Made by a program: the position numbers and the translations under genes. A DNA stretch of 64,000 nt. It comes from Variovorax paradoxus. Its GTDB lineage: Bacteria; Pseudomonadota; Gammaproteobacteria; Burkholderiales; Burkholderiaceae_C. The notes under the pieces were generated by a model. That model searched no databases. It was given only the letters and a program-made list of their open reading frames with translations, and was not told the DNA's origin. This document shows, piece after piece, positions 1-64,000 of the stretch. Location of the stretch: assembly GCF_030811855.1 (NCBI RefSeq), contig NZ_JAUSRN010000001.1, positions 124,001-188,000 on the forward strand, read 5' to 3'. Each line of letters opens with the position of its first letter. The first letter of the stretch is position 1.

Positions 1-146
1 GCCGGAATTACGCCTTCCCAGAGGCCGGTGGGCACCAGTCCGACCAGATGGCTTTCATGGGCCCTCGCCCACTGGGCCGCCAGGGCCGCGCGCGCCGCGC
101 AGCGGTCGGAGCGGTCCAGGTGAACGACGATGGTTCTGAAGTTCAT
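1..146 (-). CDS. Universal stress protein, N-terminal part (cut by window edge)
   Basis: The ATG lies at 146-144 and the frame stays open to base 1. The translated start (MNFRTIVVHLD...) and a later 'ARAHESHLVGL.PTG' stretch closely match the N-terminus of the tandem USP at 18631-19473, so this is the first ~48 residues of a two-domain UspA-family protein. USPs are cytoplasmic nucleotide-binding stress proteins. It starts 42 nt after the stop of the 73-aa gene at 189-410 and probably shares its FNR-type promoter. The rest is outside the window. Confidence 0.85.
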   Translation of the reverse strand, partial: MNFRTIVVHLDRSDRCAARAALAAQWARAHESHLVGLVPTGLWEGVIP

Positions 147-188
147 GGGGCGGCCTGCTCGTGATTCCGGGGCGCGATATTCCCGGCC

Positions 189-410
189 CTAGCCGTCCAG
201 CGGCGCGCCGCCGCCGAAACGGCAAATCCATTGGTCCATGAGCTCCCGCTGGACGTTGCCAATGGAGCGCTGCCACGCCGCCATCATCTCCCACTGGCCG
301 CACTGTGCCTGCATCAGGCTCCTGCCCAGGAGCATCTGCCAGCTCATCAGGGATTGAAGGTAGCCGTTGCCCGAGGGCTCCGGGGTTGTCGAGAAAGCAT
401 CGCTGCGCAT
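189..410 (-). CDS. Small tryptophan-rich protein, possibly phasin-like
   Basis: 73 aa starting MRSDAFSTTPEP. AGGAG lies 7 nt before this ATG; an in-frame upstream ATG at 479 would precede the predicted transcription start near 428, so I reject it. The body is one amphipathic stretch rich in Trp, Gln and Met (SWQMLLGRSLMQAQCGQWEMMAAWQRS). That composition recalls short PHA-granule-associated phasins and fits the PHA genes elsewhere in the island, but I cannot assign it to a family by eye. It heads a probable two-gene unit with the partial USP downstream and has one of the best FNR-type promoters of the window. Confidence 0.65.
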   Translation of the reverse strand: MRSDAFSTTPEPSGNGYLQSLMSWQMLLGRSLMQAQCGQWEMMAAWQRSIGNVQRELMDQWICRFGGGAPLDG

Positions 411-462
411 GGAGGTCTCCTGAAGGTGTGAGCCCATCCTAGGAACACGCAGGCAAGGCCGC

Positions 463-476
463 TTGAGGAATATCAA
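463..476 (-). promoter_or_regulatory. FNR/ANR-type box driving 189-410
   Basis: Reads TTGATATTCCTCAA on the minus strand (TTGAT-N4-CTCAA, 9/10 to TTGAT-N4-ATCAA). TAGGAT at 441-436 lies at -10 spacing, predicting a start near 428, about 41 bp from the box centre (class II geometry). Confidence 0.75.
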
Positions 477-521
477 CAATCCACCTCGGACCCGCCCGCG
501 AGAAAGATGCCGGCGCGGAAA

Positions 522-1559
522 CTAGGCCTCGATGATCACCTTGAGCGCATGCGTCTCGGCGGCGCGCCCGAAGGTGTCGTAGGCATCCAGGACCTGGTCC
601 AGCGTGAAACGATGGGTGATCAGCTGGCCCGGGTCCACCTTGTGGGACTGCACCGTCTTCAGCAGCATCGGCGTCGAGACCGTGTCGACCAGCCGCGTGG
701 TGATCGCGATGTTCTGCGACCACAGGCGTTCCAGGTGGAGTTCGGCCGGGTGCCCGTGGACGCCGATGTTCGCGATGGTGCCGCCGGGCGCCACGATGTC
801 CTGGCACAGCACGAAGGTGGCCGGTATGCCGACCGCCTCGATCGACACGTCGACGCCGCGGCCGCCGGTCAGCGCGAGCACCGCCTCGGCCGCCTTGCCG
901 TCGGCACTGTTGATGGTGTGCGTCGCGCCGAAGCGGCGCGCGACCTCGAGCCGCCCGTCGTCCAGGTCGATCAGGATGATCTGCGCCGGCGAATAGAACC
1001 GGGCCGTGAGCAGCGTGGCCAGACCGATCGGCCCGGCACCCACGATGGCCACCGTACTGCCGGGCGCAACCTTGCCGTTGAGCACACCGCACTCGAAACC
1101 GGTCGGCAGGATGTCGCTGAGCATCACCAGAGCCTCCTCGTCCGCACCCGGTGGAATGGGATAGAGGCTGGTGTCCGCATGCGGAATGCGCACGTATTCG
1201 GCCTGCGTGCCGTCGATAGTGTTGCCCAAGATCCAGCCGCCGCTCACGCAGTGCGAATACATGCCGCGGCGGCAGTACTCGCACTTGCCGCACGACGAGA
1301 TGCACGAGATCAGCACATGGTCGCCCGGGCGAAAGGCCGTCACGCCGGCGCCGACGGCCTCGATGACGCCCACCCCTTCGTGCCCCAGGATGCGCCCGGG
1401 CGTGCACGTCGGCACATCGCCCTTGAGGATGTGCAGGTCGGTGCCGCAGATGGTCGTCTTAAGAATTTTCACGACGGCATCGCCGGCTGCCTGGATCTCC
1501 GGCTTGGGGCGGTCTTCGAGGGACTTGAGGCCGGGGCCTTGATATACGAGTGCTTTCAT
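522..1559 (-). CDS. Zinc-dependent alcohol dehydrogenase
   Basis: 345 aa MDR-superfamily NAD(P)-dependent dehydrogenase. Visible features: catalytic-zinc Cys in CGTDLH, the GHEGVGVIE segment, the four-Cys structural zinc loop SCGKCEYCRRGMYSHC and the Rossmann motif VGAGPIGLATL. The 'WILGNTIDGTQAEYVRIPHADTSLYP' region is typical of threonine-dehydrogenase-like and alcohol dehydrogenase subgroups; substrate is unknown. Start chosen at 1559 (MKALVYQGPG, the usual family start) with GAGG just upstream; the frame is open to 1652. Oddity: the shared FNR-type box at 1594-1607 would place the start of transcription almost on this ATG, so the mRNA may be leaderless. Confidence 0.9.
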   Translation of the reverse strand: MKALVYQGPGLKSLEDRPKPEIQAAGDAVVKILKTTICGTDLHILKGDVPTCTPGRILGHEGVGVIEAVGAGVTAFRPGDHVLISCISSCGKCEYCRRGMYSHCVSGGWILGNTIDGTQAEYVRIPHADTSLYPIPPGADEEALVMLSDILPTGFECGVLNGKVAPGSTVAIVGAGPIGLATLLTARFYSPAQIILIDLDDGRLEVARRFGATHTINSADGKAAEAVLALTGGRGVDVSIEAVGIPATFVLCQDIVAPGGTIANIGVHGHPAELHLERLWSQNIAITTRLVDTVSTPMLLKTVQSHKVDPGQLITHRFTLDQVLDAYDTFGRAAETHALKVIIEA

Positions 1560-1593
1560 GGCCTCAAGATATGCGACATCGCTGCCCGTCTTC

Positions 1594-1607
1594 TTGAGAT
1601 AGCGCAA
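1594..1607 (+). promoter_or_regulatory. FNR-type box between ADH and ppsA operon
   Basis: TTGAGATAGCGCAA. On the plus strand TAGCAT (1629-1634) sits at class II -10 spacing before the 1681-4781 operon. On the minus strand TATCTT (1571-1566) has similar spacing for the alcohol dehydrogenase. Confidence 0.6.
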
Positions 1608-1680
1608 GGCATGAACGGCGGCCCGCCCTAGCATTTCAGCCACGGAGCGCATTTTCGGAAACCTTCATCCGAGGAGCAGC

Positions 1681-1902
1681 ATGAGACATTCCCAGAAACA
1701 TCGAGGCAGAACGATCGTCGTTCAGGCACAGCGCGAGCGCGGCCGCGGTTATGCCTGGGCCTACCGGGTCGAAGAGCTGCCCGCCCTTGCCGGCCACGGA
1801 ATCACCTGGGAAGACCAGGACGCTCAGCAAGGCGCGCTGTGCCAGGCCATGCGCGCAGCCAGAAGCGCGATTGACCAGGCGGAACGCGCCGGTTCGGCGT
1901 AG
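1681..1902 (+). CDS. Conserved-looking small hypothetical protein
   Basis: 73 aa, basic N-terminus (MRHSQKHRGRTIVVQ) then WAYRVEELP and an acidic/helical tail. A GAGGAG ribosome site lies immediately upstream. It is 9 nt before ppsA and clearly co-transcribed with it. I recognise no domain. Its place as first gene of the FNR-boxed ppsA-CBS operon suggests an accessory stress role, which is only inference. Confidence 0.7.
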   Translation: MRHSQKHRGRTIVVQAQRERGRGYAWAYRVEELPALAGHGITWEDQDAQQGALCQAMRAARSAIDQAERAGSA

Positions 1903-1911
1903 GAGTGGTCC

Positions 1912-4356
1912 ATGAACCCGCAGGCGCGCTACATACGATGGTTCTCCGAACTCGGCGCCGATGACGTGCCGACCGTCGGCGGCAAGAATGCCTCGCTCGG
2001 CGAGATGTACCGCGCGCTGACGCCGCGCGGCGTGCGCGTTCCCAACGGATTCGCCATCACCGCGGACGCGTATCGGCGAACCTTGGAACGCGCCGGCGCG
2101 CTGCCGCGCCTGCAAGAAGCCCTGGCCGGCCTCAAGGTCGAGGACGTCGACGAACTTGCCCGCCGGGCACAGCTTGCGCGCGAAATCATCTACGCCGCCG
2201 CGCTCCCCGAGGAGCTGGCAAGCGAGATCCGCGCGGCCTATGGGCAGCTGCGCGCCGAGTACGGTGCCGACATGACCGTGGCGGTGCGAAGCTCCGCCAC
2301 CGCGGAGGACCTCCCGGGCGCCAGTTTCGCCGGACAGCACGAGACCTTCCTGAACATCTCCGGAGAGGCCCGGCTGCTGGACGCGGTGCGTCTGTGCTTT
2401 GCAAGCCTGTTCAAGGACCGCGCGATCGCCTACCGCGTCGACAACGGCTTCGACCATTTCCAGATCCTCCAGTCGGTGTGCGTGATGCAGATGGTGCGCT
2501 CCGACCGCGCCGCCAGCGGCGTCATGTTCACGCTCGACACCGACAGCGGATTCCGCGACGTCGTCTTCATCACCGGCGCCTATGGCCTGGGCGAAAACGT
2601 CGTCCAGGGAACGGCGGACCCCGACGAGTTCTACGTCTTCAAGCCCACCCTGAAACAGGGCCACCGGACGGTGCTGCGGCGCAAGCTCGGCGGCAAGGAT
2701 GTGCGGATGGTGTATTCCAAGGGTGCCGGCCGCGAGTCCACCTGCAACCTGCAGACCTCGCAGGAGGATCGGGCGCGCTACTGCATCGGCGATGCCGACG
2801 TGCTGGCGCTCGCCGACGCGGCGGTCGTGATCGAAGACCACTACAGCAGCCGCGCGGGCTGTCCGACGCCGATGGACATCGAATGGGCCAAGGACGGCCT
2901 CGATGGCCGCATCTACATCGTGCAGGCGCGGCCCGAAACCGTGGCGTCGCGCAAGCCGCTCAACCGTGTCGATGAATACCACCTGCTTGCGCCGGCCTCG
3001 CCCCTGGTCACCGGCCGTGCCGTGGGCTCGGCGATCGCATCGGGCAAGGCGCGGGTCGTGACCGATGTGCTGGCGCTCGGCAAGTTCCGCCCCGGGGAAG
3101 TGCTGGTGGCCGATACCACCATGCCCGACTGGGGCACCGTGATGAAGATCGCGTCCGCGGTTGTCACCAACCGTGGCGGGCGCACCTGCCACGCGGCCAT
3201 TGTGGCCCGCGAACTGGGCATTCCCGCCGTCGTCGGCTGCGACAGCGCGACCGCCAGGATCCGCACGGGCGACGAGATCACCGTGTCCTGCGCCGAAGGC
3301 GCCGAGGGGCGCGTCTACACGGGCACGCTGCCCTTCGAGAAGTCCAGCGTGGAGTTCTCGACGCTCGGGCGGCCGCAGACCCACCTGATGGTCAACCTGG
3401 GCAACCCGGACAGCGCCTTCCAGACGGCACTGCTGCCCAACGACGGCGTGGGTCTCGCGCGGATGGAGTTCATCGTGGCCGAGCACATCAAGGTGCATCC
3501 CATGGCGCTGGTGCATCCCGAAAAAATCGACGCTCCCGCGGAGCGCGCCGAGATCGCACGCCTGACGCACTCGTACGCGCAGCCGGCCGACTACTTCGTG
3601 CGCGAACTGTCGGAAGGCGTGGGCATGATCGCCGCGGCCTTCTTTCCGAAGCCGGTGATCGTGCGCATGTCCGACTTCAAGACCAACGAGTACGCCAGCC
3701 TGCTCGGCGGCAGCGCGTTCGAGCCGAAGGAAGAGAACCCGATGATCGGATTCCGCGGCGCCTCGCGCTACACGCATCCGGCCTATGCGGAAGGCTTCGC
3801 GCTCGAATGCGCGGCCATGAAGCGGGTGCGCGAGGACATGGGCCTGGTGAATGTCAAGCTCATGATCCCGTTCTGCCGCCGCATCCAGGAGGCCGAGCGC
3901 GTGCTCGAGGCCATGGCCGCCCATGGGCTGCGGCGCGGCGACAACGGGCTCGAGATCTACGTGATGTGCGAGATCCCGAACAACGTGATCCAGATCGATG
4001 CTTTCGCGAAGCTCTTCGACGGATTCTCGATCGGCTCGAACGACCTCACGCAACTCGTGCTGGGCGTGGACCGCGACTCGCGCATCGTGGCCTTCGATTT
4101 CGACGAGCGCGACGAGGGTGTCAAGACCATGATCCGGCAGACGATCGAAGGCGCGCGGCGCAACGGGCGCCACGTGGGCATCTGTGGCCAGGCGCCTTCG
4201 GACTATCCCGAGGTGGCCGCGTACCTGGTCGAACTCGGCATCGATGCGATGAGCGTCACACCGGACACACTGCTCAAGATCACGCGTGACGTCCTGGCCG
4301 TCGAGCAGCGGCTGCAACGGGCACCGCGCCGGCCGGCAGAAGGAGCAACGCCATGA
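1912..4356 (+). CDS. ppsA: Phosphoenolpyruvate synthase
   Basis: 814 aa (E. coli PpsA is about 790). Converts pyruvate + ATP + water to PEP + AMP + phosphate, the gluconeogenic direction. Domains: N-terminal ATP-grasp/PPDK domain (GGKNASLGEM, VAVRSSATAEDLPGASFAGQ), central phosphohistidine domain with GGRTCHAAIVAREL (His427 as swivelling catalytic residue), C-terminal PEP/pyruvate TIM barrel ending in FSIGSNDLTQLVLGVDRDS and the GICGQAPSDYPEV signature. Its TGA overlaps the ATG of the CBS gene (ATGA), indicating translational coupling. Regulation through the upstream FNR-type box would link PEP supply to low oxygen. Confidence 0.97.
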   Translation: MNPQARYIRWFSELGADDVPTVGGKNASLGEMYRALTPRGVRVPNGFAITADAYRRTLERAGALPRLQEALAGLKVEDVDELARRAQLAREIIYAAALPEELASEIRAAYGQLRAEYGADMTVAVRSSATAEDLPGASFAGQHETFLNISGEARLLDAVRLCFASLFKDRAIAYRVDNGFDHFQILQSVCVMQMVRSDRAASGVMFTLDTDSGFRDVVFITGAYGLGENVVQGTADPDEFYVFKPTLKQGHRTVLRRKLGGKDVRMVYSKGAGRESTCNLQTSQEDRARYCIGDADVLALADAAVVIEDHYSSRAGCPTPMDIEWAKDGLDGRIYIVQARPETVASRKPLNRVDEYHLLAPASPLVTGRAVGSAIASGKARVVTDVLALGKFRPGEVLVADTTMPDWGTVMKIASAVVTNRGGRTCHAAIVARELGIPAVVGCDSATARIRTGDEITVSCAEGAEGRVYTGTLPFEKSSVEFSTLGRPQTHLMVNLGNPDSAFQTALLPNDGVGLARMEFIVAEHIKVHPMALVHPEKIDAPAERAEIARLTHSYAQPADYFVRELSEGVGMIAAAFFPKPVIVRMSDFKTNEYASLLGGSAFEPKEENPMIGFRGASRYTHPAYAEGFALECAAMKRVREDMGLVNVKLMIPFCRRIQEAERVLEAMAAHGLRRGDNGLEIYVMCEIPNNVIQIDAFAKLFDGFSIGSNDLTQLVLGVDRDSRIVAFDFDERDEGVKTMIRQTIEGARRNGRHVGICGQAPSDYPEVAAYLVELGIDAMSVTPDTLLKITRDVLAVEQRLQRAPRRPAEGATP

Positions 4357-4781
4357 CGAAAACGCCCATCTCTTCCCTGATGCAGCAGCCGGTGTGCAGC
4401 GTCGGCATGGACGACAGCGTGGCGCAGATCGAAGCCCTGCTCGCGAGCAAACGGCTGACGTGGGTGCCGGTGTTGGAACCGGGCCGGGGCGAGGTCGTGG
4501 GCGTCGTCAGCGCCTCGGATCTCGTGGGCTTTCACGCGCAAGGACGCGATGCGGCCGCGACGCGCGCCTGGCAGATGTGCTCCTACAAGCCGATCGTCGT
4601 CGACGCGGACACGCCCGTCAGCGTGGTGGCGGCGCTCATGGTCGAGCGCGGCATCCATCACGTCGTCGTGACCCGGGGAGGCGGGATTGCCGGCGTGGTG
4701 TCGTCGCTGGACTTCGTGCGGACCTTCGCAGCGCCGGGACAGGCGCCCGGTGCGGGGCGCGCAAGCACTGCGGGGGAATGA
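4353..4781 (+). CDS. CBS-domain protein
   Basis: 142 aa with two CBS repeats (about residues 6-65 and 75-130); VVGVVSASDLVGF and IAGVVSSLDFVRTF are the two repeat ends. Stand-alone CBS pairs bind adenosine nucleotides and often sense energy charge. The start overlaps the ppsA stop by 4 nt, so it may modulate or report on PpsA, which consumes ATP and makes AMP (inference). Confidence 0.88.
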   Translation: MTKTPISSLMQQPVCSVGMDDSVAQIEALLASKRLTWVPVLEPGRGEVVGVVSASDLVGFHAQGRDAAATRAWQMCSYKPIVVDADTPVSVVAALMVERGIHHVVVTRGGGIAGVVSSLDFVRTFAAPGQAPGAGRASTAGE

Positions 4782-4836
4782 CCTGCAGCGCAGCGCGCGG
4801 CCCGAGGCTCGCCCAAGGGCCTTGGCCGCGATAGCC

Positions 4837-5130
4837 TTACGGCCGCGCATAGAGCGCAACGGCCGCAATCCAGATGCCCAGCACGGCCAGAAGCCCCCAG
4901 CACAGCCAGAAGAGGGCTCGCTCCCACCACAGGGGTGGACCGCGTCGGGCTTCCAGCCGGTACTTCAGCGTCATTCCCGCCCCGTGAACGAGCACGCCAC
5001 CTATCAGCAGCGGAATGGCGAAGGTCCGAAGCCACTCGGGCAGCACGAGCGCCAATCCCGCACCCAGCACCATGGCTCCGAGCCCGGAGGCAAGCTCTGC
5101 CCCCTTACCGGCTGCCTGCGGATCGTGCAT
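4837..5130 (-). CDS. Small integral membrane protein
   Basis: 97 aa with two to three hydrophobic segments ([53 protein letters not shown]). Starts inside the end of the methyltransferase-like gene (26-nt overlap) as the last cistron of a three-gene membrane operon transcribed from 5999. No family recognised. The topology and neighbours suggest a partner of the two upstream membrane proteins. Confidence 0.7.
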
Positions 5131-5770
5131 GGTCGGCCTTACTGAAGAGGGGGATGAATCGCGGCGTCACGGCGGCATACGAGCGCCAGGCATCGCCGAA
5201 TGCCGCTTGCGAGTCCCGCTCCTCCGAGATGGCCAGGCGCATGTACATCACCACCAGGACCGGGAACATCGCCAGCGTCAGCAGCGTCGGCCACTGCAGC
5301 AGGAAGCCGAACATGACGAGCACAAAACCGATGTACTGAGGGTGGCGCACCAGTCGATAGGGACCCGCCGTGGCAAGGGCATGCCGGCGCTGCGCGTGAT
5401 AGAGCACGTGCCAGGCCTTCGAAAGCAGCATGAAGCCGGCAAACAGGAGCGCGATGCTTAGGACGTGGAGCACCCCGAGGTGCGGATTTCCGTGCCGGCT
5501 GGTCAACAGCCACCAGAGGTGCCCTGCGTCGTGACCGAACAGGTTCACGCCAGGGAACTTGGCGCCCAACCAACCCGAGAGCAGGTAGATGGTCAGTGGG
5601 AAGCCATACATCTCGGCGAACAGGGCCACCACGAATGCGGAGTACGCGCCGAAGCTGCGCCAGTCGCGCAGCGTCGCCGGCTTGAAGAAGCTGTATGCGA
5701 ACCCGACGAAGATGGCCGTGTTCAAGACCACCAAACCCCATAGGCCGTAGTCACTTTCCGGGGCGTTCAT
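5105..5770 (-). CDS. Isoprenylcysteine-methyltransferase-family membrane protein
   Basis: 221 aa starting [12 protein letters not shown]. Several transmembrane segments, then the C-terminal SAM-binding signature of ICMT/PEMT-like proteins: [21 protein letters not shown] followed by [25 protein letters not shown]. Such proteins methylate small or lipid substrates at the membrane; the bacterial substrate is unknown. The ATG lies 20 nt inside the end of the DUF2933 gene, so I prefer it to the upstream in-frame ATG at 5809. Confidence 0.85.
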
Positions 5771-5999
5771 CGTCAGTCCTTTCCGCGCGGCCGTCGCCGC
5801 GGGCGCCATGGTGGTGGCCGTGATGCATGAACATGTGCATCAGCGGGCACGCCAGCAGCAAGGCGTACGGCACGACGCCCAGCACGTGGGCGCGGTGTTC
5901 GGTAAACAGCAGGAAGCCGCCGACCGCAGCGGCCACGAGCAGCGTCAGGCCGGCAGGAGACCGCCAAAAAGGGGGCGATCCGGAGTGTTCGTTGTCCAT
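5751..5999 (-). CDS. DUF2933-like small membrane protein
   Basis: 82 aa: two hydrophobic helices (GLTLLVAAAVGGFLLF; VLGVVPYALLLACPLMHMFM) and a His-rich tail (HMFMHHGHHHG) followed by charged residues. This matches the DUF2933 pattern, often found near metal-resistance or methyltransferase genes. AAAGGAGT lies 5 nt before the ATG. It is the first gene of the operon with the ICMT-like gene. The His tail could bind metal; function is not established. Confidence 0.75.
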   Translation of the reverse strand: MDNEHSGSPPFWRSPAGLTLLVAAAVGGFLLFTEHRAHVLGVVPYALLLACPLMHMFMHHGHHHGARGDGRAERTDDERPGK

Positions 6000-6174
6000 G
6001 GCCGTACTCCTTTCAGTGGCTTGCACATGTGTGGGCCGTCTATCTGCCATCCTCAGCGCATCGAAGCGACGATGCGCCTGGTCTTGCCGCTGCGTCCGCG
6101 GCGGGCGTCCTCGCCGTATGGCTCTCTTTCTTCTCCCGAGTGCCCGAGCTTGCGCCTGCGCCACGGCGCAGAGG

Positions 6175-6188
6175 TTGACATGCGTCAA
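6175..6188 (+). promoter_or_regulatory. FNR/DNR-type box upstream of acyl-CoA synthetase
   Basis: TTGACATGCGTCAA, a perfect inverted repeat (TTGAC-N4-GTCAA). Class II spacing predicts a start near 6223, just before the GGAG and TTG start at 6240. The -10 (CACCAT) is weak. Confidence 0.65.
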
Positions 6189-6239
6189 GGCAGGGGCCGG
6201 TGCCAACCGGCACCATGGGTGTCCACTTCGGAGCCTCCC

Positions 6240-8903
6240 TTGAGCATCCGCCATCTCGATCGCCTGCTGTCGCCGGCCTCCGTCGCCGTGTTCGGCGCCT
6301 CCAACCGACCCGGCAGCGTGGGTGCCACGGTCTGGCGCAACCTGCGCGCCGGCCGGTTCGCGGGGCCGGTATACGGCGTGAACCCGAAGCATTCCTCGCT
6401 CGATGGCGTGCCCATATTCGCCACGGCGGCCCATTTGCCCGCGGCGCCCGACCTGGCGCTGATCTGCACGCCGCCGCCCACCGTGGCGCCGCTGGTCGCT
6501 GAACTCGGCGAGCTCGGCACCCGCGCGGTGGTGATCGTCACGGCGGGACTGAGCGCCGAACAGAAGCAGGCCGCGCTGGACGCGGCGCGCCCGTTCACGC
6601 TGCGGCTGCTCGGCCCCAACTGCCTGGGGCTGCTGAGTCCGCACATCGGCCTGAATGCCAGCTTCGCCCACACCGACGCGCTGGCGGGCGACGTGGCCTT
6701 CGTCTCGCAATCAGGCGCGCTGGTCACGGCCGTGCTCGACTGGACGCGCAGCCGCGGCGTCGGCCTGTCGCACCTGATCTCTCTGGGCGACCACTGCGAC
6801 GTCGATTTCGGCGACCTGCTCGACCACCTGGCCAGCGATGCGCACACCCGATCGATCCTGCTCTATGTGGAGGCCATCGAATCGCCGCGCAAGTTCATGT
6901 CGGCCGCGCGGGCCGCCGCGCGCAACAAGCCCGTGATCGTGGTGAAAGCCGGCCGCGCCGGCAACGGCGTGAAGGCGGCTGCCTCGCACACCGGCGCGCT
7001 GGCCGGCTCCGACACGGTGTATGACGCGGCCATCCGGCGCGCCGGCATGCTGCGCGTCGACACCCTGCAGGAACTGTTCATCGCCGCCGAGACGCTGTCG
7101 CGCTTTCGCGGCAATCGGCACACCACGCTCACGGTCATGACCAATGGCGGCGGCGCCGGCGTCATGGCCGCCGACGCGGCCGCGCACGAAGGCGTGACGC
7201 TGGCGGAACCCGACGCCGCGCTTCTGGACCGCCTCGATGCCATCCTGCCGGCCCACTGGTCGCATGCCAACCCCGTCGACATCATCGGCGACGCGCCGGT
7301 CGAGCGCTATGCGGAAACCCTCTCGGCCCTGCTGGCCGACGACTCGGCGGGCGCCGTGCTCTTCGTGCATGCGCCAACCGCCATCGTGCGCAGCGAGGAC
7401 ATCGCGCGTGCCTGCCTGCCGCTGGCGCGCAGCCACGCCTCGCGCGTGATGAGCGCCTGGCTCGGCGACAACGCGGTGGCAGAGGCGCGCAAGCTCTTCG
7501 AGGACGGGGGCATCGCCGACTACGCCACGCCGGAAGAAGCGGTGCACGCCTTCGCCATGCTGCAGACCTACCGGCGCAACCAGGACATCCTGATGGAGAC
7601 GCCGAGCGCCAGCCCCCACGCCGCGCCCGACGCCGCCGCGGTCCGTGCGCCGCTGGACGCCGCCATGGCCGAAGGCCGCGAGTGGCTGGGCGAACAGGAG
7701 GCCAAGGCCCTGCTGAAGGCCTACGGGATCGAGGTCGTGCCCACGCTGGCGGTTGCGCCGACAGCCGAGGCGGCCGTCGAGGCGGCGCGCAGCCTGAGCT
7801 ATCCGGTGGCGCTCAAGATCCTGTCGCGCGACATCACCCACAAGTCGGACGTGGGCGGCGTGCGGCTGGGGCTGGACAGCGACGCCGCCCTGGCCAGCGC
7901 GGCCCGCGAGATGCTCGCGGCGGTGCGAAGCGCCAGGCCGCTGGCGCGGATCGACGGTTTCACCGTGCAGCCCGCTGTGCACCGACCGCATGCGCAGGAG
8001 CTCATCGTCGGCGCCAGCATCGACAGCGTGTTCGGCCCCGTGATCCTCTGCGGACAGGGCGGCACCGCGGTCGAGGTGATCGGCGACACGGCCATTGCGC
8101 TGCCGCCGCTGAACCGTGCGCTGGCCCGCGAGCTGGTGTCGCGCACCCGCATCGCGCGCCTGCTGGCCGGCTTTCGCGACCATCCGCCGGCCCGGCTCGA
8201 TGCGTTGTACGACGTGCTGGTTGCAGTCTCGCAGATGCTGGCCGACCTGCCGCAGCTGGCCGAACTCGACATCAACCCGCTGTGGGTCGACGAAAACGGC
8301 GCGCTGGCGCTCGATGCGCGCGTTCGGCTCTCGCGCACGCCGGTGGCCGGCGCCGAACGCTTTGCCATCCTGCCCTACCCCGCACAGTGGGTACGCACGC
8401 AGACCTGGAACGGCCGCCAGATCGTGGTACGGCCGATCCGCCCCGAAGACGAGGCGCAGCACCGGCGCTTTTTCGAAGCGCTGGACGCGGAAGACATCCG
8501 CATGCGCATCTTCTCGACCCGCAATGAACTGCCGCGCAGCGAGCTCGCCCGCCTCACGCAGATCGACTACGACCGCGAGATGGCCTTCATCGCCGAAGGC
8601 GTCGATGCACAGGGCTGTGCCGAGACGCTGGGCGTGGCGCGTACGGTGAGCGACCCCGACAACGTGGAGGCCGAGTTCGCGATCATCGTGCGCTCGGACC
8701 TCAAGGGCCAGGGGCTGGGCACGCTGCTCTTCGAGCGCCTGATCGAGCACGCGCGCCGCCGCGGCATCGAGCGCCTGGTCGGCTTCGTGCTGCGCGAGAA
8801 CACCCGCATGCTGCAACTCTCGACCGCCATGGGCTTCAAGGCCGATCCGGCTGAGCCACCGGCCTCGGGCCTGCGGCGAATGGTGATGGACCTGACGCGC
8901 TGA
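6240..8903 (+). CDS. Acyl-CoA synthetase (NDP-forming)/GNAT fusion, PatZ-like
   Basis: 887 aa. Order: CoA-binding domain (SVAVFGASNRPGSVGATVWRN), succinyl-CoA-ligase-like domain with AASHTGALAGSD carrying the phosphohistidine candidate, ATP-grasp domain (ITHKSDVGGVRLGL), and a C-terminal GNAT acetyltransferase (about residues 720-887, VRPIRPEDE... GLGTLLFERLIEHARR). The same architecture is seen in protein lysine acetyltransferases of the PatZ/Pka type, which silence acetyl-CoA synthetase, and in ADP-forming acyl-CoA synthetases. A TTG start at 6240 is chosen because GGAG lies 6 nt upstream and the predicted transcription start (~6223) excludes GTG 6219. The 3' end overlaps the convergent cytochrome gene by 68 nt. 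Confidence 0.9.
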   Translation: MSIRHLDRLLSPASVAVFGASNRPGSVGATVWRNLRAGRFAGPVYGVNPKHSSLDGVPIFATAAHLPAAPDLALICTPPPTVAPLVAELGELGTRAVVIVTAGLSAEQKQAALDAARPFTLRLLGPNCLGLLSPHIGLNASFAHTDALAGDVAFVSQSGALVTAVLDWTRSRGVGLSHLISLGDHCDVDFGDLLDHLASDAHTRSILLYVEAIESPRKFMSAARAAARNKPVIVVKAGRAGNGVKAAASHTGALAGSDTVYDAAIRRAGMLRVDTLQELFIAAETLSRFRGNRHTTLTVMTNGGGAGVMAADAAAHEGVTLAEPDAALLDRLDAILPAHWSHANPVDIIGDAPVERYAETLSALLADDSAGAVLFVHAPTAIVRSEDIARACLPLARSHASRVMSAWLGDNAVAEARKLFEDGGIADYATPEEAVHAFAMLQTYRRNQDILMETPSASPHAAPDAAAVRAPLDAAMAEGREWLGEQEAKALLKAYGIEVVPTLAVAPTAEAAVEAARSLSYPVALKILSRDITHKSDVGGVRLGLDSDAALASAAREMLAAVRSARPLARIDGFTVQPAVHRPHAQELIVGASIDSVFGPVILCGQGGTAVEVIGDTAIALPPLNRALARELVSRTRIARLLAGFRDHPPARLDALYDVLVAVSQMLADLPQLAELDINPLWVDENGALALDARVRLSRTPVAGAERFAILPYPAQWVRTQTWNGRQIVVRPIRPEDEAQHRRFFEALDAEDIRMRIFSTRNELPRSELARLTQIDYDREMAFIAEGVDAQGCAETLGVARTVSDPDNVEAEFAIIVRSDLKGQGLGTLLFERLIEHARRRGIERLVGFVLRENTRMLQLSTAMGFKADPAEPPASGLRRMVMDLTR

Positions 8904-9264
8904 GCGATCCCGACGTAGTCGTCGGCGTGAAGCCGTAGTAGCGCTCGTTCAGGAAACGCGCGACCTCCACGATGTCCTCGTCGCGCCAGTCAAGCGAGGC
9001 GGCCTGCTGCCAGCGGCGGACCTGTTCCTGGAGGCTCGTCCAGTCGGTGGCCAGTCTCCTGCTGCGCCAGTGCATCTGCGTGCTGTGGCAGGCGATGCAG
9101 TTCGTGTTGTAGAGCAGCTCGCCGCGGGACGGAGCCTGGGCCTGGGCCGGGCTCCCCTGCAGGGCAGCCACGATCAACACCACCGCCGCCAATGGGGCCC
9201 GGCTCGGCGCACGGCGGCGGATGCGGCTTCGATGGTCGTCTGGGGAAATCCGTGTTGGGCGCAT
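8836..9264 (-). CDS. Monohaem cytochrome c-like protein
   Basis: 142 aa: basic N-terminus, export signal (LAAVVLIVAALQGSPAQAQA) and one haem site, CIACH, followed by STQMHWRSRR. The region 'WTSLQEQVRRWQQAASLDWRDEDIVEVARFLNERYY' resembles small periplasmic cytochromes lacking an obvious class I C-terminal Met motif. AGGAGG lies 8 nt before the ATG; the frame is open to 9345 but that start is less likely. Probably an electron carrier made at low oxygen, since GACGAT (9309-9304) sits at -10 spacing from the shared FNR box at 9332. Confidence 0.85.
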   Translation of the reverse strand: MRPTRISPDDHRSRIRRRAPSRAPLAAVVLIVAALQGSPAQAQAPSRGELLYNTNCIACHSTQMHWRSRRLATDWTSLQEQVRRWQQAASLDWRDEDIVEVARFLNERYYGFTPTTTSGSLSASGPSPFAAGPRPVAQPDRP

Positions 9265-9331
9265 GCTCGTGCCTCCTGTTCGACCGCAGCGGGTGAAGGC
9301 GCCATCGTCCGCCCGGATACTGCGCGCCCGC

Positions 9332-9345
9332 TTGATCCAGCGCAA
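9332..9345 (+). promoter_or_regulatory. FNR-type box between cytochrome c and Ala-rich protein
   Basis: TTGATCCAGCGCAA. TAGAGT (9368-9373) begins 22 bp after the box, predicting a start near 9380 for the gene at 9445. GACGAT on the minus strand gives a second promoter for the cytochrome gene. Confidence 0.8.
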
Positions 9346-9444
9346 CCGATGTACCGGTGCAAATGCCTAGAGTGGATTTCCCACGGTTTCCTTTTCGTAT
9401 GGGCGGCTGAATGAAGCCAGTGTTTTTCAAATCAGGAACACAGC

Positions 9445-10062
9445 ATGAACTCCACCTCGAGAAAACTTCGCTTCCTGCTGGCCCCGCTCGCCGTGGCGCT
9501 GAGCAGCATCGCCTTTGCCGCGGACAACACCGCGCCGGGCCGGCTGAGCCCACCTGCGGGCGCGCCCCAGAAGGCCGGAGACGCCGCCGGCAAGGCCGCG
9601 AGAGATGCCGAGAAAGCGGCGCGCGAGGCCGCCGACGCGGCGAAGGCCGCCGCTGAAAAAGGCAGGATGGCCACCGGCAAGGTGTCGAAGGCGCTGGCCG
9701 AAGGCGTGCGCCGCGCCGCCCGCAAGGCCGCCGAGGCCGCCAACCGGCTGGAGGAAAAAGCGGGCACCTCGGCAAGCAAGGCGCTCGACGACAGCAAGGA
9801 CGCGGCGCGCAGGGTCGAGGAAGAAAGCAAGAAGGCCTCGGCCGCCACCGCGGAAGCGCTCCAAAGGGCCGAAGAGTCGCTCAAGCGTTCCGCCGAGGCC
9901 GGCGAGGACGAAGCCGAAAAGGCTGCTCAGGCCACGCGCGAAGCGCTCGACAAGGCCGTGGACGCCACGCGCAGCGCCGCCAAGACCGCAGCGGACGCTT
10001 CCGCCAAGACGGTCGAGGCCATGAAGAATGCAGCGCGTCGCGCGGGAACCGACAAGAAGTAA
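9445..10062 (+). CDS. Exported Ala/Lys/Glu-rich helical (LEA-like) protein
   Basis: 205 aa. A cleavable signal peptide ends at SSIAFA-AD; the rest is almost entirely Ala, Lys, Glu, Asp and Arg in amphipathic 11/7-residue periodicity (AAREAADAAKAAAEKGR, KAAEAANRLEEKAG). No Cys or Trp. This composition is that of LEA-like/apolipoprotein-like periplasmic helical proteins. It could protect membranes or proteins during desiccation or dormancy (inference). It has one of the clearest FNR-type promoters (TTGATCCAGCGCAA plus TAGAGT). Confidence 0.85.
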   Translation: MNSTSRKLRFLLAPLAVALSSIAFAADNTAPGRLSPPAGAPQKAGDAAGKAARDAEKAAREAADAAKAAAEKGRMATGKVSKALAEGVRRAARKAAEAANRLEEKAGTSASKALDDSKDAARRVEEESKKASAATAEALQRAEESLKRSAEAGEDEAEKAAQATREALDKAVDATRSAAKTAADASAKTVEAMKNAARRAGTDKK

Positions 10063-10085
10063 CGCCGGCCCGGCATGCCCTGAAG

Positions 10086-10125
10086 AAAAACCCCCGTCGC
10101 GTCAATGAGCCATGAGGACGGGGGT
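10086..10125 (-). terminator. Intrinsic terminator of USP 10102-10950
   Basis: On the minus strand a perfect 9-bp stem (ACCCCCGTC at 10125-10117 pairing with GACGGGGGT at 10098-10090) is followed by a T run (10090-10086). The USP stop codon lies in the 18-nt loop. Confidence 0.75.
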
Positions 10126-10950
10126 GGTGGTGCGCGCAAGAACGTCGCGCGTAACGCCGCCCAGCACGCGTTCTTGCGCCCGGGCGTGCCCGTAGCCCCC
10201 CATCACGATCAGGCCGGCCTCCAGCGCCAATGCGCGGGCCAGCAGGGCATCGCCGAGCCCGCCCCGGGCTGCCGCGCAGCACTCGACATCGGCCCGGATG
10301 CCGTGTCGCAGGAGCCAGCCGTCCAGATCGCCGGGGCATGGCGTGCCGGCCGATTCGGCGCCGCCGTCTTCCAGCAGCGACACCACCGTGACGTGGCTTG
10401 CCTTGCGCATCAGCGGCAGCGCGCCGTACACCGAGAGTGCGGCCTCCCTGCCGCCGTCCCAGGCCACCAGGACGCGCTCCATCGCGCCATCGAAACGCCC
10501 CCTGCGCGGCACGATGAGAACGGGCCGGCCCGCATGCAGCATGGCCTCTTCGGGCAGTTGCCGCGCCCTGGCGTCCACCGCCGCCCGGTGGTCCGCCTGC
10601 CCGACGACGATCAGGTCGCTCGCACGGCCGTGGGCGATGACGGCATCCACCGGGTCGCCATCCACCAGCCGGATTTCGCAGGACGGGGAGCCACCGGCGT
10701 CGCGCAGCCGGCAGCGAAAGACGTGCGCGACGGCCTCGGCCCGCCGGCGCTGGTGCAGCGAGGCCGCGGCAACGAGAGGGGCGATTTCTGCCGCCCGCGC
10801 GAGCGCCGCCGCCGCATCGAACGGCACGCCCGTGGGGGCGATGCCGAGCAGGTGGCTGTCGTGCTGCCTTGCCAGCCGGGCCGCGAGCAGGGTGCGGGCT
10901 TCGCACCGCTCGGTGTGGTCGAGGTGGACGGCGATCGTCGAGAGCGTCAT
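10102..10950 (-). CDS. Tandem-domain universal stress protein
   Basis: 282 aa with two USP folds. The N-terminal one starts MTLSTIAVHLDHTERC; the C-terminal one ends with GGYGHARAQERVLGGVTRDVLARTTTPVLMAH, a nucleotide-binding loop variant shared with three other tandem USPs here. Start at 10950 chosen because paralogues begin directly with the 'xxSILVHLD' strand and GAAAGAG precedes it; ATG 11019 (AAAGG upstream) would add 23 residues and is a real alternative. Own FNR-type box at 11086 and intrinsic terminator at the end. Confidence 0.88.
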   Translation of the reverse strand: MTLSTIAVHLDHTERCEARTLLAARLARQHDSHLLGIAPTGVPFDAAAALARAAEIAPLVAAASLHQRRRAEAVAHVFRCRLRDAGGSPSCEIRLVDGDPVDAVIAHGRASDLIVVGQADHRAAVDARARQLPEEAMLHAGRPVLIVPRRGRFDGAMERVLVAWDGGREAALSVYGALPLMRKASHVTVVSLLEDGGAESAGTPCPGDLDGWLLRHGIRADVECCAAARGGLGDALLARALALEAGLIVMGGYGHARAQERVLGGVTRDVLARTTTPVLMAH

Positions 10951-11085
10951 GGTCTCTTTCGGGACGACGATGTCGAGACCGGCGCCGTGCTCAGTGTGGA
11001 GAGTGAAACCGGTGCTCATGGCGATGTGCCTTTTGGACATGTGATCCGAATGCCCGAATGCTGACCCCATGAAGCGCCCGGTGCC

Positions 11086-11099
11086 TTGCGCGGGATCAA
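11086..11099 (-). promoter_or_regulatory. FNR-type box for USP 10102-10950
   Basis: TTGATCCCGCGCAA on the minus strand. CAGCAT (11063-11058) lies at class II -10 spacing, with a predicted start near 11051. Confidence 0.7.
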
Positions 11100-11165
11100 G
11101 GTTGCGCAACCTGTCGCATGCCGGTGGATCGCGAGGCGCGGCCCTCGCCTTGATCTGCGTCGGGC

Positions 11166-11179
11166 TTGATCCAGCGCAA
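11166..11179 (+). promoter_or_regulatory. FNR-type box for ADH 11300
   Basis: TTGATCCAGCGCAA, identical to the boxes at 9332 and 36653. The hexamer at -10 spacing (AAAATG, 11202-11207) is poor. Predicted start is near 11214, upstream of the small ORF at 11251. Confidence 0.7.
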
Positions 11180-11250
11180 TGCCATCGCCTCCCCGCTTCG
11201 CAAAATGGATCCCACGTCGCGCGACGCGATGCTGCACAAGGAGTTCTGCC

Positions 11251-11298
11251 ATGCGTGCGATGCAAGCTCTCCAAGTCCGCGCCTTCGGAGCGTGCTGA
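11251..11298 (+). CDS. Possible 15-aa leader peptide before ADH
   Basis: ATG CGT GCG ATG... encodes MRAMQALQVRAFGAC and stops with TGA one base before the ADH ATG (TGACATG). It has the best ribosome site of the region (AAGGAG, 7 nt upstream), whereas the ADH ATG has only a distant GGAG. Its first four residues (MRAM) repeat the ADH start, so it could be a leader peptide for translational coupling or the relic of a duplicated ADH 5' end. Confidence 0.45.
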   Translation: MRAMQALQVRAFGAC

Positions 11299-11299
11299 C

Positions 11300-12289
11300 A
11301 TGCGCGCGATGGTGCTGAACACGGCGATGCTGCCGCTCGAACTGGAGCGGCGCAGCATCCCGCAGCCCGGTCCCGGCGAACTTCGGCTGCGCGTGCTGGC
11401 CTGCGCGGTCTGCCGCACCGACCTGCACATCGTCGATGGCGAACTGCCTCTGCCCGTGCTGCCGATCGTGCCGGGGCACGAGATCGTGGGCGTGGTGGAG
11501 GCGCTCGGCGCAGGTGTCGAGGGCCATCGCGCCGGCGACCGCGTGGGCGTGCCGTGGCTGGGCCACAGCTGTGGCTGCTGCGCCTTCTGCATCGAGGGCC
11601 ACGAGAACCTGTGCGACGCGCCGCGCTTCACCGGCTACCACCGCGACGGCGGCTTTGCGAGCCATGTGATTGCCGAGGCGGCGTTCTGCCTGCCGCTGAC
11701 CCTGCCCGAAACCGACGCTGCCCGCATTGCGCCCCTGCTCTGCGCGGGCCCGATCGGCTGGCGCAGCCTGAAGGCAGCCGGTGAAGGGGCGCACCGGCTG
11801 GGCCTCTACGGGTTCGGCGCCGCGGCGCACCTGGTGGCGCAGGTCGCCACCGCGCAAGGGCGCGAGGTCTACGCCTTCACCCGGCCTGGCGACCACGAGG
11901 CGCAAGCTTTCGCGCGCGGCCTCGGCGCCAGATGGGCGGGTGGCTCGGACGAGTGCGCACCCGAACCGCTGGACGCGGCCATCATCTTCGCGCCCGCCGG
12001 CGGACTAGTGCCAGCGGCGCTGCGCGCGGTGCGCAAGGGCGGCCGGGTGGTCTGCGGCGGCATCCACATGAGCGACATCCCGGCCTTCCCGTATCGATGG
12101 CTCTGGGAAGAGCGCAGCGTGTCCTCCGTAGCCAACCTGACGCGCGCCGACGCGCGCGAGTTCCTCGATTTCGCGCAGGCGCATCCGCTGCAGGTGCATG
12201 TCAGAACCTATCCGCTGAGGCAGGCCAACGAGGCATTGGACGATCTGCGCGCAGGCCGGATCGAAGGCGCCGCGGTGCTGCTGCCCTGA
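11300..12289 (+). CDS. Zinc-binding alcohol dehydrogenase family protein
   Basis: 329 aa MDR dehydrogenase. Catalytic zinc site CRTDLHIVDGELP and GHEIVGVVE; structural zinc loop CGCCAFCIEGHENLC; Rossmann region LYGFGAAAHLVAQVA, where the usual GxGxxG is relaxed. The 'FTGYHRDGGFASHVIAEAAFCLPLP'-type segment and 'VSSVANLTRADAREFLDFA' are typical of the zinc alcohol dehydrogenases that accompany USP clusters in proteobacteria. Likely interconverts a short-chain alcohol and aldehyde to balance NADH under oxygen limitation (inference). Confidence 0.9.
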   Translation: MRAMVLNTAMLPLELERRSIPQPGPGELRLRVLACAVCRTDLHIVDGELPLPVLPIVPGHEIVGVVEALGAGVEGHRAGDRVGVPWLGHSCGCCAFCIEGHENLCDAPRFTGYHRDGGFASHVIAEAAFCLPLTLPETDAARIAPLLCAGPIGWRSLKAAGEGAHRLGLYGFGAAAHLVAQVATAQGREVYAFTRPGDHEAQAFARGLGARWAGGSDECAPEPLDAAIIFAPAGGLVPAALRAVRKGGRVVCGGIHMSDIPAFPYRWLWEERSVSSVANLTRADAREFLDFAQAHPLQVHVRTYPLRQANEALDDLRAGRIEGAAVLLP

Positions 12290-12319
12290 GCCGGTCGGTC
12301 GGCGAGACGCCGCAGCCCC

Positions 12320-12742
12320 TCAGCGCACCAGCAGGACCGGCACCGTGCAGCGCGCCAGCACCTGCGTGGCGACCGAGCCGAGCACCAGGTTGTTCAGCGC
12401 CCCGGCGCCGTGCGATCCCATGACCAGCAGATCGAACTTGCCCGCCTGCGCATAGGAAGCGATCTCCTCGGCCGGATGCCCCATCCGGTGAACGAACTTC
12501 GCCTTGATGCCGTGCTCCGCAAGGAACGCCCGAATCGGCTCCAACACCATTCGCGCATCGTCCTCGTAGTAGCCATGCACACGCTCCGGCTCCGCAAACG
12601 CGGCCGCCCGGTGCGGCAGCGGGAGAACCGCATGAAACACGGTGTAGTCATGACCGGAGCCCAGCGTCTCCCGGTGGGTGGCCAGGTAGTCGAGCATTCT
12701 GCGCGTGTAATCGCTGCCGTCCACTGCAAGAAGAATCTTCAT
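12320..12742 (-). CDS. Single-domain universal stress protein
   Basis: 140 aa: MKILLAVDGSDYTRRMLDYL start and GSHGAGALNNLVLGSVATQVLARCTVPVLLVR end, containing the G-x2-G-x9-G-S ATP-binding motif. GGAAGGAG lies 6 nt upstream of the ATG. Divergent from the USP at 12886; the two share the box at 12810. Confidence 0.93.
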   Translation of the reverse strand: MKILLAVDGSDYTRRMLDYLATHRETLGSGHDYTVFHAVLPLPHRAAAFAEPERVHGYYEDDARMVLEPIRAFLAEHGIKAKFVHRMGHPAEEIASYAQAGKFDLLVMGSHGAGALNNLVLGSVATQVLARCTVPVLLVR

Positions 12743-12809
12743 GGGGTCTCCTTCCTTCCGTTCGAACGACGGGAGGCCTCGATATTCGCCGCGGCGCCCT
12801 CGACCTGCC

Positions 12810-12823
12810 TTGCGCCACCTCAA
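12810..12823 (-). promoter_or_regulatory. FNR-type box shared by two divergent USP genes
   Basis: TTGAGGTGGCGCAA on the minus strand. -10-like hexamers occur on both sides at class II spacing: GAATAT (12787-12782, minus) and CATACT (12845-12850, plus). Confidence 0.65.
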
Positions 12824-12885
12824 GGCGCGGCGCGCCATCGTTCGCATACTGACAGTCTTCCAATCCGCAATTCGAGGAGTCCGCC

Positions 12886-13404
12886 ATGTACCAACGAATT
12901 CTTGTCCCCATCGACGGCAGCCCGACAGCGCAGCGCGGCCTGGACGAGGCCATACGCCTTGCGAAACTGACGCAAGGACGGCTGCGGGTGTTCCATGCGA
13001 TCGACGAACTCTCGTTCGCGTTCGCCGTGGATGCCTATGGCTACGCCGGGGATTTGCTGAAGGTGCTGCGGGAGAACGGCGATCGCCTCCTCAGGGAAGC
13101 CAAGGCCTCGGCGAAGATGGCCGGCGTCGAGGCCGAAACGGTGCTGTGCGACTGGCTGTCCGGACCGGTCCATGCGCTGGTCGCCCAGGAAGCCGCCAAG
13201 TGGCCCGCGGACCTGATCGTGCTCGGCACGCATGGCCGCCGTGGCGTCGGGCGCGCGGTCATGGGCAGCAGCGCAGAGCACATCCTGCGCTACGCGCCCG
13301 TGCCGGTCCTGCTCGTGCGTGCGCCGGAAATCGAAATGAAGCCCGAGGTAGAGGAGGAGCCACTGCGCGTGCGTCTGCCGACGGGAGCCCTGGCATTCGA
13401 ATGA
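12886..13404 (+). CDS. Single-domain universal stress protein
   Basis: 172 aa, starts MYQRILVPIDGSPTAQRGL and carries GTHGRRGVGRAVMGSSAEHIL (ATP-binding motif), then an acidic 25-residue extension after the core fold. Closest relatives here are the USPs at 40618 and 41285. Its TGA overlaps the ATG of the PRPP-synthase-like gene. Confidence 0.93.
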   Translation: MYQRILVPIDGSPTAQRGLDEAIRLAKLTQGRLRVFHAIDELSFAFAVDAYGYAGDLLKVLRENGDRLLREAKASAKMAGVEAETVLCDWLSGPVHALVAQEAAKWPADLIVLGTHGRRGVGRAVMGSSAEHILRYAPVPVLLVRAPEIEMKPEVEEEPLRVRLPTGALAFE

Positions 13405-14342
13405 CCACGTCCGCCGTCGTGGTCGCGATGCCCGGGAACGAGCCGCTCGCGGACGAGCTGGCCGCGCGCCTCGGGCTGGAGCGCGGTGTTGCCACGGTGC
13501 GGCGCTTTCCCGATGAAGAGTCCTATGTGCGCATCGAGTCGCCGGTCAGCGGACGCGGGACGCTCATCGTCTGCACGCTCGACCGGCCCGACGACAAGCT
13601 CGTGCCGCTGTTTCTGCTGGCGGCGGCGCTCCGGGAGGCCGGCGCGCAGTCGGTCGGCCTGGTCGCGCCGTACCTGGCCTACATGCGGCAGGACCGGCGC
13701 TTCCAGCCCGGCGAGACGATCAGCGCCCATCATGTGGGCGCATGGATCTCGCGATCTGCCGATTGGCTCGTGACCGTCGATCCCCACCTGCACCGCATCA
13801 CCGACCTGTCGCAGGTCTTCAGCATTCCGTCACGCGCCGTCCATGCCGCGGGGAGCGTGGCAGAGTGGATCGGGGCGCATGTGCACGACCCCCTGCTGAT
13901 CGGTCCCGACGAGGAAAGCGCCCAATGGGTCGGCGCCGTGGCCGAGCACGCCCACGCCCCCTTCGTCGTGCTGCGCAAGACGCGCCGCGGCGATCGCGAT
14001 GTCGAAGTCTCGCTGCCGGATGTCGAGCGCTGGCGCTCGCACACGCCGGTGCTGGTGGACGACATCGTCTCGACCGCCCACACCATGATCGAAACGGTCG
14101 GCCATCTGCGCCAGGCCGGGCTCGCCGCCCCTGTGTGCGTGGCGGTCCATGCAGTGTTCGCGCGGGCGGCGTTCGAGGACCTGCGCGCGGCCGGTGCAGG
14201 CGAAATCGTCAGCTGCGACACCATCCGCCACCCATCCAACCGGATCTCGCTCGCCCCGGCCATTGCCGCGAGCGTCCGCACGCTTCTGCCCGCCCGAGGG
14301 CATCAGACACGTCCGATGCAGTCCGGATCCTCGAACCCTTGA
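13401..14342 (+). CDS. Ribose-phosphate pyrophosphokinase-like protein
   Basis: 313 aa, the usual length for PRPP synthase. Visible: N-terminal PDEESYVRIESPV, MRQDRRFQPGETISAHHVG (ATP/active-site region), VTVDPHLHR, the KTRRGDRDVEV flexible loop and the PRPP-binding loop VLVDDIVSTAHTMIETV. Expected to make PRPP from ribose-5-P and ATP, but it is divergent from housekeeping Prs and sits in a stress operon behind a USP (ATGA overlap). It may be an auxiliary, salvage-oriented isozyme; the thymidine phosphorylase at 28068 would generate (deoxy)ribose phosphates (inference). Confidence 0.88.
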   Translation: MTTSAVVVAMPGNEPLADELAARLGLERGVATVRRFPDEESYVRIESPVSGRGTLIVCTLDRPDDKLVPLFLLAAALREAGAQSVGLVAPYLAYMRQDRRFQPGETISAHHVGAWISRSADWLVTVDPHLHRITDLSQVFSIPSRAVHAAGSVAEWIGAHVHDPLLIGPDEESAQWVGAVAEHAHAPFVVLRKTRRGDRDVEVSLPDVERWRSHTPVLVDDIVSTAHTMIETVGHLRQAGLAAPVCVAVHAVFARAAFEDLRAAGAGEIVSCDTIRHPSNRISLAPAIAASVRTLLPARGHQTRPMQSGSSNP

Positions 14343-14352
14343 TCTGCCTCAA
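14339..14352 (+). promoter_or_regulatory. FNR-type box for DUF2892 gene
   Basis: TTGATCTGCCTCAA, overlapping the stop codon of the PRPP-synthase-like gene. CAAGAT (14375-14380) is at -10 spacing. Confidence 0.65.
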
Positions 14353-14406
14353 CACCGGACAGGCTTGCACCGCACAAGATGCCCTCCTGCCCACAAGGAG
14401 AAACGC

Positions 14407-14610
14407 ATGTCCTTCCTGTCGAAAAACATCGGCCCCCTCGATCGCACATTGCGTGTGAGCGGCGGCGTGCTGCTCATCGTGCTGGCTGCCACGGAAATCA
14501 TCGGCCAGTGGGGCTACATCGGCGTGGTGCCGCTGCTGACCGGGTTGATCGGCACCTGCCCTCTCTATACGCTCCTCGGCGTCAGCACCTGCGGTCGCGC
14601 CAGGCACTGA
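14407..14610 (+). CDS. DUF2892 inner-membrane protein
   Basis: 67 aa. N-terminal SKNIGPLDRTLRVSGGVLLIVLA and a second helix ending LTGLIGTCPLYTLLGVSTC: the standard YgaP-like DUF2892 pattern with two transmembrane helices and Cys residues near the second. ACAAGGAG precedes the ATG. First gene of an FNR-boxed unit. Confidence 0.88.
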   Translation: MSFLSKNIGPLDRTLRVSGGVLLIVLAATEIIGQWGYIGVVPLLTGLIGTCPLYTLLGVSTCGRARH

Positions 14611-14629
14611 ATGCACGGCGAGGCCGGCC

Positions 14630-14734
14630 ATGTCCGTGCGCCAGTGGCTCGCCGTCGCGCTGGTCGCGGTGCTGGTCGCCGCGGGGGCGTGGCTCATGCT
14701 GAACATGTTCGTTTTTTGGATCACGCTCGACTGA
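14630..14734 (+). CDS. Putative 34-aa single-span membrane peptide
   Basis: MSVRQWLAVALVAVLVAAG start, followed by AWLMLNMFVFWITLD: one hydrophobic helix of about 25 residues with a basic N-end. The 15 nt up to and including its ATG (GCGAGGCCGGCCATG) are identical to those at the USP start 19691-19705, supporting real translation initiation. It lies 19 nt after the DUF2892 stop. Too short for family assignment. Confidence 0.5.
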   Translation: MSVRQWLAVALVAVLVAAGAWLMLNMFVFWITLD

Positions 14735-14752
14735 GCCCTCGGGAGTGCGTCC

Positions 14753-14863
14753 ATGGGCCTGAATCTCCTGAAAGAGCTGTCCGATACGCCGCCGTCCTGC
14801 GTCAGAGCCGATGCCGCGGTGATCGACAGGCTGCGGATGGGCGCGCGTGCCGGCGCGGGCTGA
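14753..14863 (+). CDS. Putative 36-aa protein
   Basis: ATG at 14753 with GGGAG 7 nt upstream; encodes MGLNLLKELSDTPPSCVRAD followed by AAVIDRLRMGARAGAG. It follows the 34-aa ORF by 18 nt in the same direction. Only the ribosome site and operon position support it. Confidence 0.35.
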   Translation: MGLNLLKELSDTPPSCVRADAAVIDRLRMGARAGAG

Positions 14864-15002
14864 TACCGACGATTGACACAGTGTTTCCGACTGATGCGCA
14901 GCATTGATGATGCGGTCAAGCCCGCGGTCTAAATTGAGATGGCGCGATTCGTCTTCCTGTTGCAAACGGCTGACGCGAGCGCAAACGCTCAAGGAGACCA
15001 GA

Positions 15003-15212
15003 ATGGACACACTCGATGCATCCGGCGGCTACGAACTGCGGTTTCAACCCCTGTTCGCCAATCACCGCGCCTTCGCCTTTCCCTGCGATGCGGTCGGCCA
15101 CGTCGACATGGACTCGCTCAGCGAGCCGATGTTCAACAACTACCTGTATGCACGTGCGGTGATGGGGCTGGAGCTTTCCTGGCCCGAAGTGCGTGTGAGC
15201 CATTCGCATTGA
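15003..15212 (+). CDS. Small hypothetical protein upstream of phaC
   Basis: 69 aa (MDTLDASGGYELRFQPLFAN...), no transmembrane segment, His-rich end (VSHSH). AAGGAG lies 8 nt upstream of the ATG; the longer frame to 14904 starts before the ribosome site and is rejected. 80 nt upstream of phaC, so likely co-transcribed. The upstream region has only an imperfect box (TTGAT-N6-GTCAA at 14904-14919). No domain recognised. Confidence 0.7.
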   Translation: MDTLDASGGYELRFQPLFANHRAFAFPCDAVGHVDMDSLSEPMFNNYLYARAVMGLELSWPEVRVSHSH

Positions 15213-15292
15213 CCTCCAGCGCCTCGGCAGACGAAGGGATGCGCGGCCTGCCCGCCTCGACGCCGGCTCGCGAATCCTGCTGAAAAACCACC

Positions 15293-16957
15293 ATGAACGA
15301 AGTGCCCGACGAACTGGACAGAACCTTGCACGCACTCTGGGGAAGACTGGGCGGAGGCATGTCGCCCGCTGCGCTGATGCTGGCGTGGTCGGATTGGGCC
15401 ATCCACCTCGCGACGCAGCCCGGACGCGCAACGCGCGTGTCCATCGATGCAGCCGCCGTCGAAGCGCCCCACCAGGCGCACGACCCGCGCCTGTCAGGAA
15501 AGGAATGGGATTCGTGGCCCTTCAGCCTGTACCGGCAGGTCCATGAAAGCACGGCCCACCGCATGCGCACTCTTTTTCACGGCGTGCCTGGCGTGGACCG
15601 GCATCATGAGCAACTGGTCGCCTTCATGGCGCGGCAATGGCTGGAGCTGCTGTCGCCCGCCAATTGCGCGATCTCCAATCCGCAGGTGCTGCAGAAGATC
15701 GCGGCCACCGGCGGCGGCAGCCTGGCGAGCGGCGCAATGCACTGGATCGAGGACGCCAGCCGCCTGGCCTTCGGCCTTCCGCCGGCCGAGGCCGGGTCGT
15801 TCCGGCCCGGGCACGAGATCGCGCTCACGCCGGGAAAGGTCATCCTGCGCAACGAACTCATCGAGCTCATCCAGTACACCCCGGCCACGCCGTCGGTGCA
15901 TGCCGAACCGGTGCTGATCGTCAGCGCCTGGATCATGAAGTACTACGTGCTCGACCTCTCGCCGCACAATTCTCTGATCCGCTATCTCGTGGCCAGCGGG
16001 CACACGGTCTTCGCCATTTCCTGGAGAAATCCCAAGACAGCCGATGCAGACCTCGGCATGGCCGATTACCTGCGCCTGGGCGTCATGGCAAGCCTCGACG
16101 CGGTCGGAGCCGTGGGGCCTGGGCGCCGCGTCCATGCCGTGGGCTATTGCCTCGGCGGCACGCTGATGGCCATCGCCGCCGCCGCCATGGCGCGGGACAA
16201 CGACGACCGGCTGGCCACGCTCACCCTGCTGGCGGCCCAAACGGACTTCACCGAGCCGGGAGAACTGGGCCTGTTCATCGACGAAAGCCAGCTGGCGTTC
16301 CTGGAAGACATCATGTCGCGCCAGGGCTATCTGAGTGCGGAGCAGATGGCGGCGGCTTTCCAGGCGCTGCGCCCGGGCGAACTGCTCTGGGCACCGATGG
16401 TGCGCAGCTACCTGCTGGGCGAGCGCCTGCCGATGACCGACCTGACGGCATGGAACGCGGACGGCACACGCATGCCCTACCGCATGCACGCCGACTACCT
16501 GCGCAGCCTGTTCCTCGACAACGCGCTGGCCGCGGGCCGTTACCTGGTCGATGGGCGGCCGGTATCGCTGAACGACATCGACGTGCCGGTGTTCGCGCTC
16601 GGCACCCTCACCGACCACGTGGCGCCCTGGCGCTCGGTGTACAAGATCCATCTGCTGTGCGACGCCGACATCACCTTCGTGCTGACGGAGGGCGGCCACA
16701 ACGGCGGCATCCTGAGCGAACCGGGGCATCCGCACCGCAGCCACCGGCTGCTGAAGCGCACGAAAAACGCGCCGTACGCGGCGGCGGACGAATTTCTGGA
16801 GCGATCGCCGGAGATGGCCGGTTCCTGGTGGCCCTGTTTCCAGCAGTGGCTGGCGGGGCATTCGGGGCCGAGGCGGCGGCCGCCAAGCATGGGTTCGCCA
16901 CGGCACGGCCATCCACCGATTGGCGATGCGCCAGGGATCTACGTTCTCTCGCGCTGA
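15293..16957 (+). CDS. phaC: Polyhydroxyalkanoate polymerase, class I-like
   Basis: 554 aa. Polymerises hydroxyacyl-CoA into PHA on granules. The lipase-like box GYCLGG supplies Cys286; Asp440 (ALGTLTDHVAPW) and His468 (TEGGHNGGI) complete the triad. The N-terminal domain carries the PFSLYRQVHE segment seen in PhaC. The C-terminus after about residue 530 is a Pro/Arg-rich tail of unclear value. Being separated from phaB (37405) and without phaA nearby, this is probably an auxiliary PHA synthase tied to the stress island. Ends 15 nt from the convergent kinase gene. Confidence 0.94.
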   Translation: MNEVPDELDRTLHALWGRLGGGMSPAALMLAWSDWAIHLATQPGRATRVSIDAAAVEAPHQAHDPRLSGKEWDSWPFSLYRQVHESTAHRMRTLFHGVPGVDRHHEQLVAFMARQWLELLSPANCAISNPQVLQKIAATGGGSLASGAMHWIEDASRLAFGLPPAEAGSFRPGHEIALTPGKVILRNELIELIQYTPATPSVHAEPVLIVSAWIMKYYVLDLSPHNSLIRYLVASGHTVFAISWRNPKTADADLGMADYLRLGVMASLDAVGAVGPGRRVHAVGYCLGGTLMAIAAAAMARDNDDRLATLTLLAAQTDFTEPGELGLFIDESQLAFLEDIMSRQGYLSAEQMAAAFQALRPGELLWAPMVRSYLLGERLPMTDLTAWNADGTRMPYRMHADYLRSLFLDNALAAGRYLVDGRPVSLNDIDVPVFALGTLTDHVAPWRSVYKIHLLCDADITFVLTEGGHNGGILSEPGHPHRSHRLLKRTKNAPYAAADEFLERSPEMAGSWWPCFQQWLAGHSGPRRRPPSMGSPRHGHPPIGDAPGIYVLSR

Positions 16958-16972
16958 GCTCGCCGGCCGGTG

Positions 16973-18538
16973 CTACACACATTTGGCGGCTGCGTCCCGC
17001 CATCGCGAATCGATCGACGCAATGTCCACGGCGCCGTCGGTGAACACCTCGATGGTCCGTGCACTTTCGCCCTCGTCCAGCGGTTCGTGATAAGCCAGTT
17101 GTCGCTCGAGCACCTGCAGATCCGCTTCGGACGCGTCGTTTCCATGGGCACTACGCCGGGCCACCCGATGCCGCAGCACCGCATTGCTCGCGCGGCAATC
17201 GAGAATCGAGCAGGGCACACCCAACTCGGCTGCAAGGCGTTCGAAGTTCCGGCGCTCGTCCCGCCGCAGAAAGGCCGCGTCCACGATGACCGGGTAGCCC
17301 GCGAGCAAGGCGGAGCGCGCGCAGGCGCGCATGCGGTCGAATGTGCGCCGGGTGGCTTCGGGCGTGTAGATGTCGATGCCCTGCCCCGCCGACCGGGCCA
17401 GCGGGTCGAGGCCGAAAAGGCGCTTGCGCTCCACGTCCGATCGGATGCGGACGGCACCCGCAAACTGCAACAGTTGCGAGGCGATGCTCGACTTGCCCGA
17501 ACCGGAGAAGCCATGGGTGATCATGAGGCGGGCGCCTGCACGGGTGTCTCGCATCAGCTCCTGCGCGCACGCCATGTAGTCGACGCCGCCGACCGTGCCA
17601 TCCGCCGCCCCGTGTCCTGGGCCGAGGCAAGACGCAAGCCCCCGTACGAGCGCCCGGTACACCTCGTAGAACGCCAGCACCGGCAGGCCTTCGTAATCGC
17701 CGCTGTGCTGCAGCCACGCGTCGAGGAAACGATACGCGAGGTCGCGCCGGTCTCGCGCTTTCAGGTCCATGGTGAGGAACGCGGCATCGCTCATCACGTC
17801 GATCCATCGCAGCGCGGGGTCGAACTCGATGCAATCGAAGGCAACCAGCTCGTCGTCCAAGGAGACGATGTTCGCGGTGTGCAGGTCGCCGTGGCATTCC
17901 CGTACCGCGCCGCCCTGCTGGCGCGCGATCCAGGCCATGCGCAGCTCGCGCGCCTTGTCGTCGATCCATTGCCGTACCGGTTCGAGGCGGGGGTTGCCCA
18001 GTTGCGCGCACAACTGGACCACGATGCGCGTCGCCGCCAAGGCGATCTGCTCAGGGTCGCCGAACGGGCTCGGCGGCGTTGCGCGGTCGGCACTTGCGTG
18101 GGAGGCCGCCAGGCGCTGCGCGAAGCGGTCGAGGAGCAGCGGATCGAAAGAAGGAGCCCGCAACTGGCTGCGCAGCACCGCCGCTTCGGGAAAGCGACGC
18201 ATGCAGACCAGGTGGTCGATCGGCGCGCCGCGTTCATGCGCCCCGTCGCCGCCGATCCGCGGCGCATCGAGCATGCCGTATACCGGCACCACGCCCAGGT
18301 ACAGCGAAGGGGCGAAGCGTTGGTTGAGCCTGAGTTCCTCGTTGCAGAAGTGCTCGCGCGCCGCGGCGCTGGAGAAATCGACGAACGGAAGATGCACGGG
18401 CTTCTTGAGCTTGTAAGCCAGCTCGGGTGTCAGCAGCACCCAGGAGATGTGCGTCTCGACCGTTTCGATCTCGGTGCCCGTCGCCTCCCGCAACCGCTCT
18501 CGCAGCGCGAAGACGAGCGTCGTGTCGATTCGTTCCAT
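16973..18538 (-). CDS. Bifunctional aminoglycoside-phosphotransferase-like/P-loop kinase
   Basis: 521 aa. N-terminal APH-like kinase domain (ETHISWVLLTPELAYKLKKP; catalytic loop CHGDLHTANI, residues 215-224; IEFDPALRWIDV as the DFG-like part), then a C-terminal P-loop domain with Walker A GFSGSGKS (343-350) resembling gluconate/zeta-toxin-type kinases. Substrate unknown. It lies 92 nt behind the tandem USP 18631-19473, probably in the same FNR-controlled operon. A shorter, frameshifted paralogue of the N-terminal domain sits across the divergent promoter (20553). Confidence 0.88.
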   Translation of the reverse strand: MERIDTTLVFALRERLREATGTEIETVETHISWVLLTPELAYKLKKPVHLPFVDFSSAAAREHFCNEELRLNQRFAPSLYLGVVPVYGMLDAPRIGGDGAHERGAPIDHLVCMRRFPEAAVLRSQLRAPSFDPLLLDRFAQRLAASHASADRATPPSPFGDPEQIALAATRIVVQLCAQLGNPRLEPVRQWIDDKARELRMAWIARQQGGAVRECHGDLHTANIVSLDDELVAFDCIEFDPALRWIDVMSDAAFLTMDLKARDRRDLAYRFLDAWLQHSGDYEGLPVLAFYEVYRALVRGLASCLGPGHGAADGTVGGVDYMACAQELMRDTRAGARLMITHGFSGSGKSSIASQLLQFAGAVRIRSDVERKRLFGLDPLARSAGQGIDIYTPEATRRTFDRMRACARSALLAGYPVIVDAAFLRRDERRNFERLAAELGVPCSILDCRASNAVLRHRVARRSAHGNDASEADLQVLERQLAYHEPLDEGESARTIEVFTDGAVDIASIDSRWRDAAAKCV

Positions 18539-18630
18539 GGGGGTCTCGGGGGCTGGGGCCGATTCACGCCGGCATCATGACGCGTGCGCCGCCCCTCGGC
18601 AAACGCGCCGGTGGCGTGCACGGCGCGCCA

Positions 18631-19473
18631 TCAATGCGCCATCAGGACCGGCACGGCCATCTTCGCAAGAATCTGCCGCGTGACGCCGCCCAGAACCAGT
18701 TCGCGCAACCGCGAATGCCCGTATCCGCCCATCACGAGCAGGTCGGCACCCAGGTCCGAGACGCGGGACAGCAGCGCGTCCGCGACGTCGATGTCCGTGA
18801 TGTTCCGCTCGAACGTCGCATGGATGCCATGCCGCGACAGAAACTGGAGCATGTCCGCAACGGAGGGTTTCCGATCGTCGTCTTCTTCGTTCGGATGCCG
18901 AAAGGAGACGAGCGTCACGCGCGATGCGCAGCGCAGCGCCGGCAGGGCCGCATGAAGGGCGACGGCGGATTCGCGCGAGCCGTTCCATGCGACCACGGCG
19001 TTCCTTGCGACACCTTCGAATTGCCCGGCGGAAGGCACGATCAGCACCGGCCGCCCCACTTCCATCAGCACATGGCCCGCGAGGCCGTGCACCCAGACGT
19101 CCGCCGCCCTCGAAGCGTCGTCCTGTCCCAGCACGACGAGATCGCTTGCGTAGCCATGCTGCACCACGGCATCGATGGTCGCACCATCGACCAGACGGAC
19201 CTCATACGAAAGGGCGCCCGTCGCCGCGATGCCTTCCCTGAATTCCCGGCTGATGGTTTCAGCGCGCCGGCGCAGGTAGTCGGCCGACTCCGCGATGAAG
19301 TCGGTCGTGCCCGTGGGGATGGCATCGGCTGGAATCACTCCGTCGTACGTCCCTGTGGGCAGGAGGCCCACAAGATGGCTTTCGTGCGCCCTGGCCCATC
19401 GCGCCGCCAGCGCTGCGCGCGCAGGACTGCGATCCGAATGGTCGAGGTGGACGAGGATGGTTTTGTATTTCAT
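18631..19473 (-). CDS. Tandem-domain universal stress protein
   Basis: 280 aa, two USP folds: MKYKTILVHLDHSDRSPARA at the start, GGYGHSRLRELVLGGVTRQIL and VLMAH at the end. Closest to the partial USP at the window start. AGGAG-type ribosome site (GGGAGTCCTCCC region) upstream. First gene of an operon with the bifunctional kinase; driven from the consensus FNR box at 19557. Confidence 0.93.
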   Translation of the reverse strand: MKYKTILVHLDHSDRSPARAALAARWARAHESHLVGLLPTGTYDGVIPADAIPTGTTDFIAESADYLRRRAETISREFREGIAATGALSYEVRLVDGATIDAVVQHGYASDLVVLGQDDASRAADVWVHGLAGHVLMEVGRPVLIVPSAGQFEGVARNAVVAWNGSRESAVALHAALPALRCASRVTLVSFRHPNEEDDDRKPSVADMLQFLSRHGIHATFERNITDIDVADALLSRVSDLGADLLVMGGYGHSRLRELVLGGVTRQILAKMAVPVLMAH

Positions 19474-19556
19474 GGGAGGACTCCCGTTCCGTGGTGCGCC
19501 GGGCCAGGCAGGATGGATACGGTCAGCGAATCTTCGGCGCTCGTGGCACGAAACTG

Positions 19557-19570
19557 TTGATATTCATCAA
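19557..19570 (-). promoter_or_regulatory. Perfect-consensus FNR box for USP-kinase operon
   Basis: TTGATGAATATCAA on the minus strand: exact TTGAT-N4-ATCAA, the only full consensus copy in the window. AAGATT (19534-19529) at -10 spacing; predicted start near 19522. Confidence 0.8.
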
Positions 19571-19625
19571 TTCATCGCCGCGGCACGCCGCCGCAGAAAG
19601 GGCAAGTAACTGCCTTGCGCCGGAG

Positions 19626-19639
19626 TTGATCGAGCGCAA
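19626..19639 (+). promoter_or_regulatory. FNR-type box for USP 19703
   Basis: TTGATCGAGCGCAA with TACGCT (19662-19667) beginning 22 bp after the box; predicted start near 19674. This rules out the in-frame ATG at 19667 and supports the ATG at 19703. Confidence 0.75.
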
Positions 19640-19702
19640 TCCGCGGCGAGGCTTGCCGACCTACGCTTGTCCATCGCATTCCGCGTAACTGCGAGGCCGG
19701 CC

Positions 19703-20539
19703 ATGAATCCACTCCGTTCGATCCTCGTCCATCTGGACGGCACCACCCGCGCCGAGCCACGGCTGCGGCTCGCCCAACGGCTCGCACAGGCCCACCAGTG
19801 CACGCTGACCGCGCTGTTTGCAGTCACGCCTGCGGTGCTGCCGACGCTTGCCTTGCCCGGCGGCCTACCGGCGATGCCCATGCGGGGCCCGGTCGATCCG
19901 GATCATCGGGCGCGCGCCCTCGCGATGTTCGAACGCGCCCTGCAGAACAGCGCCGTCCGCAGCGACTGGCAGGAGCTTCGCGGCGAGCCGGTCACCGAAA
20001 GCTTTGTGCACCGTGCATTGACCGCCGACCTCATGGTGCTGGGACAACGCGATCCGCGCGATGCCACCGGCTTCGACGTGCCCGCGGATTTCGTCGAGGC
20101 AGCGCTGCTCGGCAGCGGCAAACCCGGCCTGATCGTTCCTTTCGCAGGCGAGCCGTCGGCCAGGCTGGAGACGGTGCTGGTCGCATGGCGTTCCACACGC
20201 GAAACTGCGACCGCAGTGGCCACCGCCCTGCCCTTGCTGCGGAGTGCAAGACAGGTTCACCTCGTCGGTGCGGCGGACGAGAGCCCCGGCGGCCTGGCGC
20301 CTGCGATGGCGCAGGTTCAAAGTTATCTGCTGATGCATGGCGTCGGGCAGGTGCGCGAGCATCCGGCCCTCGAAGCCAAAAACCCGGGCAAGGCCCTGCT
20401 GTCGCTCGCCGGGGACGTGGGCGCCGATCTGCTCGTCATGGGCTGCTATGGACACAGCCGGGCAAGAGAGCTGCTGCTGGGCGGCGTCACGCGCACCGTG
20501 CTGGATTCGGCCACCGTGCCTGTGTGGATGGCCCACTGA
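19703..20539 (+). CDS. Tandem-domain universal stress protein
   Basis: 278 aa, MNPLRSILVHLDGTTRAEP start, C-terminal loop GCYGHSRARELLLGGVTRTVL and ending VWMAH. Two USP domains. Start chosen from the predicted promoter and the GAGG 6 nt upstream. Head of an operon with the disrupted kinase gene at 20553. Confidence 0.93.
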   Translation: MNPLRSILVHLDGTTRAEPRLRLAQRLAQAHQCTLTALFAVTPAVLPTLALPGGLPAMPMRGPVDPDHRARALAMFERALQNSAVRSDWQELRGEPVTESFVHRALTADLMVLGQRDPRDATGFDVPADFVEAALLGSGKPGLIVPFAGEPSARLETVLVAWRSTRETATAVATALPLLRSARQVHLVGAADESPGGLAPAMAQVQSYLLMHGVGQVREHPALEAKNPGKALLSLAGDVGADLLVMGCYGHSRARELLLGGVTRTVLDSATVPVWMAH

Positions 20540-20552
20540 GCGACGCAAGCTG

Positions 20553-21630
20553 ATGACCCCCCATACCGCCATGGCCCTGCGCCGTTCGCCCGCCGCCGCC
20601 GGGCAACAGTCCGAGCAGGCCCCCGACACCGAAACCAAGGTCCGCTGCCTCGAGTCCTTTCTCGCCGCGAGCGACGCAGGCGCACGGGCGCAGCGCATCG
20701 AAACCCACATGTCGTGGGTGCTCGTGGGCAGGACCGAAGTGCTGAAGCTGAAAAAGCCCGTGCGCCATCCACCCGTCGACTATTCCAGCGTGGAAGCGCG
20801 CGAATGCAATGCCAGGCGGGAACTGCGCCTGAACCGTCGCCTGGCGCCGGGCGTCTATCTCGGGCTGCTCGCCCTGCAATGGCACGACGGGACGCTCAGC
20901 GCCGTTCCTGAAAACCTACCTTCGGCCGGATCGGCAAACCGTGGATTGGGTCGTCGTCATGCGGCGGCTGCCGCAGGAACGCATGCTCGACGAGGTGATC
21001 CGGCGCGGCGAACTCCTGCCGCGCGACGTGGATGCGCTGGTGACCACCCTGGCGGACTTCTACCGGGGGGCCGTGCATGCCGACGTCGACGAAGGCGAAT
21101 ACGTCGCGCGCCTTCGCCTCGGGCTCGCGCTCAGTGCGAGTGTTCTCGGGCAGTTCGAGTCCGTCCTGCCTGATGCTCACGAGGCATGCCAACGAACACG
21201 CGAGGCATCGCTAATGCACGAAGGGCTGCTGCGCGCACGTGTCGCCGAGAGACGCCTCGTAGAAGGCCATGGCGACCTGCGGGCCGAGCACGTGTGCCTG
21301 GTGGACCCGCCGGCCGTATTCGACGCACTCGAGTTCGATGCCCGTCTGGGCGAGGTCGATCCATTCGACGAACTGTGTTTTCTGGGCCTGGAATGCGACA
21401 TGGCCGGCGACGCATCGTTCGGTCCGCTGCTGTGCACCCGGATGGCTGCAGCCCTTGACGACGCGCCCCCGTCCGCGCTGCTGCGGCTGTACACGGCGAA
21501 GAACGGGTTGATGCGGGCGCGCCTGAGCGCCGCTCACCTGCTGGAGACCGATCCCCGCCATCCGGAAAAATGGCTGCCGCAGGCCTCCCGCTATCTGAAG
21601 CGGGTGCTCATGGCGCTTTCCGGCTCATGA
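20553..21630 (+). pseudogene. APH-like kinase gene, frameshifted
   Basis: Starts MTPHTAMALRRSP 13 nt after the USP stop. The first frame matches the N-terminus of the kinase at 16973 (ETHMSWVLVG..., VLKLKKPVRHPPVDYSSVEARE, LNRRLAPGVYLGL) up to about 20900. The homologous sequence then continues in the frame one base later (KTYLRPDRQTVDWVVVMRRL, GHGDLRAEH catalytic loop, FDPFDELCFLG) to the stop at 21630. One base gained or two lost near 20895-20915, next to an AAAA run, explains it. Without the shift it would be about 358 aa, lacking the P-loop half. Could be a true pseudogene, an assembly error or recoding. Confidence 0.8.
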
Positions 21631-23028
21631 ACGGACCCCGTGCAGCGAGGAGACCACGCGCTTCATCTTGCCGCTGGGTCCACAGCTGGCGCTCTCGCCG
21701 ACACGGCAATGAACGTGCACGCCGCTCGCTCCCTGCGCCGCCAGATATGCCAGGAGCATCTTTCGCGCCTTCTGCAGCATTGCTTGCGCGTCCGTGCCAT
21801 GCCGGCCGGTTCGCAGCAGGAGGTCGCCGGGGGCCTGCTGCACCAGCTGGAAGTCGAACAGACCGGCCTCCTCCTCGAGCACGGTGCTCACCGCCAGCGG
21901 GACGATTTTCACGGGCGGCGCGCCGTGATCGCCGCGAAACACCAGCGTGTCGTCGTCCCGCCCCTTGACCTCGATGGCCGGAAGGCTTGAGCCGCATGCA
22001 CAGGGTGTGGCGAGCAGCGTGACGCGATCGCCCAGGTCGTAGCGGATCAGCGGCTGCACGTGATTGGCCAGGTTGGTGAGCAGGGTGGTCGCGCCGGCCT
22101 GCCCCATGGGCACGGCATGGCCGCGCGCATCGACCGGCTCGAGAATTGCCCAGTCGCTGTTCAGGTGCAGCACGCCGCCGGCGCATTCGAACGCCAGCGA
22201 CAGGAACTCCGAAGCGCCATAGCTATTGGCAACCGGGCAACCGAAGGCGCTCTTGACGAACGTACGCCTGGCGGGCGAAAAGCCTTCGCCGCCGGTCCAT
22301 ATTTCGTGCGGCGATGCCGTCATCCGGCCGGACCGGCGCTCGTGCGCCAGCAGGACGGCGGCACTCGGGTAGGTGGTGAGCACCGTCGGCGCAAACGCAT
22401 TCAGTTCCGCAACCAGTGCATCGATCGGCTGCAGGAAAGAAAAGCTGCGCAGGCGCTCTGCAAGACCCGGTTGGAGCCGGCGCAGGCGCTCGACCGACAC
22501 CGTGCTGGCGAAGTGGCCGCCCGTTGCGCCGACGAAGGCGATGCGCTCGGCCAGGCCCCACGGGTCCAGCCACCGCTGAAGCGGACGAAGCACCGGCCGG
22601 CGCATGGCTTCGAGTACGTCGTACACCGCCATGGCGGCCGCATCCTGAACGAAGAGGCCGGGCTCGCCGGTGCTGCCCGAGCTCTCCCACACCATGTAGC
22701 GGTCGAGGTAGGGCTCGGCGATGTTCGCGCGGTCGGCAACGAAGCGGCGCAAGCCGTCGGGGTCGAGTGCCGGGTCGGCCACCCAGGATTTGAAATCGGC
22801 CATCAGATCCGTCTTGTTTGCCACAGGAAGGTCCTCCAGCCTGACGGCCGCCGGATCGCGGCCCGCCAACACACGCCGGTACAGGGCCGATCCGGCCGCC
22901 GCCGCTCCCAGGAGAGACGCCAGCCGGCTGGCGCGCCGGCGGCAAAGCGCCTCTTCGGACGCATGCGCGGCCAGGGATACGTCCGCTGCGACCGTGCCGG
23001 TCCGCCACGGATCAAAGGTGAGCAGCAT
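21625..23028 (-). CDS. Phenylacetate-CoA-ligase-like adenylate-forming enzyme
   Basis: 467 aa. Contains the AMP-binding signature MVWESSGSTGEPGLFVQD, the NSYGASEFLSLA motif, and YDLGDRVTLLATPCACGSSLPAIEVKGRDDD, the typical PaaK-like hinge with a Cys pair. The family forms acyl-adenylates and then acyl-CoA. Start MLLTFDPWRT at 23028 with GGAG about 9 nt upstream. The stop overlaps the end of the convergent kinase pseudogene by 6 nt. Substrate unknown; similar stand-alone ligases occur near PHA and stress genes. Confidence 0.85.
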   Translation of the reverse strand: MLLTFDPWRTGTVAADVSLAAHASEEALCRRRASRLASLLGAAAAGSALYRRVLAGRDPAAVRLEDLPVANKTDLMADFKSWVADPALDPDGLRRFVADRANIAEPYLDRYMVWESSGSTGEPGLFVQDAAAMAVYDVLEAMRRPVLRPLQRWLDPWGLAERIAFVGATGGHFASTVSVERLRRLQPGLAERLRSFSFLQPIDALVAELNAFAPTVLTTYPSAAVLLAHERRSGRMTASPHEIWTGGEGFSPARRTFVKSAFGCPVANSYGASEFLSLAFECAGGVLHLNSDWAILEPVDARGHAVPMGQAGATTLLTNLANHVQPLIRYDLGDRVTLLATPCACGSSLPAIEVKGRDDDTLVFRGDHGAPPVKIVPLAVSTVLEEEAGLFDFQLVQQAPGDLLLRTGRHGTDAQAMLQKARKMLLAYLAAQGASGVHVHCRVGESASCGPSGKMKRVVSSLHGVRS

Positions 23029-23106
23029 GGGGATCGTCTCCGTATTCGACGCGCATGGCGGTTCCTTCTTGAATCGGCGAGCTTGCGCGCATGGTGCGCT
23101 GGTGCG

Positions 23107-23120
23107 TTGACATGCATCAA
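23107..23120 (-). promoter_or_regulatory. FNR-type box for PaaK-like ligase
   Basis: TTGATGCATGTCAA on the minus strand, 9/10 to consensus. Class II spacing predicts a start near 23072; the -10 (AAGCTC) is weak. Confidence 0.65.
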
Positions 23121-23163
23121 TCCCGCTCTGCATTGCGAGGAAGCACGCGCACTGCGAGCGCGG

Positions 23164-23177
23164 TTGATTCAACGCAA
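23164..23177 (+). promoter_or_regulatory. FNR-type box for hsp20
   Basis: TTGATTCAACGCAA with TAGAGT (23200-23205) 22 bp after the box. The same box/-10 pair occurs at 9332/9368. Predicted start near 23212. Confidence 0.8.
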
Positions 23178-23274
23178 AACCCCAGTGCCCGCATATGCCT
23201 AGAGTGACTGTTCGCACCGACTCCCTGCGAGGGCAGATCAGGCGCGAATTCCAACCCAACTTATGGAGCACATG

Positions 23275-23697
23275 ATGAACGCACTCACTCGCCTTGATCG
23301 GCTCGAAAACCTTTTTCCCGAAATGCTGCGCCGCTGGTCCCGGCCCCTGCAACTGATCGACGAGGTCGAACTACCGGCCGACATCCGCGTCGACGTGAAC
23401 GAAAACGACAAGGAATACCTCGTCACCGCCGAAATCCCGGGCGCGAAGAAGGAGGACGTTCGCGTCTCGGTCGATGGCAACTATGTGTCGATCAGCGCCG
23501 AAATCAAGAAGGACCAGGAAAAGAAGCACGGACGCTCGCTCATCACCGAGACCTATCGCGGCAGCGTGTCGCGCGGCTTCTCGCTCGCGACCGAGGTCGA
23601 TGAAAAGACTGCCGTCGCCAAGCTGGAAGATGGCGTGTTGCGCCTCACGCTTCCCAAGCGGGAAGGCACCGGTCGCAGCACGCTCAAGATCCAGTAG
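23275..23697 (+). CDS. Hsp20/alpha-crystallin small heat-shock protein
   Basis: 140 aa. Alpha-crystallin domain about residues 40-140 (DIRVDVNENDKEYLVTAEIP, GAKKEDVRVSVDGNYVSISAE), ending with the ...VLRLTLPKR strand and a short tail. ATP-independent holdase. ATG 23275 chosen since GGAG lies 6 nt upstream; ATG 23263 and 23272 are alternatives. Pairing of an Hsp20 with USPs under one low-oxygen regulator resembles the mycobacterial DosR regulon in content, though the regulator type differs. Confidence 0.95.
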   Translation: MNALTRLDRLENLFPEMLRRWSRPLQLIDEVELPADIRVDVNENDKEYLVTAEIPGAKKEDVRVSVDGNYVSISAEIKKDQEKKHGRSLITETYRGSVSRGFSLATEVDEKTAVAKLEDGVLRLTLPKREGTGRSTLKIQ

Positions 23698-23706
23698 GCG
23701 ATCGGA

Positions 23707-23736
23707 CCGGATGCCGGCCATCCCGCCGGCATCCGG
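23707..23736. terminator. Hairpin between convergent hsp20 and efflux operon
   Basis: Perfect 11-bp inverted repeat CCGGATGCCGG / CCGGCATCCGG with an 8-nt loop, in the 60-nt gap between two convergent genes. No T run, so a bidirectional terminator or 3'-end stabiliser is likely rather than certain. Confidence 0.55.
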
Positions 23737-23757
23737 CCAGGCGTCGCCCGCGGTGCC

Positions 23758-24966
23758 TTAACGCACCGCACGCACCTTGACACGCATCCCGTCCCGCAGC
23801 GCCGTCGGCGGATAGACGATCACCTCGGCACCCTCGGCGAGCCCTCCGCGCACCCAGGCTTCGCTGCCGTTGCGTCCGCCGAGCTCGATCGGCCTGAGCC
23901 GCGCCCGTCCGCCATCCACCACAAAAACGGCCATTGCGCCGCCAGGCTGCGGAAAGACCGCACTCACCGGCACCCGCAGGACCGAGGAGCGGAACAGCGT
24001 CACGATGCGCACGCCCACCCGGTAGCCGTCGCCCAGCGCCCGCCACTGATCGGGCGACCCGACGAGATCGATGAGGACGTTCACGCGCTGCTCTTCGATG
24101 CCCAGCGCCGACACCTTGGTGAACGCGGCCGGCTCGACCCGGCGCACACGACCTTCCAGCATGCCCCCGCCACCCCAGCGCTCCACACGCACCGGCACGC
24201 CGGGCAGCGCCTGCAGCGCATCGGTGGTCAAAAGCTCGGCAACGATCTCCAGCCGCGTGGTGTCGCCGATCTCGATCAGCGGAGCGCCGAGCGTCACCGT
24301 GGTCTCGCTGGTCTGCGCCACGCGCAGAACGCTGCCGCTCACCGGTGCGCGCACGGCGAAGATTCCCTCGCTCGAGCCGGTCGCGCGTATGGCGACCAGT
24401 GCGGCGCGCGCGGTGTCGCGTTCGTAGCCGGACACCTGCCGCGACTGCAACGCGACATCCAGGTCCGTCTGGGCGGCCTGGAGTGCCAGCCGGTCGGTGT
24501 CGACCTTGGCAGCCGAGACGAAGTCCTGCTGCGCCAGCTGCTCGTTGCGCCGAAGCTCGATGCGCGCCTGCTCCACCGCAACGCGCGCGCGCTGGATGCC
24601 GGCGTCGGCACGGCGCACCGCCGCCTCGGCGGCTTCCACGCGCGCGGACTGTTCGCGCCGGGTGCGTTCGTCGAGCATGGGCGAAAGCGCCGGCGTGATC
24701 GTGGTGACCACCGCACCGGCCTGCACCGCATCTCCTTCGCGCAGCGCAATGCGGGCCAGCCGACCGGCCAGCGGTGCGCTCAAGGCGTACCGGTCACGAA
24801 GGCGCGTCCTGGCGTCTTCGACGACCGACTGTTCGTAGGGGCCCATGGTGGCGCGCGCCACCTCCACGGCCAGCGGCCGCGGCGCGAAGGCCCAGACCAG
24901 CACGGCCGACAGGGCCGCGGCCGCTGCAATCGATATCCACAAGGGCTTGGGGTTCATGGTTTTCAC
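23758..24966 (-). CDS. HlyD-family membrane-fusion protein of ABC exporter
   Basis: 402 aa from GTG 24966, whose last bases overlap the permease TGA (GTGA); ATG 24957 is the alternative. One N-terminal membrane anchor (LWISIAAAAALSAVLVWAFAP), a barrel-sandwich/lipoyl half (YALSAPLAGRLARIALREGD), a long coiled coil (about 105-190), the second lipoyl half (IFAVRAPVSGSVLRV) and a beta-barrel. Periplasmic adaptor of a MacAB-like tripartite pump. Confidence 0.9.
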   Translation of the reverse strand: MKTMNPKPLWISIAAAAALSAVLVWAFAPRPLAVEVARATMGPYEQSVVEDARTRLRDRYALSAPLAGRLARIALREGDAVQAGAVVTTITPALSPMLDERTRREQSARVEAAEAAVRRADAGIQRARVAVEQARIELRRNEQLAQQDFVSAAKVDTDRLALQAAQTDLDVALQSRQVSGYERDTARAALVAIRATGSSEGIFAVRAPVSGSVLRVAQTSETTVTLGAPLIEIGDTTRLEIVAELLTTDALQALPGVPVRVERWGGGGMLEGRVRRVEPAAFTKVSALGIEEQRVNVLIDLVGSPDQWRALGDGYRVGVRIVTLFRSSVLRVPVSAVFPQPGGAMAVFVVDGGRARLRPIELGGRNGSEAWVRGGLAEGAEVIVYPPTALRDGMRVKVRAVR

Positions 24967-27353
24967 TCTCTTGTCTTCAGGGCGGAGACCATGTTGATGC
25001 GATCGATGCGGCGACGCACGATCAACGCGCTGGCTGCCGCGGCCACCACCACCGCCAGGCCAGCCACGGCATAGGTCCGCGCACGAATCACCACGGGAAA
25101 AAGAAACTGGTCGGACTTCAGGAGCGAGGCGATCAGATGGACCAGCGCGTCACCGGTGAGCATGCCGATCGGCAGCGCGATCGCGATGCCGATCGCCATC
25201 TCGCCCAGCAGCAGGCCCGATACCTCCCCGCGCGAGAATCCGAGCACGCGCAGGCTGGCCAACTCCCACGCGCGCTCGGCCAGCGCGATGCGGGCATTGT
25301 TGTAGACCACGCCCACGGCGATCACCGAGGCAAACAGCGTGAGCACCGTGCTCATGATCAGAATGTTGCGCGCCGTCACCTCCTGCATGTTGCGCAGCAT
25401 CGTCGCCTTGCTGAAGGCCCCGGCCGCGCGCGGCAGCGCCTGGATGGCTTGCAGCAGCCGCGCCTCGCTGCCCTGCTCCAGCGCGAGCACGAACCCGGTC
25501 GCGATGTCGCCTTCGCCCAGCGCGCGGTTCAGGGCTTCGCGGTTCATGTACGCGTTCAATCCCATCATCTCGCGCACCGTGCCGTCCACCCGCGCATCGA
25601 GAGCGCGCCGGCGGCCCTCGTGGACTTCGACGCGCACCACGTCGCCCACGCGCAGGTCCAGCTTCTCGGCCAGCCGGTCGGTCAGCAGCAGGCCATCGCT
25701 GTGCGGAATGGATTGCCGCCCGCTCGCGTCCACGATGCGCAGCAACTCGCTTCGCACCGGGCCGCCCCGGATCTGCAGGCGCTTGCGCAGATGGCCGTTG
25801 ACCAGCGTCACCTGCACGTCGCGCAGCGACTCGTGCGCGAGCACGCCAGGCAGGCGCGCGAGTTGCAGCGCAACGGCGTTGTCCGTTGGCTCCACCAGCC
25901 AGACGGAGACATCGCTGCGCATCGACAAGGTGAAGGCGCTGTCGACGATCACCTCGATGGCGTCGCGGAAGAAGTTGCCCATCACCACGATGGCCACGGC
26001 CGCCGCGACACCGCCGATCGACAGGCCCGTGCGCAACGGGCGGCGCTCCATGTTGCGAAGAATCATGCGCACCGCCGGGCTGAGCCGGGCGATGCCGAGG
26101 CGTTCGGCCAGCGTACGGCGGTAGCTCCCCGGCGCCGGCGGCCGCATGGCCTCGGCCGGCGTCAGTCGAACGGTTGCCGCAATGGCCGAGAGCGTGCCCA
26201 GCAGTGCGGTGGCGAGCGTCACGCCGGCGGCCAACAGCACGAGGCGCGCATCCATGTGGTGCTCGAAATCCGCAAAGTGGAAGACTTCCGCATAGAGCCC
26301 GACCAGGCGGGCGCCCAGCCAGTCGCCCAGCGCAACGCCCAGCCCGAGGCCCAGCGCGACGATCACCAGCACTAGGCTGAGGTAGTGGGCGGCAATGGTT
26401 CCGTTCGCATAGCCCAGGGCCTTCAGCGCGGCGATCTGCTCGCGCTGCGTGGCGATCAGCCGCGCGAGCACGACGTTGAGCAGGAAGGCGGCCACGCCGA
26501 GGAAGATGGACGGCAGCACGATGCCGAGCACACGCTGTTCCTTGATCTCGTTGTCGAGCATGGTGTGGGATACCTGCTCCTCGCGCGTGCGCGGCTCGGC
26601 CCCGCCGTAGCGCGCCAGTGGCTGGGCCAGCGCATCGGCCACCTCGGCGTCGGAGACGCGTCGCACCGCCGCCGGAGCGAGCCGGACCGCGAGGGTGTTG
26701 AATGCACCTTCCATGTCATAGGCGCCCGCCAGCACCTCCTGGTCGATCCAGAAGATTCCGAACCCGCGCTGGTCCGGCATGCCCCACAGGCCTGCGAACA
26801 CGAACTCCGGCGACACCGCGGTTCCGACGACGCGCAGTTGCCGCTGCCGGCCGTTGAGCAGCGCGCCGAAGGTGTCGCCGAGCTTCAGACCGCGCGCCTG
26901 CGCGAAGCCGAGGGACACCAGCGCGTCGATGGCACCGAGTCCGCCGCCGGCGGCTGCAGGGCCGTCGAACAGCCCCCGGCCGGCCACGATGCTCACCTGA
27001 TTCAGGCGCGGTGGCGTCACCCGGTCGATGCCGATGAGCTGGCCGAGCACGGGATCGCTGCTCGACGGCAGCTGTATGCGTACGACCTGCTCGATGGTCG
27101 GCTGGACCTCGGCCACGCCCGGCACGCCGCGCAACTGCTCGACGAGCGAAAGCGGTGCGCGCTTGACCGTGACGAAGAGGTCCGCGAAATGCCCCTGCGC
27201 GTAGAAGACGTTGCGGGCGTCGGCCAGGGAGTCGATCGCCGACAGGCTGGTGAGAAAGCCGCCGGCGCCGCTGGCCACCACCAGCGCGATCGTGAGCACC
27301 TGGCTCCACATCGTGCGCAGGTCGCGCAGCAGTTTCCGGTCGAGCGCTTTCAT
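24963..27353 (-). CDS. ABC transporter permease, FtsX/MacB-type, duplicated
   Basis: 796 aa, start MKALDRKLLRDLRTMWSQVL. First transmembrane segment TIALVVASGAGGFLTSLSA, then a MacB-like periplasmic domain, a FtsX block of three helices (about 265-400), a second periplasmic domain and a second FtsX block near the C-terminus. The duplicated FtsX layout is that of LolE-like/YtrF-type fused permeases, so one chain probably supplies both halves. It starts 7 nt after the ATPase stop. Confidence 0.92.
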   Translation of the reverse strand: MKALDRKLLRDLRTMWSQVLTIALVVASGAGGFLTSLSAIDSLADARNVFYAQGHFADLFVTVKRAPLSLVEQLRGVPGVAEVQPTIEQVVRIQLPSSSDPVLGQLIGIDRVTPPRLNQVSIVAGRGLFDGPAAAGGGLGAIDALVSLGFAQARGLKLGDTFGALLNGRQRQLRVVGTAVSPEFVFAGLWGMPDQRGFGIFWIDQEVLAGAYDMEGAFNTLAVRLAPAAVRRVSDAEVADALAQPLARYGGAEPRTREEQVSHTMLDNEIKEQRVLGIVLPSIFLGVAAFLLNVVLARLIATQREQIAALKALGYANGTIAAHYLSLVLVIVALGLGLGVALGDWLGARLVGLYAEVFHFADFEHHMDARLVLLAAGVTLATALLGTLSAIAATVRLTPAEAMRPPAPGSYRRTLAERLGIARLSPAVRMILRNMERRPLRTGLSIGGVAAAVAIVVMGNFFRDAIEVIVDSAFTLSMRSDVSVWLVEPTDNAVALQLARLPGVLAHESLRDVQVTLVNGHLRKRLQIRGGPVRSELLRIVDASGRQSIPHSDGLLLTDRLAEKLDLRVGDVVRVEVHEGRRRALDARVDGTVREMMGLNAYMNREALNRALGEGDIATGFVLALEQGSEARLLQAIQALPRAAGAFSKATMLRNMQEVTARNILIMSTVLTLFASVIAVGVVYNNARIALAERAWELASLRVLGFSRGEVSGLLLGEMAIGIAIALPIGMLTGDALVHLIASLLKSDQFLFPVVIRARTYAVAGLAVVVAAAASALIVRRRIDRINMVSALKTRE

Positions 27354-27360
27354 AACCGCG

Positions 27361-28071
27361 CTACCACGAGAGTTCCGCCGGCGCGAGACGGTGCGCATTG
27401 CGTTCGATCTTCTGCACTCGCCCGTCACCGAGCGAGATCACGCGATCGGCCATGCCCGCGATCGAGGCGTTGTGCGTGATCACCAGCGTGGTGGTGCCGA
27501 GCTCGCGGTTGACGCGGGCGATCACGTCGAGCACCAGCTTGCCGGTCGCGTAGTCGAGCGCGCCCGTGGGTTCGTCGCACAGCAGCACCTTGGGCCGCTT
27601 GACGATGGCGCGCGCTATGGCCACGCGCTGCTGCTCGCCGCCGGACAGCTGGGACGGAAAATGGTCGCGGCGCGCCGAGAGGCCGACGCGGTCCAGCGCG
27701 TCGTCGATCGGCATCGGATCGGTCGCGATGTCGGTGACCAGTGCCACGTTCTCGTGGGCCGTGAGGCTGGGTATGAGGTTGTAGAACTGGAACACGAACC
27801 CCACGTGCTCGCGCCGGTAGCGCGTGAGCGCCTTGTCGCCGGCGGCGATCAGATCCAGATCGAAGTAGTGCAGGCTGCCGGTGCTGGCCACCTCGAGTCC
27901 GCCCAGGATATTGAGCAGTGTCGATTTGCCGCTGCCGGAAGGCCCGAGGAGAACCACGAACTCGCCCGGCATGATGTCGAGATTGACATCCCGCAGCGCC
28001 ACGACATCGATATCGCCTGCGCGATAGGTCTTTCCGAGGCCGCGGGCGCGAAAGACGGGAAGCGACGTCAT
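27361..28071 (-). CDS. ABC transporter ATP-binding protein (MacB/LolD type)
   Basis: 236 aa: Walker [11 protein letters not shown]-loop [18 protein letters not shown], signature LSGGEQQR, Walker [14 protein letters not shown]-loop ITHN. The DEPTGALD and FYNLIP motifs place it in the MacB/LolD group. ATG overlaps the thymidine phosphorylase stop (ATGA). Energises the permease at 24963. Confidence 0.96.
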
Positions 28072-29576
28072 GGCGCGGGCTCAATTCCAACGATCGGCAG
28101 CTGCGAGCGCACGAAGCTCAGGGCGTACTGAAGCTCGCCGAGGCTTTCGGAATGCAGCGTGAAGAGCGGCTGGCCGAGTTCGACCCGGTCCTTCACGCGC
28201 ACGTGCATCGTGGCACCGGCGGCCGGATCGCGCGGCGCGCCGGCCAGCTTGGCCATGCGCGCGACCAGGCGGGTGTCGATCGCGGACACCACGCCGTCGG
28301 CGGGGGCGGTCACGCAATGGGTATGGGCCGCCTTGGGCGGCACGCGCAGGCCGCCCTGCGCTTCGCAGATCGCAATGAACCTGGCGAGTGCGCGGCCGCC
28401 ATCCAGCGCCTCGCGCGCCATCGCCTGTCCCGCGCCCGCCGCGGCCTTGCCGGCCATCTCCAGGATGAGCCCGGCCAGCATGAGCGCGCGTTCGCGCAGA
28501 TCCTGCGGTGCATCGGCCTGGCGCTCGAGCACCGCCATCACGTCCATCGCTTCGAGTGCCGGGCCCACGCCGCGGCCGACCGGCTGGCTGCCGTCGGTGA
28601 ACACGGTCTGTACCTGCAGGCCCAGCGCGGCGCCGACCGTGACGAGGCTGCGCGACAGCTGGCCGGCGGCGGCGTCGCTGCGCACCTTGGCCAGGGGACC
28701 GACGGGGATGTCGATCAGCACTCGCTGCGAACCCATCGCCGCCTTCTTGGACAGGATGGACGCCACCATGAGGCCCTCGCTGTCGATGCCGAGCGGCCGC
28801 TCCACGCGGATCAGCACATCGTCGGCGGGGCTCAGGCGCATGGCGCTGCCGCCCACGATACACCCCCCTTCGCGTTCGACGACGCGGCGCATCGCGGCCA
28901 GGTCGAGGTCGACCGGTGCGAGCGTTTCCATCACGTCGGCGGTGCCGGCCGCCGACGTGATGGCGCGCGACGAGGTCTTGGGCATCACCACGCCGCATGC
29001 CGTGACGATGGACACGACCAGCGGTGTGGTCCGGTTGCCCGGCAGTCCGCCGATGCAGTGCTTGTCCATCACGGGCGAGGTGCCCCAGTCGATGCGTTCC
29101 CCGACATCGACCATGGCGCGGGTCAGCGCCACGGTCTCGTCCAGGTCCAGGCCGCGGCCGGCGCAGACCGTCACGAAGGACGCCAGGTGGATGTCGGGAA
29201 GGCGCCCATGGCTCACGTCCTCCATCAGCGCCCGCAGAGGCGCATAGGCCAGCCTGCCGCCATGCACCTTGTTGCGCAGATGGGCCAGCGAGTCAAGGAT
29301 CGGCGGGTGCCGCACCACCAGCTCTTCGCCCTCGGTGGCGCCCATCAGGTTCCAGGCCGCCTCCGACAGCGCGATTTCGTCGTTGCGCAGCCAGTCGCTG
29401 TTCACCTGGTGCAGGATCGCGAACAGATGGCGCCCGTTGGCGATCACCTCCACCTGCGCCTGCGACTGGAAGCCTTCGGCCCGGCAAACCGCACAGTCGC
29501 TGCGCATGTAAACCACGGACTGCTGGTAGGTGTCGATGCCGGCACGGCGGGCCAGCAGGCGGTTGTGTGACGGCAT
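28068..29576 (-). CDS. Thymidine phosphorylase-family protein (archaeal/AMP-phosphorylase-like branch)
   Basis: 502 aa, longer than E. coli DeoA (440). An extra N-terminal barrel (about 1-85) precedes the nucleoside phosphorylase core: [33 protein letters not shown] (phosphate/nucleoside site), [21 protein letters not shown], and a C-terminal domain with [17 protein letters not shown]. This architecture belongs to the branch containing archaeal AMP phosphorylases. It may phosphorolyse NMPs or nucleosides during starvation. GGAG before the ATG. First gene of a four-gene operon with an ABC exporter, an unusual partnership. Confidence 0.9.
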
Positions 29577-29626
29577 TGGGCGCTCCTTGGCTGCATGCAG
29601 CTTGGCACGCTGCGCGCGAGCGGGGC

Positions 29627-29640
29627 TTGATGCCCGTCAA
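29627..29640 (-). promoter_or_regulatory. FNR-type box for thymidine phosphorylase-ABC operon
   Basis: TTGACGGGCATCAA on the minus strand, 9/10 to consensus. Predicted start near 29592; CAAGCT at -10 spacing is weak. Confidence 0.65.
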
Positions 29641-29685
29641 GCGAGCGGGCCGTCGCTGTCTCGTCGATCCGTGTTCTGCCGGCGT

Positions 29686-29702
29686 CTTAAGGCAAATCGA
29701 AT
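29686..29702 (+). promoter_or_regulatory. Possible PmrA/QseB-type box upstream of two-component operon
   Basis: CTTAAG-GCAAA-TCGAAT: first half exact for YTTAAK, second half degenerate, correct 5-bp spacer. Would allow autoregulation of the response regulator gene. Weak alone, but the operator at 36583 has the same spacing. Confidence 0.4.
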
Positions 29703-29772
29703 CTGCGGTCGCCATCATGTGAATCGTGCGACCCATGGAGTGGTCGCGACATGAATCCACGTGGAGATGCCA

Positions 29773-30018
29773 ATGGACAGTGCAGCCCGCTCCCGCGCCG
29801 CGCCATCATGCGCCGACGCGCCGCAGCCGCCCGATGCGCAAGCCCCGGCCGCCGCGGGCGGTGCCCGCCTTGCAGATGTCGCAGTCTTTGCCGTCATGCT
29901 GCTCCTGGCCATGGGTGCCGCCGCATTGGTGTGCGGGGTCTACAACGCCTTCGACGACGGTTGGTTCAGGATGAGCGGGTCTACACTGGCGCACATCCTG
30001 GCCCTGGCCGGCTTCTGA
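29773..30018 (+). CDS. Small single-span membrane protein
   Basis: 81 aa from ATG 29773 (GGAG 6 nt upstream; the frame opens at GTG 29761). Ala/Pro-rich cytoplasmic N-terminus, one transmembrane helix (VAVFAVMLLLAMGAAALVCGVY) and a short end. 57 nt before the response regulator gene in the same direction. Might be an accessory of the sensor kinase or an independent small membrane protein; no family recognised. Confidence 0.6.
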   Translation: MDSAARSRAAPSCADAPQPPDAQAPAAAGGARLADVAVFAVMLLLAMGAAALVCGVYNAFDDGWFRMSGSTLAHILALAGF

Positions 30019-30075
30019 GGTCATGCGCCCGCTCCGTCGCGCAGATTGCCAAGCTCCCGGTCTCGACACTTTCAC

Positions 30076-30750
30076 ATGCGCCTGCTGATTGTCGAAGATG
30101 ATCCCCTGCTCGGCGATGCGCTGGCCACCGGCCTGCGCCAGCTCGGCCATGCGGTCGATTGGTTCGGCAGCGGCGGCGAGGCCGATGGCGCGCTGTCCGG
30201 GGCCTCGTTCGATGCATTGGTACTGGACCTCGGACTTCCGGGTGGCGACGGCATGACCTGGCTGCGCCGCTGGCGCGATCGGGGCCTGAAGCTGCCGCTG
30301 CTCATCCTCACGGCGCGCGACGGCGTCGAACAGCGCATCGCCGGGCTCGACGCCGGGGCCGACGACTACCTCGTCAAGCCCATCACCATCGACGAACTCG
30401 CGGCTCGCCTTCGGGCGCTGGTGCGCCGCGCCGCCGGGCGTGCGCAACCGGTCTGGCAGCACGGCGCGCTCGAGTACGACCCTGCCAGCAAACTCGTGCA
30501 CTGGAAGGGCGAGCGCGTCGACCTGACCGGGCGCGAACTGGCGGTGCTCGAGGCACTCCTGGCGCAGCCTCAGCGCGTGCTCTCCAAGACCCACCTGCAG
30601 GAAAAGCTCTACGACTGGAGCGGCACGGAGCCAGAGAGCAATGCCCTCGAGGTTCACATCCACCACCTGCGGCGCAAGATCGACCCGGGCATCGTGCGGA
30701 CCGTGCGCGGCGTGGGCTATGCGCTCGGGTCCGGCGAGGCGGCGCCATGA
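30076..30750 (+). CDS. OmpR-family response regulator, QseB/PmrA-like
   Basis: 224 aa. Receiver domain with acidic pocket EDD (residues 7-9), phospho-acceptor Asp51 in LVLDLGLPGGDG and LVKPI Lys; C-terminal winged helix (DLTGRELAVLEALL, ALEVHIHHLRRKI, VRTVRGVGYAL). ATG 30076 gives the canonical MRLLIVEDD start. Its TGA overlaps the kinase ATG. QseB/PmrA proteins recognise CTTAAG-type direct repeats, and such boxes occur at 36583 and, weakly, 29686. Confidence 0.95.
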   Translation: MRLLIVEDDPLLGDALATGLRQLGHAVDWFGSGGEADGALSGASFDALVLDLGLPGGDGMTWLRRWRDRGLKLPLLILTARDGVEQRIAGLDAGADDYLVKPITIDELAARLRALVRRAAGRAQPVWQHGALEYDPASKLVHWKGERVDLTGRELAVLEALLAQPQRVLSKTHLQEKLYDWSGTEPESNALEVHIHHLRRKIDPGIVRTVRGVGYALGSGEAAP

Positions 30751-32102
30751 GCCTGCAGCGCCGGCTCCTGCTCTATCTGCTGGTTTGCGCGCCGCTGGTC
30801 TGGGGCGTGGCCTTGTACTTTTCCATCAGCCGGGCGCGTCACGAGGTCAACGAGCTGTACGACACCGAGTTGATCCGGTTGGCGCAGCAGGTGCAATACA
30901 CCCTGGGGCCGAGCCATCCCGGCGTCACGCCGGTGCTGCCGCCCGCGCCCACCGAAGGAACCAGGGAGGCCGGGGAGTCGGACGTGCGCGATCTTGCCGT
31001 GGCGGCATGGGACACGACGGGCCGCCTCGTGCTCGCGGACCGCGAAGGCATGGTGCTGCCTCGGCGGCCCGACGCGAGCGGCTTTGTCGACGAAAGAATC
31101 AAGGACCGGACGTGGCGCATCTACTACCTGCCATCCGTCGATGGCGCCTGGCTGGTGGCCGCCGGCCAGGACGCCTACGAACGCGATGAACTGGTGTACG
31201 GCCTCACGGTCACGCAGGTGGTCCCCTGGGTGCTGGTGCTGCCCTTTCTGCTGGCCGTGATGGCGTGGGCGGTGCGCCGCGCGTTGGCGCCGATGCACCA
31301 GCTCACCGCCGAGCTTCGCCGCCGAAGGGCCGACGATCTGCAGGCCGTGCCCGACGACCGGGCGCCGGCCGAGCTCAAACCGCTGCTGGGCGCCATGAAC
31401 GGACTGTTCGCCCGCATCGACCAGCTGCTGGTGCGCGAGCGCCGCTTCACGGCCGACGCCGCGCACGAACTGCGCACGCCCCTGGCCGTGCTGCGCGCCC
31501 AGTGGGACGTGGTGCGCCGCGCCGGCAGCCAGACCGAACGCGCCGCGGCTGAAGCCAAGCTCAGCGCCGGCCTCGACCGCATGGAACGGCTGATGACGCA
31601 GATGCTCTCGCTTTCGCGCGTGGAGTCCGGCGTCGCGCCGCCCTTGACCACCGAGGTGCAATGGCCGCGGATCGTCGAGCAGGCCATGAGCGATTGCCTG
31701 GCGACGGCCGAACGCCGCCGCATCGAACTGGCCTGCGAGTGGCCGCCACGGGGATCGCACCCCTTCCCGCTCCTGGGCGACGAGCATCTGCTGACGATGC
31801 TGCTGCGCAATCTGCTCGACAACGCGATTCGCTATGCGCCGGAAGGATCGAGCGTGGTGCTGCGTATCGGGCGCGAAGACCTGGAGCTCGAGAACGAAGG
31901 AGAACCCCTGTCGCCGGAGCAGCTGACGCGGCTGGGCGAGCGCTTCTACCGGCCCGACGGCCAGCAGGAAGGCGGCAGCGGCCTGGGGGTTTCGATCGTG
32001 CGGCGGATTGCCGAGCTGCACGGACTCGAGCTGCTGTTCGGCCCTGGCGCGGGCGGCCGGGGCGTGAAGGTGACGCTCCAGTTCGATGCGGCGCACCGCT
32101 GA
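30747..32102 (+). CDS. Sensor histidine kinase, QseC-like
   Basis: 451 aa. Two transmembrane helices (LLLYLLVCAPLVWGVALYF; VVPWVLVLPFLLAVMAW) enclose a periplasmic sensor domain of about 140 residues; then HAMP, H-box DAAHELRTPLAVLRA, N-box NLLDNAIRYAPEG and G-boxes GSGLGVSIV. Partner of the upstream regulator (ATGA overlap). Ends 13 nt from the convergent operon 36515-32116, which it may control. Confidence 0.95.
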   Translation: MSLQRRLLLYLLVCAPLVWGVALYFSISRARHEVNELYDTELIRLAQQVQYTLGPSHPGVTPVLPPAPTEGTREAGESDVRDLAVAAWDTTGRLVLADREGMVLPRRPDASGFVDERIKDRTWRIYYLPSVDGAWLVAAGQDAYERDELVYGLTVTQVVPWVLVLPFLLAVMAWAVRRALAPMHQLTAELRRRRADDLQAVPDDRAPAELKPLLGAMNGLFARIDQLLVRERRFTADAAHELRTPLAVLRAQWDVVRRAGSQTERAAAEAKLSAGLDRMERLMTQMLSLSRVESGVAPPLTTEVQWPRIVEQAMSDCLATAERRRIELACEWPPRGSHPFPLLGDEHLLTMLLRNLLDNAIRYAPEGSSVVLRIGREDLELENEGEPLSPEQLTRLGERFYRPDGQQEGGSGLGVSIVRRIAELHGLELLFGPGAGGRGVKVTLQFDAAHR

Positions 32103-32115
32103 AAGATCAGCCGGC

Positions 32116-32811
32116 CTACCTGGCCTTGGCCTTCTCAAGCAGCAGGCGCGCTTCCTCGCGCCGCCCGCTGTCGGCCACCTGCCGGCCCGGCCGCGGCGGC
32201 GCCTGCAATGCCCGCTCGAGGTATGCGACGGCTTGGTCGGGCTGCCGGATCTCGACCAGATATTCGCCGTAGAAAAAGTTGGGATCGATCCCCTTCGGGT
32301 TGAGCGACAACGCTTTCTGCAGCAGTTCCTTCGCCTTGGCCTTGTCGCCGAAACCCACCGGCCATCCCGGGACCTTGTAGTAGAGAACGCCCAGGCTGTT
32401 GTAGGCCGAGCCGTCGAGCACATCGCCGTCGATCGCGATCGCGGCTTCATACAGCGCCTTGGCTTGCTTCACCAGCCCCAGCGCGCCGAGGCCGCCCTTC
32501 TCGCCGGCCCATGAACTGACGATGATGCCCTCCCAGACCAGCGGCTCCGCACGACCCGGGTAGGTTTCGCTCACCTTGCGTGCCTTGGCCGCCAAGGCCT
32601 CGAAGCGCTTCTCGCGTTCGGCTGCGGGCGCCTGGTAGCGGATCGCTTCCCATTCGTGCTGCAGGTCGACGACGGCATCGTCGGCGCCCGCCGCGAAGGC
32701 CGCGCGCGGAAGCATCGCTCCCAGGACGGCGCCGGCGGCGATGCCGATCAGCCACCGGCGATTCACCGCGGTGGGCATGGGCGAAGCGAGTAAAACGGCC
32801 TGTTGTTTCAT
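32116..32811 (-). CDS. Exported helical-repeat (TPR-like) protein
   Basis: 231 aa. Signal peptide with twin Arg (NRRWLIGIAAGAVLGAMLPRAAFA). The mature part is helical with TPR-like hairpins (EKRFEALAAKARKVSETYPG; AKALYEAAIAID; AYNSLGVLYYKVPGWPVGFGD; QPDQAVAYLERALQ). Last gene of the five-gene operon (17 nt after the SDR). Possibly a periplasmic binding/scaffold component for the product made by the upstream enzymes (inference). Confidence 0.8.
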   Translation of the reverse strand: MKQQAVLLASPMPTAVNRRWLIGIAAGAVLGAMLPRAAFAAGADDAVVDLQHEWEAIRYQAPAAEREKRFEALAAKARKVSETYPGRAEPLVWEGIIVSSWAGEKGGLGALGLVKQAKALYEAAIAIDGDVLDGSAYNSLGVLYYKVPGWPVGFGDKAKAKELLQKALSLNPKGIDPNFFYGEYLVEIRQPDQAVAYLERALQAPPRPGRQVADSGRREEARLLLEKAKAR

Positions 32812-32828
32812 GTGTCGTCCTCCGTGGG

Positions 32829-33719
32829 TCAATGTGCGCTGTGCAGCAGCGAATGGGAATCGGCTTCGGCTTCGGCGGGAGCGCCCGGGGTGTCCGGGCA
32901 CTCGAGAAAAGGCTGCGCCGGCTGTGCGAGCGGCGGCAGGGCGCGGCGGTTCTTGTCGAATGCGCCGTCCAGCAGTTCTGGTACCAGCCCGTTGAGCCGA
33001 ACGGCCAGCTTCTCGGGAAAACCCAGGAAGCACTCGGCGGCCTCGCTCTCGATGAGCTGCAGCAGCGCCATCGCAGGGATGTCGGGCCGGTCCGTCGCCG
33101 TGCCCGTGGCCTTGTTGTAGCTTTCCACCGCGGCGTCGTTGAAATCGGTGCGCGTGGTACGCGGGCCGAGGTATTGCACGCGCACCTGCGTATCGCCGAG
33201 TTCGCGGCGCAGCGATTCCGCGAATCCGCGAAGCCCGAACTTGCTGGCGCAGTACACGCTGAAGCCCGGCAGGCCCAGCCGCCCGAGCACCGAGCCCACG
33301 CAGACGACCTGCGCCTTCGGAAGGCTGCGCAGATGGGGCAACAGCGCCTGGGTCAGCAGCATCGGCACCAGCAGGTTGAGGTGCAGCACCTGCGCCATGT
33401 CGTTGGCGGCCAGCGATTCGATCCGGCCGAAGCCCGGCAGGCCCGCGTTGTGAACCAGCACGTTGCAGCCCCACCCGGAAGCCACCTCGGCAATGCCCGC
33501 AAGGCTGGCGACGCGCGTCAGGTCGGCTGCGTACCATTCCACCCTGGGCCGGGGCACGCCGCAGTCGCGAACCAGCGCGCGCGCCTGCGCCGCCAGCCGC
33601 GCCGGAGATCGCCCGACCAGCATCACCGATGCACCGGCGTTCACCAGGTGCCTGGCCGCGGCCTGGCCGATGCCGCCGCTCGCGCCGGTCAGCAACACCC
33701 GAGCTTGCGAGGTCTTCAT
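32829..33719 (-). CDS. Short-chain dehydrogenase/reductase
   Basis: 296 aa classical SDR: TGASGGIG cofactor loop, NAG at LVHNAGLPGFG, catalytic Ser in VCVGSVLG, YxxxK as YCASK. The C-terminal 40 residues after FLGFPEKLAVRLNGLVP are an extension seen in SDRs acting on long acyl chains. ATG overlaps the stop of the diiron-protein gene (ATGA). Presumably reduces or oxidises the acyl product of the operon. Confidence 0.92.
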   Translation of the reverse strand: MKTSQARVLLTGASGGIGQAAARHLVNAGASVMLVGRSPARLAAQARALVRDCGVPRPRVEWYAADLTRVASLAGIAEVASGWGCNVLVHNAGLPGFGRIESLAANDMAQVLHLNLLVPMLLTQALLPHLRSLPKAQVVCVGSVLGRLGLPGFSVYCASKFGLRGFAESLRRELGDTQVRVQYLGPRTTRTDFNDAAVESYNKATGTATDRPDIPAMALLQLIESEAAECFLGFPEKLAVRLNGLVPELLDGAFDKNRRALPPLAQPAQPFLECPDTPGAPAEAEADSHSLLHSAH

Positions 33720-34396
33720 GCCTTCACCTCCGCGCCGGTGCTCGCCTGCGGCAGCGGCAGGCTGCGGAACACGTCGCCGTACAGGCGGTAGAAGGCGCGC
33801 GCGGCATGGATGATGTCCGCCTGGTCCTGCGGGTCCTCGACCTGATCCATCAACAGCTCGAAATGCGCGGTGTGCTCGCGGTCCAGCATGCCGTGCGAAC
33901 GCAGGTAGGTGAACGCGGCATCGGGAAGCTGCAGCGGCTTCTGGATCTGGTCGGCGGCCATGAGCGCGAGCGACACGCTCGTGCCCTCGAGCACATGCAC
34001 CATCCCGAAGAACCCGAGCGGATTGCGCCGCGCGATGGTGTCGTAAGCGTAGGCCACCATGACCTCGGTGGCGTGGCCGGGCAGCCCGTCGCGCACGGCC
34101 TGTGCATCGCCGCCGCAGGCACGTATGTCGTCGAGGATCCACTCGTCATGGCCCCGCTCCTCCTCCACGTATTCGTCGAGCGGTTCGCGCAGCCAGGCAT
34201 TGCGTTCCGGCAATGCCGCCTTGCAGGCCTGCAGCAGGGGCACGGTGTGGCGCACGTGGTGGTAGGCCTCGCGCAAGAAGGCCAGGTAGCTCGGCAGCGA
34301 GACCTCGCCGCGCAGGCAGCCCTGGATGATGGGCGTGCCGAGCAGGCTCGCTCGGGTGTCGGCGGTCTGTTCGACAAGGCGGTCATGGAAACTCAT
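33716..34396 (-). CDS. Heme-oxygenase-like diiron (TenA-like/HDO) protein
   Basis: 226 aa all-helical protein of the 'iron-containing redox enzyme' group (related in fold to TenA and UndA). Acidic/His residues in the order expected for HDO metal ligands: Glu43 with His46/47/50, Glu80-x2-His83 (EERGH), Glu137 (VLEGTS), and Asp172/Glu174/His175/His178 (DREHTAH). Known HDOs decarboxylate or N-oxygenate small substrates (e.g. UndA makes 1-undecene from dodecanoate). GGAG precedes the ATG; 20 nt after the acyl ligase. Substrate not deducible. Confidence 0.8.
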   Translation of the reverse strand: MSFHDRLVEQTADTRASLLGTPIIQGCLRGEVSLPSYLAFLREAYHHVRHTVPLLQACKAALPERNAWLREPLDEYVEEERGHDEWILDDIRACGGDAQAVRDGLPGHATEVMVAYAYDTIARRNPLGFFGMVHVLEGTSVSLALMAADQIQKPLQLPDAAFTYLRSHGMLDREHTAHFELLMDQVEDPQDQADIIHAARAFYRLYGDVFRSLPLPQASTGAEVKA

Positions 34397-34416
34397 GGGG
34401 ACTCCAGTGGATTCGG

Positions 34417-35868
34417 TCAGGGTGCGGCGGCGATGTCGAGGGCATCGGCGTGCAGTTGCAAGATGGTGGCGCGTTGCGGGCGGCCGTTGGCCGTGGCCAT
34501 GCCGGACGCGGCATCGAAGTTCGCCCGGCCCCGGACCCAGCGCTGGATCCGGGCGTAGTCGGGCAGCGTGGCATTGGCGGCGTCGACGGCGGCCTGCAGC
34601 TGCGCGTCGGGGGCGTCCGGCCGCACCGGCCAGAGCACGGCGCAGAGCGCCGGCTGGGCATCGCCGAACACCACGGCCTGGGCGATGGCGTTCTCGCCCC
34701 GCAGCGCCGTCTCGACCCATTCGGGCGATACGTTGCGGCCGAAGGCGGTGATCAGAAGATGCTTCTTGCGGCCGCTGATGTGCAGGTAGCCGTCGGTGTC
34801 GATCCGGCCCAGATCGCCGGTGGGCCACCACTGCGGCGGCGGCGTGGCCGTATCGCCGAGGTAGCCGAGGAACAGGCTGCCGGCCACCTCCACTTCGCCG
34901 TCCGGCGCAATGCGCAGCCGCGCATGCGGCAGCGCGCGGCCGGCCGTGCCGGGACGGTCGTGCCCGGGAAGGTTGAGCGTCTGCACGGAAGCGCCTTCGG
35001 ACAGGCCATAGCCCTCGAAGGCCGGAATGCCGAGGGCGCGCGCGTCTTGAAGCAGCTTGACGCCCACCGCCGCGCCGCCCACGGCCACCAGTTTCAGCGA
35101 GTCCGGCGCGCGCTGGCCGCTTTGCTGCAGGTAGCCGGACCAGGCGCGCAACATTTGCGGCAGCAGGATGATGCTGTGCGGCTGTTGCGCCAGCGCGCAG
35201 GCATGAAACCGCGCCGCATCGAAACCCGAGGAACCGCTCAGGCCCAGCTGCTGCAGCGGCGGCGTGATGCAGGTGGCGCCACGCAGCAGCGGCGCCATCA
35301 CGCCCGCGATGTTCTCCAGCAGCACCGCGAACGGAAGCGCGCAAAGGTGGCGGCGGATGTCGAGCGGCGCCATCGCCTCGACGAGGCCCTCGGCCACGCG
35401 GCGCATGGCATCGGCATCGAGGCACACCCCTTTGGGCGCGCCGGTGGTGCCGGAGGTGAAGGTGATCTTGGCTGTGCCCGCCGACATTGGCGGAGCCGCC
35501 GCCCGAAGACGCACGATCGACAGCGGCTGGCCTGCGACCGCAAGATCCGAAGCAGCGCCTGCCGGCCAGCGCGCGGCGAGAGGCGGCACGGTCAGCACGG
35601 TGTCCACACCGGCGGCGCGCAGCGCATGGTCGATTTGCCCGGGTGCGAAGAACACCGGCAGCGGCACATGCACCACCGCTGCCCGTGCCGCAGCCAGGTC
35701 GGCCACCACCCAGGCGGGCGAGTTGTCCATCAGCGTGGCGACCACGCGGGTGCCCTCTGCCCGCAACCGGTCGGCGAGCCCGCTCGCCTCGTCGTCCAGT
35801 TCGGCGAACGTGACGTGGCGTGCGCCATCGTCCAACGCCACTGCGAACGCCTCTGCGCGCGGGCTCAC
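34417..35868 (-). CDS. AMP-dependent acyl synthetase/ligase
   Basis: 483 aa, short for this superfamily (usually 500-550). P-loop FTSGTTGAPKGVCLD, VPLPVFFAPGQIDHALRAAGV, FEGYGLSEGASV, TGDLGRIDTDGYLHISGRKKHLLI, and a C-terminal hinge with the expected FGRNVSPEWVE motif. Start is GTG 35868, overlapping the hemolysin-like TGA (GTGA) with GGGAG just upstream. Activates a carboxylic acid, probably fatty, as adenylate/thioester for its operon partners. Confidence 0.9.
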   Translation of the reverse strand: MSPRAEAFAVALDDGARHVTFAELDDEASGLADRLRAEGTRVVATLMDNSPAWVVADLAAARAAVVHVPLPVFFAPGQIDHALRAAGVDTVLTVPPLAARWPAGAASDLAVAGQPLSIVRLRAAAPPMSAGTAKITFTSGTTGAPKGVCLDADAMRRVAEGLVEAMAPLDIRRHLCALPFAVLLENIAGVMAPLLRGATCITPPLQQLGLSGSSGFDAARFHACALAQQPHSIILLPQMLRAWSGYLQQSGQRAPDSLKLVAVGGAAVGVKLLQDARALGIPAFEGYGLSEGASVQTLNLPGHDRPGTAGRALPHARLRIAPDGEVEVAGSLFLGYLGDTATPPPQWWPTGDLGRIDTDGYLHISGRKKHLLITAFGRNVSPEWVETALRGENAIAQAVVFGDAQPALCAVLWPVRPDAPDAQLQAAVDAANATLPDYARIQRWVRGRANFDAASGMATANGRPQRATILQLHADALDIAAAP

Positions 35869-36515
35869 TCTCGCGCTCCCGACGCTTTGGAACGGCGCGC
35901 CATGTGGTGGCGCAATGCAAGCCTCAGCTGGGAGGCCAGCACCACGGGATGGTGCTCGTAGTAGCTGCCCCAGTGCGCGGCTTCTGCGCCCAGCGCGGAT
36001 GCGTTGGCCGCCCCGAGCGTCAACGGAGCGACGCCGAGACGCGCGAGCATCTTGCGCAACTCCTGGGTCACCGTGCCGACGACCCACTCGAAACCTTGAG
36101 CAGCGAGATGCGGCGCCAGCCGCTGGATCAGCTGCGGTCCCTCGCCGGCTCGGCTTGCGGCGAGATGCCCGACCTCGACGATGGTTTCGCGGGCCACGGG
36201 CGAGCCCGCGCACCCTGCGAGCAGCACCTCGACGGGCGCTGCGAGGTAGTGCTCGAGAAACAGCTCATCGCGTGCCGCGTTGCGGTAGCCGGCCGCTGCG
36301 ACCAGTTCGCCGTTCCTGCGGAGGCTTACCAGCCGCGGCGCAAAGTGCGTCACCTGCGCGCCGTAGCGGCGTTCGTAGATGCCGTGGATGAAATCCTCCA
36401 CCGCGGCGCGGCTCGGATCGTGCAGTTCATGCACTGCGAAATCGGCCGGGGACGTGGCGGGGACGCCAACTGGCGGCTCGACCGCGCTGCTACGCGACGG
36501 TGGGGACATGAACAT
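35865..36515 (-). CDS. Thermostable-hemolysin-family (GNAT-like) protein
   Basis: 216 aa, matching the Vibrio delta-VPH 'thermostable hemolysin' family in length and motifs (HDPSRAAVEDFIHGIYERRYGA; ELVAAAGYRNAARDELFLEHYL; VEVGHLAASRAG; LRKMLARLGV). Despite the name, the fold signature looks like a GNAT/acyl-homoserine-lactone-synthase-type acyltransferase; haemolysis is not implied. First gene of the five-gene operon, behind the CTTAAG-type box at 36583. Confidence 0.82.
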   Translation of the reverse strand: MFMSPPSRSSAVEPPVGVPATSPADFAVHELHDPSRAAVEDFIHGIYERRYGAQVTHFAPRLVSLRRNGELVAAAGYRNAARDELFLEHYLAAPVEVLLAGCAGSPVARETIVEVGHLAASRAGEGPQLIQRLAPHLAAQGFEWVVGTVTQELRKMLARLGVAPLTLGAANASALGAEAAHWGSYYEHHPVVLASQLRLALRHHMARRSKASGARE

Positions 36516-36582
36516 GCGCTTTCCTCAGGAAGCCCGCCGCCAGCAAACGGTCCGGGCATAGGGTGCATGGTCGTTGCGGCCG

Positions 36583-36599
36583 ATTAACGCCAGCTTAAG
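36583..36599 (-). promoter_or_regulatory. PmrA/QseB-type box of hemolysin-ligase-HDO-SDR operon
   Basis: CTTAAG-CTGGC-GTTAAT on the minus strand, 11/12 to YTTAAK-N5-YTTAAK. It ends 68 nt before the ATG at 36515, and TATGCC (36560-36555) could be the -10. The cognate regulator candidate is at 30076. Confidence 0.6.
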
Positions 36600-36652
36600 A
36601 AGGTGATTGCACGGGACATAACCCGAGACGCCACGCAGCAGCGTTGCGCGAA

Positions 36653-36666
36653 TTGATCCAGCGCAA
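36653..36666 (+). promoter_or_regulatory. FNR-type box for BON-phaB operon
   Basis: TTGATCCAGCGCAA with TAAACT (36689-36694) 22 bp after the box; predicted start near 36701. Confidence 0.8.
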
Positions 36667-36754
36667 TGCCGTGGGCGGACGGCGTTCCTAAACTGAATCC
36701 ACGGCCGCAGCTATCTCTGGGACCGCTCAACCCCATTCAATGCAAGGAAACGCC

Positions 36755-37408
36755 ATGAAAACCGATACCCAACTTCGCGATGACATTCAGGCCGAACTGA
36801 CTTGGGACCCATCTTTCAACGCCGCCGATGTGGGCGTGATCGTCAAGGACGGCGTGGCCACCCTGACCGGCCATCTGTCGAGTTACGCCGAGAAGTACGC
36901 TGTGGAACGCGCGGTGCAGCGCGTGCACGGCGTCAAGGCATTGGCCGTCGAGCTTTCGGTCAAGCTGCCGTTCGACCACGAGCGCACCGATGCCGAGATT
37001 GCAATGGCCACCGAGCGCGCGCTCGAATGGAATGTGCTGGTGCCAGACGGCAAGATCCGCCCGATGGTGGAAAAGGGCTGGATCACGCTGACCGGCGAGG
37101 TCGAGTGGGATTACCAGCGCCGCGCCGCGGAAAGCGCCGTGCGCAACCTGATGGGCGTGAAAGGCGTGTCCAACCTCGTCAACGTCACGCCCAAGGTCCG
37201 TCCCGCCGACGTCGAGAAGAAGATTCACGATGCACTCGCACGCCAGGCCGAGCGCGAAGCCAAGCACCTGGCCGTCTCTGTGGACGGCTCGCAGGTCACG
37301 CTGCGCGGCAAAGTCCACTCCTGGGCTGAACGCAATGCGGTGCAGGGCGCGGCATGGGCGGCGCCGGGTGTGTCGCTGGTCGTGAACGATCTTGCGGTTG
37401 ACAATTGA
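36755..37408 (+). CDS. Three-BON-domain protein
   Basis: 217 aa: three BON repeats (about 1-70, 75-145, 148-217), each with the VTLTG/VTLRG strand (DGVATLTGHLSSYAEK; GWITLTGEVEWDYQR; SQVTLRGKVHSWAER). BON domains bind phospholipids and are found in OsmY-like stress proteins, but no signal peptide is visible. AAGGA precedes the ATG. A paralogue lies at 41741. Its TGA overlaps the TTG start of phaB. Confidence 0.92.
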   Translation: MKTDTQLRDDIQAELTWDPSFNAADVGVIVKDGVATLTGHLSSYAEKYAVERAVQRVHGVKALAVELSVKLPFDHERTDAEIAMATERALEWNVLVPDGKIRPMVEKGWITLTGEVEWDYQRRAAESAVRNLMGVKGVSNLVNVTPKVRPADVEKKIHDALARQAEREAKHLAVSVDGSQVTLRGKVHSWAERNAVQGAAWAAPGVSLVVNDLAVDN

Positions 37409-38127
37409 CACGCGTTGCGCTGGTCACCGGCGGAACCTCCGGCATCGGCGCGGCCACGGCCGAAGCGCTGCAGTCCGCTGGCTATCGCGTGGCGGTCAAC
37501 CACGGCAGCCGCTCCCAGGTTGCCGAGGCGTTCACCGCGCGTACCGGCATCCCGGCCTTCGCCTGGAACGTGGCAGATGCGAACGCCTGCGCGGCAGGCG
37601 TGGCGCGCGTGGAGGCGGCGCTCGGCCCGGTCGAGGTGCTCGTCAACAATGCGGGCATCACGCGCGATGCGATGCTGCACAAGATGAGCTTCGAGCAATG
37701 GAAAGAGGTGCTCGACGTCAACCTCGGTGGCTGCTTCAACATGTGCCGCGCCATCATCGGCGGCATGCGCGAGCGGCGCTTCGGACGCATCGTGAACCTC
37801 GGGTCAGTCAACGGACTGTCCGGGCAGGCGGGCCAGACCAACTACGCGGCGACCAAGGCCGGTCTGATCGGTTTCACGAAGTCGCTGGCGCTCGAGGGCG
37901 CCTCGCGCAACATCACGGTCAATGTGGTGGCCCCGGGCTACACCAACACCGCCATGGTCGAGGCGGTTGATGCCGAGGTGATGGCGCGCATCCTGACGGG
38001 CATTCCGGCCGGCCGCCTGGCCGGGCCCGCCGAGATCGCGCGCGGCGTCGTGTTCCTGGTGTCCGACGACGCGGGATTCATCACCGGCATCACGCTGTCG
38101 ATCAACGGTGGCAAGTACATGGCCTGA
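37405..38127 (+). CDS. phaB: Acetoacetyl-CoA reductase
   Basis: 240 aa SDR (PhaB length about 246). Reduces acetoacetyl-CoA to 3-hydroxybutyryl-CoA for PHA. TGGTSGIG, NNAGITRDAMLHKM, GSVNGLSGQAGQTNYAATKAG (Tyr/Lys catalytic pair) and LSINGGKYMA end are diagnostic. The start is TTG 37405, overlapping the BON stop (TTGA); no ATG is available near the conserved TRVALVTGG beginning, so translation depends on coupling to the BON gene. Supplies substrate to the PhaC at 15293. Confidence 0.93.
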   Translation: MTRVALVTGGTSGIGAATAEALQSAGYRVAVNHGSRSQVAEAFTARTGIPAFAWNVADANACAAGVARVEAALGPVEVLVNNAGITRDAMLHKMSFEQWKEVLDVNLGGCFNMCRAIIGGMRERRFGRIVNLGSVNGLSGQAGQTNYAATKAGLIGFTKSLALEGASRNITVNVVAPGYTNTAMVEAVDAEVMARILTGIPAGRLAGPAEIARGVVFLVSDDAGFITGITLSINGGKYMA

Positions 38128-38137
38128 AGCGAGCCGC

Positions 38138-38536
38138 CTACCGTGCGGGTGACTGGAGGCGTTCCCGATCCTGCATCATCTGCATGGTCATGTCCTTCAT
38201 GGCCATGCAGCGCTTCATCATGTCGTCGGACGGGGCACCGGACTGCGGGGCCGGCGCGGTGCCCATCTGGCACATCATCGACATCCCGCCCTGCATGGCC
38301 TTCATGTGCTCGGCCATCAGCGCCTGGCGTTCCTGGGGGGTCTTGGCGGCCATCATCTTCTGGTGCATCTCCCGCATCTGCGCCATTTGCTGGTCGGACT
38401 TCATCGCGGTGGACGCCGCCGCCGATGGATGGTGCAACGCGTGATCCTTGTCCTGCTTGCCTTGGGTCGAGGGGAACGCGGTGCAACCCGCCAGGAATAC
38501 GAATGCAACCGATCCCAGTGTGCGAAAGAAGTTCAT
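38138..38536 (-). CDS. Met-rich lipoprotein
   Basis: 132 aa. Lipoprotein signal (MNFFRTLGSVAFVFLAGC, Cys18 as lipidation site). Mature part rich in Met, Gln, His and Lys (MAQMREMHQKMMAAK; MSMMCQMG; MKRCMAMKDMTMQMMQD). Met/His-rich composition suggests soft-metal (copper) binding or oxidant scavenging in the periplasm, as inference. Shares a box with the divergent protease gene. Confidence 0.8.
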   Translation of the reverse strand: MNFFRTLGSVAFVFLAGCTAFPSTQGKQDKDHALHHPSAAASTAMKSDQQMAQMREMHQKMMAAKTPQERQALMAEHMKAMQGGMSMMCQMGTAPAPQSGAPSDDMMKRCMAMKDMTMQMMQDRERLQSPAR

Positions 38537-38589
38537 GGCGATTCCTTGAAGAGATAGCCGGATATTGGCCGCCAACCTGGGCTCCGACC

Positions 38590-38603
38590 TTGTTCCAGAT
38601 CAA
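38590..38603 (+). promoter_or_regulatory. FNR-type box between lipoprotein and protease
   Basis: TTGTTCCAGATCAA (minus: TTGATCTGGAACAA). TACATT (38626-38631, plus) and CAATAT (38567-38562, minus) both lie at class II -10 spacing. Confidence 0.65.
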
Positions 38604-38663
38604 GGCAACCTAGCCACCGGCGGCCTACATTGGTTCCTCCATGAATACGCACCAAGGACAGCC

Positions 38664-40199
38664 ATGAAAAAGATCCCCATGGCCGCTCGCGGCAGTGCGG
38701 GATGCCGCAGGCTGTTTCAACGTCTCGTCCTCTTTCCGGCCTGCGCTGGCGCGCTTGCGGTGCTCGCCGCCTGCGCCGCTGCGCCAACATCAGCCCCGGC
38801 TGTGAGCGCCCTCCCCTCCGCCGACGTCTCTCTTGCACCGGCTTTTTCTTCTCTGGTCGCGAGCCGCAGTGCCTCGGTGGTCGACATCAGTACCCTGCGC
38901 ATCGGCCGCGACGAGAGTCCGGAAGACATCGAACTCGAGATCGCACCCGAGCGCGACTTTGCCGACCGCCTCGCCTGGCCGATGCGTGCCAATGTGCGAG
39001 TCAGCCAGATCCGCGACCTCGCCTCCGGCGTGATCGTGAGCGCCGACGGCTTGATCCTGACCAGCGCCCACGTGGTCGCGCACATCGACGAGGTCCAGGT
39101 CCGCCTGGACGACGGACGCCGCTTCACTGCACGCGTGGTCGGAGCGGACAAGCGAACCGACGTCGGCCTCCTGAAGATCGACGCCACCGCCTTGCCCGTC
39201 GCCGCCATCGGCGATTCGTCACGGCTCGCGCCCGGCGATTGGGTGGCCGCCATCAGCGCGCCATTCGGTTTCCACGGCAGCGTCACGGCGGGTGTGGTGA
39301 GCGCCGTGGACCGCATCCTGGCCGGCGGCGGCGACGTTCCCTTCATCCAGACCGACGTGGCCATCAACCCGGGCAGTTCGGGCAGTCCGCTCTTCGACAG
39401 CCGCGGCGAGGTGATCGGCATCAACTCGATGATCTACAGCGGCAGCGGCGGCTACATGGGTTTGTCGTTCGCCGTGCCCATCAACCTGGCGATGCGGATC
39501 GCGACGCAGCTGCGCGCGGGCGGCACCGTCCGGCGCGCCCACCTGGGCGTCGAGTTCCAGGAAATGACGCCCGCGCTGGCCCAATCGTTCGCGCTGCCCA
39601 AGGCTTCCGGTGCGCTGGTGGTCCGCGTCGATGCGGGCAGCCCCGCACACGCCGCGGGGCTGGTGCAGGGAGACATCGTCACCGCCTTCGATGGCATTCC
39701 GGTCTCGCGGCTGACCGATCTGCTGCAGCAGGTCGGCGAGCGTGTGCCGGGCGACCGCAGCCGCATGGAGGTGTGGCGGCGCGGTGCACAGCGCACCGTG
39801 TGGGTCACGCCCTCCGAAGAACGGACCGCCAAAGCGGCCTTTCCGCCCGCCGCCGCGCCGGAATGGAACGACGGCCTGGGCCTCAGCCTTGGCGAAGTGT
39901 CCGCCGCGCAAAAGGCGCAGCTGCGCCTCGACAGCGGCCTCTTGGTGCGCGAGGCCACCGGGCTGGCCCGCAGCGAAGGCATTCGCGCCGGCGATTTCAT
40001 CGTGGCCGTGAACGATCTGCGCGTCGATCGTGTCGAACAGTTCAAGCAAGCCTTGTCGCGTTTGCCGGCCGGCCGATCGGTCGCGCTGCTTGTCATGCGC
40101 GATATGCGCCTCGCGTACGTCGCCGTCTGGCTGCCGGAGCAGCGCCCCACTGGACGAGCCTCGTTTCTCCGAGCACCAACTCCAACGAGAGCACCATGA
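38664..40199 (+). CDS. Deg-type trypsin-like serine protease with two PDZ domains
   Basis: 511 aa. Lipobox-like LAAC (Cys37) at the end of the signal sequence suggests a lipoprotein. Trypsin fold with His136 (TSAHVV), Asp166 (KRTDVGLL) and Ser239 (NPGSSGSPL); PDZ1 about 300-385 (HLGVEFQEMTPALAQ), PDZ2 about 405-490. Periplasmic protein quality control. RBS AAGGA 6 nt before ATG 38664, chosen over 38565. The stop overlaps the DksA/TraR-like start. Confidence 0.93.
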   Translation: MKKIPMAARGSAGCRRLFQRLVLFPACAGALAVLAACAAAPTSAPAVSALPSADVSLAPAFSSLVASRSASVVDISTLRIGRDESPEDIELEIAPERDFADRLAWPMRANVRVSQIRDLASGVIVSADGLILTSAHVVAHIDEVQVRLDDGRRFTARVVGADKRTDVGLLKIDATALPVAAIGDSSRLAPGDWVAAISAPFGFHGSVTAGVVSAVDRILAGGGDVPFIQTDVAINPGSSGSPLFDSRGEVIGINSMIYSGSGGYMGLSFAVPINLAMRIATQLRAGGTVRRAHLGVEFQEMTPALAQSFALPKASGALVVRVDAGSPAHAAGLVQGDIVTAFDGIPVSRLTDLLQQVGERVPGDRSRMEVWRRGAQRTVWVTPSEERTAKAAFPPAAAPEWNDGLGLSLGEVSAAQKAQLRLDSGLLVREATGLARSEGIRAGDFIVAVNDLRVDRVEQFKQALSRLPAGRSVALLVMRDMRLAYVAVWLPEQRPTGRASFLRAPTPTRAP

Positions 40200-40567
40200 A
40201 ACACCTGAACGCAACCGACCGCGGCGCGCTGGCCCGGCAACTCGAACTCATGAAGACCCAGGCAGTAGACGAACTGCGCGAAACGGCCCCGGGTGTTCAG
40301 TCAGGCTCGATCGACGACGCGCACGAAGTACACAGCAATGTGGACGAAGCCGAAGCGATGAGGCAGGACGACGTACGCTTTGCCGAACTCGAAGTCGATC
40401 GCGCGCGGCTCCGCGAGATCGAGCAGGCATTGCAGCGCATGGCCGAAGGAAGCTACGGTATCTGCGCGGACTGCGGAGCGGACATTCCGCGCGAGCGCCT
40501 GCTCGCGCAGCCCATCGCCATCCGGTGCGCCTCCTGCCAGTCGGCGGCGGAACGGGGTAACCGCTGA
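40196..40567 (+). CDS. DksA/TraR-family zinc-finger protein
   Basis: 123 aa: N-terminal coiled coil (to about residue 80, RLREIEQALQRMAEGSYG) and a C4 zinc finger CADC...CASC near 85-110. Lacks the extended coiled-coil tip DxxD of full DksA, so probably a TraR/YbiI-like RNA polymerase secondary-channel binder. Coupled to the protease gene by ATGA overlap, which is unusual. Confidence 0.9.
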   Translation: MKHLNATDRGALARQLELMKTQAVDELRETAPGVQSGSIDDAHEVHSNVDEAEAMRQDDVRFAELEVDRARLREIEQALQRMAEGSYGICADCGADIPRERLLAQPIAIRCASCQSAAERGNR

Positions 40568-40617
40568 CCTGACCATTTCCGGCCATCGCCACTTCGCCAC
40601 CCCGGTAGTGCCACCGC

Positions 40618-41115
40618 TCAGGCTGTGATGTCGACGCGCGCCGGGAGGGCGGCGCCGCCCGCCTCCTTGTCGTCCAATGTGGCGCGTACGAGCAGCACCG
40701 GAACCGGCGCCAGGCGCAGGATCTGCTCGGCACCGCTGCCCAGCAGCGCCCGCCCGACGCCGCGGCGTCCGTGGGTGCCGATCACGATCAGATCGGCGTT
40801 CCAGGCCTTGGCCTGCTCGGCAACGAGATCGCACAGGCGGCCCGCCAGCGAGCTGAACAGCAGGGTCTCGGTCCGGACGCCGGCGTGCTCCGCGCGCTCC
40901 CTGCCCTGTTGAAGGATCTGCTCGCCGGCCTCCTCCATCAGCGGCAGCAGGTCGCGGGAGGCGATGCCCTCGAAGCCGGTCACGTATTTCAATTCGTCCA
41001 CAACGTGGACGAGCCGCAGGACGGAGCCCATGAGCCTGGCCACGCGAATCGCTTCGTCAAGGCCTCGCAGGGAAGCGGAGCTGCCGTCGATAGGAACAAG
41101 AATGCGGTGATACAT
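40618..41115 (-). CDS. Single-domain universal stress protein
   Basis: 165 aa, MYHRILVPIDGSSASLRGL start, GTHGRRGVGRALLGSGAEQIL ATP-binding motif, VPVLLVRA then a 20-residue tail. Divergent from the USP at 41285 and sharing the box at 41178. Confidence 0.93.
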   Translation of the reverse strand: MYHRILVPIDGSSASLRGLDEAIRVARLMGSVLRLVHVVDELKYVTGFEGIASRDLLPLMEEAGEQILQQGRERAEHAGVRTETLLFSSLAGRLCDLVAEQAKAWNADLIVIGTHGRRGVGRALLGSGAEQILRLAPVPVLLVRATLDDKEAGGAALPARVDITA

Positions 41116-41177
41116 GCTGAATCCATCGATGAGGTGGTGTGTGAATTGCAGTCTCGGGGCAGCTTGCCGGCGCTGGC

Positions 41178-41191
41178 TTGACATGGCGCAA
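41178..41191 (-). promoter_or_regulatory. FNR-type box between two divergent USP genes
   Basis: TTGACATGGCGCAA as read on the plus strand. AAAAAT (41214-41219, plus) and GAGACT (41155-41150, minus) are at -10 spacing for the two genes. Confidence 0.6.
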
Positions 41192-41284
41192 GTCCGCCCC
41201 CGCTGCAGGGCCGAAAAATCGAGGTGTTCGCCGATCGGCCGGTGGCGAACCTCCCTGCAGCCCGGCCCCAAGGAAGACCACGCG

Positions 41285-41737
41285 ATGTACCACCACATTC
41301 TTGTTCCTATCGACGGCAGCCCCACCGCGGAACGCGGATTGCGCGAAGCCGTTCGCCTGGCGGCCGAGCAAAAAGGAAAACTGCGGCTGCTGCACGTCAT
41401 CGACGATTTTTCGACGCTGATGGAAATGTCGACCATTTCCAGCTTCGACGCCGGTCTGCAGAAGATGCGCGCGTATGGCGAATCCGTGCTGGCCGCGGGC
41501 AAAGCGACCGCGGCGCACTCGGGAGTGGAGGCCGACACCATCATGCGCGAGGTCACGCGCGGGCGGATTGCCGACGTGGTGATCGATGAGGCCACGACCG
41601 CACCATGCGACCTGGTCGTGATGGGCACCCACGGCCGACGCGGCGTCAGTCGCCTCGCGCTCGGAAGCGACGCCGACCTCGTTGTGCGCGGCAGCCCGGT
41701 GCCTGTGCTGCTGGTGCGCCAAGAATCAGGAGGCTGA
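41285..41737 (+). CDS. Single-domain universal stress protein
   Basis: 150 aa, MYHHILVPIDGSPTAERGL, GTHGRRGVSRLALGSDADLV ATP-binding motif. AAGGAAG about 9 nt upstream of the ATG. Three nt before the BON gene start, so the two are co-translated. Confidence 0.93.
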   Translation: MYHHILVPIDGSPTAERGLREAVRLAAEQKGKLRLLHVIDDFSTLMEMSTISSFDAGLQKMRAYGESVLAAGKATAAHSGVEADTIMREVTRGRIADVVIDEATTAPCDLVVMGTHGRRGVSRLALGSDADLVVRGSPVPVLLVRQESGG

Positions 41738-41740
41738 CCG

Positions 41741-42394
41741 GTGAAGTCTGATACACAGCTCAGGGCAGACATCCAGGCCGAACTGGAATGGGATCCGGCC
41801 GTGGCCTCCGCGGGAGTAGGCGTCATCGTCGACCACGGAGTGGTCACACTGACCGGCCATGTCGGTAGCTATGCCGAAAAGCTCGCGGCGGAGCGCGCCG
41901 CGCTGCGCGTGCGCGGCGTGAAGGCGCTGGCCGTCGAGATCTCGGTGAAGCTAGCCGCCGGATATGAACGCACCGACGCAGACATTGCGCAGGCCGCCGA
42001 GCATGCACTCGCATGGAATGTGCAGGTGCCGCGCGACGCGGTCAAACCGATGGTCGAAGGCGGATCGGTCACGCTGACCGGTGAGGTCGAATGGGACTAC
42101 CAGCGCCAAGCTGCGGAATCCACGGTGCGCAATCTGCTGGGCATCACCGGCATCACGAACCTTGTGAAGATCAAGCTACAAACGTGTTCCGCGGACGTTG
42201 AACGCCAAGTGCAGGACGCGCTCATTCGGGTTTTCCGCGGCGAGCCGCGGCAGATTGCAGTCGATGTGGCGGGTTCGCAGATCGTGCTGCGCGGCAAGGT
42301 GCGTTCCTGGGCTGAACTGGAGGCTGCCTACGGGGCGGTTTGGTCCGCGCCGGGCGTCGTTTCAGTGGTCAACGAGCTGACCGTGGAAGCCTGA
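41741..42394 (+). CDS. Three-BON-domain protein (paralogue)
   Basis: 217 aa with GTG start preceded by AGGAGG at 7 nt. Same length and repeat order as the BON protein at 36755 (DTQLRADIQAELEWDP; VTLTGHVGSYAEK; VTLTGEVEWDYQRQ; IVLRGKVRSWAEL), so the pair arose by duplication. Here the partner is a USP rather than phaB. Confidence 0.92.
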   Translation: MKSDTQLRADIQAELEWDPAVASAGVGVIVDHGVVTLTGHVGSYAEKLAAERAALRVRGVKALAVEISVKLAAGYERTDADIAQAAEHALAWNVQVPRDAVKPMVEGGSVTLTGEVEWDYQRQAAESTVRNLLGITGITNLVKIKLQTCSADVERQVQDALIRVFRGEPRQIAVDVAGSQIVLRGKVRSWAELEAAYGAVWSAPGVVSVVNELTVEA

Positions 42395-42438
42395 AAATCC
42401 GACTCGTGCAAACATGAAGGCACCGAAGCCCGACGACC

Positions 42439-43791
42439 TCACAACTCCCGCGATTCGCGGTACTCGGGCACGGCGCAAGGCCAGCCGTAGCGCTCTTCGA
42501 TGGCCAGCCTCAGCGCATCGGCGGCCACGGGCTCGCCGTGGGTGACGAACACGCGGCGCGGCGCCTTCTGCGAAGCGAGCCAGCCGAGCAACTGTTCCCG
42601 GTCGGCATGTGCGGACATGGTTTCCAGGTTGGCCACCTCGGCGCGCACCGGCACGTAGGCGCCATGGATCTTGATCGAATCCACGCCGCCCACCAGCGCC
42701 GCACCGCGCGTGCCCGCAGCCTGGAAGCCCGCGAACAGGATCGTGTTCCGCGCATCGGGCGCATAGGCCTTCAGGTGATGCAGCACACGGCCACCGGTGG
42801 CCATGCCGCTGGCCGAGACGATGATCGACGGATAACTCAGCGTATTGAGGCGCTTGGACTCCTCCAGCGTGTTGACGATGATGGTCTTCCCGATCATGTC
42901 GGCGCACTGCTCGGCGCTCATGCGGTGCTCGTCCAGGTGCGCCTTGAACAGGCGCGTGGTATCCGCGGCCATCGGGCTGTTCAGGTACACCGGCATGTCG
43001 GGTATGCGGCCTTCGCGCTTGAGCAGCTGGATGCAATGCAGCAGGGTTTGCGCACGCCCCACCGCGAAGGCCGGCACCACCAGCACACCGCCGCGCGCGG
43101 CCGTCCGGTTGATCACGGCCGCGAGCTCACCAAGCGTGTCCGCTTGAAGGTGCCGGCGGTTGCCGTAGGTGGATTCCACCACCACGTAGTCGGCCGGGGC
43201 GGCCTCTTGTGGGGGCCGCATCACCAGATCGTCGCTGCGGCCCAGGTCGCCGGAGAACAGGATGCTGCCCTCCTCCCACGCCACGCGCAGGCTGCCCGCT
43301 CCCAGGATATGGCCGGCCCTGACCAGCCGCCATGACCAGCCCGGCCATGGCGAGCATTCTTTGTCGAAGGAGATGCATTCGAATCGCTTCAGCGCGGCGC
43401 GCGCTTCCTGCTCGGTATAGAGCGACAGCGCGGGCTTGTGTTTCGAATGCCCATGCCTGTTGGCGAAGTCGGCCTCTTCCTCCTGCAGCCGGCCTGAATC
43501 GGGCAGCAGCAGTTCGCAGAGGTCGCGGGTGGCGGCCGTGCAATAAACCTTCCCCTTGAAGCCGAGCTTGACGAGCCGCGGCACGAAGCCGCTGTGGTCC
43601 ATGTGCGCGTGCGTCAGAAGCACGGCATCGACGGCCGAGGCATTGAAAGGCAGTGCGTCCCAATTGCGCAGGCGCAGTTGCTTCAGCCCCTGGAACAGGC
43701 CGCAGTCCACCAGCAGGCGCCGGCCCTCGTGCGTCAGCAGGTACTTGGAACCGGTCACCGTGCCGGTGCCGCCGAGAAAATCGATGCGCAT
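42439..43791 (-). CDS. MBL-fold/beta-CASP metallo-hydrolase (RNA-processing type)
   Basis: 450 aa. HAHMDH zinc motif (61-66), further metal ligands in AGHILGAGSL and LFSGDLGR, beta-CASP insert and C-terminal SASGMATGGRVLHHL, SAHADREQLLGWL, THGE. This is the YSH1/CPSF73-like group; bacterial members are predicted endo/exoribonucleases. Follows the USP 43823 by 31 nt and is probably under the box at 44710, linking RNA turnover to the stress island. Confidence 0.93.
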   Translation of the reverse strand: MRIDFLGGTGTVTGSKYLLTHEGRRLLVDCGLFQGLKQLRLRNWDALPFNASAVDAVLLTHAHMDHSGFVPRLVKLGFKGKVYCTAATRDLCELLLPDSGRLQEEEADFANRHGHSKHKPALSLYTEQEARAALKRFECISFDKECSPWPGWSWRLVRAGHILGAGSLRVAWEEGSILFSGDLGRSDDLVMRPPQEAAPADYVVVESTYGNRRHLQADTLGELAAVINRTAARGGVLVVPAFAVGRAQTLLHCIQLLKREGRIPDMPVYLNSPMAADTTRLFKAHLDEHRMSAEQCADMIGKTIIVNTLEESKRLNTLSYPSIIVSASGMATGGRVLHHLKAYAPDARNTILFAGFQAAGTRGAALVGGVDSIKIHGAYVPVRAEVANLETMSAHADREQLLGWLASQKAPRRVFVTHGEPVAADALRLAIEERYGWPCAVPEYRESREL

Positions 43792-43822
43792 GGCTGCTCC
43801 TGGGCGTGGGTGTGGGAAGCCG

Positions 43823-44647
43823 TCAGTGCGACATCAGGACCGGCAGCGTCATCGACTGGAGAATGGTTCGCGTGACGCCCCCCAGGATCCATTCGCGCGC
43901 CCGGCTGTGGCCGTAGCAGCCCATCACAAGCAGGTCCGCACCCACGTCGGCCGCCGTCGACAGCAGCTTATCACCGGCATCGCCCTCCTCGGCTCCGCCG
44001 TCATGAAGCGAGACATCGGCGACGCGCTGAGCGGCAAGGTAGTGCTGCAGCTTTTTCAAGGACGCACCAGCGTCCTCGCCGTAGCAGACCGCATGCACGC
44101 GAGAGTCCTTGCGAAGCCAGGGCAGCGCGGCCGACAGGGCGCGTGCGGCCTCGGGGGTTTCCTTCCACGCCAGCAGCACGGTATCGCCCATCGGCTCCAG
44201 CGGCCCCGCATACGGAAGCACCAGTGCGGGCCGCCCGCTCTCCACCAGCAGGCTAGCCAGGAAGTCGCCCGGAAGCTCGGAGGCCATGGGGTCTTCGAGG
44301 TCGCGCTGGCCCACGATCACCAGGTCGGCATACAGCGCGCGGCGGGCAAAACCCCAGGGCGCATCGCTCTCGGCTTCGGTCCAGTGCATGCGGTGCGAGC
44401 CGGCCGCATGGACCGTGAAGCTGGCATACATCCTGTCGCGTGCGGCCTTGTCGCTCTCGCGCATGATTGCGATAGCTTCCGCCGCACCTTCGAGCGCGAA
44501 GGGGTAGCGCATCAGCGAGGACAGGGTGCACGGCATGCCGGTCACCTCCGCGTCGAACGCATCGGCCAGGCGGCGCGCGAGCTTGATGCGCTCTGGCGTG
44601 CGGGCTGAACCATCGAGATGCAGGAGGATCGATTTCGGGGTTTGCAT
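43823..44647 (-). CDS. Tandem-domain universal stress protein
   Basis: 274 aa: MQTPKSILLHLDGSARTPERI start, GCYGHSRAREWILGGVTRTIL and VLMSH end. AAGGAG 6 nt upstream. First gene of a unit with the MBL hydrolase. Confidence 0.93.
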   Translation of the reverse strand: MQTPKSILLHLDGSARTPERIKLARRLADAFDAEVTGMPCTLSSLMRYPFALEGAAEAIAIMRESDKAARDRMYASFTVHAAGSHRMHWTEAESDAPWGFARRALYADLVIVGQRDLEDPMASELPGDFLASLLVESGRPALVLPYAGPLEPMGDTVLLAWKETPEAARALSAALPWLRKDSRVHAVCYGEDAGASLKKLQHYLAAQRVADVSLHDGGAEEGDAGDKLLSTAADVGADLLVMGCYGHSRAREWILGGVTRTILQSMTLPVLMSH

Positions 44648-44709
44648 GAAAGCTCCTTCCAGAGATGGTGTGCGTGTGCAGACCTTAGGCCTGGCGCCCG
44701 GCGCGGGCC

Positions 44710-44723
44710 TTGCGCAACATCAA
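44710..44723 (-). promoter_or_regulatory. FNR-type box for USP-MBL unit
   Basis: TTGATGTTGCGCAA on the minus strand, TAAGGT (44687-44682) 22 bp after the box; predicted start near 44675. Confidence 0.75.
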
Positions 44724-44912
44724 GTCGGGTAGCCCGCACGCCCGTTGACCAAGAAGCTAGTGGCGAGCGGTCGTCGCATGGTCGCGCGGTCAAAAGCTAT
44801 ATGGGAACATACACCGTTCACCCAAGTCCTGGCCGGGAGCGACTGCCGGCGCAGTTCTGGGGCCATTCCGTCATGGACGAATTGAAGCAGCCGGAATGTT
44901 ACAGGTGGCCTT

Positions 44913-44928
44913 CGTGATCGAGATCACA
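44913..44928. promoter_or_regulatory. CRP-like palindrome
   Basis: CGTGATCGAGATCACA: GTGA-N6-TCAC with a fully palindromic 14-bp core. Fits TGTGA-N6-TCACA with one mismatch. No gene start lies at a fitting distance, so its role is unclear. Confidence 0.3.
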
Positions 44929-45065
44929 CATCTGGGACGCGCCGTGGCCCGCGACTGCGGAACAGACGACGACTTACTAAAGCTGGCCCCCTAACGATGC
45001 GAAGGGCTTTAACCACAGCTGCATGCCTGACTGCGAGCCAGGCGCGATCCCAAGGCGCTGCTTGC

Positions 45066-45240
45066 TAGGGCTCCGCCGGCTCGTTTGCGCTTGACGCCGG
45101 TCCGGCATCGAATGCCTCAACCGGCGCCAGCTTCAGCAGCCCCTTCGCCTCTTCGAAGGTACCGGCCAGACAGAGGTCGAACTCGTGCACCCGGTTTGAG
45201 CGGGACCGCAAAAGACAATCCTGGCATGAGCCAATTTTTC
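45066..45240 (-). pseudogene. C-terminal fragment of an unidentified gene
   Basis: In one minus-strand frame a coherent end is readable (NRVHEFDLCLAGTFEEAKGL, then LKLAPVEAFDAGPASSANEP and AEP) closing with TAG at 45066-45068. It has no start and abuts the insertion-sequence remnant at 45254. I do not recognise the parent family. Confidence 0.4.
45087..45100 (+). repeat. Direct repeat copy 1 flanking IS remnant
   Basis: GCGCTTGACGCCGG; identical copy at 45741-45754 on the other side of the element. Too long and too distant on the left to be a simple target duplication. Confidence 0.5.
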
Positions 45241-45253
45241 TGCGTCGTCTCCA

Positions 45254-45733
45254 TGTTGGACTCCACCGATCTCTGACCCAAGATTGGAGTAATGGGATGG
45301 ACGCCCCCTTCTTGTACGCTGTCGCTCACGAAGCGCAGGCGTGGCGTCTTTTTGACCAGCTCGAGCTCCATTGTGAGTTGTCCGACCTCTCGCTCCAGAG
45401 CTGCAAACTTCGGTCCGAAATCAGCCACCACAGATGCTTCGACCTCCTCGTTACTGAACTCGCCGCCGTCGAACTGCGTCAGCCACATCTGGATAAGGTT
45501 AGCTGACAAGGCGTACTACCTCTCGGGCATCACGCCGACCCAGGGCATCTGAGCGAATGTCATGGCACAGCTGCAGCTTGAACTGCGCAGAGTACCTGCG
45601 ATACGGACCTGTTACGGACATGGACATTCTCCTTCTATGAAGGCTCAGCCAGCGTATCAGTTCATCTTTCCCCAGTGGTCCAGTCGACTGGGGTTCGCAC
45701 CCCCCTAGCGTCAGAGATCGGTGGAATCCAACA
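45254..45733 (-). mobile_element. Internally deleted IS3-type element
   Basis: Bounded by 23-bp inverted repeats, 45254-45276 and 45711-45733, matching at 22 of 23 positions and starting TG/ending CA as IS3-family ends do. At about 480 bp it is far shorter than a complete element (1.2-1.3 kb): orfB is missing. Immediate flanks show no target duplication. With both ends intact it could in principle be moved in trans. Confidence 0.75.
45290..45627 (-). pseudogene. IS3-family transposase OrfA, frameshifted
   Basis: Begins MSMSVTGPYRRYSAQFKLQL in one frame, up to RRDAREVVRLVS near 45500, then continues one base over as LSANLIQMWLTQFDGGEFSN, EVGQLTMELELVKKTPRLR. These two parts are the helix-turn-helix and leucine-zipper of OrfA. 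The tail after VSD reads into the left inverted repeat. Inactive. Confidence 0.8.
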
Positions 45734-45740
45734 CGCACTG

Positions 45741-45754
45741 GCGCTTGACGCCGG
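45741..45754 (+). repeat. Direct repeat copy 2 flanking IS remnant
   Basis: GCGCTTGACGCCGG, identical to 45087-45100. The 45741-45842 gap holds nothing else recognisable. Confidence 0.5.
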
Positions 45755-45842
45755 CGTTGCGAACTCCACAGCTTCGTGACGGGATTTTCCGCGAAGAATC
45801 AGTGCCCTTGACGATGCTACCGAAGCCATGGCATTCGGCCCG

Positions 45843-46271
45843 CTACGTCGAAGCCCCGTCGTTTTCGCGGCCGGGCTCCCGAATGACATAGCGGTCGTTC
45901 TCATCCAGTTCGTCAGGGTCTACCAAGACAACCGAACATTGCCCGGTATTGGAGACGCGAATGAATGAATACGGATTCGCCGTTTCGTCGTTCGCCAGGA
46001 GCAAAGATCTATCGAGCGTCCGAGCCAATCGAGCGGCCGCCTCGGGAACGTCAGGGCGCGGCAAGGCTTCGGGGAGATAGAGGGTGATAAGTTGCGAGTA
46101 ACTCTCTGCAGAATGCGCTTCAACGACGCACGTGGCGAGCGCATCCTTGATATCGCTGATGCTGTGGACAACGTCCACGTTCTCGCTGGAGATGTTGAGC
46201 ATTGCCGCTATGCAACGCTGCAGGAGGCCATCATCGGCCGGGCTTTCCAAGGAGGCATCAAACCAGATCAT
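45843..46271 (-). CDS. Putative immunity protein
   Basis: 142 aa, acidic (LVDPDELDENDRYVIREPGR), no signal peptide. ATG overlaps the stop of the putative effector (ATGA), the standard arrangement of type VI effector-immunity pairs. No family recognised. Lower GC and different codon use from the cob and stress regions support horizontal acquisition of the pair. Confidence 0.7.
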   Translation of the reverse strand: MIWFDASLESPADDGLLQRCIAAMLNISSENVDVVHSISDIKDALATCVVEAHSAESYSQLITLYLPEALPRPDVPEAAARLARTLDRSLLLANDETANPYSFIRVSNTGQCSVVLVDPDELDENDRYVIREPGRENDGAST

Positions 46272-47290
46272 TGTCCGAGTCTCCAGATTTCGAGCGCTCG
46301 TTGAGCAGTCACATCGTTGGTTGTACGAATCGCATTTTGCATCGCCTGCGGTGTGTTGCCTTGTGAATTGAAGATTCCCAGCGCCTTGAACTCACCGCGG
46401 TCGAGCGGATGGAAACCCGGTCCGCTGTGCGGCACCAGATGGTTGTCAAAACGCTCATATGTTCTTCCGTTGACCGTGTACAGGTTCCCGTTCCTTGTGC
46501 CCTGCCCGTTGTTGATGGCCTCGACGTCGGCCTTCATATCCACAGACGGGTCGGCCACGGTATTTTTTCCCTTCGGTCGGCTGTTTTCCTTGACTCCGCG
46601 AATGTTGTGCCGCGAGGTGAGGGGCGGCTTGAAATTCCAGACTCTCTTCGGCCCGATATACAAGCCGCTGGTCTGCTGAGGCGGCAACGGCCGAAGCTGC
46701 TGACCCTTTGCTGCGAACGTGGCTGAACCGGCTCCCAGCACGCCCGCTGTCGCCAAACCGGCCTGCGCGGCCACGGTTTCATTCGCACCGAACCATCGCG
46801 CAACCAAAACCCCGGGTATCGACGTCGGCATCAAGGCCATGCCCAGGTTGTTTCCCGAACGACGGAAGAGCTCCCTTTCCGGCTCGCTCATGTAGTCGGC
46901 AGGCATGGTCTTGTAGGGCGCGCTCACGTCGTACAGAGACTGAACCTTGTTCACCGCCCCACGCAACTGGACCGCGTCCTCCGCGCTCAACGCCAGCTCG
47001 CCTCTGTCATAGGCTATCAACTGGTCGCGAGCCCGCGCGTACTTGGCCTCCTCGATTTGGCTCGGCCATTGCTTGCATTCTTGGTAGCGCGCATTGATGA
47101 CCCACGGATCGCGCCAGGACTCGTCCTTTGTGGCGATCCACTGGATCCAGCCCATCGCGCTCTCCGCTTCCCGGACATCACTCCAGATCCTTTCACAGTC
47201 CTTCTTTTGAAGCATCCTGGGCGGTGTGGGCGCCACCTGCGTATGCAAGCGACCGATGGTTCCGTTGCCGCTGAATGGTGTGTCGCCCAT
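46268..47290 (-). CDS. Putative type VI effector with uncharacterised C-terminal toxin domain
   Basis: 340 aa from ATG 47290, which shares its A with the PAAR-like TGA (TGATG). N-terminal helical part (residues 1-140), a hydrophobic hinge (LMPTSIPGVLVARWFGANET; AAQAGLATAGVLGAGSA) that may insert in membrane, and a distinct C-terminal domain from about 225 (NGNLYTVNGRTYERFDNHLV, PHSGPGFHPLDRGEFKALGI) resembling polymorphic-toxin tips. Catalytic type unknown; His/Asp/Arg-rich end would suit a nuclease or metal-independent RNase. Confidence 0.7.
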   Translation of the reverse strand: MGDTPFSGNGTIGRLHTQVAPTPPRMLQKKDCERIWSDVREAESAMGWIQWIATKDESWRDPWVINARYQECKQWPSQIEEAKYARARDQLIAYDRGELALSAEDAVQLRGAVNKVQSLYDVSAPYKTMPADYMSEPERELFRRSGNNLGMALMPTSIPGVLVARWFGANETVAAQAGLATAGVLGAGSATFAAKGQQLRPLPPQQTSGLYIGPKRVWNFKPPLTSRHNIRGVKENSRPKGKNTVADPSVDMKADVEAINNGQGTRNGNLYTVNGRTYERFDNHLVPHSGPGFHPLDRGEFKALGIFNSQGNTPQAMQNAIRTTNDVTAQRALEIWRLGQ

Positions 47291-47640
47291 CAGCCCGCTG
47301 CTCCGTTCATCTCGCAGAGATCGCCATGGCGAGCTGCCGCCCGGCTTTCCACGAAAACGGTCTTTGAACCCGTGATGACCTTGACATTGCCGGCGCCGAG
47401 GGAAACACCAGATCGCACACCGCTGCCGGCATTGCCCGTCACTCCTTTCACGACGCTGTCGACCATCAGCACTTTTTCGCTGTGCGCGAACACCGAATGC
47501 GCATACGCGGCGCGTTCCGGAGGCAGGATGGCGACGATGTCGAAAGGAACGATTCTGTTGCCGACTTTGCAGAAGTCCGGCGTCACGTTGAGCACCATGA
47601 ACCGCGTCTCGGCATCGGCGACGTGCTTTTCGATGGTCAC
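47290..47640 (-). CDS. DUF4150 PAAR-like tip protein
   Basis: 116 aa: CKVGNRIVPFDIVAILPPE, GVTGNAGSGVRSGVSLGAGN, and HGDLCEMNGAAG are the DUF4150/PAAR-like repeats forming the cone that caps VgrG. ATG overlaps the DUF2169 stop (ATGA). Loads the downstream effector. Confidence 0.85.
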   Translation of the reverse strand: MTIEKHVADAETRFMVLNVTPDFCKVGNRIVPFDIVAILPPERAAYAHSVFAHSEKVLMVDSVVKGVTGNAGSGVRSGVSLGAGNVKVITGSKTVFVESRAAARHGDLCEMNGAAG

Positions 47641-48806
47641 GAGAGAACTCCCTCGATGAGGTCTTCGGCACGAACTGCGTTGTCATGGGTCGATTGGTCG
47701 CGCAACTCGACTGCAACGATGCCGCGCGTTTGATCGAGGGTCAACCGCCAGGTGAGGTGGACCCGCATGTCGTCGAGGTCGATGTGCACGGTATCCAGCT
47801 TCATCGCCTCGCCGTGCCGTTCACCGTTTTCGGCTTCGCATGTGGCTTCGATCCGAACATGGGGCAGTTGCATGTCGATGGCGGGCGCGGAGACGAAGAA
47901 TCCGGCCAGGTGGATCTCCTCGTCGCCGACGAGCCCGCCGGCGATCACCTGGTCGCCCGGCGCGTACTGGAAGAACCTTTCGTCGAAGTCCGAGGCATAG
48001 TCCATGACGGTCTCGTGTTCGAACCGCTTGCGCCAAGCGTCGTCGTATGTACCGGCCAAGGCGACACGCGGCTCCCAGGACCGGGCGATCGGCGCCAGCC
48101 CAGCCACGAGAAGATCCTGATTGCCACCTGGAATAGGTGCTTCCGCGTATTCGATCTGTGGTGCCGGCACTGTCTTGCTGTCTTCGTAGCGGGCGCGGGA
48201 GTCATCCTTCCTGGGAGCCGTTCCAAACCAACCTGTGCCGCAAGGATTCTGGCCATACGTGCGAGGTGATGCGGAGGGACCGTCTCCCTTGTCGAACCAC
48301 CAACCGCCATAGGCGAGTTCGTAGCGAAGCTGGACCTCGCGCGTAGGCTCGGCATCAGACAGCGCGTGGTGCCCCGGCTCCGGGCCCTCTGTCCAACGCC
48401 GGGGCCCCGTCAGGCGAAGCGTCTTGTGCAGCAGCAGCTCTCCCCGCCGTTTGACGGTGAGCGCGACATTCCATGCCTTGCATGCTCGCCGGTCGAAGGT
48501 GCGCGCCGCGCCGGTCACGTACACATCTGTCGCGGGCTTGACCAGCAAGACATCGGTGGCGGCGCGCAAGCTCGACAACTCGGCGCGTGCAGGATCCCAG
48601 AATTCGTCCGCAAGGACTGGCCCTCGATGCCCTGCAGCGGGCTGCAGGCGGCCCGCCTCGAGAACAAAGCTCGCACAGACAACCACGACGTCGTAAAAGC
48701 GTCGGCCCTTGCCCATCTTGTCGAACTGGAGATGAGGAAACGGCGTCGCATTGCGCACCTGCTGAAGGCGTGGCGCCGGAATTGGCAGTGCCGATGCCGC
48801 GCTCAT
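47637..48806 (-). CDS. DUF2169 type VI adaptor
   Basis: 389 aa. Typical DUF2169 landmarks: N-terminal RNATPFPHLQFDKMGKGRRF, DVLLVKPATDVYVTGAARTF, YELAYGGWWF, YGQNPCGTGWF and FQYAPGDQVIAGGLVGDEEI. DUF2169 proteins act as chaperone/adaptor between VgrG and PAAR effectors. ATG overlaps the vgrG stop. Confidence 0.9.
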   Translation of the reverse strand: MSAASALPIPAPRLQQVRNATPFPHLQFDKMGKGRRFYDVVVVCASFVLEAGRLQPAAGHRGPVLADEFWDPARAELSSLRAATDVLLVKPATDVYVTGAARTFDRRACKAWNVALTVKRRGELLLHKTLRLTGPRRWTEGPEPGHHALSDAEPTREVQLRYELAYGGWWFDKGDGPSASPRTYGQNPCGTGWFGTAPRKDDSRARYEDSKTVPAPQIEYAEAPIPGGNQDLLVAGLAPIARSWEPRVALAGTYDDAWRKRFEHETVMDYASDFDERFFQYAPGDQVIAGGLVGDEEIHLAGFFVSAPAIDMQLPHVRIEATCEAENGERHGEAMKLDTVHIDLDDMRVHLTWRLTLDQTRGIVAVELRDQSTHDNAVRAEDLIEGVLS

Positions 48807-51106
48807 CGGGAGCTCTCCGGTGTGCCATCCACCCGCTCGGGAGGCGCCTCCTTCGCACCCATCATCCCCGTTACCGCAGCTGACGCGACACCCAGCAGCT
48901 GTGCGGGGCCGATTCCTCCGCTGCCCCCTCCCGCCGAGGAGACTTGCTGGGCAACCGAGACCAGTTGAGAAACCTTGCCCAGAAGTTGGCCCGGATCGCT
49001 CATCAGCTTGTCGAGGCTCGCCGCCGGGCTGTCAGGAGGCTGGAATGGCGGTGCCACGGGAACGGCCGAAGGCTGCAGAGCGGCTTGTCCCCCGGTCGGA
49101 TTCAACCAGATATTTTCTCCATTGACCGTGACATCATCGCCTTGCGCCGTGATATTGATCTTCTTTCCCGTCACGGCAATGGAGCCATCCGCCGTCAACT
49201 GCACGACCGATGCGCCAACCCGCAGCGAGATGGTCTTGGCGTCCATTTGAATATGGCTGCCTTTGTCGCCTCCCACTGAAAGGGTGTATTGCTCGCCGAC
49301 CTTGGTGGTCTGCGTCTTGCCGACGAAGGTGTTGTCCGTCATGCCGACGACGGTATTGCGCAACATGCCGACGTTGAACGAGTAGGCCAGGCCGATATTC
49401 ACCATCTTGGCGAGGCCCACGTTGTGCATGTAGGCCATGCCGATGGTGGAGATCTGATTGCGCTCCACCTTTTTGCTGCGATCGTTCCCCACCCAGTGCG
49501 TTTCGTCCTTCTCGACTTCGATGTCCTGGTTGCGCTCCGCATGCAGCCACACCTGCTCCTGCCCCTTCTTGTCTTCGAAGCGCAGCGCGTTGGCGTTGGC
49601 ATCCGTCGCGCCTTCGGAGCTGCGCGTGAGCAGGCCGCTTTGCGTGGCGTTGTCCGGCAGCTTCCACGGCGGCATGTTGTCGGCGTTGTAGACGCGCCCG
49701 GTCACGATGGGGCGGTCGGGATCGCCGTTCTCGAAATCGACGATCACCTCCTGGCCGATGCGTGGAATCTGGATCCCGCCGAAGTGGGCGCCGGCCCAGG
49801 GCGAAGACACGCGCACCCAGCACGAACTGTTCTCGTCCTTGGTGCAATAGCGGTTCCAGTGAAAGCTCAGCTTCACGCGGCCGTATTCGTCGGTCCAGAT
49901 CTCCCGGCCCGCGGGACCCGTGACGATCGCCGTCTGCGGACCCGTGGTGCGCGGCCTGGGCACCGGGGGTGCCGGTGCCCGGAACACCTTGCTGCTGGGA
50001 ATCACCTCGAAATCCACGCGGCACTCGAACTCCTGCTGGTCGCTGGCATCGCCCACGTCCTGCAGCCACAGGCGAGCGTCGGTCACCAGGTACTGGCGGT
50101 TCGACTCGTTCTGGGGATGGCGCTCCAGCGTGAGCAGATACCCAGGCACCACCGCGCGGAGATTGCCCGAGCCGCTGGCGCGTTCGCCCTGGCTGCCGAT
50201 CTCTTCCATGCGCGTGCGCACGAGCTGCTCGCCTTCGGTCTCCACCACGTAGTCGCCCGGCCAGCCATAGCGCTCCCAGGTGTTCTGCGCTGTCTTGCGC
50301 GGCATGGCGCTGACCTGCTGCAACTCGGCCTTGGGGCGCTTGAAGTCGAAGTCGTCCGTGACCCAGCGGCCGCTTTGCAGCTCCTCGCAGGCATTGAAGC
50401 GGTCGCAACGTTCCTCGCGCACGGTGGCGTCGGCCGCGTGGAAGGGAATGCGCTGGTAGCCCGCATGGGCGAAGGGCTGGTGCGACGCCATGTCGTCGAC
50501 GATGACCAGCTTGTGATTGCCCTCTTCGTGCTCGAAGTAGAAATACAGGCCCCACTCGTGCAGCAGCCGCGCGACGAAGTCATGGTCGCTCTCGCCGTAC
50601 TGCACCTGGAACTCGCGCGGTGGATAGCTGCGGGTGGCCCGCACGTCGAACGGAAAGCCGTACTTGCCGACCACCTCCCGGGCGATGTCCAGCACGTTCT
50701 GGTTCTGGAAGATGCGGTAGTCGCTGGTGCGCGTGGCCAGGGTGAGCCAGGGTTCGATCACGGCTTCGTACAGTGCGCGCCGGTTCTCCAGCCGCAGGAA
50801 GCGCACGCGCGTCACCAGGCCCGAGATGTGGCGCCGCTGCGGCCCCGCACCCGGACGCCCATCGAGCACGATGTGGGCAGTGAGGCCCTCGCCCACCAGT
50901 TGCTTGATGGCCACGTTGGCCGCCTGGCGCTCGTTGTAGCCGGGCTGCTCCGGCGTGGCCAGGGTCAGGGTGTAGCGAAACAGGCGGCTCAGCCCTTCAT
51001 CGCCTTCGATGGCAATGGGCTCCAACGCCGGCTCGCCCCCCAGCGTCGGCATGGCGGTCGAAGAGATGCTGAGAACACGCGCAAGCTGCGCGGCGCCTGT
51101 TGGCAT
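48803..51106 (-). CDS. vgrG: Type VI spike protein VgrG
   Basis: 767 aa. gp27-like N-terminus (YGESDHDFVARLLHEWGLYFYF), gp5 OB fold (SFHWNRYCTKDENSSCWVRV), the DNADNMPPWKLP junction and beta-helix repeats with VG periodicity (IGMAYMHNVGLAKMVNIGLA). After about residue 690 a Pro/Ala-rich, low-complexity C-terminus without a recognisable effector domain. Start at 51106 with AGGGGG upstream; the frame is open to 51595 over hcp but that part is a shadow. Confidence 0.95.
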   Translation of the reverse strand: MPTGAAQLARVLSISSTAMPTLGGEPALEPIAIEGDEGLSRLFRYTLTLATPEQPGYNERQAANVAIKQLVGEGLTAHIVLDGRPGAGPQRRHISGLVTRVRFLRLENRRALYEAVIEPWLTLATRTSDYRIFQNQNVLDIAREVVGKYGFPFDVRATRSYPPREFQVQYGESDHDFVARLLHEWGLYFYFEHEEGNHKLVIVDDMASHQPFAHAGYQRIPFHAADATVREERCDRFNACEELQSGRWVTDDFDFKRPKAELQQVSAMPRKTAQNTWERYGWPGDYVVETEGEQLVRTRMEEIGSQGERASGSGNLRAVVPGYLLTLERHPQNESNRQYLVTDARLWLQDVGDASDQQEFECRVDFEVIPSSKVFRAPAPPVPRPRTTGPQTAIVTGPAGREIWTDEYGRVKLSFHWNRYCTKDENSSCWVRVSSPWAGAHFGGIQIPRIGQEVIVDFENGDPDRPIVTGRVYNADNMPPWKLPDNATQSGLLTRSSEGATDANANALRFEDKKGQEQVWLHAERNQDIEVEKDETHWVGNDRSKKVERNQISTIGMAYMHNVGLAKMVNIGLAYSFNVGMLRNTVVGMTDNTFVGKTQTTKVGEQYTLSVGGDKGSHIQMDAKTISLRVGASVVQLTADGSIAVTGKKINITAQGDDVTVNGENIWLNPTGGQAALQPSAVPVAPPFQPPDSPAASLDKLMSDPGQLLGKVSQLVSVAQQVSSAGGGSGGIGPAQLLGVASAAVTGMMGAKEAPPERVDGTPESSR

Positions 51107-51204
51107 GAGATCCCCCTGAGTTGGCCCTACGGAAAGAGGCGTGGCCGGGATGCCCGGGGACCTCATGCACGATGAGGCCCTGGAGGCATCGAACGACGAG
51201 AGGC

Positions 51205-51687
51205 TCAGGCCTCCTTGTTTTCCTTGATGTTCCAGGCCAGCACGGTCTCGGCGCCCTTGCCGCCCTTGTCCGTCTGCTCCCAGTACTGCTGCTTGACCTT
51301 GGCGGCCTGGAAGGCGAACTGCACCAGCACCGCATCGCCGCCCTGCTCGGCCGTGTACTGCACCGAGGTGACCAGCACTTCTTCCAGCGTGACGCGGGTG
51401 TATTCGATCTGCGAGCCCCCGGCCTTGCACACCGACACCTCGACCTTGCTCAGGTGCTTGCCGCTGGCGCAGTTCTTCAGGACGGACGGGGCCGCCTTGT
51501 CGATGCGCGCAAGAACCTGCAGGTCGTTGAAGCTCGCCTTGCCCACACCGCCGCCACCGCCGCTGACCATGTTTCCAGGCTGCGTCGCGCCCCATGCAAA
51601 CGACTTGATATCCGTCCAGTCCTTATGGTTCGAGTCCTTGGATTCGCCGTTTGCGCCCTCGACGCGCATGAACATGTCTACTGCCAT
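51205..51687 (-). CDS. hcp: Type VI tube protein Hcp
   Basis: 160 aa: MAVDMFMRVEGANGESKDSN start, SFAWGATQPGN, and the C-terminal QFAFQAAKVKQQYWEQTDKG are characteristic. Forms the hexameric tube. First gene of the module, about 100 nt before vgrG. No sheath or baseplate genes are in the window, so this is a satellite cassette served by an apparatus encoded elsewhere. Confidence 0.95.
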   Translation of the reverse strand: MAVDMFMRVEGANGESKDSNHKDWTDIKSFAWGATQPGNMVSGGGGGVGKASFNDLQVLARIDKAAPSVLKNCASGKHLSKVEVSVCKAGGSQIEYTRVTLEEVLVTSVQYTAEQGGDAVLVQFAFQAAKVKQQYWEQTDKGGKGAETVLAWNIKENKEA

Positions 51688-52214
51688 TGAAACCTCCCGG
51701 TGGATGTGTCCTCGGACACGTTAAAAAGACGGACGCGCGCCTGCGGCAAGCGTCCAGCGCATGACGACGCTTCTTCACGCACGGGCAATCCATGCGATGG
51801 CCGGATTCGGCCTGAGAAGTTCAGGGGTGTGCGAACCGCCGGCACCAAGCCATCCCGCTCAGTTCCGGTTCGCGCTTGACGTCCTCCCCAATGTCATTCA
51901 CGCGCGGCACGAGCCGCTGGATCAGGTGGAGTCGGGTGTTCCGAAAGCTTCGACTCTGTGTTCGAGTACTTCGTCAGCCGCTCCCTCATATTTGCGAACG
52001 AATTTAACGAAGTCACACACGAAATGAAAGCAGGAAAAAGTTACCACCCATGCAGAGGATAGTCCTTGGGTTTTCAAGTCTGCCGAAGGCCGATCTCGAT
52101 GACGAAGCCGCCGGAAACCCAGTCTTCGGCGAATTGCTGCGCCAGCAATTGGCGAATGACGCGCGCCAGCAAGGCCGCGCGTTCAATCCGTCGAACCGGC
52201 AAGACCTGGGAGAA
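51688..52214. other. Intergenic region between hcp and cobF
   Basis: About 530 nt. Must contain the hcp promoter; GTTAAAAAGAC-type AT-rich bases lie around 51720. A minus-strand frame follows the cobF stop for 46 codons (52074-52214; see findings). No RNA gene, riboswitch or further ORF is convincing. Confidence 0.5.
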
Positions 52215-52991
52215 CTACACGCTCCGTCGAAGAAGGTAGCTGTCCATGATCCAGCCGTGCTCCTCGCGGGCTGCTGCGCGAAGCGCACAGATGCGTGGTC
52301 CCGTGCTGGCCAGAGGGCCGGCAAGAAGCAATTCGTGCGGCATCCCGAGATAGGCTGCCCAATAGATCTCGATGCCCTCCGGGGGTAGAACCTGAAAAGC
52401 GCAGGCACCGTCGAGCAGCACCACGACCGTGTCCAGGCCTGCCGGCCAGCCGCCGGCCCTCAACTGGCGTCCAGTGGTGATCAGCACCGGGGCTCCCAGG
52501 GTGTTGAGCGGGATGGCGTGTGCGGCGGTCAGCAACTGAATACTGCTCAGGCCGGGAATCACCTCGACCCGCAGCGCCATGCCAGCCATTTGCAACCGTT
52601 CGGCAATGCGCATGCTGGAGTCGTAGAGCGCGGGGTCTCCCCAGACCAGCAGTGCCACGCGACCGCCATGAGGCAGGCATGTGGCGATCTGCTCCGCCCA
52701 CACGGCGGCGATGGCCGCGTGCCACTCGTGCACGCCGTCGAGATAGCTGGGCGCGGCGATGTCGCGCACAGGCAGATCGAACTCGACCAGTCGGGCCTGA
52801 CCGCTCAGATGCGTTGCGCAGATCTTGCGGCGCAAGTCGGCGAGCTCGACCTTGTCGGCGCCCTTGCGCGGAATCAGGATGAGGTCGGCCCGGTTCAATG
52901 CGCCGATGGCCTGGAGCGTGAGATGCTCGGGATTGCCGGTGCCGATGCCAATCAGCATCAGTTCGATCGTAGAAACGGAAACGGCATCCAT
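52215..52991 (-). CDS. cobF: Precorrin-6A synthase (deacetylating)
   Basis: 258 aa SAM-dependent tetrapyrrole methylase: IGIGTGNPEHLTLQAIGALN at the start, VALLVWGDPALYDSSMRIAERL, VEVIPGLSSIQLLTAAHAIPLN. CobF methylates C1 of precorrin-5 with loss of acetate; its presence with cobG marks the aerobic route. Start 52991 is uncertain; Met 52958 (MLIGIG) is possible. Confidence 0.92.
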   Translation of the reverse strand: MDAVSVSTIELMLIGIGTGNPEHLTLQAIGALNRADLILIPRKGADKVELADLRRKICATHLSGQARLVEFDLPVRDIAAPSYLDGVHEWHAAIAAVWAEQIATCLPHGGRVALLVWGDPALYDSSMRIAERLQMAGMALRVEVIPGLSSIQLLTAAHAIPLNTLGAPVLITTGRQLRAGGWPAGLDTVVVLLDGACAFQVLPPEGIEIYWAAYLGMPHELLLAGPLASTGPRICALRAAAREEHGWIMDSYLLRRSV

Positions 52992-53025
52992 TTGCGGGTC
53001 CGCGCGGCAATCGGCCAGCTCGTGG

Positions 53026-53712
53026 TCAGGCTGCGTGGTGCAGACGTCGCGACAGCAGCACCGACCCACCCTGCCCTGCCCGCCCGCGCAGCCACTTGGC
53101 TGCTGCCAGCACGGCCAGATCGACCAGCGGCTCCAGCAGCACGACCGTCATGTACGCGGCGCCGAAGCTGCCCACGGCCTGCAGCGTCTCCGCCCCGAAG
53201 CCGCGGCCGTAGATCGTCCAGAAAGCCACCCAGGTGACGATCCCTCCCTGGAACACCACCGACATCTTGAGCACATGCTTGTAGCCCAGCTCGACATAGG
53301 GAAGCTTGGCCGGCAGCACCCGTTTGGCCACCGCCTGCATGGCGAACAGCGCGGCCAGCAAGGTGGTGACGTTCATGCCGTACTGCGGCAGGTCTTTCGG
53401 CTCGAAGAAGAGGCTCTGCAGCGCCAGCCCGGCGGCCAGGCCGATGGCGGTGGGCGCCGCGCCCAGAATCAGGAACAGCGACGAGCCCAGGATCAGGTGA
53501 ACCTCGGACACGCCGACCGGCGCGTGCGGGAATACCTCGAAGAAGACAAAGACCAGCATGGCGGCGAGCGCGCTGCGCAGCAGCAGCGAGCCCGCACCTT
53601 CCTCGCGAATGTGGTTCAGGGACAGCTTGACTGCATAGAGCGCGCAGGCGCTCGCCGTGGCATAGGACAGCAGGATCTTGCTGCCGTCGACGATTCCGGG
53701 TTCCATGTGCAT
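53026..53712 (-). CDS. cbiM: Cobalt/nickel ECF transporter permease, CbiM-type
   Basis: 228 aa, about six transmembrane helices. The N-terminal Met-His-Met fits CbiM/NikM proteins, where His2 coordinates the metal; this supports ATG 53712. No cbiN, Q or O genes are adjacent, so the energising module is either elsewhere or absent. Supplies cobalt to the chelatase encoded upstream. Confidence 0.85.
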   Translation of the reverse strand: MHMEPGIVDGSKILLSYATASACALYAVKLSLNHIREEGAGSLLLRSALAAMLVFVFFEVFPHAPVGVSEVHLILGSSLFLILGAAPTAIGLAAGLALQSLFFEPKDLPQYGMNVTTLLAALFAMQAVAKRVLPAKLPYVELGYKHVLKMSVVFQGGIVTWVAFWTIYGRGFGAETLQAVGSFGAAYMTVVLLEPLVDLAVLAAAKWLRGRAGQGGSVLLSRRLHHAA

Positions 53713-53790
53713 GGCGGGGCTCCGTAGGGTGAGTGCAGTCCGCTCTGGGGAGCTGCGAGGGGTTGATGGGAAGGAACGAGAAATGCGATG

Positions 53791-54573
53791 TCAGGTGCTT
53801 GGCGAATGGTCGGCTTCGGCGCGTGTCGGCCGGAACCGTCGATCGTAGTCGCCGGCATAGAGGCGGCTTTCGGCGAAGCCTTCTGCGGCCAGTGCGGGGC
53901 CGACGAGTATCAGCGCGGTGCGTTCCACGCCCTCGCCCATCGTCGCCTCGATGCTGGCCAAGGTCGCGCGGAAGATCTGCTCGTCCGGCCAGCTTGCACG
54001 ATAGACCACGGCAACCGGACATTCGGTGCCGTAGAACGGCACCAGCTCTGCAACCACCTCGGCCAGCTTGTGGATGGACAGGTGCAAGGCGAGCGTGGCT
54101 CCGGTGGCGGCGAAGCCAGCCAAGGTCTCGCACGAGGGCATGGGCGACGCGCGGCCGGACGTGCGCGTCAGCACCACCGACTGCGCCAGGCCCGGCAGCG
54201 TGAGCTCGGCCCCCAGCGCGGCCGCCGCGGCGGCGAACGAGGGTACGCCCGGCGTGACCGTGTAGGGGATGCCGACGGCCCGCAGGCGGCGCAATTGCTC
54301 GCCCATCGCCGACCACACGGACAGATCGCCCGAATGCAGCCGCGCCACGTCCTGCCCTGCCGCATGGGCGGCGACGAATTCGGCGACGATGGCATCGAGA
54401 TCGAGCGGCGCGGTGTTGACGATGCGCGCGCCGGGTGGACAGTGCGCCAGGATTTGTTCGGGCACCAGCGAGCCGGCATAGAGGCAGACAGGGCAGCGGC
54501 CGATCAGGTCGCGCCCGCGCAGGGTCAACAGGTCTGGCGCACCGGGACCGGCGCCTATGAAGTGGATGGTCAT
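53791..54573 (-). CDS. cobM: Precorrin-4 C11-methyltransferase
   Basis: 260 aa methylase: [73 protein letters not shown]. Converts precorrin-4 to precorrin-5. ATG overlaps the cobE stop by 4 nt. Confidence 0.96.
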
Positions 54574-54986
54574 GGTCGAAACTCTGGTTGTTGTGTTCGC
54601 GCGGCGATCGCGCAGGTGGCAAGGCGGTCGGTCGACACCACGCGTGGATGAAGCAACGTTGCACCCGGACCGACGTGCATCAGGGCTGCCGCCAGGGCCG
54701 CGGCTTCGGCGGTGCTACCGCTGCCGCGCAGCGCACGCACCCGGGCGTGGTCGGTCAGGGTGACGGTGGCGTTCATCCGCGCAGCCTCCACGGCGCACAC
54801 CGGCACACCCAGTTCCTCGGCCAGCGCACGCAGACACGGTGCGTCGGCCTTGTCTTGCGCAGTGGCGAGCAAGGCCATCGACTGCGCCGGCACCGTGGGT
54901 TGCAAGGCCGCGGCCGCGTGTGCCAACGCGTCGCGCAGCGATGCCAGCGTCGCGCCGCTTCTGAAACCGAAACCCGCCACCATCAT
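54570..54986 (-). CDS. cobE: Cobalamin biosynthesis protein CobE/CbiG C-terminal domain
   Basis: 138 aa: [58 protein letters not shown] match the CobE family. Role in the aerobic pathway is not firmly assigned, though it corresponds to the CbiG C-terminus that opens the ring A lactone in the anaerobic route. ATG 54986 overlaps the cobL stop with GGAG 8 nt upstream; ATG 55001 is also in frame. Confidence 0.88.
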
Positions 54987-56197
54987 CGCGTCGCACTCCA
55001 TTGCACGATCGGGTAGGACGCGCGCCAGGCGCGCCGCGTCCCCAATGGCGCGGCCTCCGCCAGCTCGATGCGTGTCAGGCTGCCGCCTGCGCGCGCGTGC
55101 CAGTCGCTCAGCAGCGCTTCGGATTCCAGTGTCACTGCATGGGCCACCAGGCGGCAGCCTTGCGGAAGCAAGCGCCACAGATGCGCCAGCATTGCGTCGC
55201 TGAGGCCGCCGCCGATGAAGACCGCATCCGGCGGCGGCAGGCCGGCCAAGGCTTCGGGTGCGCTGCCTCTCACCAGTGCGAGCCGATCGACGCCCAGCCG
55301 GTCGGCGTTGGCACGCAGCCGCATCGCGCGTTCGGGGTCGGCCTCGATGGCGACGGCCTCGCACCTCGGATGCGCCAGCAGCCATTCGATGCCGATCGAC
55401 CCGGAGCCCGCGCCGATGTCCCACAGACGCTCGCCGGGCCGCGGTGCCAGGGCGCACAGCGCCAGGGCACGCACCTTCTGCTTCGTGATCTGGCCGTCGT
55501 GCGCAAATGCGTCGTCCGGCAGGCCCGTACGGCACGGCATGACCATGCCCGTTCCGGCCAACTGCAAGGCCACGGCCACCGGATGCCGCACATCGGCCAG
55601 ATCGAAGGCGGACGCGATGACGTCGCGCCGCCGCTCGCGCGCGCCACCCAGTGCTTCGAGCACACTCATCGCGCTGGCGCCGAAATCGTTGTCGACGAGG
55701 TAGTGCGCGAGCGCCGCCACTGCGGCACCGTCGCGCAGCAGCAGCAGCAGCCGCTCGCCCGTGTGCAGGTGCGGTCGCAGACGCGCCAGCGGCGCCGCGT
55801 GCAGACCCAGGCAGGTCAAGTGTTCCAGCGGCCAGCCCAGGCGGGCAGCCGCCAGGCCGAATGTCGATGCAGCGGGCAAGGCATGCCATTCGTGCGCGCC
55901 GAGATGGCGCGTCACCGAGCTGCCGGCGCCGAACCAGAACGGGTCGCCCGACGCCAGCATCGCCACGCGGCGACCGCGCTGTGCCAGTAGCATCGGGATG
56001 CCATCGGCGAACGGCACCGGCCATTCGAGCCGCTCGGCGCGGAGATCGGGCAACAACGCCAGATGCCGGGCGCTGCCGGCCACCAGGTCGGCCGCATCGA
56101 GTGCCGCGCGGCTGGCGGAAGGCAGCCCCTTCCACCCGTCTTCGCCGAGCCCGATGATCGTCAACCACGGGGTAACTTCAGAAGTGAATTCAGCCAT
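54983..56197 (-). CDS. cobL: Precorrin-6Y C5,15-methyltransferase (decarboxylating)
   Basis: 404 aa fusion of CbiE-like (residues 1-210: LTIIGLGEDGWKGL, AMLASGDPFWFGAG, LPAASTFGLAAARLGWPLEH) and CbiT-like (IGAGSGSIGIEWLL, EADPERAMRLRANADRLGV) domains. The ATG at 56197 overlaps the divergent cobK ATG in a CATG; AGGA lies 8 nt upstream inside cobK. TTG 56164, directly before LTIIG, is the alternative. Confidence 0.94.
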   Translation of the reverse strand: MAEFTSEVTPWLTIIGLGEDGWKGLPSASRAALDAADLVAGSARHLALLPDLRAERLEWPVPFADGIPMLLAQRGRRVAMLASGDPFWFGAGSSVTRHLGAHEWHALPAASTFGLAAARLGWPLEHLTCLGLHAAPLARLRPHLHTGERLLLLLRDGAAVAALAHYLVDNDFGASAMSVLEALGGARERRRDVIASAFDLADVRHPVAVALQLAGTGMVMPCRTGLPDDAFAHDGQITKQKVRALALCALAPRPGERLWDIGAGSGSIGIEWLLAHPRCEAVAIEADPERAMRLRANADRLGVDRLALVRGSAPEALAGLPPPDAVFIGGGLSDAMLAHLWRLLPQGCRLVAHAVTLESEALLSDWHARAGGSLTRIELAEAAPLGTRRAWRASYPIVQWSATR

Positions 56198-56969
56198 GCG
56201 CAATGTCCTGGTCCTGGGCGGCACGCTCGAAGCGAGCGCGCTGGCGCGGGCGCTCGCCGAAAGGGGCGAACGCGCCGTGCTGTCCTATGCCGGCCGCGTG
56301 GCCCAGCCCAAGGCGCAACCCATCGCCGTGCGCGTGGGTGGCTTCGGGGGCGTGAACGGCCTGGTGCGCCATCTGCGCGAAGAGCAGGTGACGCACGTCG
56401 TGGACGCCACCCATCCCTTCGCCGCGCGCATGAGCGCGAACGCGGTCGCGGCGTGCGCGGAGTGCAGCTTGCCCTTGCTGGCCTTGACTCGCCCCGGCTG
56501 GCAGGCAGGTCCGGGCGACCGCTGGCAGACCGTGCCCGACCTGCCCGCGGCTGTCGCCGCGCTGAGCGGGCCACCGCGGCGCGTGATGCTGGCCTTGGGC
56601 CGCATGCACCTGTCCGCCTTCGCGGCACAGCCGCAGCACCACTACATCCTGCGGCTGGTCGACCTGCCCGAGCTGCGGCCGCCCTTGCCGCAACACACGG
56701 TCATCGTCTCGCGCGGGCCCTTCGACCTGGAAGGCGACATCGCCCTGCTGCGCGCGCAGCGCGTGGACGTCCTGGTCTGCAAGAACGCCGGCGGCACCGG
56801 TGCAGAGGCCAAGCTGCACGCTGCCCGCGAGCTCGGACTGCCGATGGTGATGGTGGCGCGGCCACCGCTGCCCGCGCGACAGGAAGTGACGCGCGTGGCC
56901 GAGGTGCTGCTGTGGCTGGGGGCGGCGCATCATGCGCCCACCTCGCGCGGCGCCGAGCGCGGCGTGTAG
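56196..56969 (+). CDS. cobK: Precorrin-6A reductase
   Basis: 257 aa: VLVLGGTLEASALARALAER, VVDATHPFAARMSANAV, RRVMLALGRMHLSAF, VSRGPFDLEGDIALL, CKNAGGTGAEAKLHAARELG. NADPH-dependent reduction of precorrin-6A. It is the only plus-strand gene of the cluster, starts inside the first codons of cobL and ends 40 nt inside cobJ, so its promoter must lie in cobL coding DNA. Confidence 0.95.
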   Translation: MRNVLVLGGTLEASALARALAERGERAVLSYAGRVAQPKAQPIAVRVGGFGGVNGLVRHLREEQVTHVVDATHPFAARMSANAVAACAECSLPLLALTRPGWQAGPGDRWQTVPDLPAAVAALSGPPRRVMLALGRMHLSAFAAQPQHHYILRLVDLPELRPPLPQHTVIVSRGPFDLEGDIALLRAQRVDVLVCKNAGGTGAEAKLHAARELGLPMVMVARPPLPARQEVTRVAEVLLWLGAAHHAPTSRGAERGV

Positions 56970-57745
56970 ACCCAGGGTCGGCCCTCGCGGGCAATGACCC
57001 GCGTCAGACTGGAGCCGACGATGACGACGGTACGCATGTCGGCCATTTCGGGCTGTGCATCTTGCAGTGCGACCACGCGGATGGTCTCGTCGGGCGTGGA
57101 AACGGCACGGGCGAAGATCACCGGACGCCCCGGGCTCCCCGCCGCGCCGCAGGCCTCGCGAAGGACGGCCAGGGTTCGGGCGAAGCCGCTCGGGCGAGAC
57201 ACGGAGCGCGGGTTGTAGAAGGCCATCGCGAAGTCGGCCTCCACCGCCAGCCGCAGACGGCGTTCCACCAGGGCCCAGGGCTTCAGGTTGTCCGACAGGT
57301 TGATGGCGCAGAAGTCGTGGCCCAGCGGCGCGCCGGCGCGCGCGGCGGCAGCCAGCATCGCGGTGATCCCGGGCAACACGCGCACGTCCAGCAGGCGCCA
57401 TGCAGCATCGCCCGCCTCCACCGCCTCGAACACCGCGGAGGCCATCGCGAACACACCCGGGTCGCCCGACGACACCACCACCACGCGCCGGCCTTGGGCG
57501 GCCAGGCGCAGCGCGTGGACGGCGCGTTCCAGCTCGACGCGGTTGTCGCTCGCGTGCAGCCTGAGTCCGGCGCGCGGTGCCACCCGGGCCACGTAGGGGA
57601 TGTAGCCCACCACGTCGGTGGCATCGGCCAGGGCCGCGCTCACCTCCGGTGTCACGCAGCCATCGGCGCCCGGGCCCAGCCCGGCGATGACCAGCCAGCC
57701 CGCCGCATGCGTCGGCACCGTGGCTGCGTTCGTCGCCACGCTCAT
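56930..57745 (-). CDS. cobJ: Precorrin-3B C17-methyltransferase
   Basis: 271 aa: LVIAGLGPGADGCVTPEVSAAL, VVGYIPYVARV, VVVVSSGDPGVFAMASAVFE, VLPGITAMLAAAARAGAPLGHD, FCAINLSDNLKPW. Ring-contracting methyltransferase. GGAGG 7 nt before the ATG. A 58-nt gap separates it from cobI. Confidence 0.95.
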   Translation of the reverse strand: MSVATNAATVPTHAAGWLVIAGLGPGADGCVTPEVSAALADATDVVGYIPYVARVAPRAGLRLHASDNRVELERAVHALRLAAQGRRVVVVSSGDPGVFAMASAVFEAVEAGDAAWRLLDVRVLPGITAMLAAAARAGAPLGHDFCAINLSDNLKPWALVERRLRLAVEADFAMAFYNPRSVSRPSGFARTLAVLREACGAAGSPGRPVIFARAVSTPDETIRVVALQDAQPEMADMRTVVIVGSSLTRVIAREGRPWVYTPRSAPREVGA

Positions 57746-57803
57746 CAGGCGACCTCCGTGCTGCGCACTGCGGTGCGAGCGCCTTCCGGCGGCCGGGCGG
57801 CGC

Positions 57804-58535
57804 TCATGGCCGCCGTCCTTGCCCGTGCACCAGCACGATCGAAAAGTAGGGCGTGACGCGGCCTTCGGCCTCCGCAAGCCGCATCACCTTCTGACCCGGC
57901 ATGGTGGCGAACTCGACCAGCCAGGCGTCTTGCAGTCGACCCGCCGTCGTCAATGCACGGCGCACCTTGTCGATGTGGCGACCGATCTTCATCACGACCA
58001 GCGCCTCGCTGTCGGCCATGTGGCGCGCGAGCCGCGCTTCGGGCAGCGTGCCCATCAGCACGGTCAACACGTCGTCGCCCCAGGTGATGGGTTGGCCGGT
58101 GGCCGTCCATGCACCCGACATGCCGGTGATCGCCGGCACCACCTGCACCGGGTGGGTCTCGATCAGCCGGGTGTAAAGGTGCATGAACGAGCCATAGAAG
58201 AACGGATCGCCCTCGCACAGCACGACCACGTCGTGGCCGGCGTCCGACAGCGCCCGCAGCTGCGACGCGCACTCGGCGTAGAAGGCGGACAGCAGTTGGT
58301 TGTAGGCCGGATCGTCCACCGGGATCTCGGTGGTGACGGGGTATTCCATCGCGTGTTCCGTCACCGCTTCGGGCAGCAGATCGTCCACGATGCGGCGCGC
58401 CTGCCCGGGCCGGCCGGCCTTGCGAAAGTAGGCGACATGGGTCGCGCGCTGCAACAGACGGTGCGCGCGCACGGTCATCAGGTCCGGATCCCCGGGGCCC
58501 AGGCCCAGTCCGTACAGGGTGCCGCGCGGGTTCAT
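57804..58535 (-). CDS. cobI: Precorrin-2 C20-methyltransferase
   Basis: 243 aa: LYGLGLGPGDPDLMTVRAHRLL, VVVLCEGDPFFYGSFMHLY, VVPAITGMSGAWTATGQPITW, VVMKIGRHIDKVRRAL. ATG overlaps the cobH stop. Commits precorrin-2 to corrin synthesis. Confidence 0.96.
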   Translation of the reverse strand: MNPRGTLYGLGLGPGDPDLMTVRAHRLLQRATHVAYFRKAGRPGQARRIVDDLLPEAVTEHAMEYPVTTEIPVDDPAYNQLLSAFYAECASQLRALSDAGHDVVVLCEGDPFFYGSFMHLYTRLIETHPVQVVPAITGMSGAWTATGQPITWGDDVLTVLMGTLPEARLARHMADSEALVVMKIGRHIDKVRRALTTAGRLQDAWLVEFATMPGQKVMRLAEAEGRVTPYFSIVLVHGQGRRP

Positions 58536-59158
58536 TCCAGACGACTCCCCAGCGCGTTGATCGCCGCCACCGTGATGGCACTGCCGCCCAGGCGTCCGGC
58601 CACGATGCAACAGGGCGCGGGCTGTTCGGCCCACAGCGCGTCTTTCGATTCCGCCGCGCCGACGAAGCCGACCGGACAACCGATGATCGCCGCCGGCCGC
58701 GGGCAGGCCGGATCCTGCAGCATGTTCAGCAGATGGAACAAGGCCGTCGGTGCGTTGCCGATGGCCACCACGGCGCCCTGCAGTCGAGGTCGCCACAGTT
58801 CCAGCGCGGCGGCAGACCGGGTGGTCGACATGGCCGCGGCCAGACCAGGCACCGCAGGGTCGTGCAAGGTGCACACCACCTCGTTGCCGCCCGGCATGCG
58901 CGAGCGGGTCACGCCTTCGCTGACCATGCGTGCATCGCACAGGATGGGCGCACCGGCCGCCAGCGCCGCCCGCGCCGCGCGGGTGAAGCCGGGCTGGAAG
59001 CGCAACTGCGCTTCCAGCCCGATCAGGCCGGCCGCGTGGATCATGCGCACCGCGACGGGCTCGTCGTCGGCATCGAAGCGCGAGAGATCGGCCTCGGCCC
59101 GGATCATGGCGAAAGAGCGTCGGTAGATTTCCGCGCCATCGGTTTCAAAGACGTGCAT
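58532..59158 (-). CDS. cobH: Precorrin-8X methylmutase
   Basis: 208 aa: AEIYRRSFAMIRAEADLSRF, AVRMIHAAGLIG (catalytic His region), GAPILCDARMVSEGVTRSR, AIIGCPVGFVGAAESKDAL. Moves the C11 methyl to C12, forming hydrogenobyrinate. ATG overlaps the cobG stop. Confidence 0.96.
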   Translation of the reverse strand: MHVFETDGAEIYRRSFAMIRAEADLSRFDADDEPVAVRMIHAAGLIGLEAQLRFQPGFTRAARAALAAGAPILCDARMVSEGVTRSRMPGGNEVVCTLHDPAVPGLAAAMSTTRSAAALELWRPRLQGAVVAIGNAPTALFHLLNMLQDPACPRPAAIIGCPVGFVGAAESKDALWAEQPAPCCIVAGRLGGSAITVAAINALGSRLE

Positions 59159-60354
59159 CAGGGCATTCCGATGAGTGAGCACAAGGCTTCAGGGGACAGT
59201 CGGGTTTGCACGGGCGCGTCCCAGGCGCATCCGCTGCGCACGAGATCGAAGGCGCCGTTGCGGCCCACCAAAGTGGCATCGGCCGGGCGCGCACGTGCGC
59301 AACCCTTGGCGCAGCCGGACACGTGCAGGCTGCGGGGCGCACTGGCGCCCGCCTCAGCCAGCCCCGAAGCAAGCGCGCGGGCGACCGCATGGGTCGCCAC
59401 CGTTGCCGAGGCACACGAAGGCGCGCCGGGGCAGGCATCGACGCGCAGCAAGGGATCGCCGGCCACGGTGATGAAAGCACTCGTATCGCACCACCGGCCC
59501 CCTTCCAGGACCAGGGCGCGATGCGGCGTCAGGCGCAGCCCCGCGGCGCCGCTGTCGCGCAACAGCGTGGCGAGGGCCGCAGCTTCGATCTGTCCGAAAG
59601 GCACGCCGTAGACCGGTCCGAGCGAGGACATGCCGGGTGTGGGCAGCGAGGCCGAAGCGGCCGCGGGTTCGAGCGGCTGCGGGCCGTCGGCCCAACTGAA
59701 GATCTGTTGATGGCGACGCATGCGCCGCGATGCCGGTTCGACCACCTTGGCCGTCGCCGCAAACCATCCGGCCATCGCCAATGCCGCATCCACCGCCCCG
59801 GCGCGGGACACGGGATGTCCGGCCGCGGCGCCGTCGGCGCGCACCAAGAGCCTCCCCGAGCGGGCCCGCTCGATACGCACGTCGGCCGGGGCCGCAGCCA
59901 GGACCGGCGCCGCCCCCGCATCCACTGCGAACCCGAACTTGGGCGGCAACGCGGGCAGTTCGTTCAGGCGCGACAACAATTCCGTGGCGATGCCTTCGGT
60001 GTCATCGCCCGCTTGCCAGCAGGGCGCCACGAGAACCAGCGGCCAGGCTTCTCGCGTGGCGTCCGCATCGGCCAGGCCGAGGGCGCAGAGTGCATCGATC
60101 ACCGCGCCGTGGGCGTCGGGCGTCACGCCACGCAACTGCAGGTTGGCACGATGGGTCAGGTCGATGAGCCCCGAGCCCAGGCGCGAGGCCAGCTCGCACA
60201 ACGCCAGGGCCTGCGCGCTCGTCAAGCGCGCCAGCTGCGGCCGCACCCGCACCAGCAGGCCATCGCCGGAAGCCATGGCGCGATGCGCGCCGGGGCACCA
60301 ACCCTTGGCGGCAGGGCGCAGCGCGGCGGGCACTGGGTGAGCTGCGTGAGACAT
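59158..60354 (-). CDS. cobG: Precorrin-3B synthase
   Basis: 398 aa, nitrite/sulfite-reductase-like fold. N-terminal ferredoxin-like half (GDGLLVRVRPQLARLTSAQ), Fe-S cluster Cys in ACPGAPSC and SGCAKGC. Oxygen-dependent hydroxylation at C20, diagnostic of the aerobic pathway. It lies beside genes otherwise linked to low-oxygen life. Confidence 0.94.
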   Translation of the reverse strand: MSHAAHPVPAALRPAAKGWCPGAHRAMASGDGLLVRVRPQLARLTSAQALALCELASRLGSGLIDLTHRANLQLRGVTPDAHGAVIDALCALGLADADATREAWPLVLVAPCWQAGDDTEGIATELLSRLNELPALPPKFGFAVDAGAAPVLAAAPADVRIERARSGRLLVRADGAAAGHPVSRAGAVDAALAMAGWFAATAKVVEPASRRMRRHQQIFSWADGPQPLEPAAASASLPTPGMSSLGPVYGVPFGQIEAAALATLLRDSGAAGLRLTPHRALVLEGGRWCDTSAFITVAGDPLLRVDACPGAPSCASATVATHAVARALASGLAEAGASAPRSLHVSGCAKGCARARPADATLVGRNGAFDLVRSGCAWDAPVQTRLSPEALCSLIGMP

Positions 60355-60374
60355 GGTTCTACTTGTTCCTGGTG

Positions 60375-61058
60375 TCACTCGGCTCGGCTGGCGAAGCGAT
60401 GTTCCGCGCCCCAGCGCTGTGCCCAGGCGGCGCAGCGGCCGATGGCGCGCGCGGCTTCGTCGAAATCGATGATGACGACATGCCGCGCAGCCTCGGGTGC
60501 CGCCGGCTGCTCCAGCGTCCGGCCATCGGTCAGCAGCCAGAGCCAGGATTCGGCCGGGCCGTCGCGACGCTCGGCGCGGCGCAGCACCTTGTCGGCCTGT
60601 GCCAGGGCATGCGCCAGCGGCGTGCCCCCGCCACCGCCCAGCGCCCGGACCTTTTCCCTGCAAGACGCGCGCGCCCGACCGGGCGGCAGCCGCAGCTCGA
60701 CGCCCTGACCACCGAAGCTCAGCATGGCCACGCTGTCGCCGGCGCGCGCTGCCTGCTCGATCAGCCAGGTGGCGTGCCCCTTGGCCAGCGCCAGCCGCCC
60801 GCGCTGGCGCATCGAGCCGGAGGTGTCGAGCACGATCAGGTGCAGACGCGCCGGTTGCACCGAGCGCTGGCTGTAGCGCAGATGCCCGCCTTGCAAAGGC
60901 CGCGGGCCCTTGGCCAGCAGGGTGGGCAACCATGCGATGCCAGCCCGCGAAGGCCCGGCATCCGGACGTGCAGGCGGCGCCAGCAATGGCTGTCGGGCTG
61001 GATTCAGCCACCGCAGACCTCCGCGCCCGGCGCGCACGAGGCGGCTGCGGTGGCTCAC
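60375..61058 (-). CDS. Cobaltochelatase VWA (ChlD/CobT-like) subunit part
   Basis: As a stand-alone frame, 227 aa from GTG 61058 (overlapping the AAA stop as GTGA): Arg/Pro-rich linker, then a VWA domain with the MIDAS motif DTSGSM, TPLAHALAQADKVL and LLTDGRTLEQ. It has no usable ribosome site of its own (AGGAGG lies 18 nt away). More likely it is expressed as the C-terminal half of a 591-aa AAA-VWA fusion made by -1 frameshifting at 61061-61067. Partner of CobN in cobalt insertion. Confidence 0.88.
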   Translation of the reverse strand: MSHRSRLVRAGRGGLRWLNPARQPLLAPPARPDAGPSRAGIAWLPTLLAKGPRPLQGGHLRYSQRSVQPARLHLIVLDTSGSMRQRGRLALAKGHATWLIEQAARAGDSVAMLSFGGQGVELRLPPGRARASCREKVRALGGGGGTPLAHALAQADKVLRRAERRDGPAESWLWLLTDGRTLEQPAAPEAARHVVIIDFDEAARAIGRCAAWAQRWGAEHRFASRAE

Positions 61059-61082
61059 GCTTTTTTTGCGGGCCACCCTCCT
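61006..61082 (-). promoter_or_regulatory. Programmed -1 frameshift signal, AAA/VWA junction
   Basis: On the minus strand, in order: AGGAGG (61082-61077); 9 nt; slippery GCA-AAA-AAA (A7 at 61067-61061); 5-nt spacer containing most of the zero-frame stop; then a perfect 11-bp stem AGCCACCGCAG (61055-61045) pairing with CTGCGGTGGCT (61016-61006), whose 28-nt loop itself holds a GC hairpin. A -1 slip leads from ...K-K-A-stop into ...K-K-S-V-S, the VWA frame. Confidence 0.8.
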
Positions 61083-62149
61083 TCGGGCTGCACGCGGGCG
61101 GTGGCTTCGGGGATCGGCGGCAGCGCGCCCCAGTCGCCCATGGGGGAACTGTTGGCGGAGGGTGCGGAACTGCCGGCGGATGTCCGCGCCGCCTGCCGCG
61201 TGTCGGCATTCGGCTCTGGCGCCGGGCTGCTCCTGCCCTCCTCCCGTCGATGGGCCAATGCCAGTTCCGCCACCGCATCGACATCGTCCGTCGTGACTTC
61301 GGTGCGGTCCTCGAATGCGGCGAGCGCACGCGCCGCTCTCAGCATCACCAGGTCGGCCCGCATGCCGTCCACGCCAGCCGCGAGCGCGCATTCCGCAGCG
61401 CGCTGCAGCACGGCATCGGACCACGCCAGGCGCACCAGCCCGGCGCGGGCTGCAACGACCGCCGCAGCCAGGCGGGCCTGTTCACCGGCATGGGCCTCGG
61501 CCACTCCGAGCGGGTCTTCGTCGAAGCGCAAACGCGCGCGCACGATCGCCATCCGCTGCCCGGCTTCGCTCGGGTTGGCCAGCGCCACCGACAGGCCGAA
61601 ACGATCCAGCAACTGGGGGCGCAGTTCGCCTTCCTCGGGATTCATGGTCCCGACCAGCACGAAGCGTGCGGCGTGCTGTTGCGAAATGCCGTCGCGCTCG
61701 ACGGTGTTCACGCCGCTGGCGGCGACATCGAGCAAGGCGTCGACCAGCGCGTCGGGCAGCAGGTTGACTTCATCGACGTACAGCACCCCATGGTGGGCGC
61801 GCGTCACGAGGCCCGGTGCCAGGCGCAGCCGCCCGTCGCGGAGCACGTCCTCGACGTCGAGCGTTCCCACCAGCTGCTCGACGGTGGCGGACAGCGGCAA
61901 GGTGACGAAGGGCGCAGCCGATGAAGCGGGCGTAGGCGGCAGCAACGCGGCCAAGGCCCGCGCCGCGGTCGACTTCGCGGTGCCGCGCGGCCCGCTGATG
62001 AGCACGCCACCGATACCGGGGTCGATGGCCGCGAGCAACAGCGCGCGTTGCAGCATGGGTTGACCGATCAGCGCACTGAAGGGGAAGGTCGTGCGACTGG
62101 CGGGCTCGAGCTTCGGGCCGGCGATCGCTTCGGTGGAATGGGGTGTCAT
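61055..62149 (-). CDS. Cobaltochelatase AAA+ (ChlI/CobS-like) subunit
   Basis: 364 aa: Walker A GPRGTAKST (53-61), Walker B VLYVDEVNLLPD, sensor region LVGTMNPEEGELRPQLLDRFGL, the Mg-chelatase lid, and a C-terminal Pro/Ser-rich linker (EEGRSSPAPEPNAD...) of the kind that joins AAA and VWA in ChlD. ATG 62149 shares its A with the cobN TGA. Ends at TGA 61057-61055 inside the frameshift signal. Confidence 0.94.
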   Translation of the reverse strand: MTPHSTEAIAGPKLEPASRTTFPFSALIGQPMLQRALLLAAIDPGIGGVLISGPRGTAKSTAARALAALLPPTPASSAAPFVTLPLSATVEQLVGTLDVEDVLRDGRLRLAPGLVTRAHHGVLYVDEVNLLPDALVDALLDVAASGVNTVERDGISQQHAARFVLVGTMNPEEGELRPQLLDRFGLSVALANPSEAGQRMAIVRARLRFDEDPLGVAEAHAGEQARLAAAVVAARAGLVRLAWSDAVLQRAAECALAAGVDGMRADLVMLRAARALAAFEDRTEVTTDDVDAVAELALAHRREEGRSSPAPEPNADTRQAARTSAGSSAPSANSSPMGDWGALPPIPEATARVQPEGGWPAKKA

Positions 62150-64000
62150 CAGAGCGGCCCTTCGCCGTGGTCCTCGAGCCGGCGCTCCAGCGCCAGAAGG
62201 TGGTGTTCGATGCGTTCGCGGTGGTCGCCGGCCTCCTGCCACAAGCCGCGCCGCATGGCGTCCAGCAGGCGTTCGCCAATGCTGCGCAAGGCCAGCGGGT
62301 TGTGCCGCTGCAGGAACTCGCGCGTCTTGTCGTCGTGCAGGTAGGCATCGGCCACCAGTGCGTACTGGTGATCGCCGACCACGCCCGTGGTGGCGCTGTA
62401 CGCGAACAGGTTGTCCACGGTGGTGGCGATCTCCGCCGCGCCCTTGTAGCCGTGCCGTCGCACGCCGTCCAGCCACTTCGGGTTGACGGCGCGCGATCGC
62501 ACCACGCGCGCGACCTCTTCGCGCAAGCTGCGGATACGCGGCGACCCCGGCACGCTGAAATCGCCGTGGTAGAGCGCAGCCGGTGCGCCCGCAAGATGCG
62601 CCACGGCGGCCGCCATTCCGCCCTGGAACTGAGCGTGATCGGCAGCGTCGAGCACGTCGTGCTCGCGGTTGTCCTGGTTGTGCAGCACCGCATCGAGCTG
62701 CCCCAGACGTTGCTCGAACGAGGCGCGCGCGGCAACACCGTGTTCGCCCTGCCCATAGGCAAAGGCACCGGCCTGCAGATAAACCTGGGCGATGTCGGCA
62801 CTGTGTTGCCATCGACCGCTGTCCAGCACCTCCTGCACACCCACGCCGTAGCCGCCAGGGCGCGGGCCGAACACGCGCCACGTGGCCTGGCGCCGCGCCT
62901 GGTCGACGGGTTGGCCGGCCGCCAGGGCCTCGGCGGCCTCGCGCCGTACGCGGGCACGGATCGGGTTCACCTCGTCGGATTCATCGTCTTCGCTGATCGC
63001 GGCCACGGCGCGCACGGCCGTGTCGAAAAGGTCGATGACGTTGGGAAAGGCATCGCGGAAGAACCCCGACACGCGTAGAGTCACGTCCACACGTGGCCGA
63101 TGGCGGACAGCCATCGGCAGCACTTCGATGTCGATCACGCGCGCGCTGCCGTCGGCCCACTTCGGCCGCACGCCCAGCAGCGCGAAAGCCTGCGCCACGT
63201 CTTCGCCGCCGGTGCGCATGGTGCTGGTGCCCCAGACGGACAAGCCCACCTCGCCAGGCATCGCGCCGTGGTCTTGCAGGTGCCGCTCGATCAGCCTTTC
63301 CGCCGCGGCCGCACCCATGGCGTAGGCCGTGGGCGTGGGCACGGCACGGGTGTCGACGCTGTAGAAATTGCGTCCGGTGGGCAGCACATCGGGCCGACCG
63401 CGCGACGGCGCGCCGCTCGGGCCAGGGGGCACGAAGCGACCGGCCAGGCCGCGCAGCAATTGCGTCATTTCCTGGGGGCCGCAGGCATCGAGGCGGGGGA
63501 CCAGCACCTCCTTCAGACGCTGCAGCACCGGAGCCGCATGCGGCCAGGCATGGGCATCGAAGGCATCATGTGCGGCGCCCGCTGGGGCGTCGCCGGACAT
63601 CGCCTGCACCGCCACCAGGCGCGCGGCGAGCAGTTCCAGCCGTTCGCGCGTGTGGCCGGCGTGGCGCCACGCCTCGGCACTGAGCTCTTGCAACACCTTC
63701 GGACGCGGACCGTGCCACGGCGCGGCCCAGTCCGGCCCCAGAGCGCTGAAGCCGTCCGCGCCCTCCACGCCAAGGTCTTGCGCCAGTGCGACCAGCAGGC
63801 TCTTCTGACTGGCGGCCGTGCCGCCCGGAAAACGCGCCAGCGCCAGCAGCGTGTCGATGCGCTGGCGGCCTTGCGGCGAACGCCCCAGCACATGCAGGCC
63901 GTCGCGAATCTGGGATTCCTTGATCTCGCAAAGATAGGCGTCCAGCCCCTTCAACAGGCTCTCCCGGTCACTCTCGTCGGTCGGCTGCGCGAAACCCAGT
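62149..64000 (-). CDS. cobN: Cobaltochelatase large subunit CobN (C-terminal part)
   Basis: The frame is open through the window edge; about 617 residues of the C-terminal part are present (complete CobN is about 1200-1400). Motifs: GRNFYSVDTRAVPTPTAYAMG, GLSVWGTSTMRTGGEDVAQAF, RVSGFFRDAFPNVIDLFD, HGYKGAAEIATTVDNLFAY. ATP-dependent insertion of Co into hydrogenobyrinate a,c-diamide with the AAA and VWA subunits downstream. Confidence 0.96.
   Translation of the reverse strand, partial: LGFAQPTDESDRESLLKGLDAYLCEIKESQIRDGLHVLGRSPQGRQRIDTLLALARFPGGTAASQKSLLVALAQDLGVEGADGFSALGPDWAAPWHGPRPKVLQELSAEAWRHAGHTRERLELLAARLVAVQAMSGDAPAGAAHDAFDAHAWPHAAPVLQRLKEVLVPRLDACGPQEMTQLLRGLAGRFVPPGPSGAPSRGRPDVLPTGRNFYSVDTRAVPTPTAYAMGAAAAERLIERHLQDHGAMPGEVGLSVWGTSTMRTGGEDVAQAFALLGVRPKWADGSARVIDIEVLPMAVRHRPRVDVTLRVSGFFRDAFPNVIDLFDTAVRAVAAISEDDESDEVNPIRARVRREAAEALAAGQPVDQARRQATWRVFGPRPGGYGVGVQEVLDSGRWQHSADIAQVYLQAGAFAYGQGEHGVAARASFEQRLGQLDAVLHNQDNREHDVLDAADHAQFQGGMAAAVAHLAGAPAALYHGDFSVPGSPRIRSLREEVARVVRSRAVNPKWLDGVRRHGYKGAAEIATTVDNLFAYSATTGVVGDHQYALVADAYLHDDKTREFLQRHNPLALRSIGERLLDAMRRGLWQEAGDHRERIEHHLLALERRLEDHGEGPL

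What the first reader, a model, noticed from the sequence alone, without database searches (positions are those of the whole stretch)
61006..61082. Complete -1 frameshift cassette between the cobaltochelatase AAA and VWA frames
Seen directly: AGGAGG, 9 nt, A7 in the frame GCA-AAA-AAA-GCG-TGA, 5 nt, then a perfect 11-bp stem with a structured 28-nt loop. A -1 slip enters the VWA frame exactly. The VWA frame has no correctly spaced ribosome site, and the spacing mimics the dnaX signal. Known: chlD genes in some bacteria were reported to yield both cobaltochelatase subunits by programmed frameshifting. Inference: this locus makes a 364-aa AAA subunit and a 591-aa AAA-VWA fusion from one mRNA, setting subunit ratio.
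Basis: partly seen in the sequence, partly recalled or inferred. Interest (0 to 1): 0.88.

Follow-up and report, generated by a model that had tools for sequence, protein, structure and literature searches.

The report
Chelatase frameshift signal in B12 operon
In a bacterial vitamin B12 operon, two overlapping reading frames meet at seven A's flanked by a ribosome-binding-like motif and an RNA-hairpin sequence conserved in relatives; the signal is predicted to make some ribosomes slip back one base, so that one gene would likely give both a short and a long subunit of the cobalt-inserting enzyme, a new example of a known trick.

Summary
The motif lies on the minus strand between a 364-aa AAA+ frame and a VWA frame one base back, inside cobN–(AAA/VWA)–cobG. 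It is best read as a -1 ribosomal frameshift cassette of the published fs-chlD/cobaltochelatase kind, not a sequencing error or two ordinary genes. 130 of 138 distinct relatives with the -1 layout carry an in-phase A_AAA_AAA (88) or A_AAA_AAG (42); such heptamers occur at 0 of 38,870 other codon positions upstream in the same AAA genes. The hairpin is rebuilt with compensatory changes: 63 of 88 keep at least 7 of 8 core pairs, against at most 8 of 88 in registers slid by 1–3; at least 38 two-sided changes on a tree. The host genome has cobN but no detected separate chlI, cobS or cobT. The Shine-Dalgarno-like element is not universal (33 of 88 A7 loci) but exceeds synonymous shuffles (mean 6.7, maximum 12). 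Frameshifting at this very locus, its efficiency and the subunit ratio are untested; a published A7 chelatase cassette gave 10% in E. coli (PMC3711429). New member of a known kind.

The parts
61055..62149 (-). AAA+ frame, 364 aa plus TGA: small (ChlI/CobS-like) subunit and N-terminal part of the predicted fusion
   Evidence: Pfam AAA_lid_2 1.7e-16 and Mg_chelatase 1.2e-14; N-terminal part of TIGR02442 putative cobaltochelatase 1e-112 and TIGR02030 1.1e-92, both below those models' whole-protein cut-offs
60375..61061 (-). VWA frame (-1 relative to AAA), 228 aa after the slip: C-terminal part of the predicted medium subunit
   Evidence: Pfam VWA_2 1.2e-12; matches TIGR02442 positions 460-585; third-codon-position excess in the -1 frame between stem and VWA domain across relatives
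61061..61067 (-). slippery heptamer A_AAA_AAA, in phase (GCA AAA AAA)
   Evidence: in-phase A_AAA_AAR in 130 of 138 distinct -1 loci; none at 38,870 other codon positions
61055..61057 (-). zero-frame stop TGA, one codon after the slip site
   Evidence: the heptamer ends exactly one codon before the stop in 127 of 130 loci
61077..61082 (-). internal Shine-Dalgarno-like AGGAGG, 9 nt upstream of the heptamer (putative stimulator; not universal)
   Evidence: SD-like core with its last base at -12 to -8 (7-11 nt between) in 33 of 88 A7 loci against 6.7 +/- 1.8 in synonymous shuffles
61006..61055 (-). downstream hairpin, 11-bp stem (61055-61045 with 61016-61006) and 28-nt structured loop
62149..63999 (-). 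cobN, C-terminal part in the window; stop overlaps the AAA start by one base (TGATG)
   Evidence: Pfam CobN-Mg_chel 9.5e-201; Pfam match over the whole gene at genome C1:186227-189583
59158..60354 (-). cobG-like precorrin-3B synthase, next gene downstream
   Evidence: TIGR02435 7.7e-67, 225.9 bits against a cut-off of 234.8, so just under

Best explanation
[quoted passage not shown] Shown: the parts, their spacing, their conservation and the compensatory changes in the stem. Inferred: most ribosomes read GCA AAA AAA GCG TGA and release the 364-aa AAA+ small subunit; a minority, held by the hairpin 5 nt downstream and by AGGAGG pairing to 16S rRNA upstream, would slip both lysine tRNAs back one base on A_AAA_AAA, pass the stop, and make a 591-aa AAA-VWA medium subunit. 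The two would assemble with CobN as the aerobic cobalt chelatase, small subunit in excess. In this genome no other gene for either subunit was detected.
For: Anatomy. Relatives: of 162 distinct loci with both domains, 138 have the VWA in -1, 21 are fused, 2 are +1, 1 is same-frame after a stop. 130 of the 138 have an in-phase A_AAA_AAA (88) or A_AAA_AAG (42), one codon before the stop in 127, with none at 38,870 other codon positions in the 900 nt upstream. The A-run is exactly 7 in 83 of 88 A7-type loci. Stem: core pairs +6..+13 with +53..+46 are at least 7/8 intact in 63 of 88, against 0-8 of 88 in registers slid by 1-3; in the AAG type 36 of 42 against 0. At least 38 two-sided pair changes by parsimony on an AAA-protein tree (sum over the eight core pairs; no null was run for this count). 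SD-like core 33 of 88 against a maximum of 12 in 300 synonymous shuffles. The stretch between stem and VWA domain (codons 20-70) evolves as coding in the -1 frame: differences at codon positions 1/2/3 are 2730/2302/5946 over 316 pairs alike enough to compare. Context: cobN in the held flank in 121 of 130; own genome has cobN, no CobS match, no CobT match, and no other match to this AAA protein above 32.4 bits or to the ChlI model above 26.6 bits. Published: same gene family, A_AAA_AAA cassette at 10% and runs of 9 and 11 A's at 40 and 63% in E. coli (PMC3711429, passages).
Against: No measurement at this locus. The excess of folding energy over synonymous shuffles is modest in a fixed 60-nt window (51 of 130 loci below z -2; for this locus 5 of 60 shuffles fold as well, though 0 of 78 other windows of the same gene region do), so the case rests on covariation. 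25 of 88 A7-type and 6 of 42 AAG-type loci keep fewer than 7 of 8 core pairs in the fixed register; some of these have another loop length, some only a weak helix (e.g. L118, L127). A GTG overlaps the stop (GTGA) here, so some re-initiation cannot be ruled out. One cobN-adjacent relative (L120) has a plain fusion with no slip site and no second ChlI-like or CobS match in its genome, so two products are not indispensable in every lineage. 5 of 23 sampled -1 genomes also carry a CobS-like gene (528-541 bits, below the 558.55 cut-off). In published work A_AAA_AAA is less slip-prone than A_AAA_AAG in E. coli (PMC5009743, passage).
Confidence: 0.92

Rival explanations
1. Translational coupling: the ribosome ends at TGA and re-initiates on the overlapping GTG (61058), making a separate VWA protein; the A7 and stem are incidental.
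For: GTGA overlap is present here. Some start codon (ATG, GTG or TTG) lies between -15 and +20 of the stop in the VWA frame in 11 of 88 A7-type and 4 of 42 AAG-type loci, and 107 of 130 have one somewhere in the first 60 codons after the slip (23 have none). PMC3711429 reports that coupling and recoding can coexist in some clusters (passages).
Against: A start codon overlaps the stop this way in only 5 of 88 A7-type loci (3 GTG, 2 ATG) and 0 of 42 AAG-type; a start within 45 nt with an SD-like core is found in 1 of 88 and 2 of 42. AGGAGG is 18 nt from this GTG. 92 of 130 loci have no ATG in the first 60 VWA-frame codons after the slip. It does not explain the in-phase heptamer or the covarying stem.
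Confidence: 0.04
2. Transcriptional slippage on the A-run gives mRNAs with an extra A, fusing the frames without ribosomal frameshifting.
For: Homopolymer; five A7-type loci have 8-10 A's. PMC3711429 says such slippage sites are often runs of eight or more, but also argues that dnaX genes with shorter runs, one of them seven A's, may use it (passages); its measured efficiency rose with A-run length.
Against: 83 of 88 have exactly 7, and 40 of 42 AAG-type loci have only 6. The stem at fixed spacing with compensatory changes and the SD-like element at dnaX-like spacing are translational stimulators.
Confidence: 0.03
3. A sequencing error or a broken gene: one base is missing or extra and the true gene is a simple fusion.
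For: Homopolymers are error-prone; one relative (L011) has 6 A's and another frame relation.
Against: The same -1 relation with an in-phase heptamer in 130 distinct loci from many assemblies; a plasmid record annotated as two genes reads the same way.
Confidence: 0.01

Closest known systems
fs-chlD / 'magnesium chelatase' -1 frameshift cluster (PMC3711429, 2013; PMC9227772, 2022; Antonov 2020, Mol Biol Evol, not held)
   Same: Same gene pair, same -1 direction, same A_AAA_AAR slip site, downstream structure, cobN and no small-subunit gene. The 2013 cluster already includes Burkholderia, Delftia and Pseudomonas, and an A7 cassette was tested in E. coli.
   Different: This strain is not named in the text I read. 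An internal Shine-Dalgarno-like stimulator enriched over synonymous shuffles, and a tree-based count of compensatory stem changes, were not seen in what I read of those papers, and searches listed no other paper on it (56: 0 held papers with chlD + frameshifting + Shine-Dalgarno). Antonov 2020 and all supplements were not seen.
E. coli dnaX -1 frameshift signal
   Same: Heptamer of A's, 5-nt spacer, 11-bp hairpin (dnaX figures from PMC8861025, passage), upstream SD-like stimulator (PMC3711429 figure legend).
   Different: A_AAA_AAA rather than A_AAA_AAG, a 28-nt structured loop, unrelated gene; here the slip would make the longer product, in E. coli dnaX the shorter.
Separate BchI/ChlI + BchD genes or CobS + CobT
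   Same: Same two subunit types of the chelatase motor.
   Different: There the subunits are encoded by two genes; here by one gene with a recoding site.

Membership tests
fs-chlD frameshift cobaltochelatase | AAA (ChlI-like) and VWA halves in overlapping frames, -1 relation | tested here: met
fs-chlD frameshift cobaltochelatase | in-phase A_AAA_AAR slip site at the overlap | tested here: met
fs-chlD frameshift cobaltochelatase | downstream stimulatory RNA structure | tested here: met
   presence and conservation of the hairpin; that it stimulates was not tested
fs-chlD frameshift cobaltochelatase | cobN present, no separate small-subunit gene in the genome | tested here: met
   own genome (99.97% complete): cobN yes, CobS none, CobT none, no other ChlI-like match above 32.4 bits
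fs-chlD frameshift cobaltochelatase | frameshift product observed | not testable with these tools
   needs reporter or mass spectrometry; published for other members only (PMC3711429)
dnaX-type three-part -1 signal (works like) | SD-like element, heptamer and hairpin at dnaX-like spacing | tested here: met
   for this locus; the SD-like part in only 33 of 88 A7 relatives; dnaX spacer and stem length, its SD spacing recalled
translationally coupled gene pair | conserved start of the second gene close to the stop, with ribosome site | tested here: not met
   start with SD within 45 nt in 1 of 88 and 2 of 42; none properly spaced here
transcriptional slippage site | homopolymer of about 8 or more | tested here: not met
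   7 A's here; exactly 7 in 83 of 88; the length limit is not strict

The most novel reading that the evidence does not exclude
The chelatase frameshift is a modular device: slip site and hairpin are the near-fixed core, while the internal Shine-Dalgarno-like stimulator is repeatedly gained and lost and acts as an evolutionary tuning knob for the small-to-medium subunit ratio of the cobalt chelatase.
Probability: 0.45. Interest if true: 0.5.

Novelty: new member of a known kind. Interest (0 to 1): 0.38.

Why it matters
It is a clean, statistically supported case of a housekeeping enzyme whose two subunits appear to be set by one recoding site, in a system that gene callers split in two: a plasmid relative is annotated as an ATP-binding protein plus a VWA protein that starts 134 nt past the stop. 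The compensatory changes show that the hairpin, whose sequence was described in print as not strongly conserved (PMC5009743), is conserved as structure. The patchy Shine-Dalgarno-like element gives natural pairs with and without a stimulator for testing what sets the subunit ratio.

Tried and rejected
Considered and rejected: sequencing error, translational coupling, transcriptional slippage (see rivals). Folding energy in a fixed 60-nt window was only moderately discriminating, so I turned to an anchored-helix test (82 of 130 loci within the best 5% of anchors of their own gene, 37 with none as good; for this locus 0 of 155) and to covariation. The core register was taken from this locus and from the best-helix distribution, then applied to all 88 A7-type and all 42 AAG-type loci without dropping any; loci with another loop length count as broken there. 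Over a longer span (14 pairs) slid registers from -6 to +6 gave 0.331-0.453 paired against 0.653 at the true one (A7 type). A 28-sequence DNA alignment held a hand-picked part of the 64 loci and was used only to look.

The suggestion printed in PMC5009743 that one stem strand is purine-rich and the other pyrimidine-rich (possible triplex, cation binding): the 5' arm core is 62% pyrimidine in A7-type and 60% in AAG-type loci, only a weak bias; no support here, not excluded.

Fused relatives as a 'reverse dnaX' (slip giving the short form): 19 of 21 fused genes have no in-phase A_AAA_AAR at all; L148 has one far upstream in the AAA part; L075, from an AT-rich 0.4-Mb genome with A-runs throughout, has several in its AAA-VWA linker, which I could not judge. 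20 of 21 have no cobN in the held flank of at most 1.5 or 3 kb, so they may serve another chelatase; not followed.

Simple form of 'frameshift because no small-subunit gene': all 21 fused and all 23 sampled -1 genomes (23 of the 130 -1 loci were given) have a single ChlI-like match at E <= 1e-25, so lack of a separate ChlI does not by itself separate the two designs in this sample. CobS-like hits of 528-568 bits occur in 5 of 21 fused and 5 of 23 -1 genomes.

Rows left out: of 190 loci, 15 lacked one domain (10 no VWA, 5 no AAA; one of the former, L114, is cut by its contig end) and 13 repeated another locus, leaving 162. Each genome search fetched at most its 30 best loci: 11 weaker places and 30 were never examined, and one search kept 80 of at least 575. 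Of the 138 -1 loci, 8 without a heptamer (AAA scores 314-403 bits, no cobN in the flank; they look like separate BchI-type genes followed by another gene, not confirmed) were left out of the stem tests.

Not done: tRNA-Lys inventory of the genome, structure prediction, the search for homologous proteins, any search of viral or metagenome contigs.

Full report
What was checked. The minus strand reads AGGAGG, 9 nt, A7 in the phase GCA AAA AAA GCG TGA, 5 nt, and an 11-bp perfect stem with a 28-nt loop, at the coordinates given. The AAA frame is 364 aa (61055–62149) and the VWA frame lies one base back, ending at 60375. NCBIfam places the two frames on the N-terminal and C-terminal parts of one model, TIGR02442 'putative cobaltochelatase' (best stretches at positions 84–328 and 460–585, each frame alone below the whole-protein cut-off). 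cobN lies upstream with a one-base overlap and a CobG-like gene downstream. Two cobalamin riboswitch aptamers lie upstream of cobN on the same strand, outside the window (L191 6650–6902 and 10868–11128, i.e. genome C1 about 192.6–192.9 kb and 196.9–197.1 kb); the genes between were not examined.

Organism. Its genus is Variovorax by inference: loci of same-genus genomes (L008, L013) have the same junction as named Variovorax contigs (L077, L091) on contigs of the same length.

Conservation. With searches in genus (29 of 61 genomes with a match), family (40 of 150), order (5 of 250), class (12 of 321) and phylum (60 of 398) (own genome included in each, thresholds 1e-30 for the first two and 1e-70 for the rest, alignment query in the last), at most 30 loci fetched per search, and one scan of named genomes (best 80 kept of at least 575), I held 190 loci. 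The set therefore leans to near relatives. 162 distinct ones have both domains: 138 with VWA in -1, 21 fused, 2 in +1, 1 in the same frame after a stop. In 130 of the 138 an A_AAA_AAA or A_AAA_AAG heptamer lies in phase in the overlap; in 127 it ends exactly one codon before the stop. The same heptamers occur at none of 38,870 other codon positions in the 900 nt upstream in these AAA genes. Outside the slip site, Lys codons in the A7-type AAA genes are 89 AAA to 254 AAG. The 8 -1 loci without a heptamer are a different class: AAA scores 314–403 bits against 444–547 for the 130, and no cobN in the held flank.

Hairpin. The 5' arm begins 5 or 6 nt after the heptamer in 72 of the 82 loci whose helix is within the best 5% of anchors of its own gene. 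In the A7 type the core pairs +6/+53 to +13/+46 are at least 7/8 complete in 63 of 88; sliding the partner by -3, -2, -1, +1, +2, +3 gives 2, 0, 0, 0, 0 and 8 of 88. In the A_AAA_AAG type (its named members are all Pseudomonas) the register is 14 bases shorter and 36 of 42 keep at least 7/8, against 0 in slid registers. Two-sided changes are frequent (27 loci at +9/+50, 24 at +10/+49, 39 at +13/+46). These counts are of sequences, not events; by parsimony on a tree of the 88 AAA proteins the eight core pairs need at least 38 changes that alter both sides, G-U merged with its parent pair (6+1+0+9+6+1+5+10; unpaired cells treated as missing, no null run). +9/+50 lies at codon positions 2 and 1 of the VWA frame, so protein coding alone does not explain it. 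Energy tests are weaker: mean -32.0 kcal/mol against -26.2 for synonymous shuffles, with 51 of 130 loci below z -2.

Shine-Dalgarno-like element. A GGAG/GAGG/AGGA core has its last base at -12 to -8 from the heptamer (7–11 nt between) in 33 of 88 A7-type loci, against 6.7 ± 1.8 (maximum 12 in 300 shuffles) when synonymous codons are shuffled. It needs at least 15 changes on the tree and is absent from the second Variovorax lineage except L025. So it looks selected but labile. This corrects the impression that the cassette is conserved as a whole.

Why frameshifting and not two genes. Start codons within 45 nt of the stop with an SD-like core are rare (1 of 88 and 2 of 42). The stretch between stem and VWA domain (codons 20–70) evolves as coding in the -1 frame: differences by codon position 2730/2302/5946 in 316 pairs at least 60% alike; within the stem codons the third-position excess is absent or small (43/21/26 in the window's own lineage, 256/82/290 in the second Variovorax lineage), as a structural constraint would give. 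Pairs there are not independent, so these are descriptive counts. A-runs are 7 in 83 of 88, shorter than the runs usually linked with transcriptional slippage.

Genome context. The own genome has cobN (1252.7 bits), no CobS match, no CobT match, and its only strong ChlI-type match is this gene. cobN lies in the held flank of 121 of 130 -1 loci with a heptamer against 1 of 21 fused. The exception, L120 (Acidovorax sp. SUPP3334), is fused without a slip site; its genome shows no second ChlI-like match and no CobS match.

Known or new. The phenomenon is published. PMC3711429 (2013; passages) reports a cluster of 23 -1 fs-genes in Pseudomonas, Burkholderia, Delftia, Herpetosiphon and two archaeal genera, and 63, 40 and 10% frameshifting in E. 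coli for runs of 11, 9 and 7 A's. PMC5009743 (2016; one section and passages) describes the conserved A_AAA_AAR and asks whether it is regulated. PMC9227772 (2022; whole main text, no supplements) proposes that fs-chlD gives small and medium cobaltochelatase subunits. PMC8861025 (outline, abstract and passages) and PMC4066793 (passages) were used for dnaX and heptamer background. Antonov 2020 was not held. The locus is therefore a new member of a known kind. What I did not see in those texts is the compensatory-change count and the patchy SD-like stimulator; searches listed nothing else on it, which does not cover unheld papers such as Antonov 2020.

Shown and inferred. Shown: sequence, frames, domain content, conservation, covariation, gene content. 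Inferred: that ribosomes slip here, how often, that both products are made, and that the ratio matters for the chelatase.

Noticed in passing
L191:6650-6902 and 10868-11128 (minus), upstream of cobN, outside the window: Two cobalamin riboswitch aptamers (RF00174, 64.5 and 93.7 bits) on the operon's strand: the cluster is likely B12-controlled.
   Followed up: partly
L193:3976-5753 (Methylibium sp. T29 plasmid pT29A): A cob cluster on a plasmid carries the same cassette by eye (A8), annotated as two genes with the VWA start 134 nt past the AAA stop: the frameshift region is lost in annotation.
   Followed up: partly
L120 (Acidovorax sp. SUPP3334): cobN-adjacent AAA-VWA gene fused in frame, with no A-run of six or more and no A_AAA_AAR, among relatives that use the cassette; no second ChlI-like or CobS match.
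   Followed up: partly
L012-L031, L097 against L001, L006-L010: Two lineages of this locus, about 60% identical in AAA protein to each other, coexist in one genus, suggesting replacement or horizontal transfer.
   Followed up: no
L070-L076, L098, L115, L119, L124, L137, L148, L153, L155, L180-L184: Fused AAA-VWA genes with no cobN in the held flanks and a single ChlI-like match per genome; function unclear. L075 has several in-phase A_AAA_AAA in its linker.
   Followed up: partly
window:57512-57596: ARAGORN calls a tRNA-Asp on the plus strand that Rfam does not support (no match in the window); probably a false call.
   Followed up: partly
L011: One cobN-adjacent relative has six A's instead of seven, which changes the frame relation to +1; assembly error or natural variant.
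   Followed up: no
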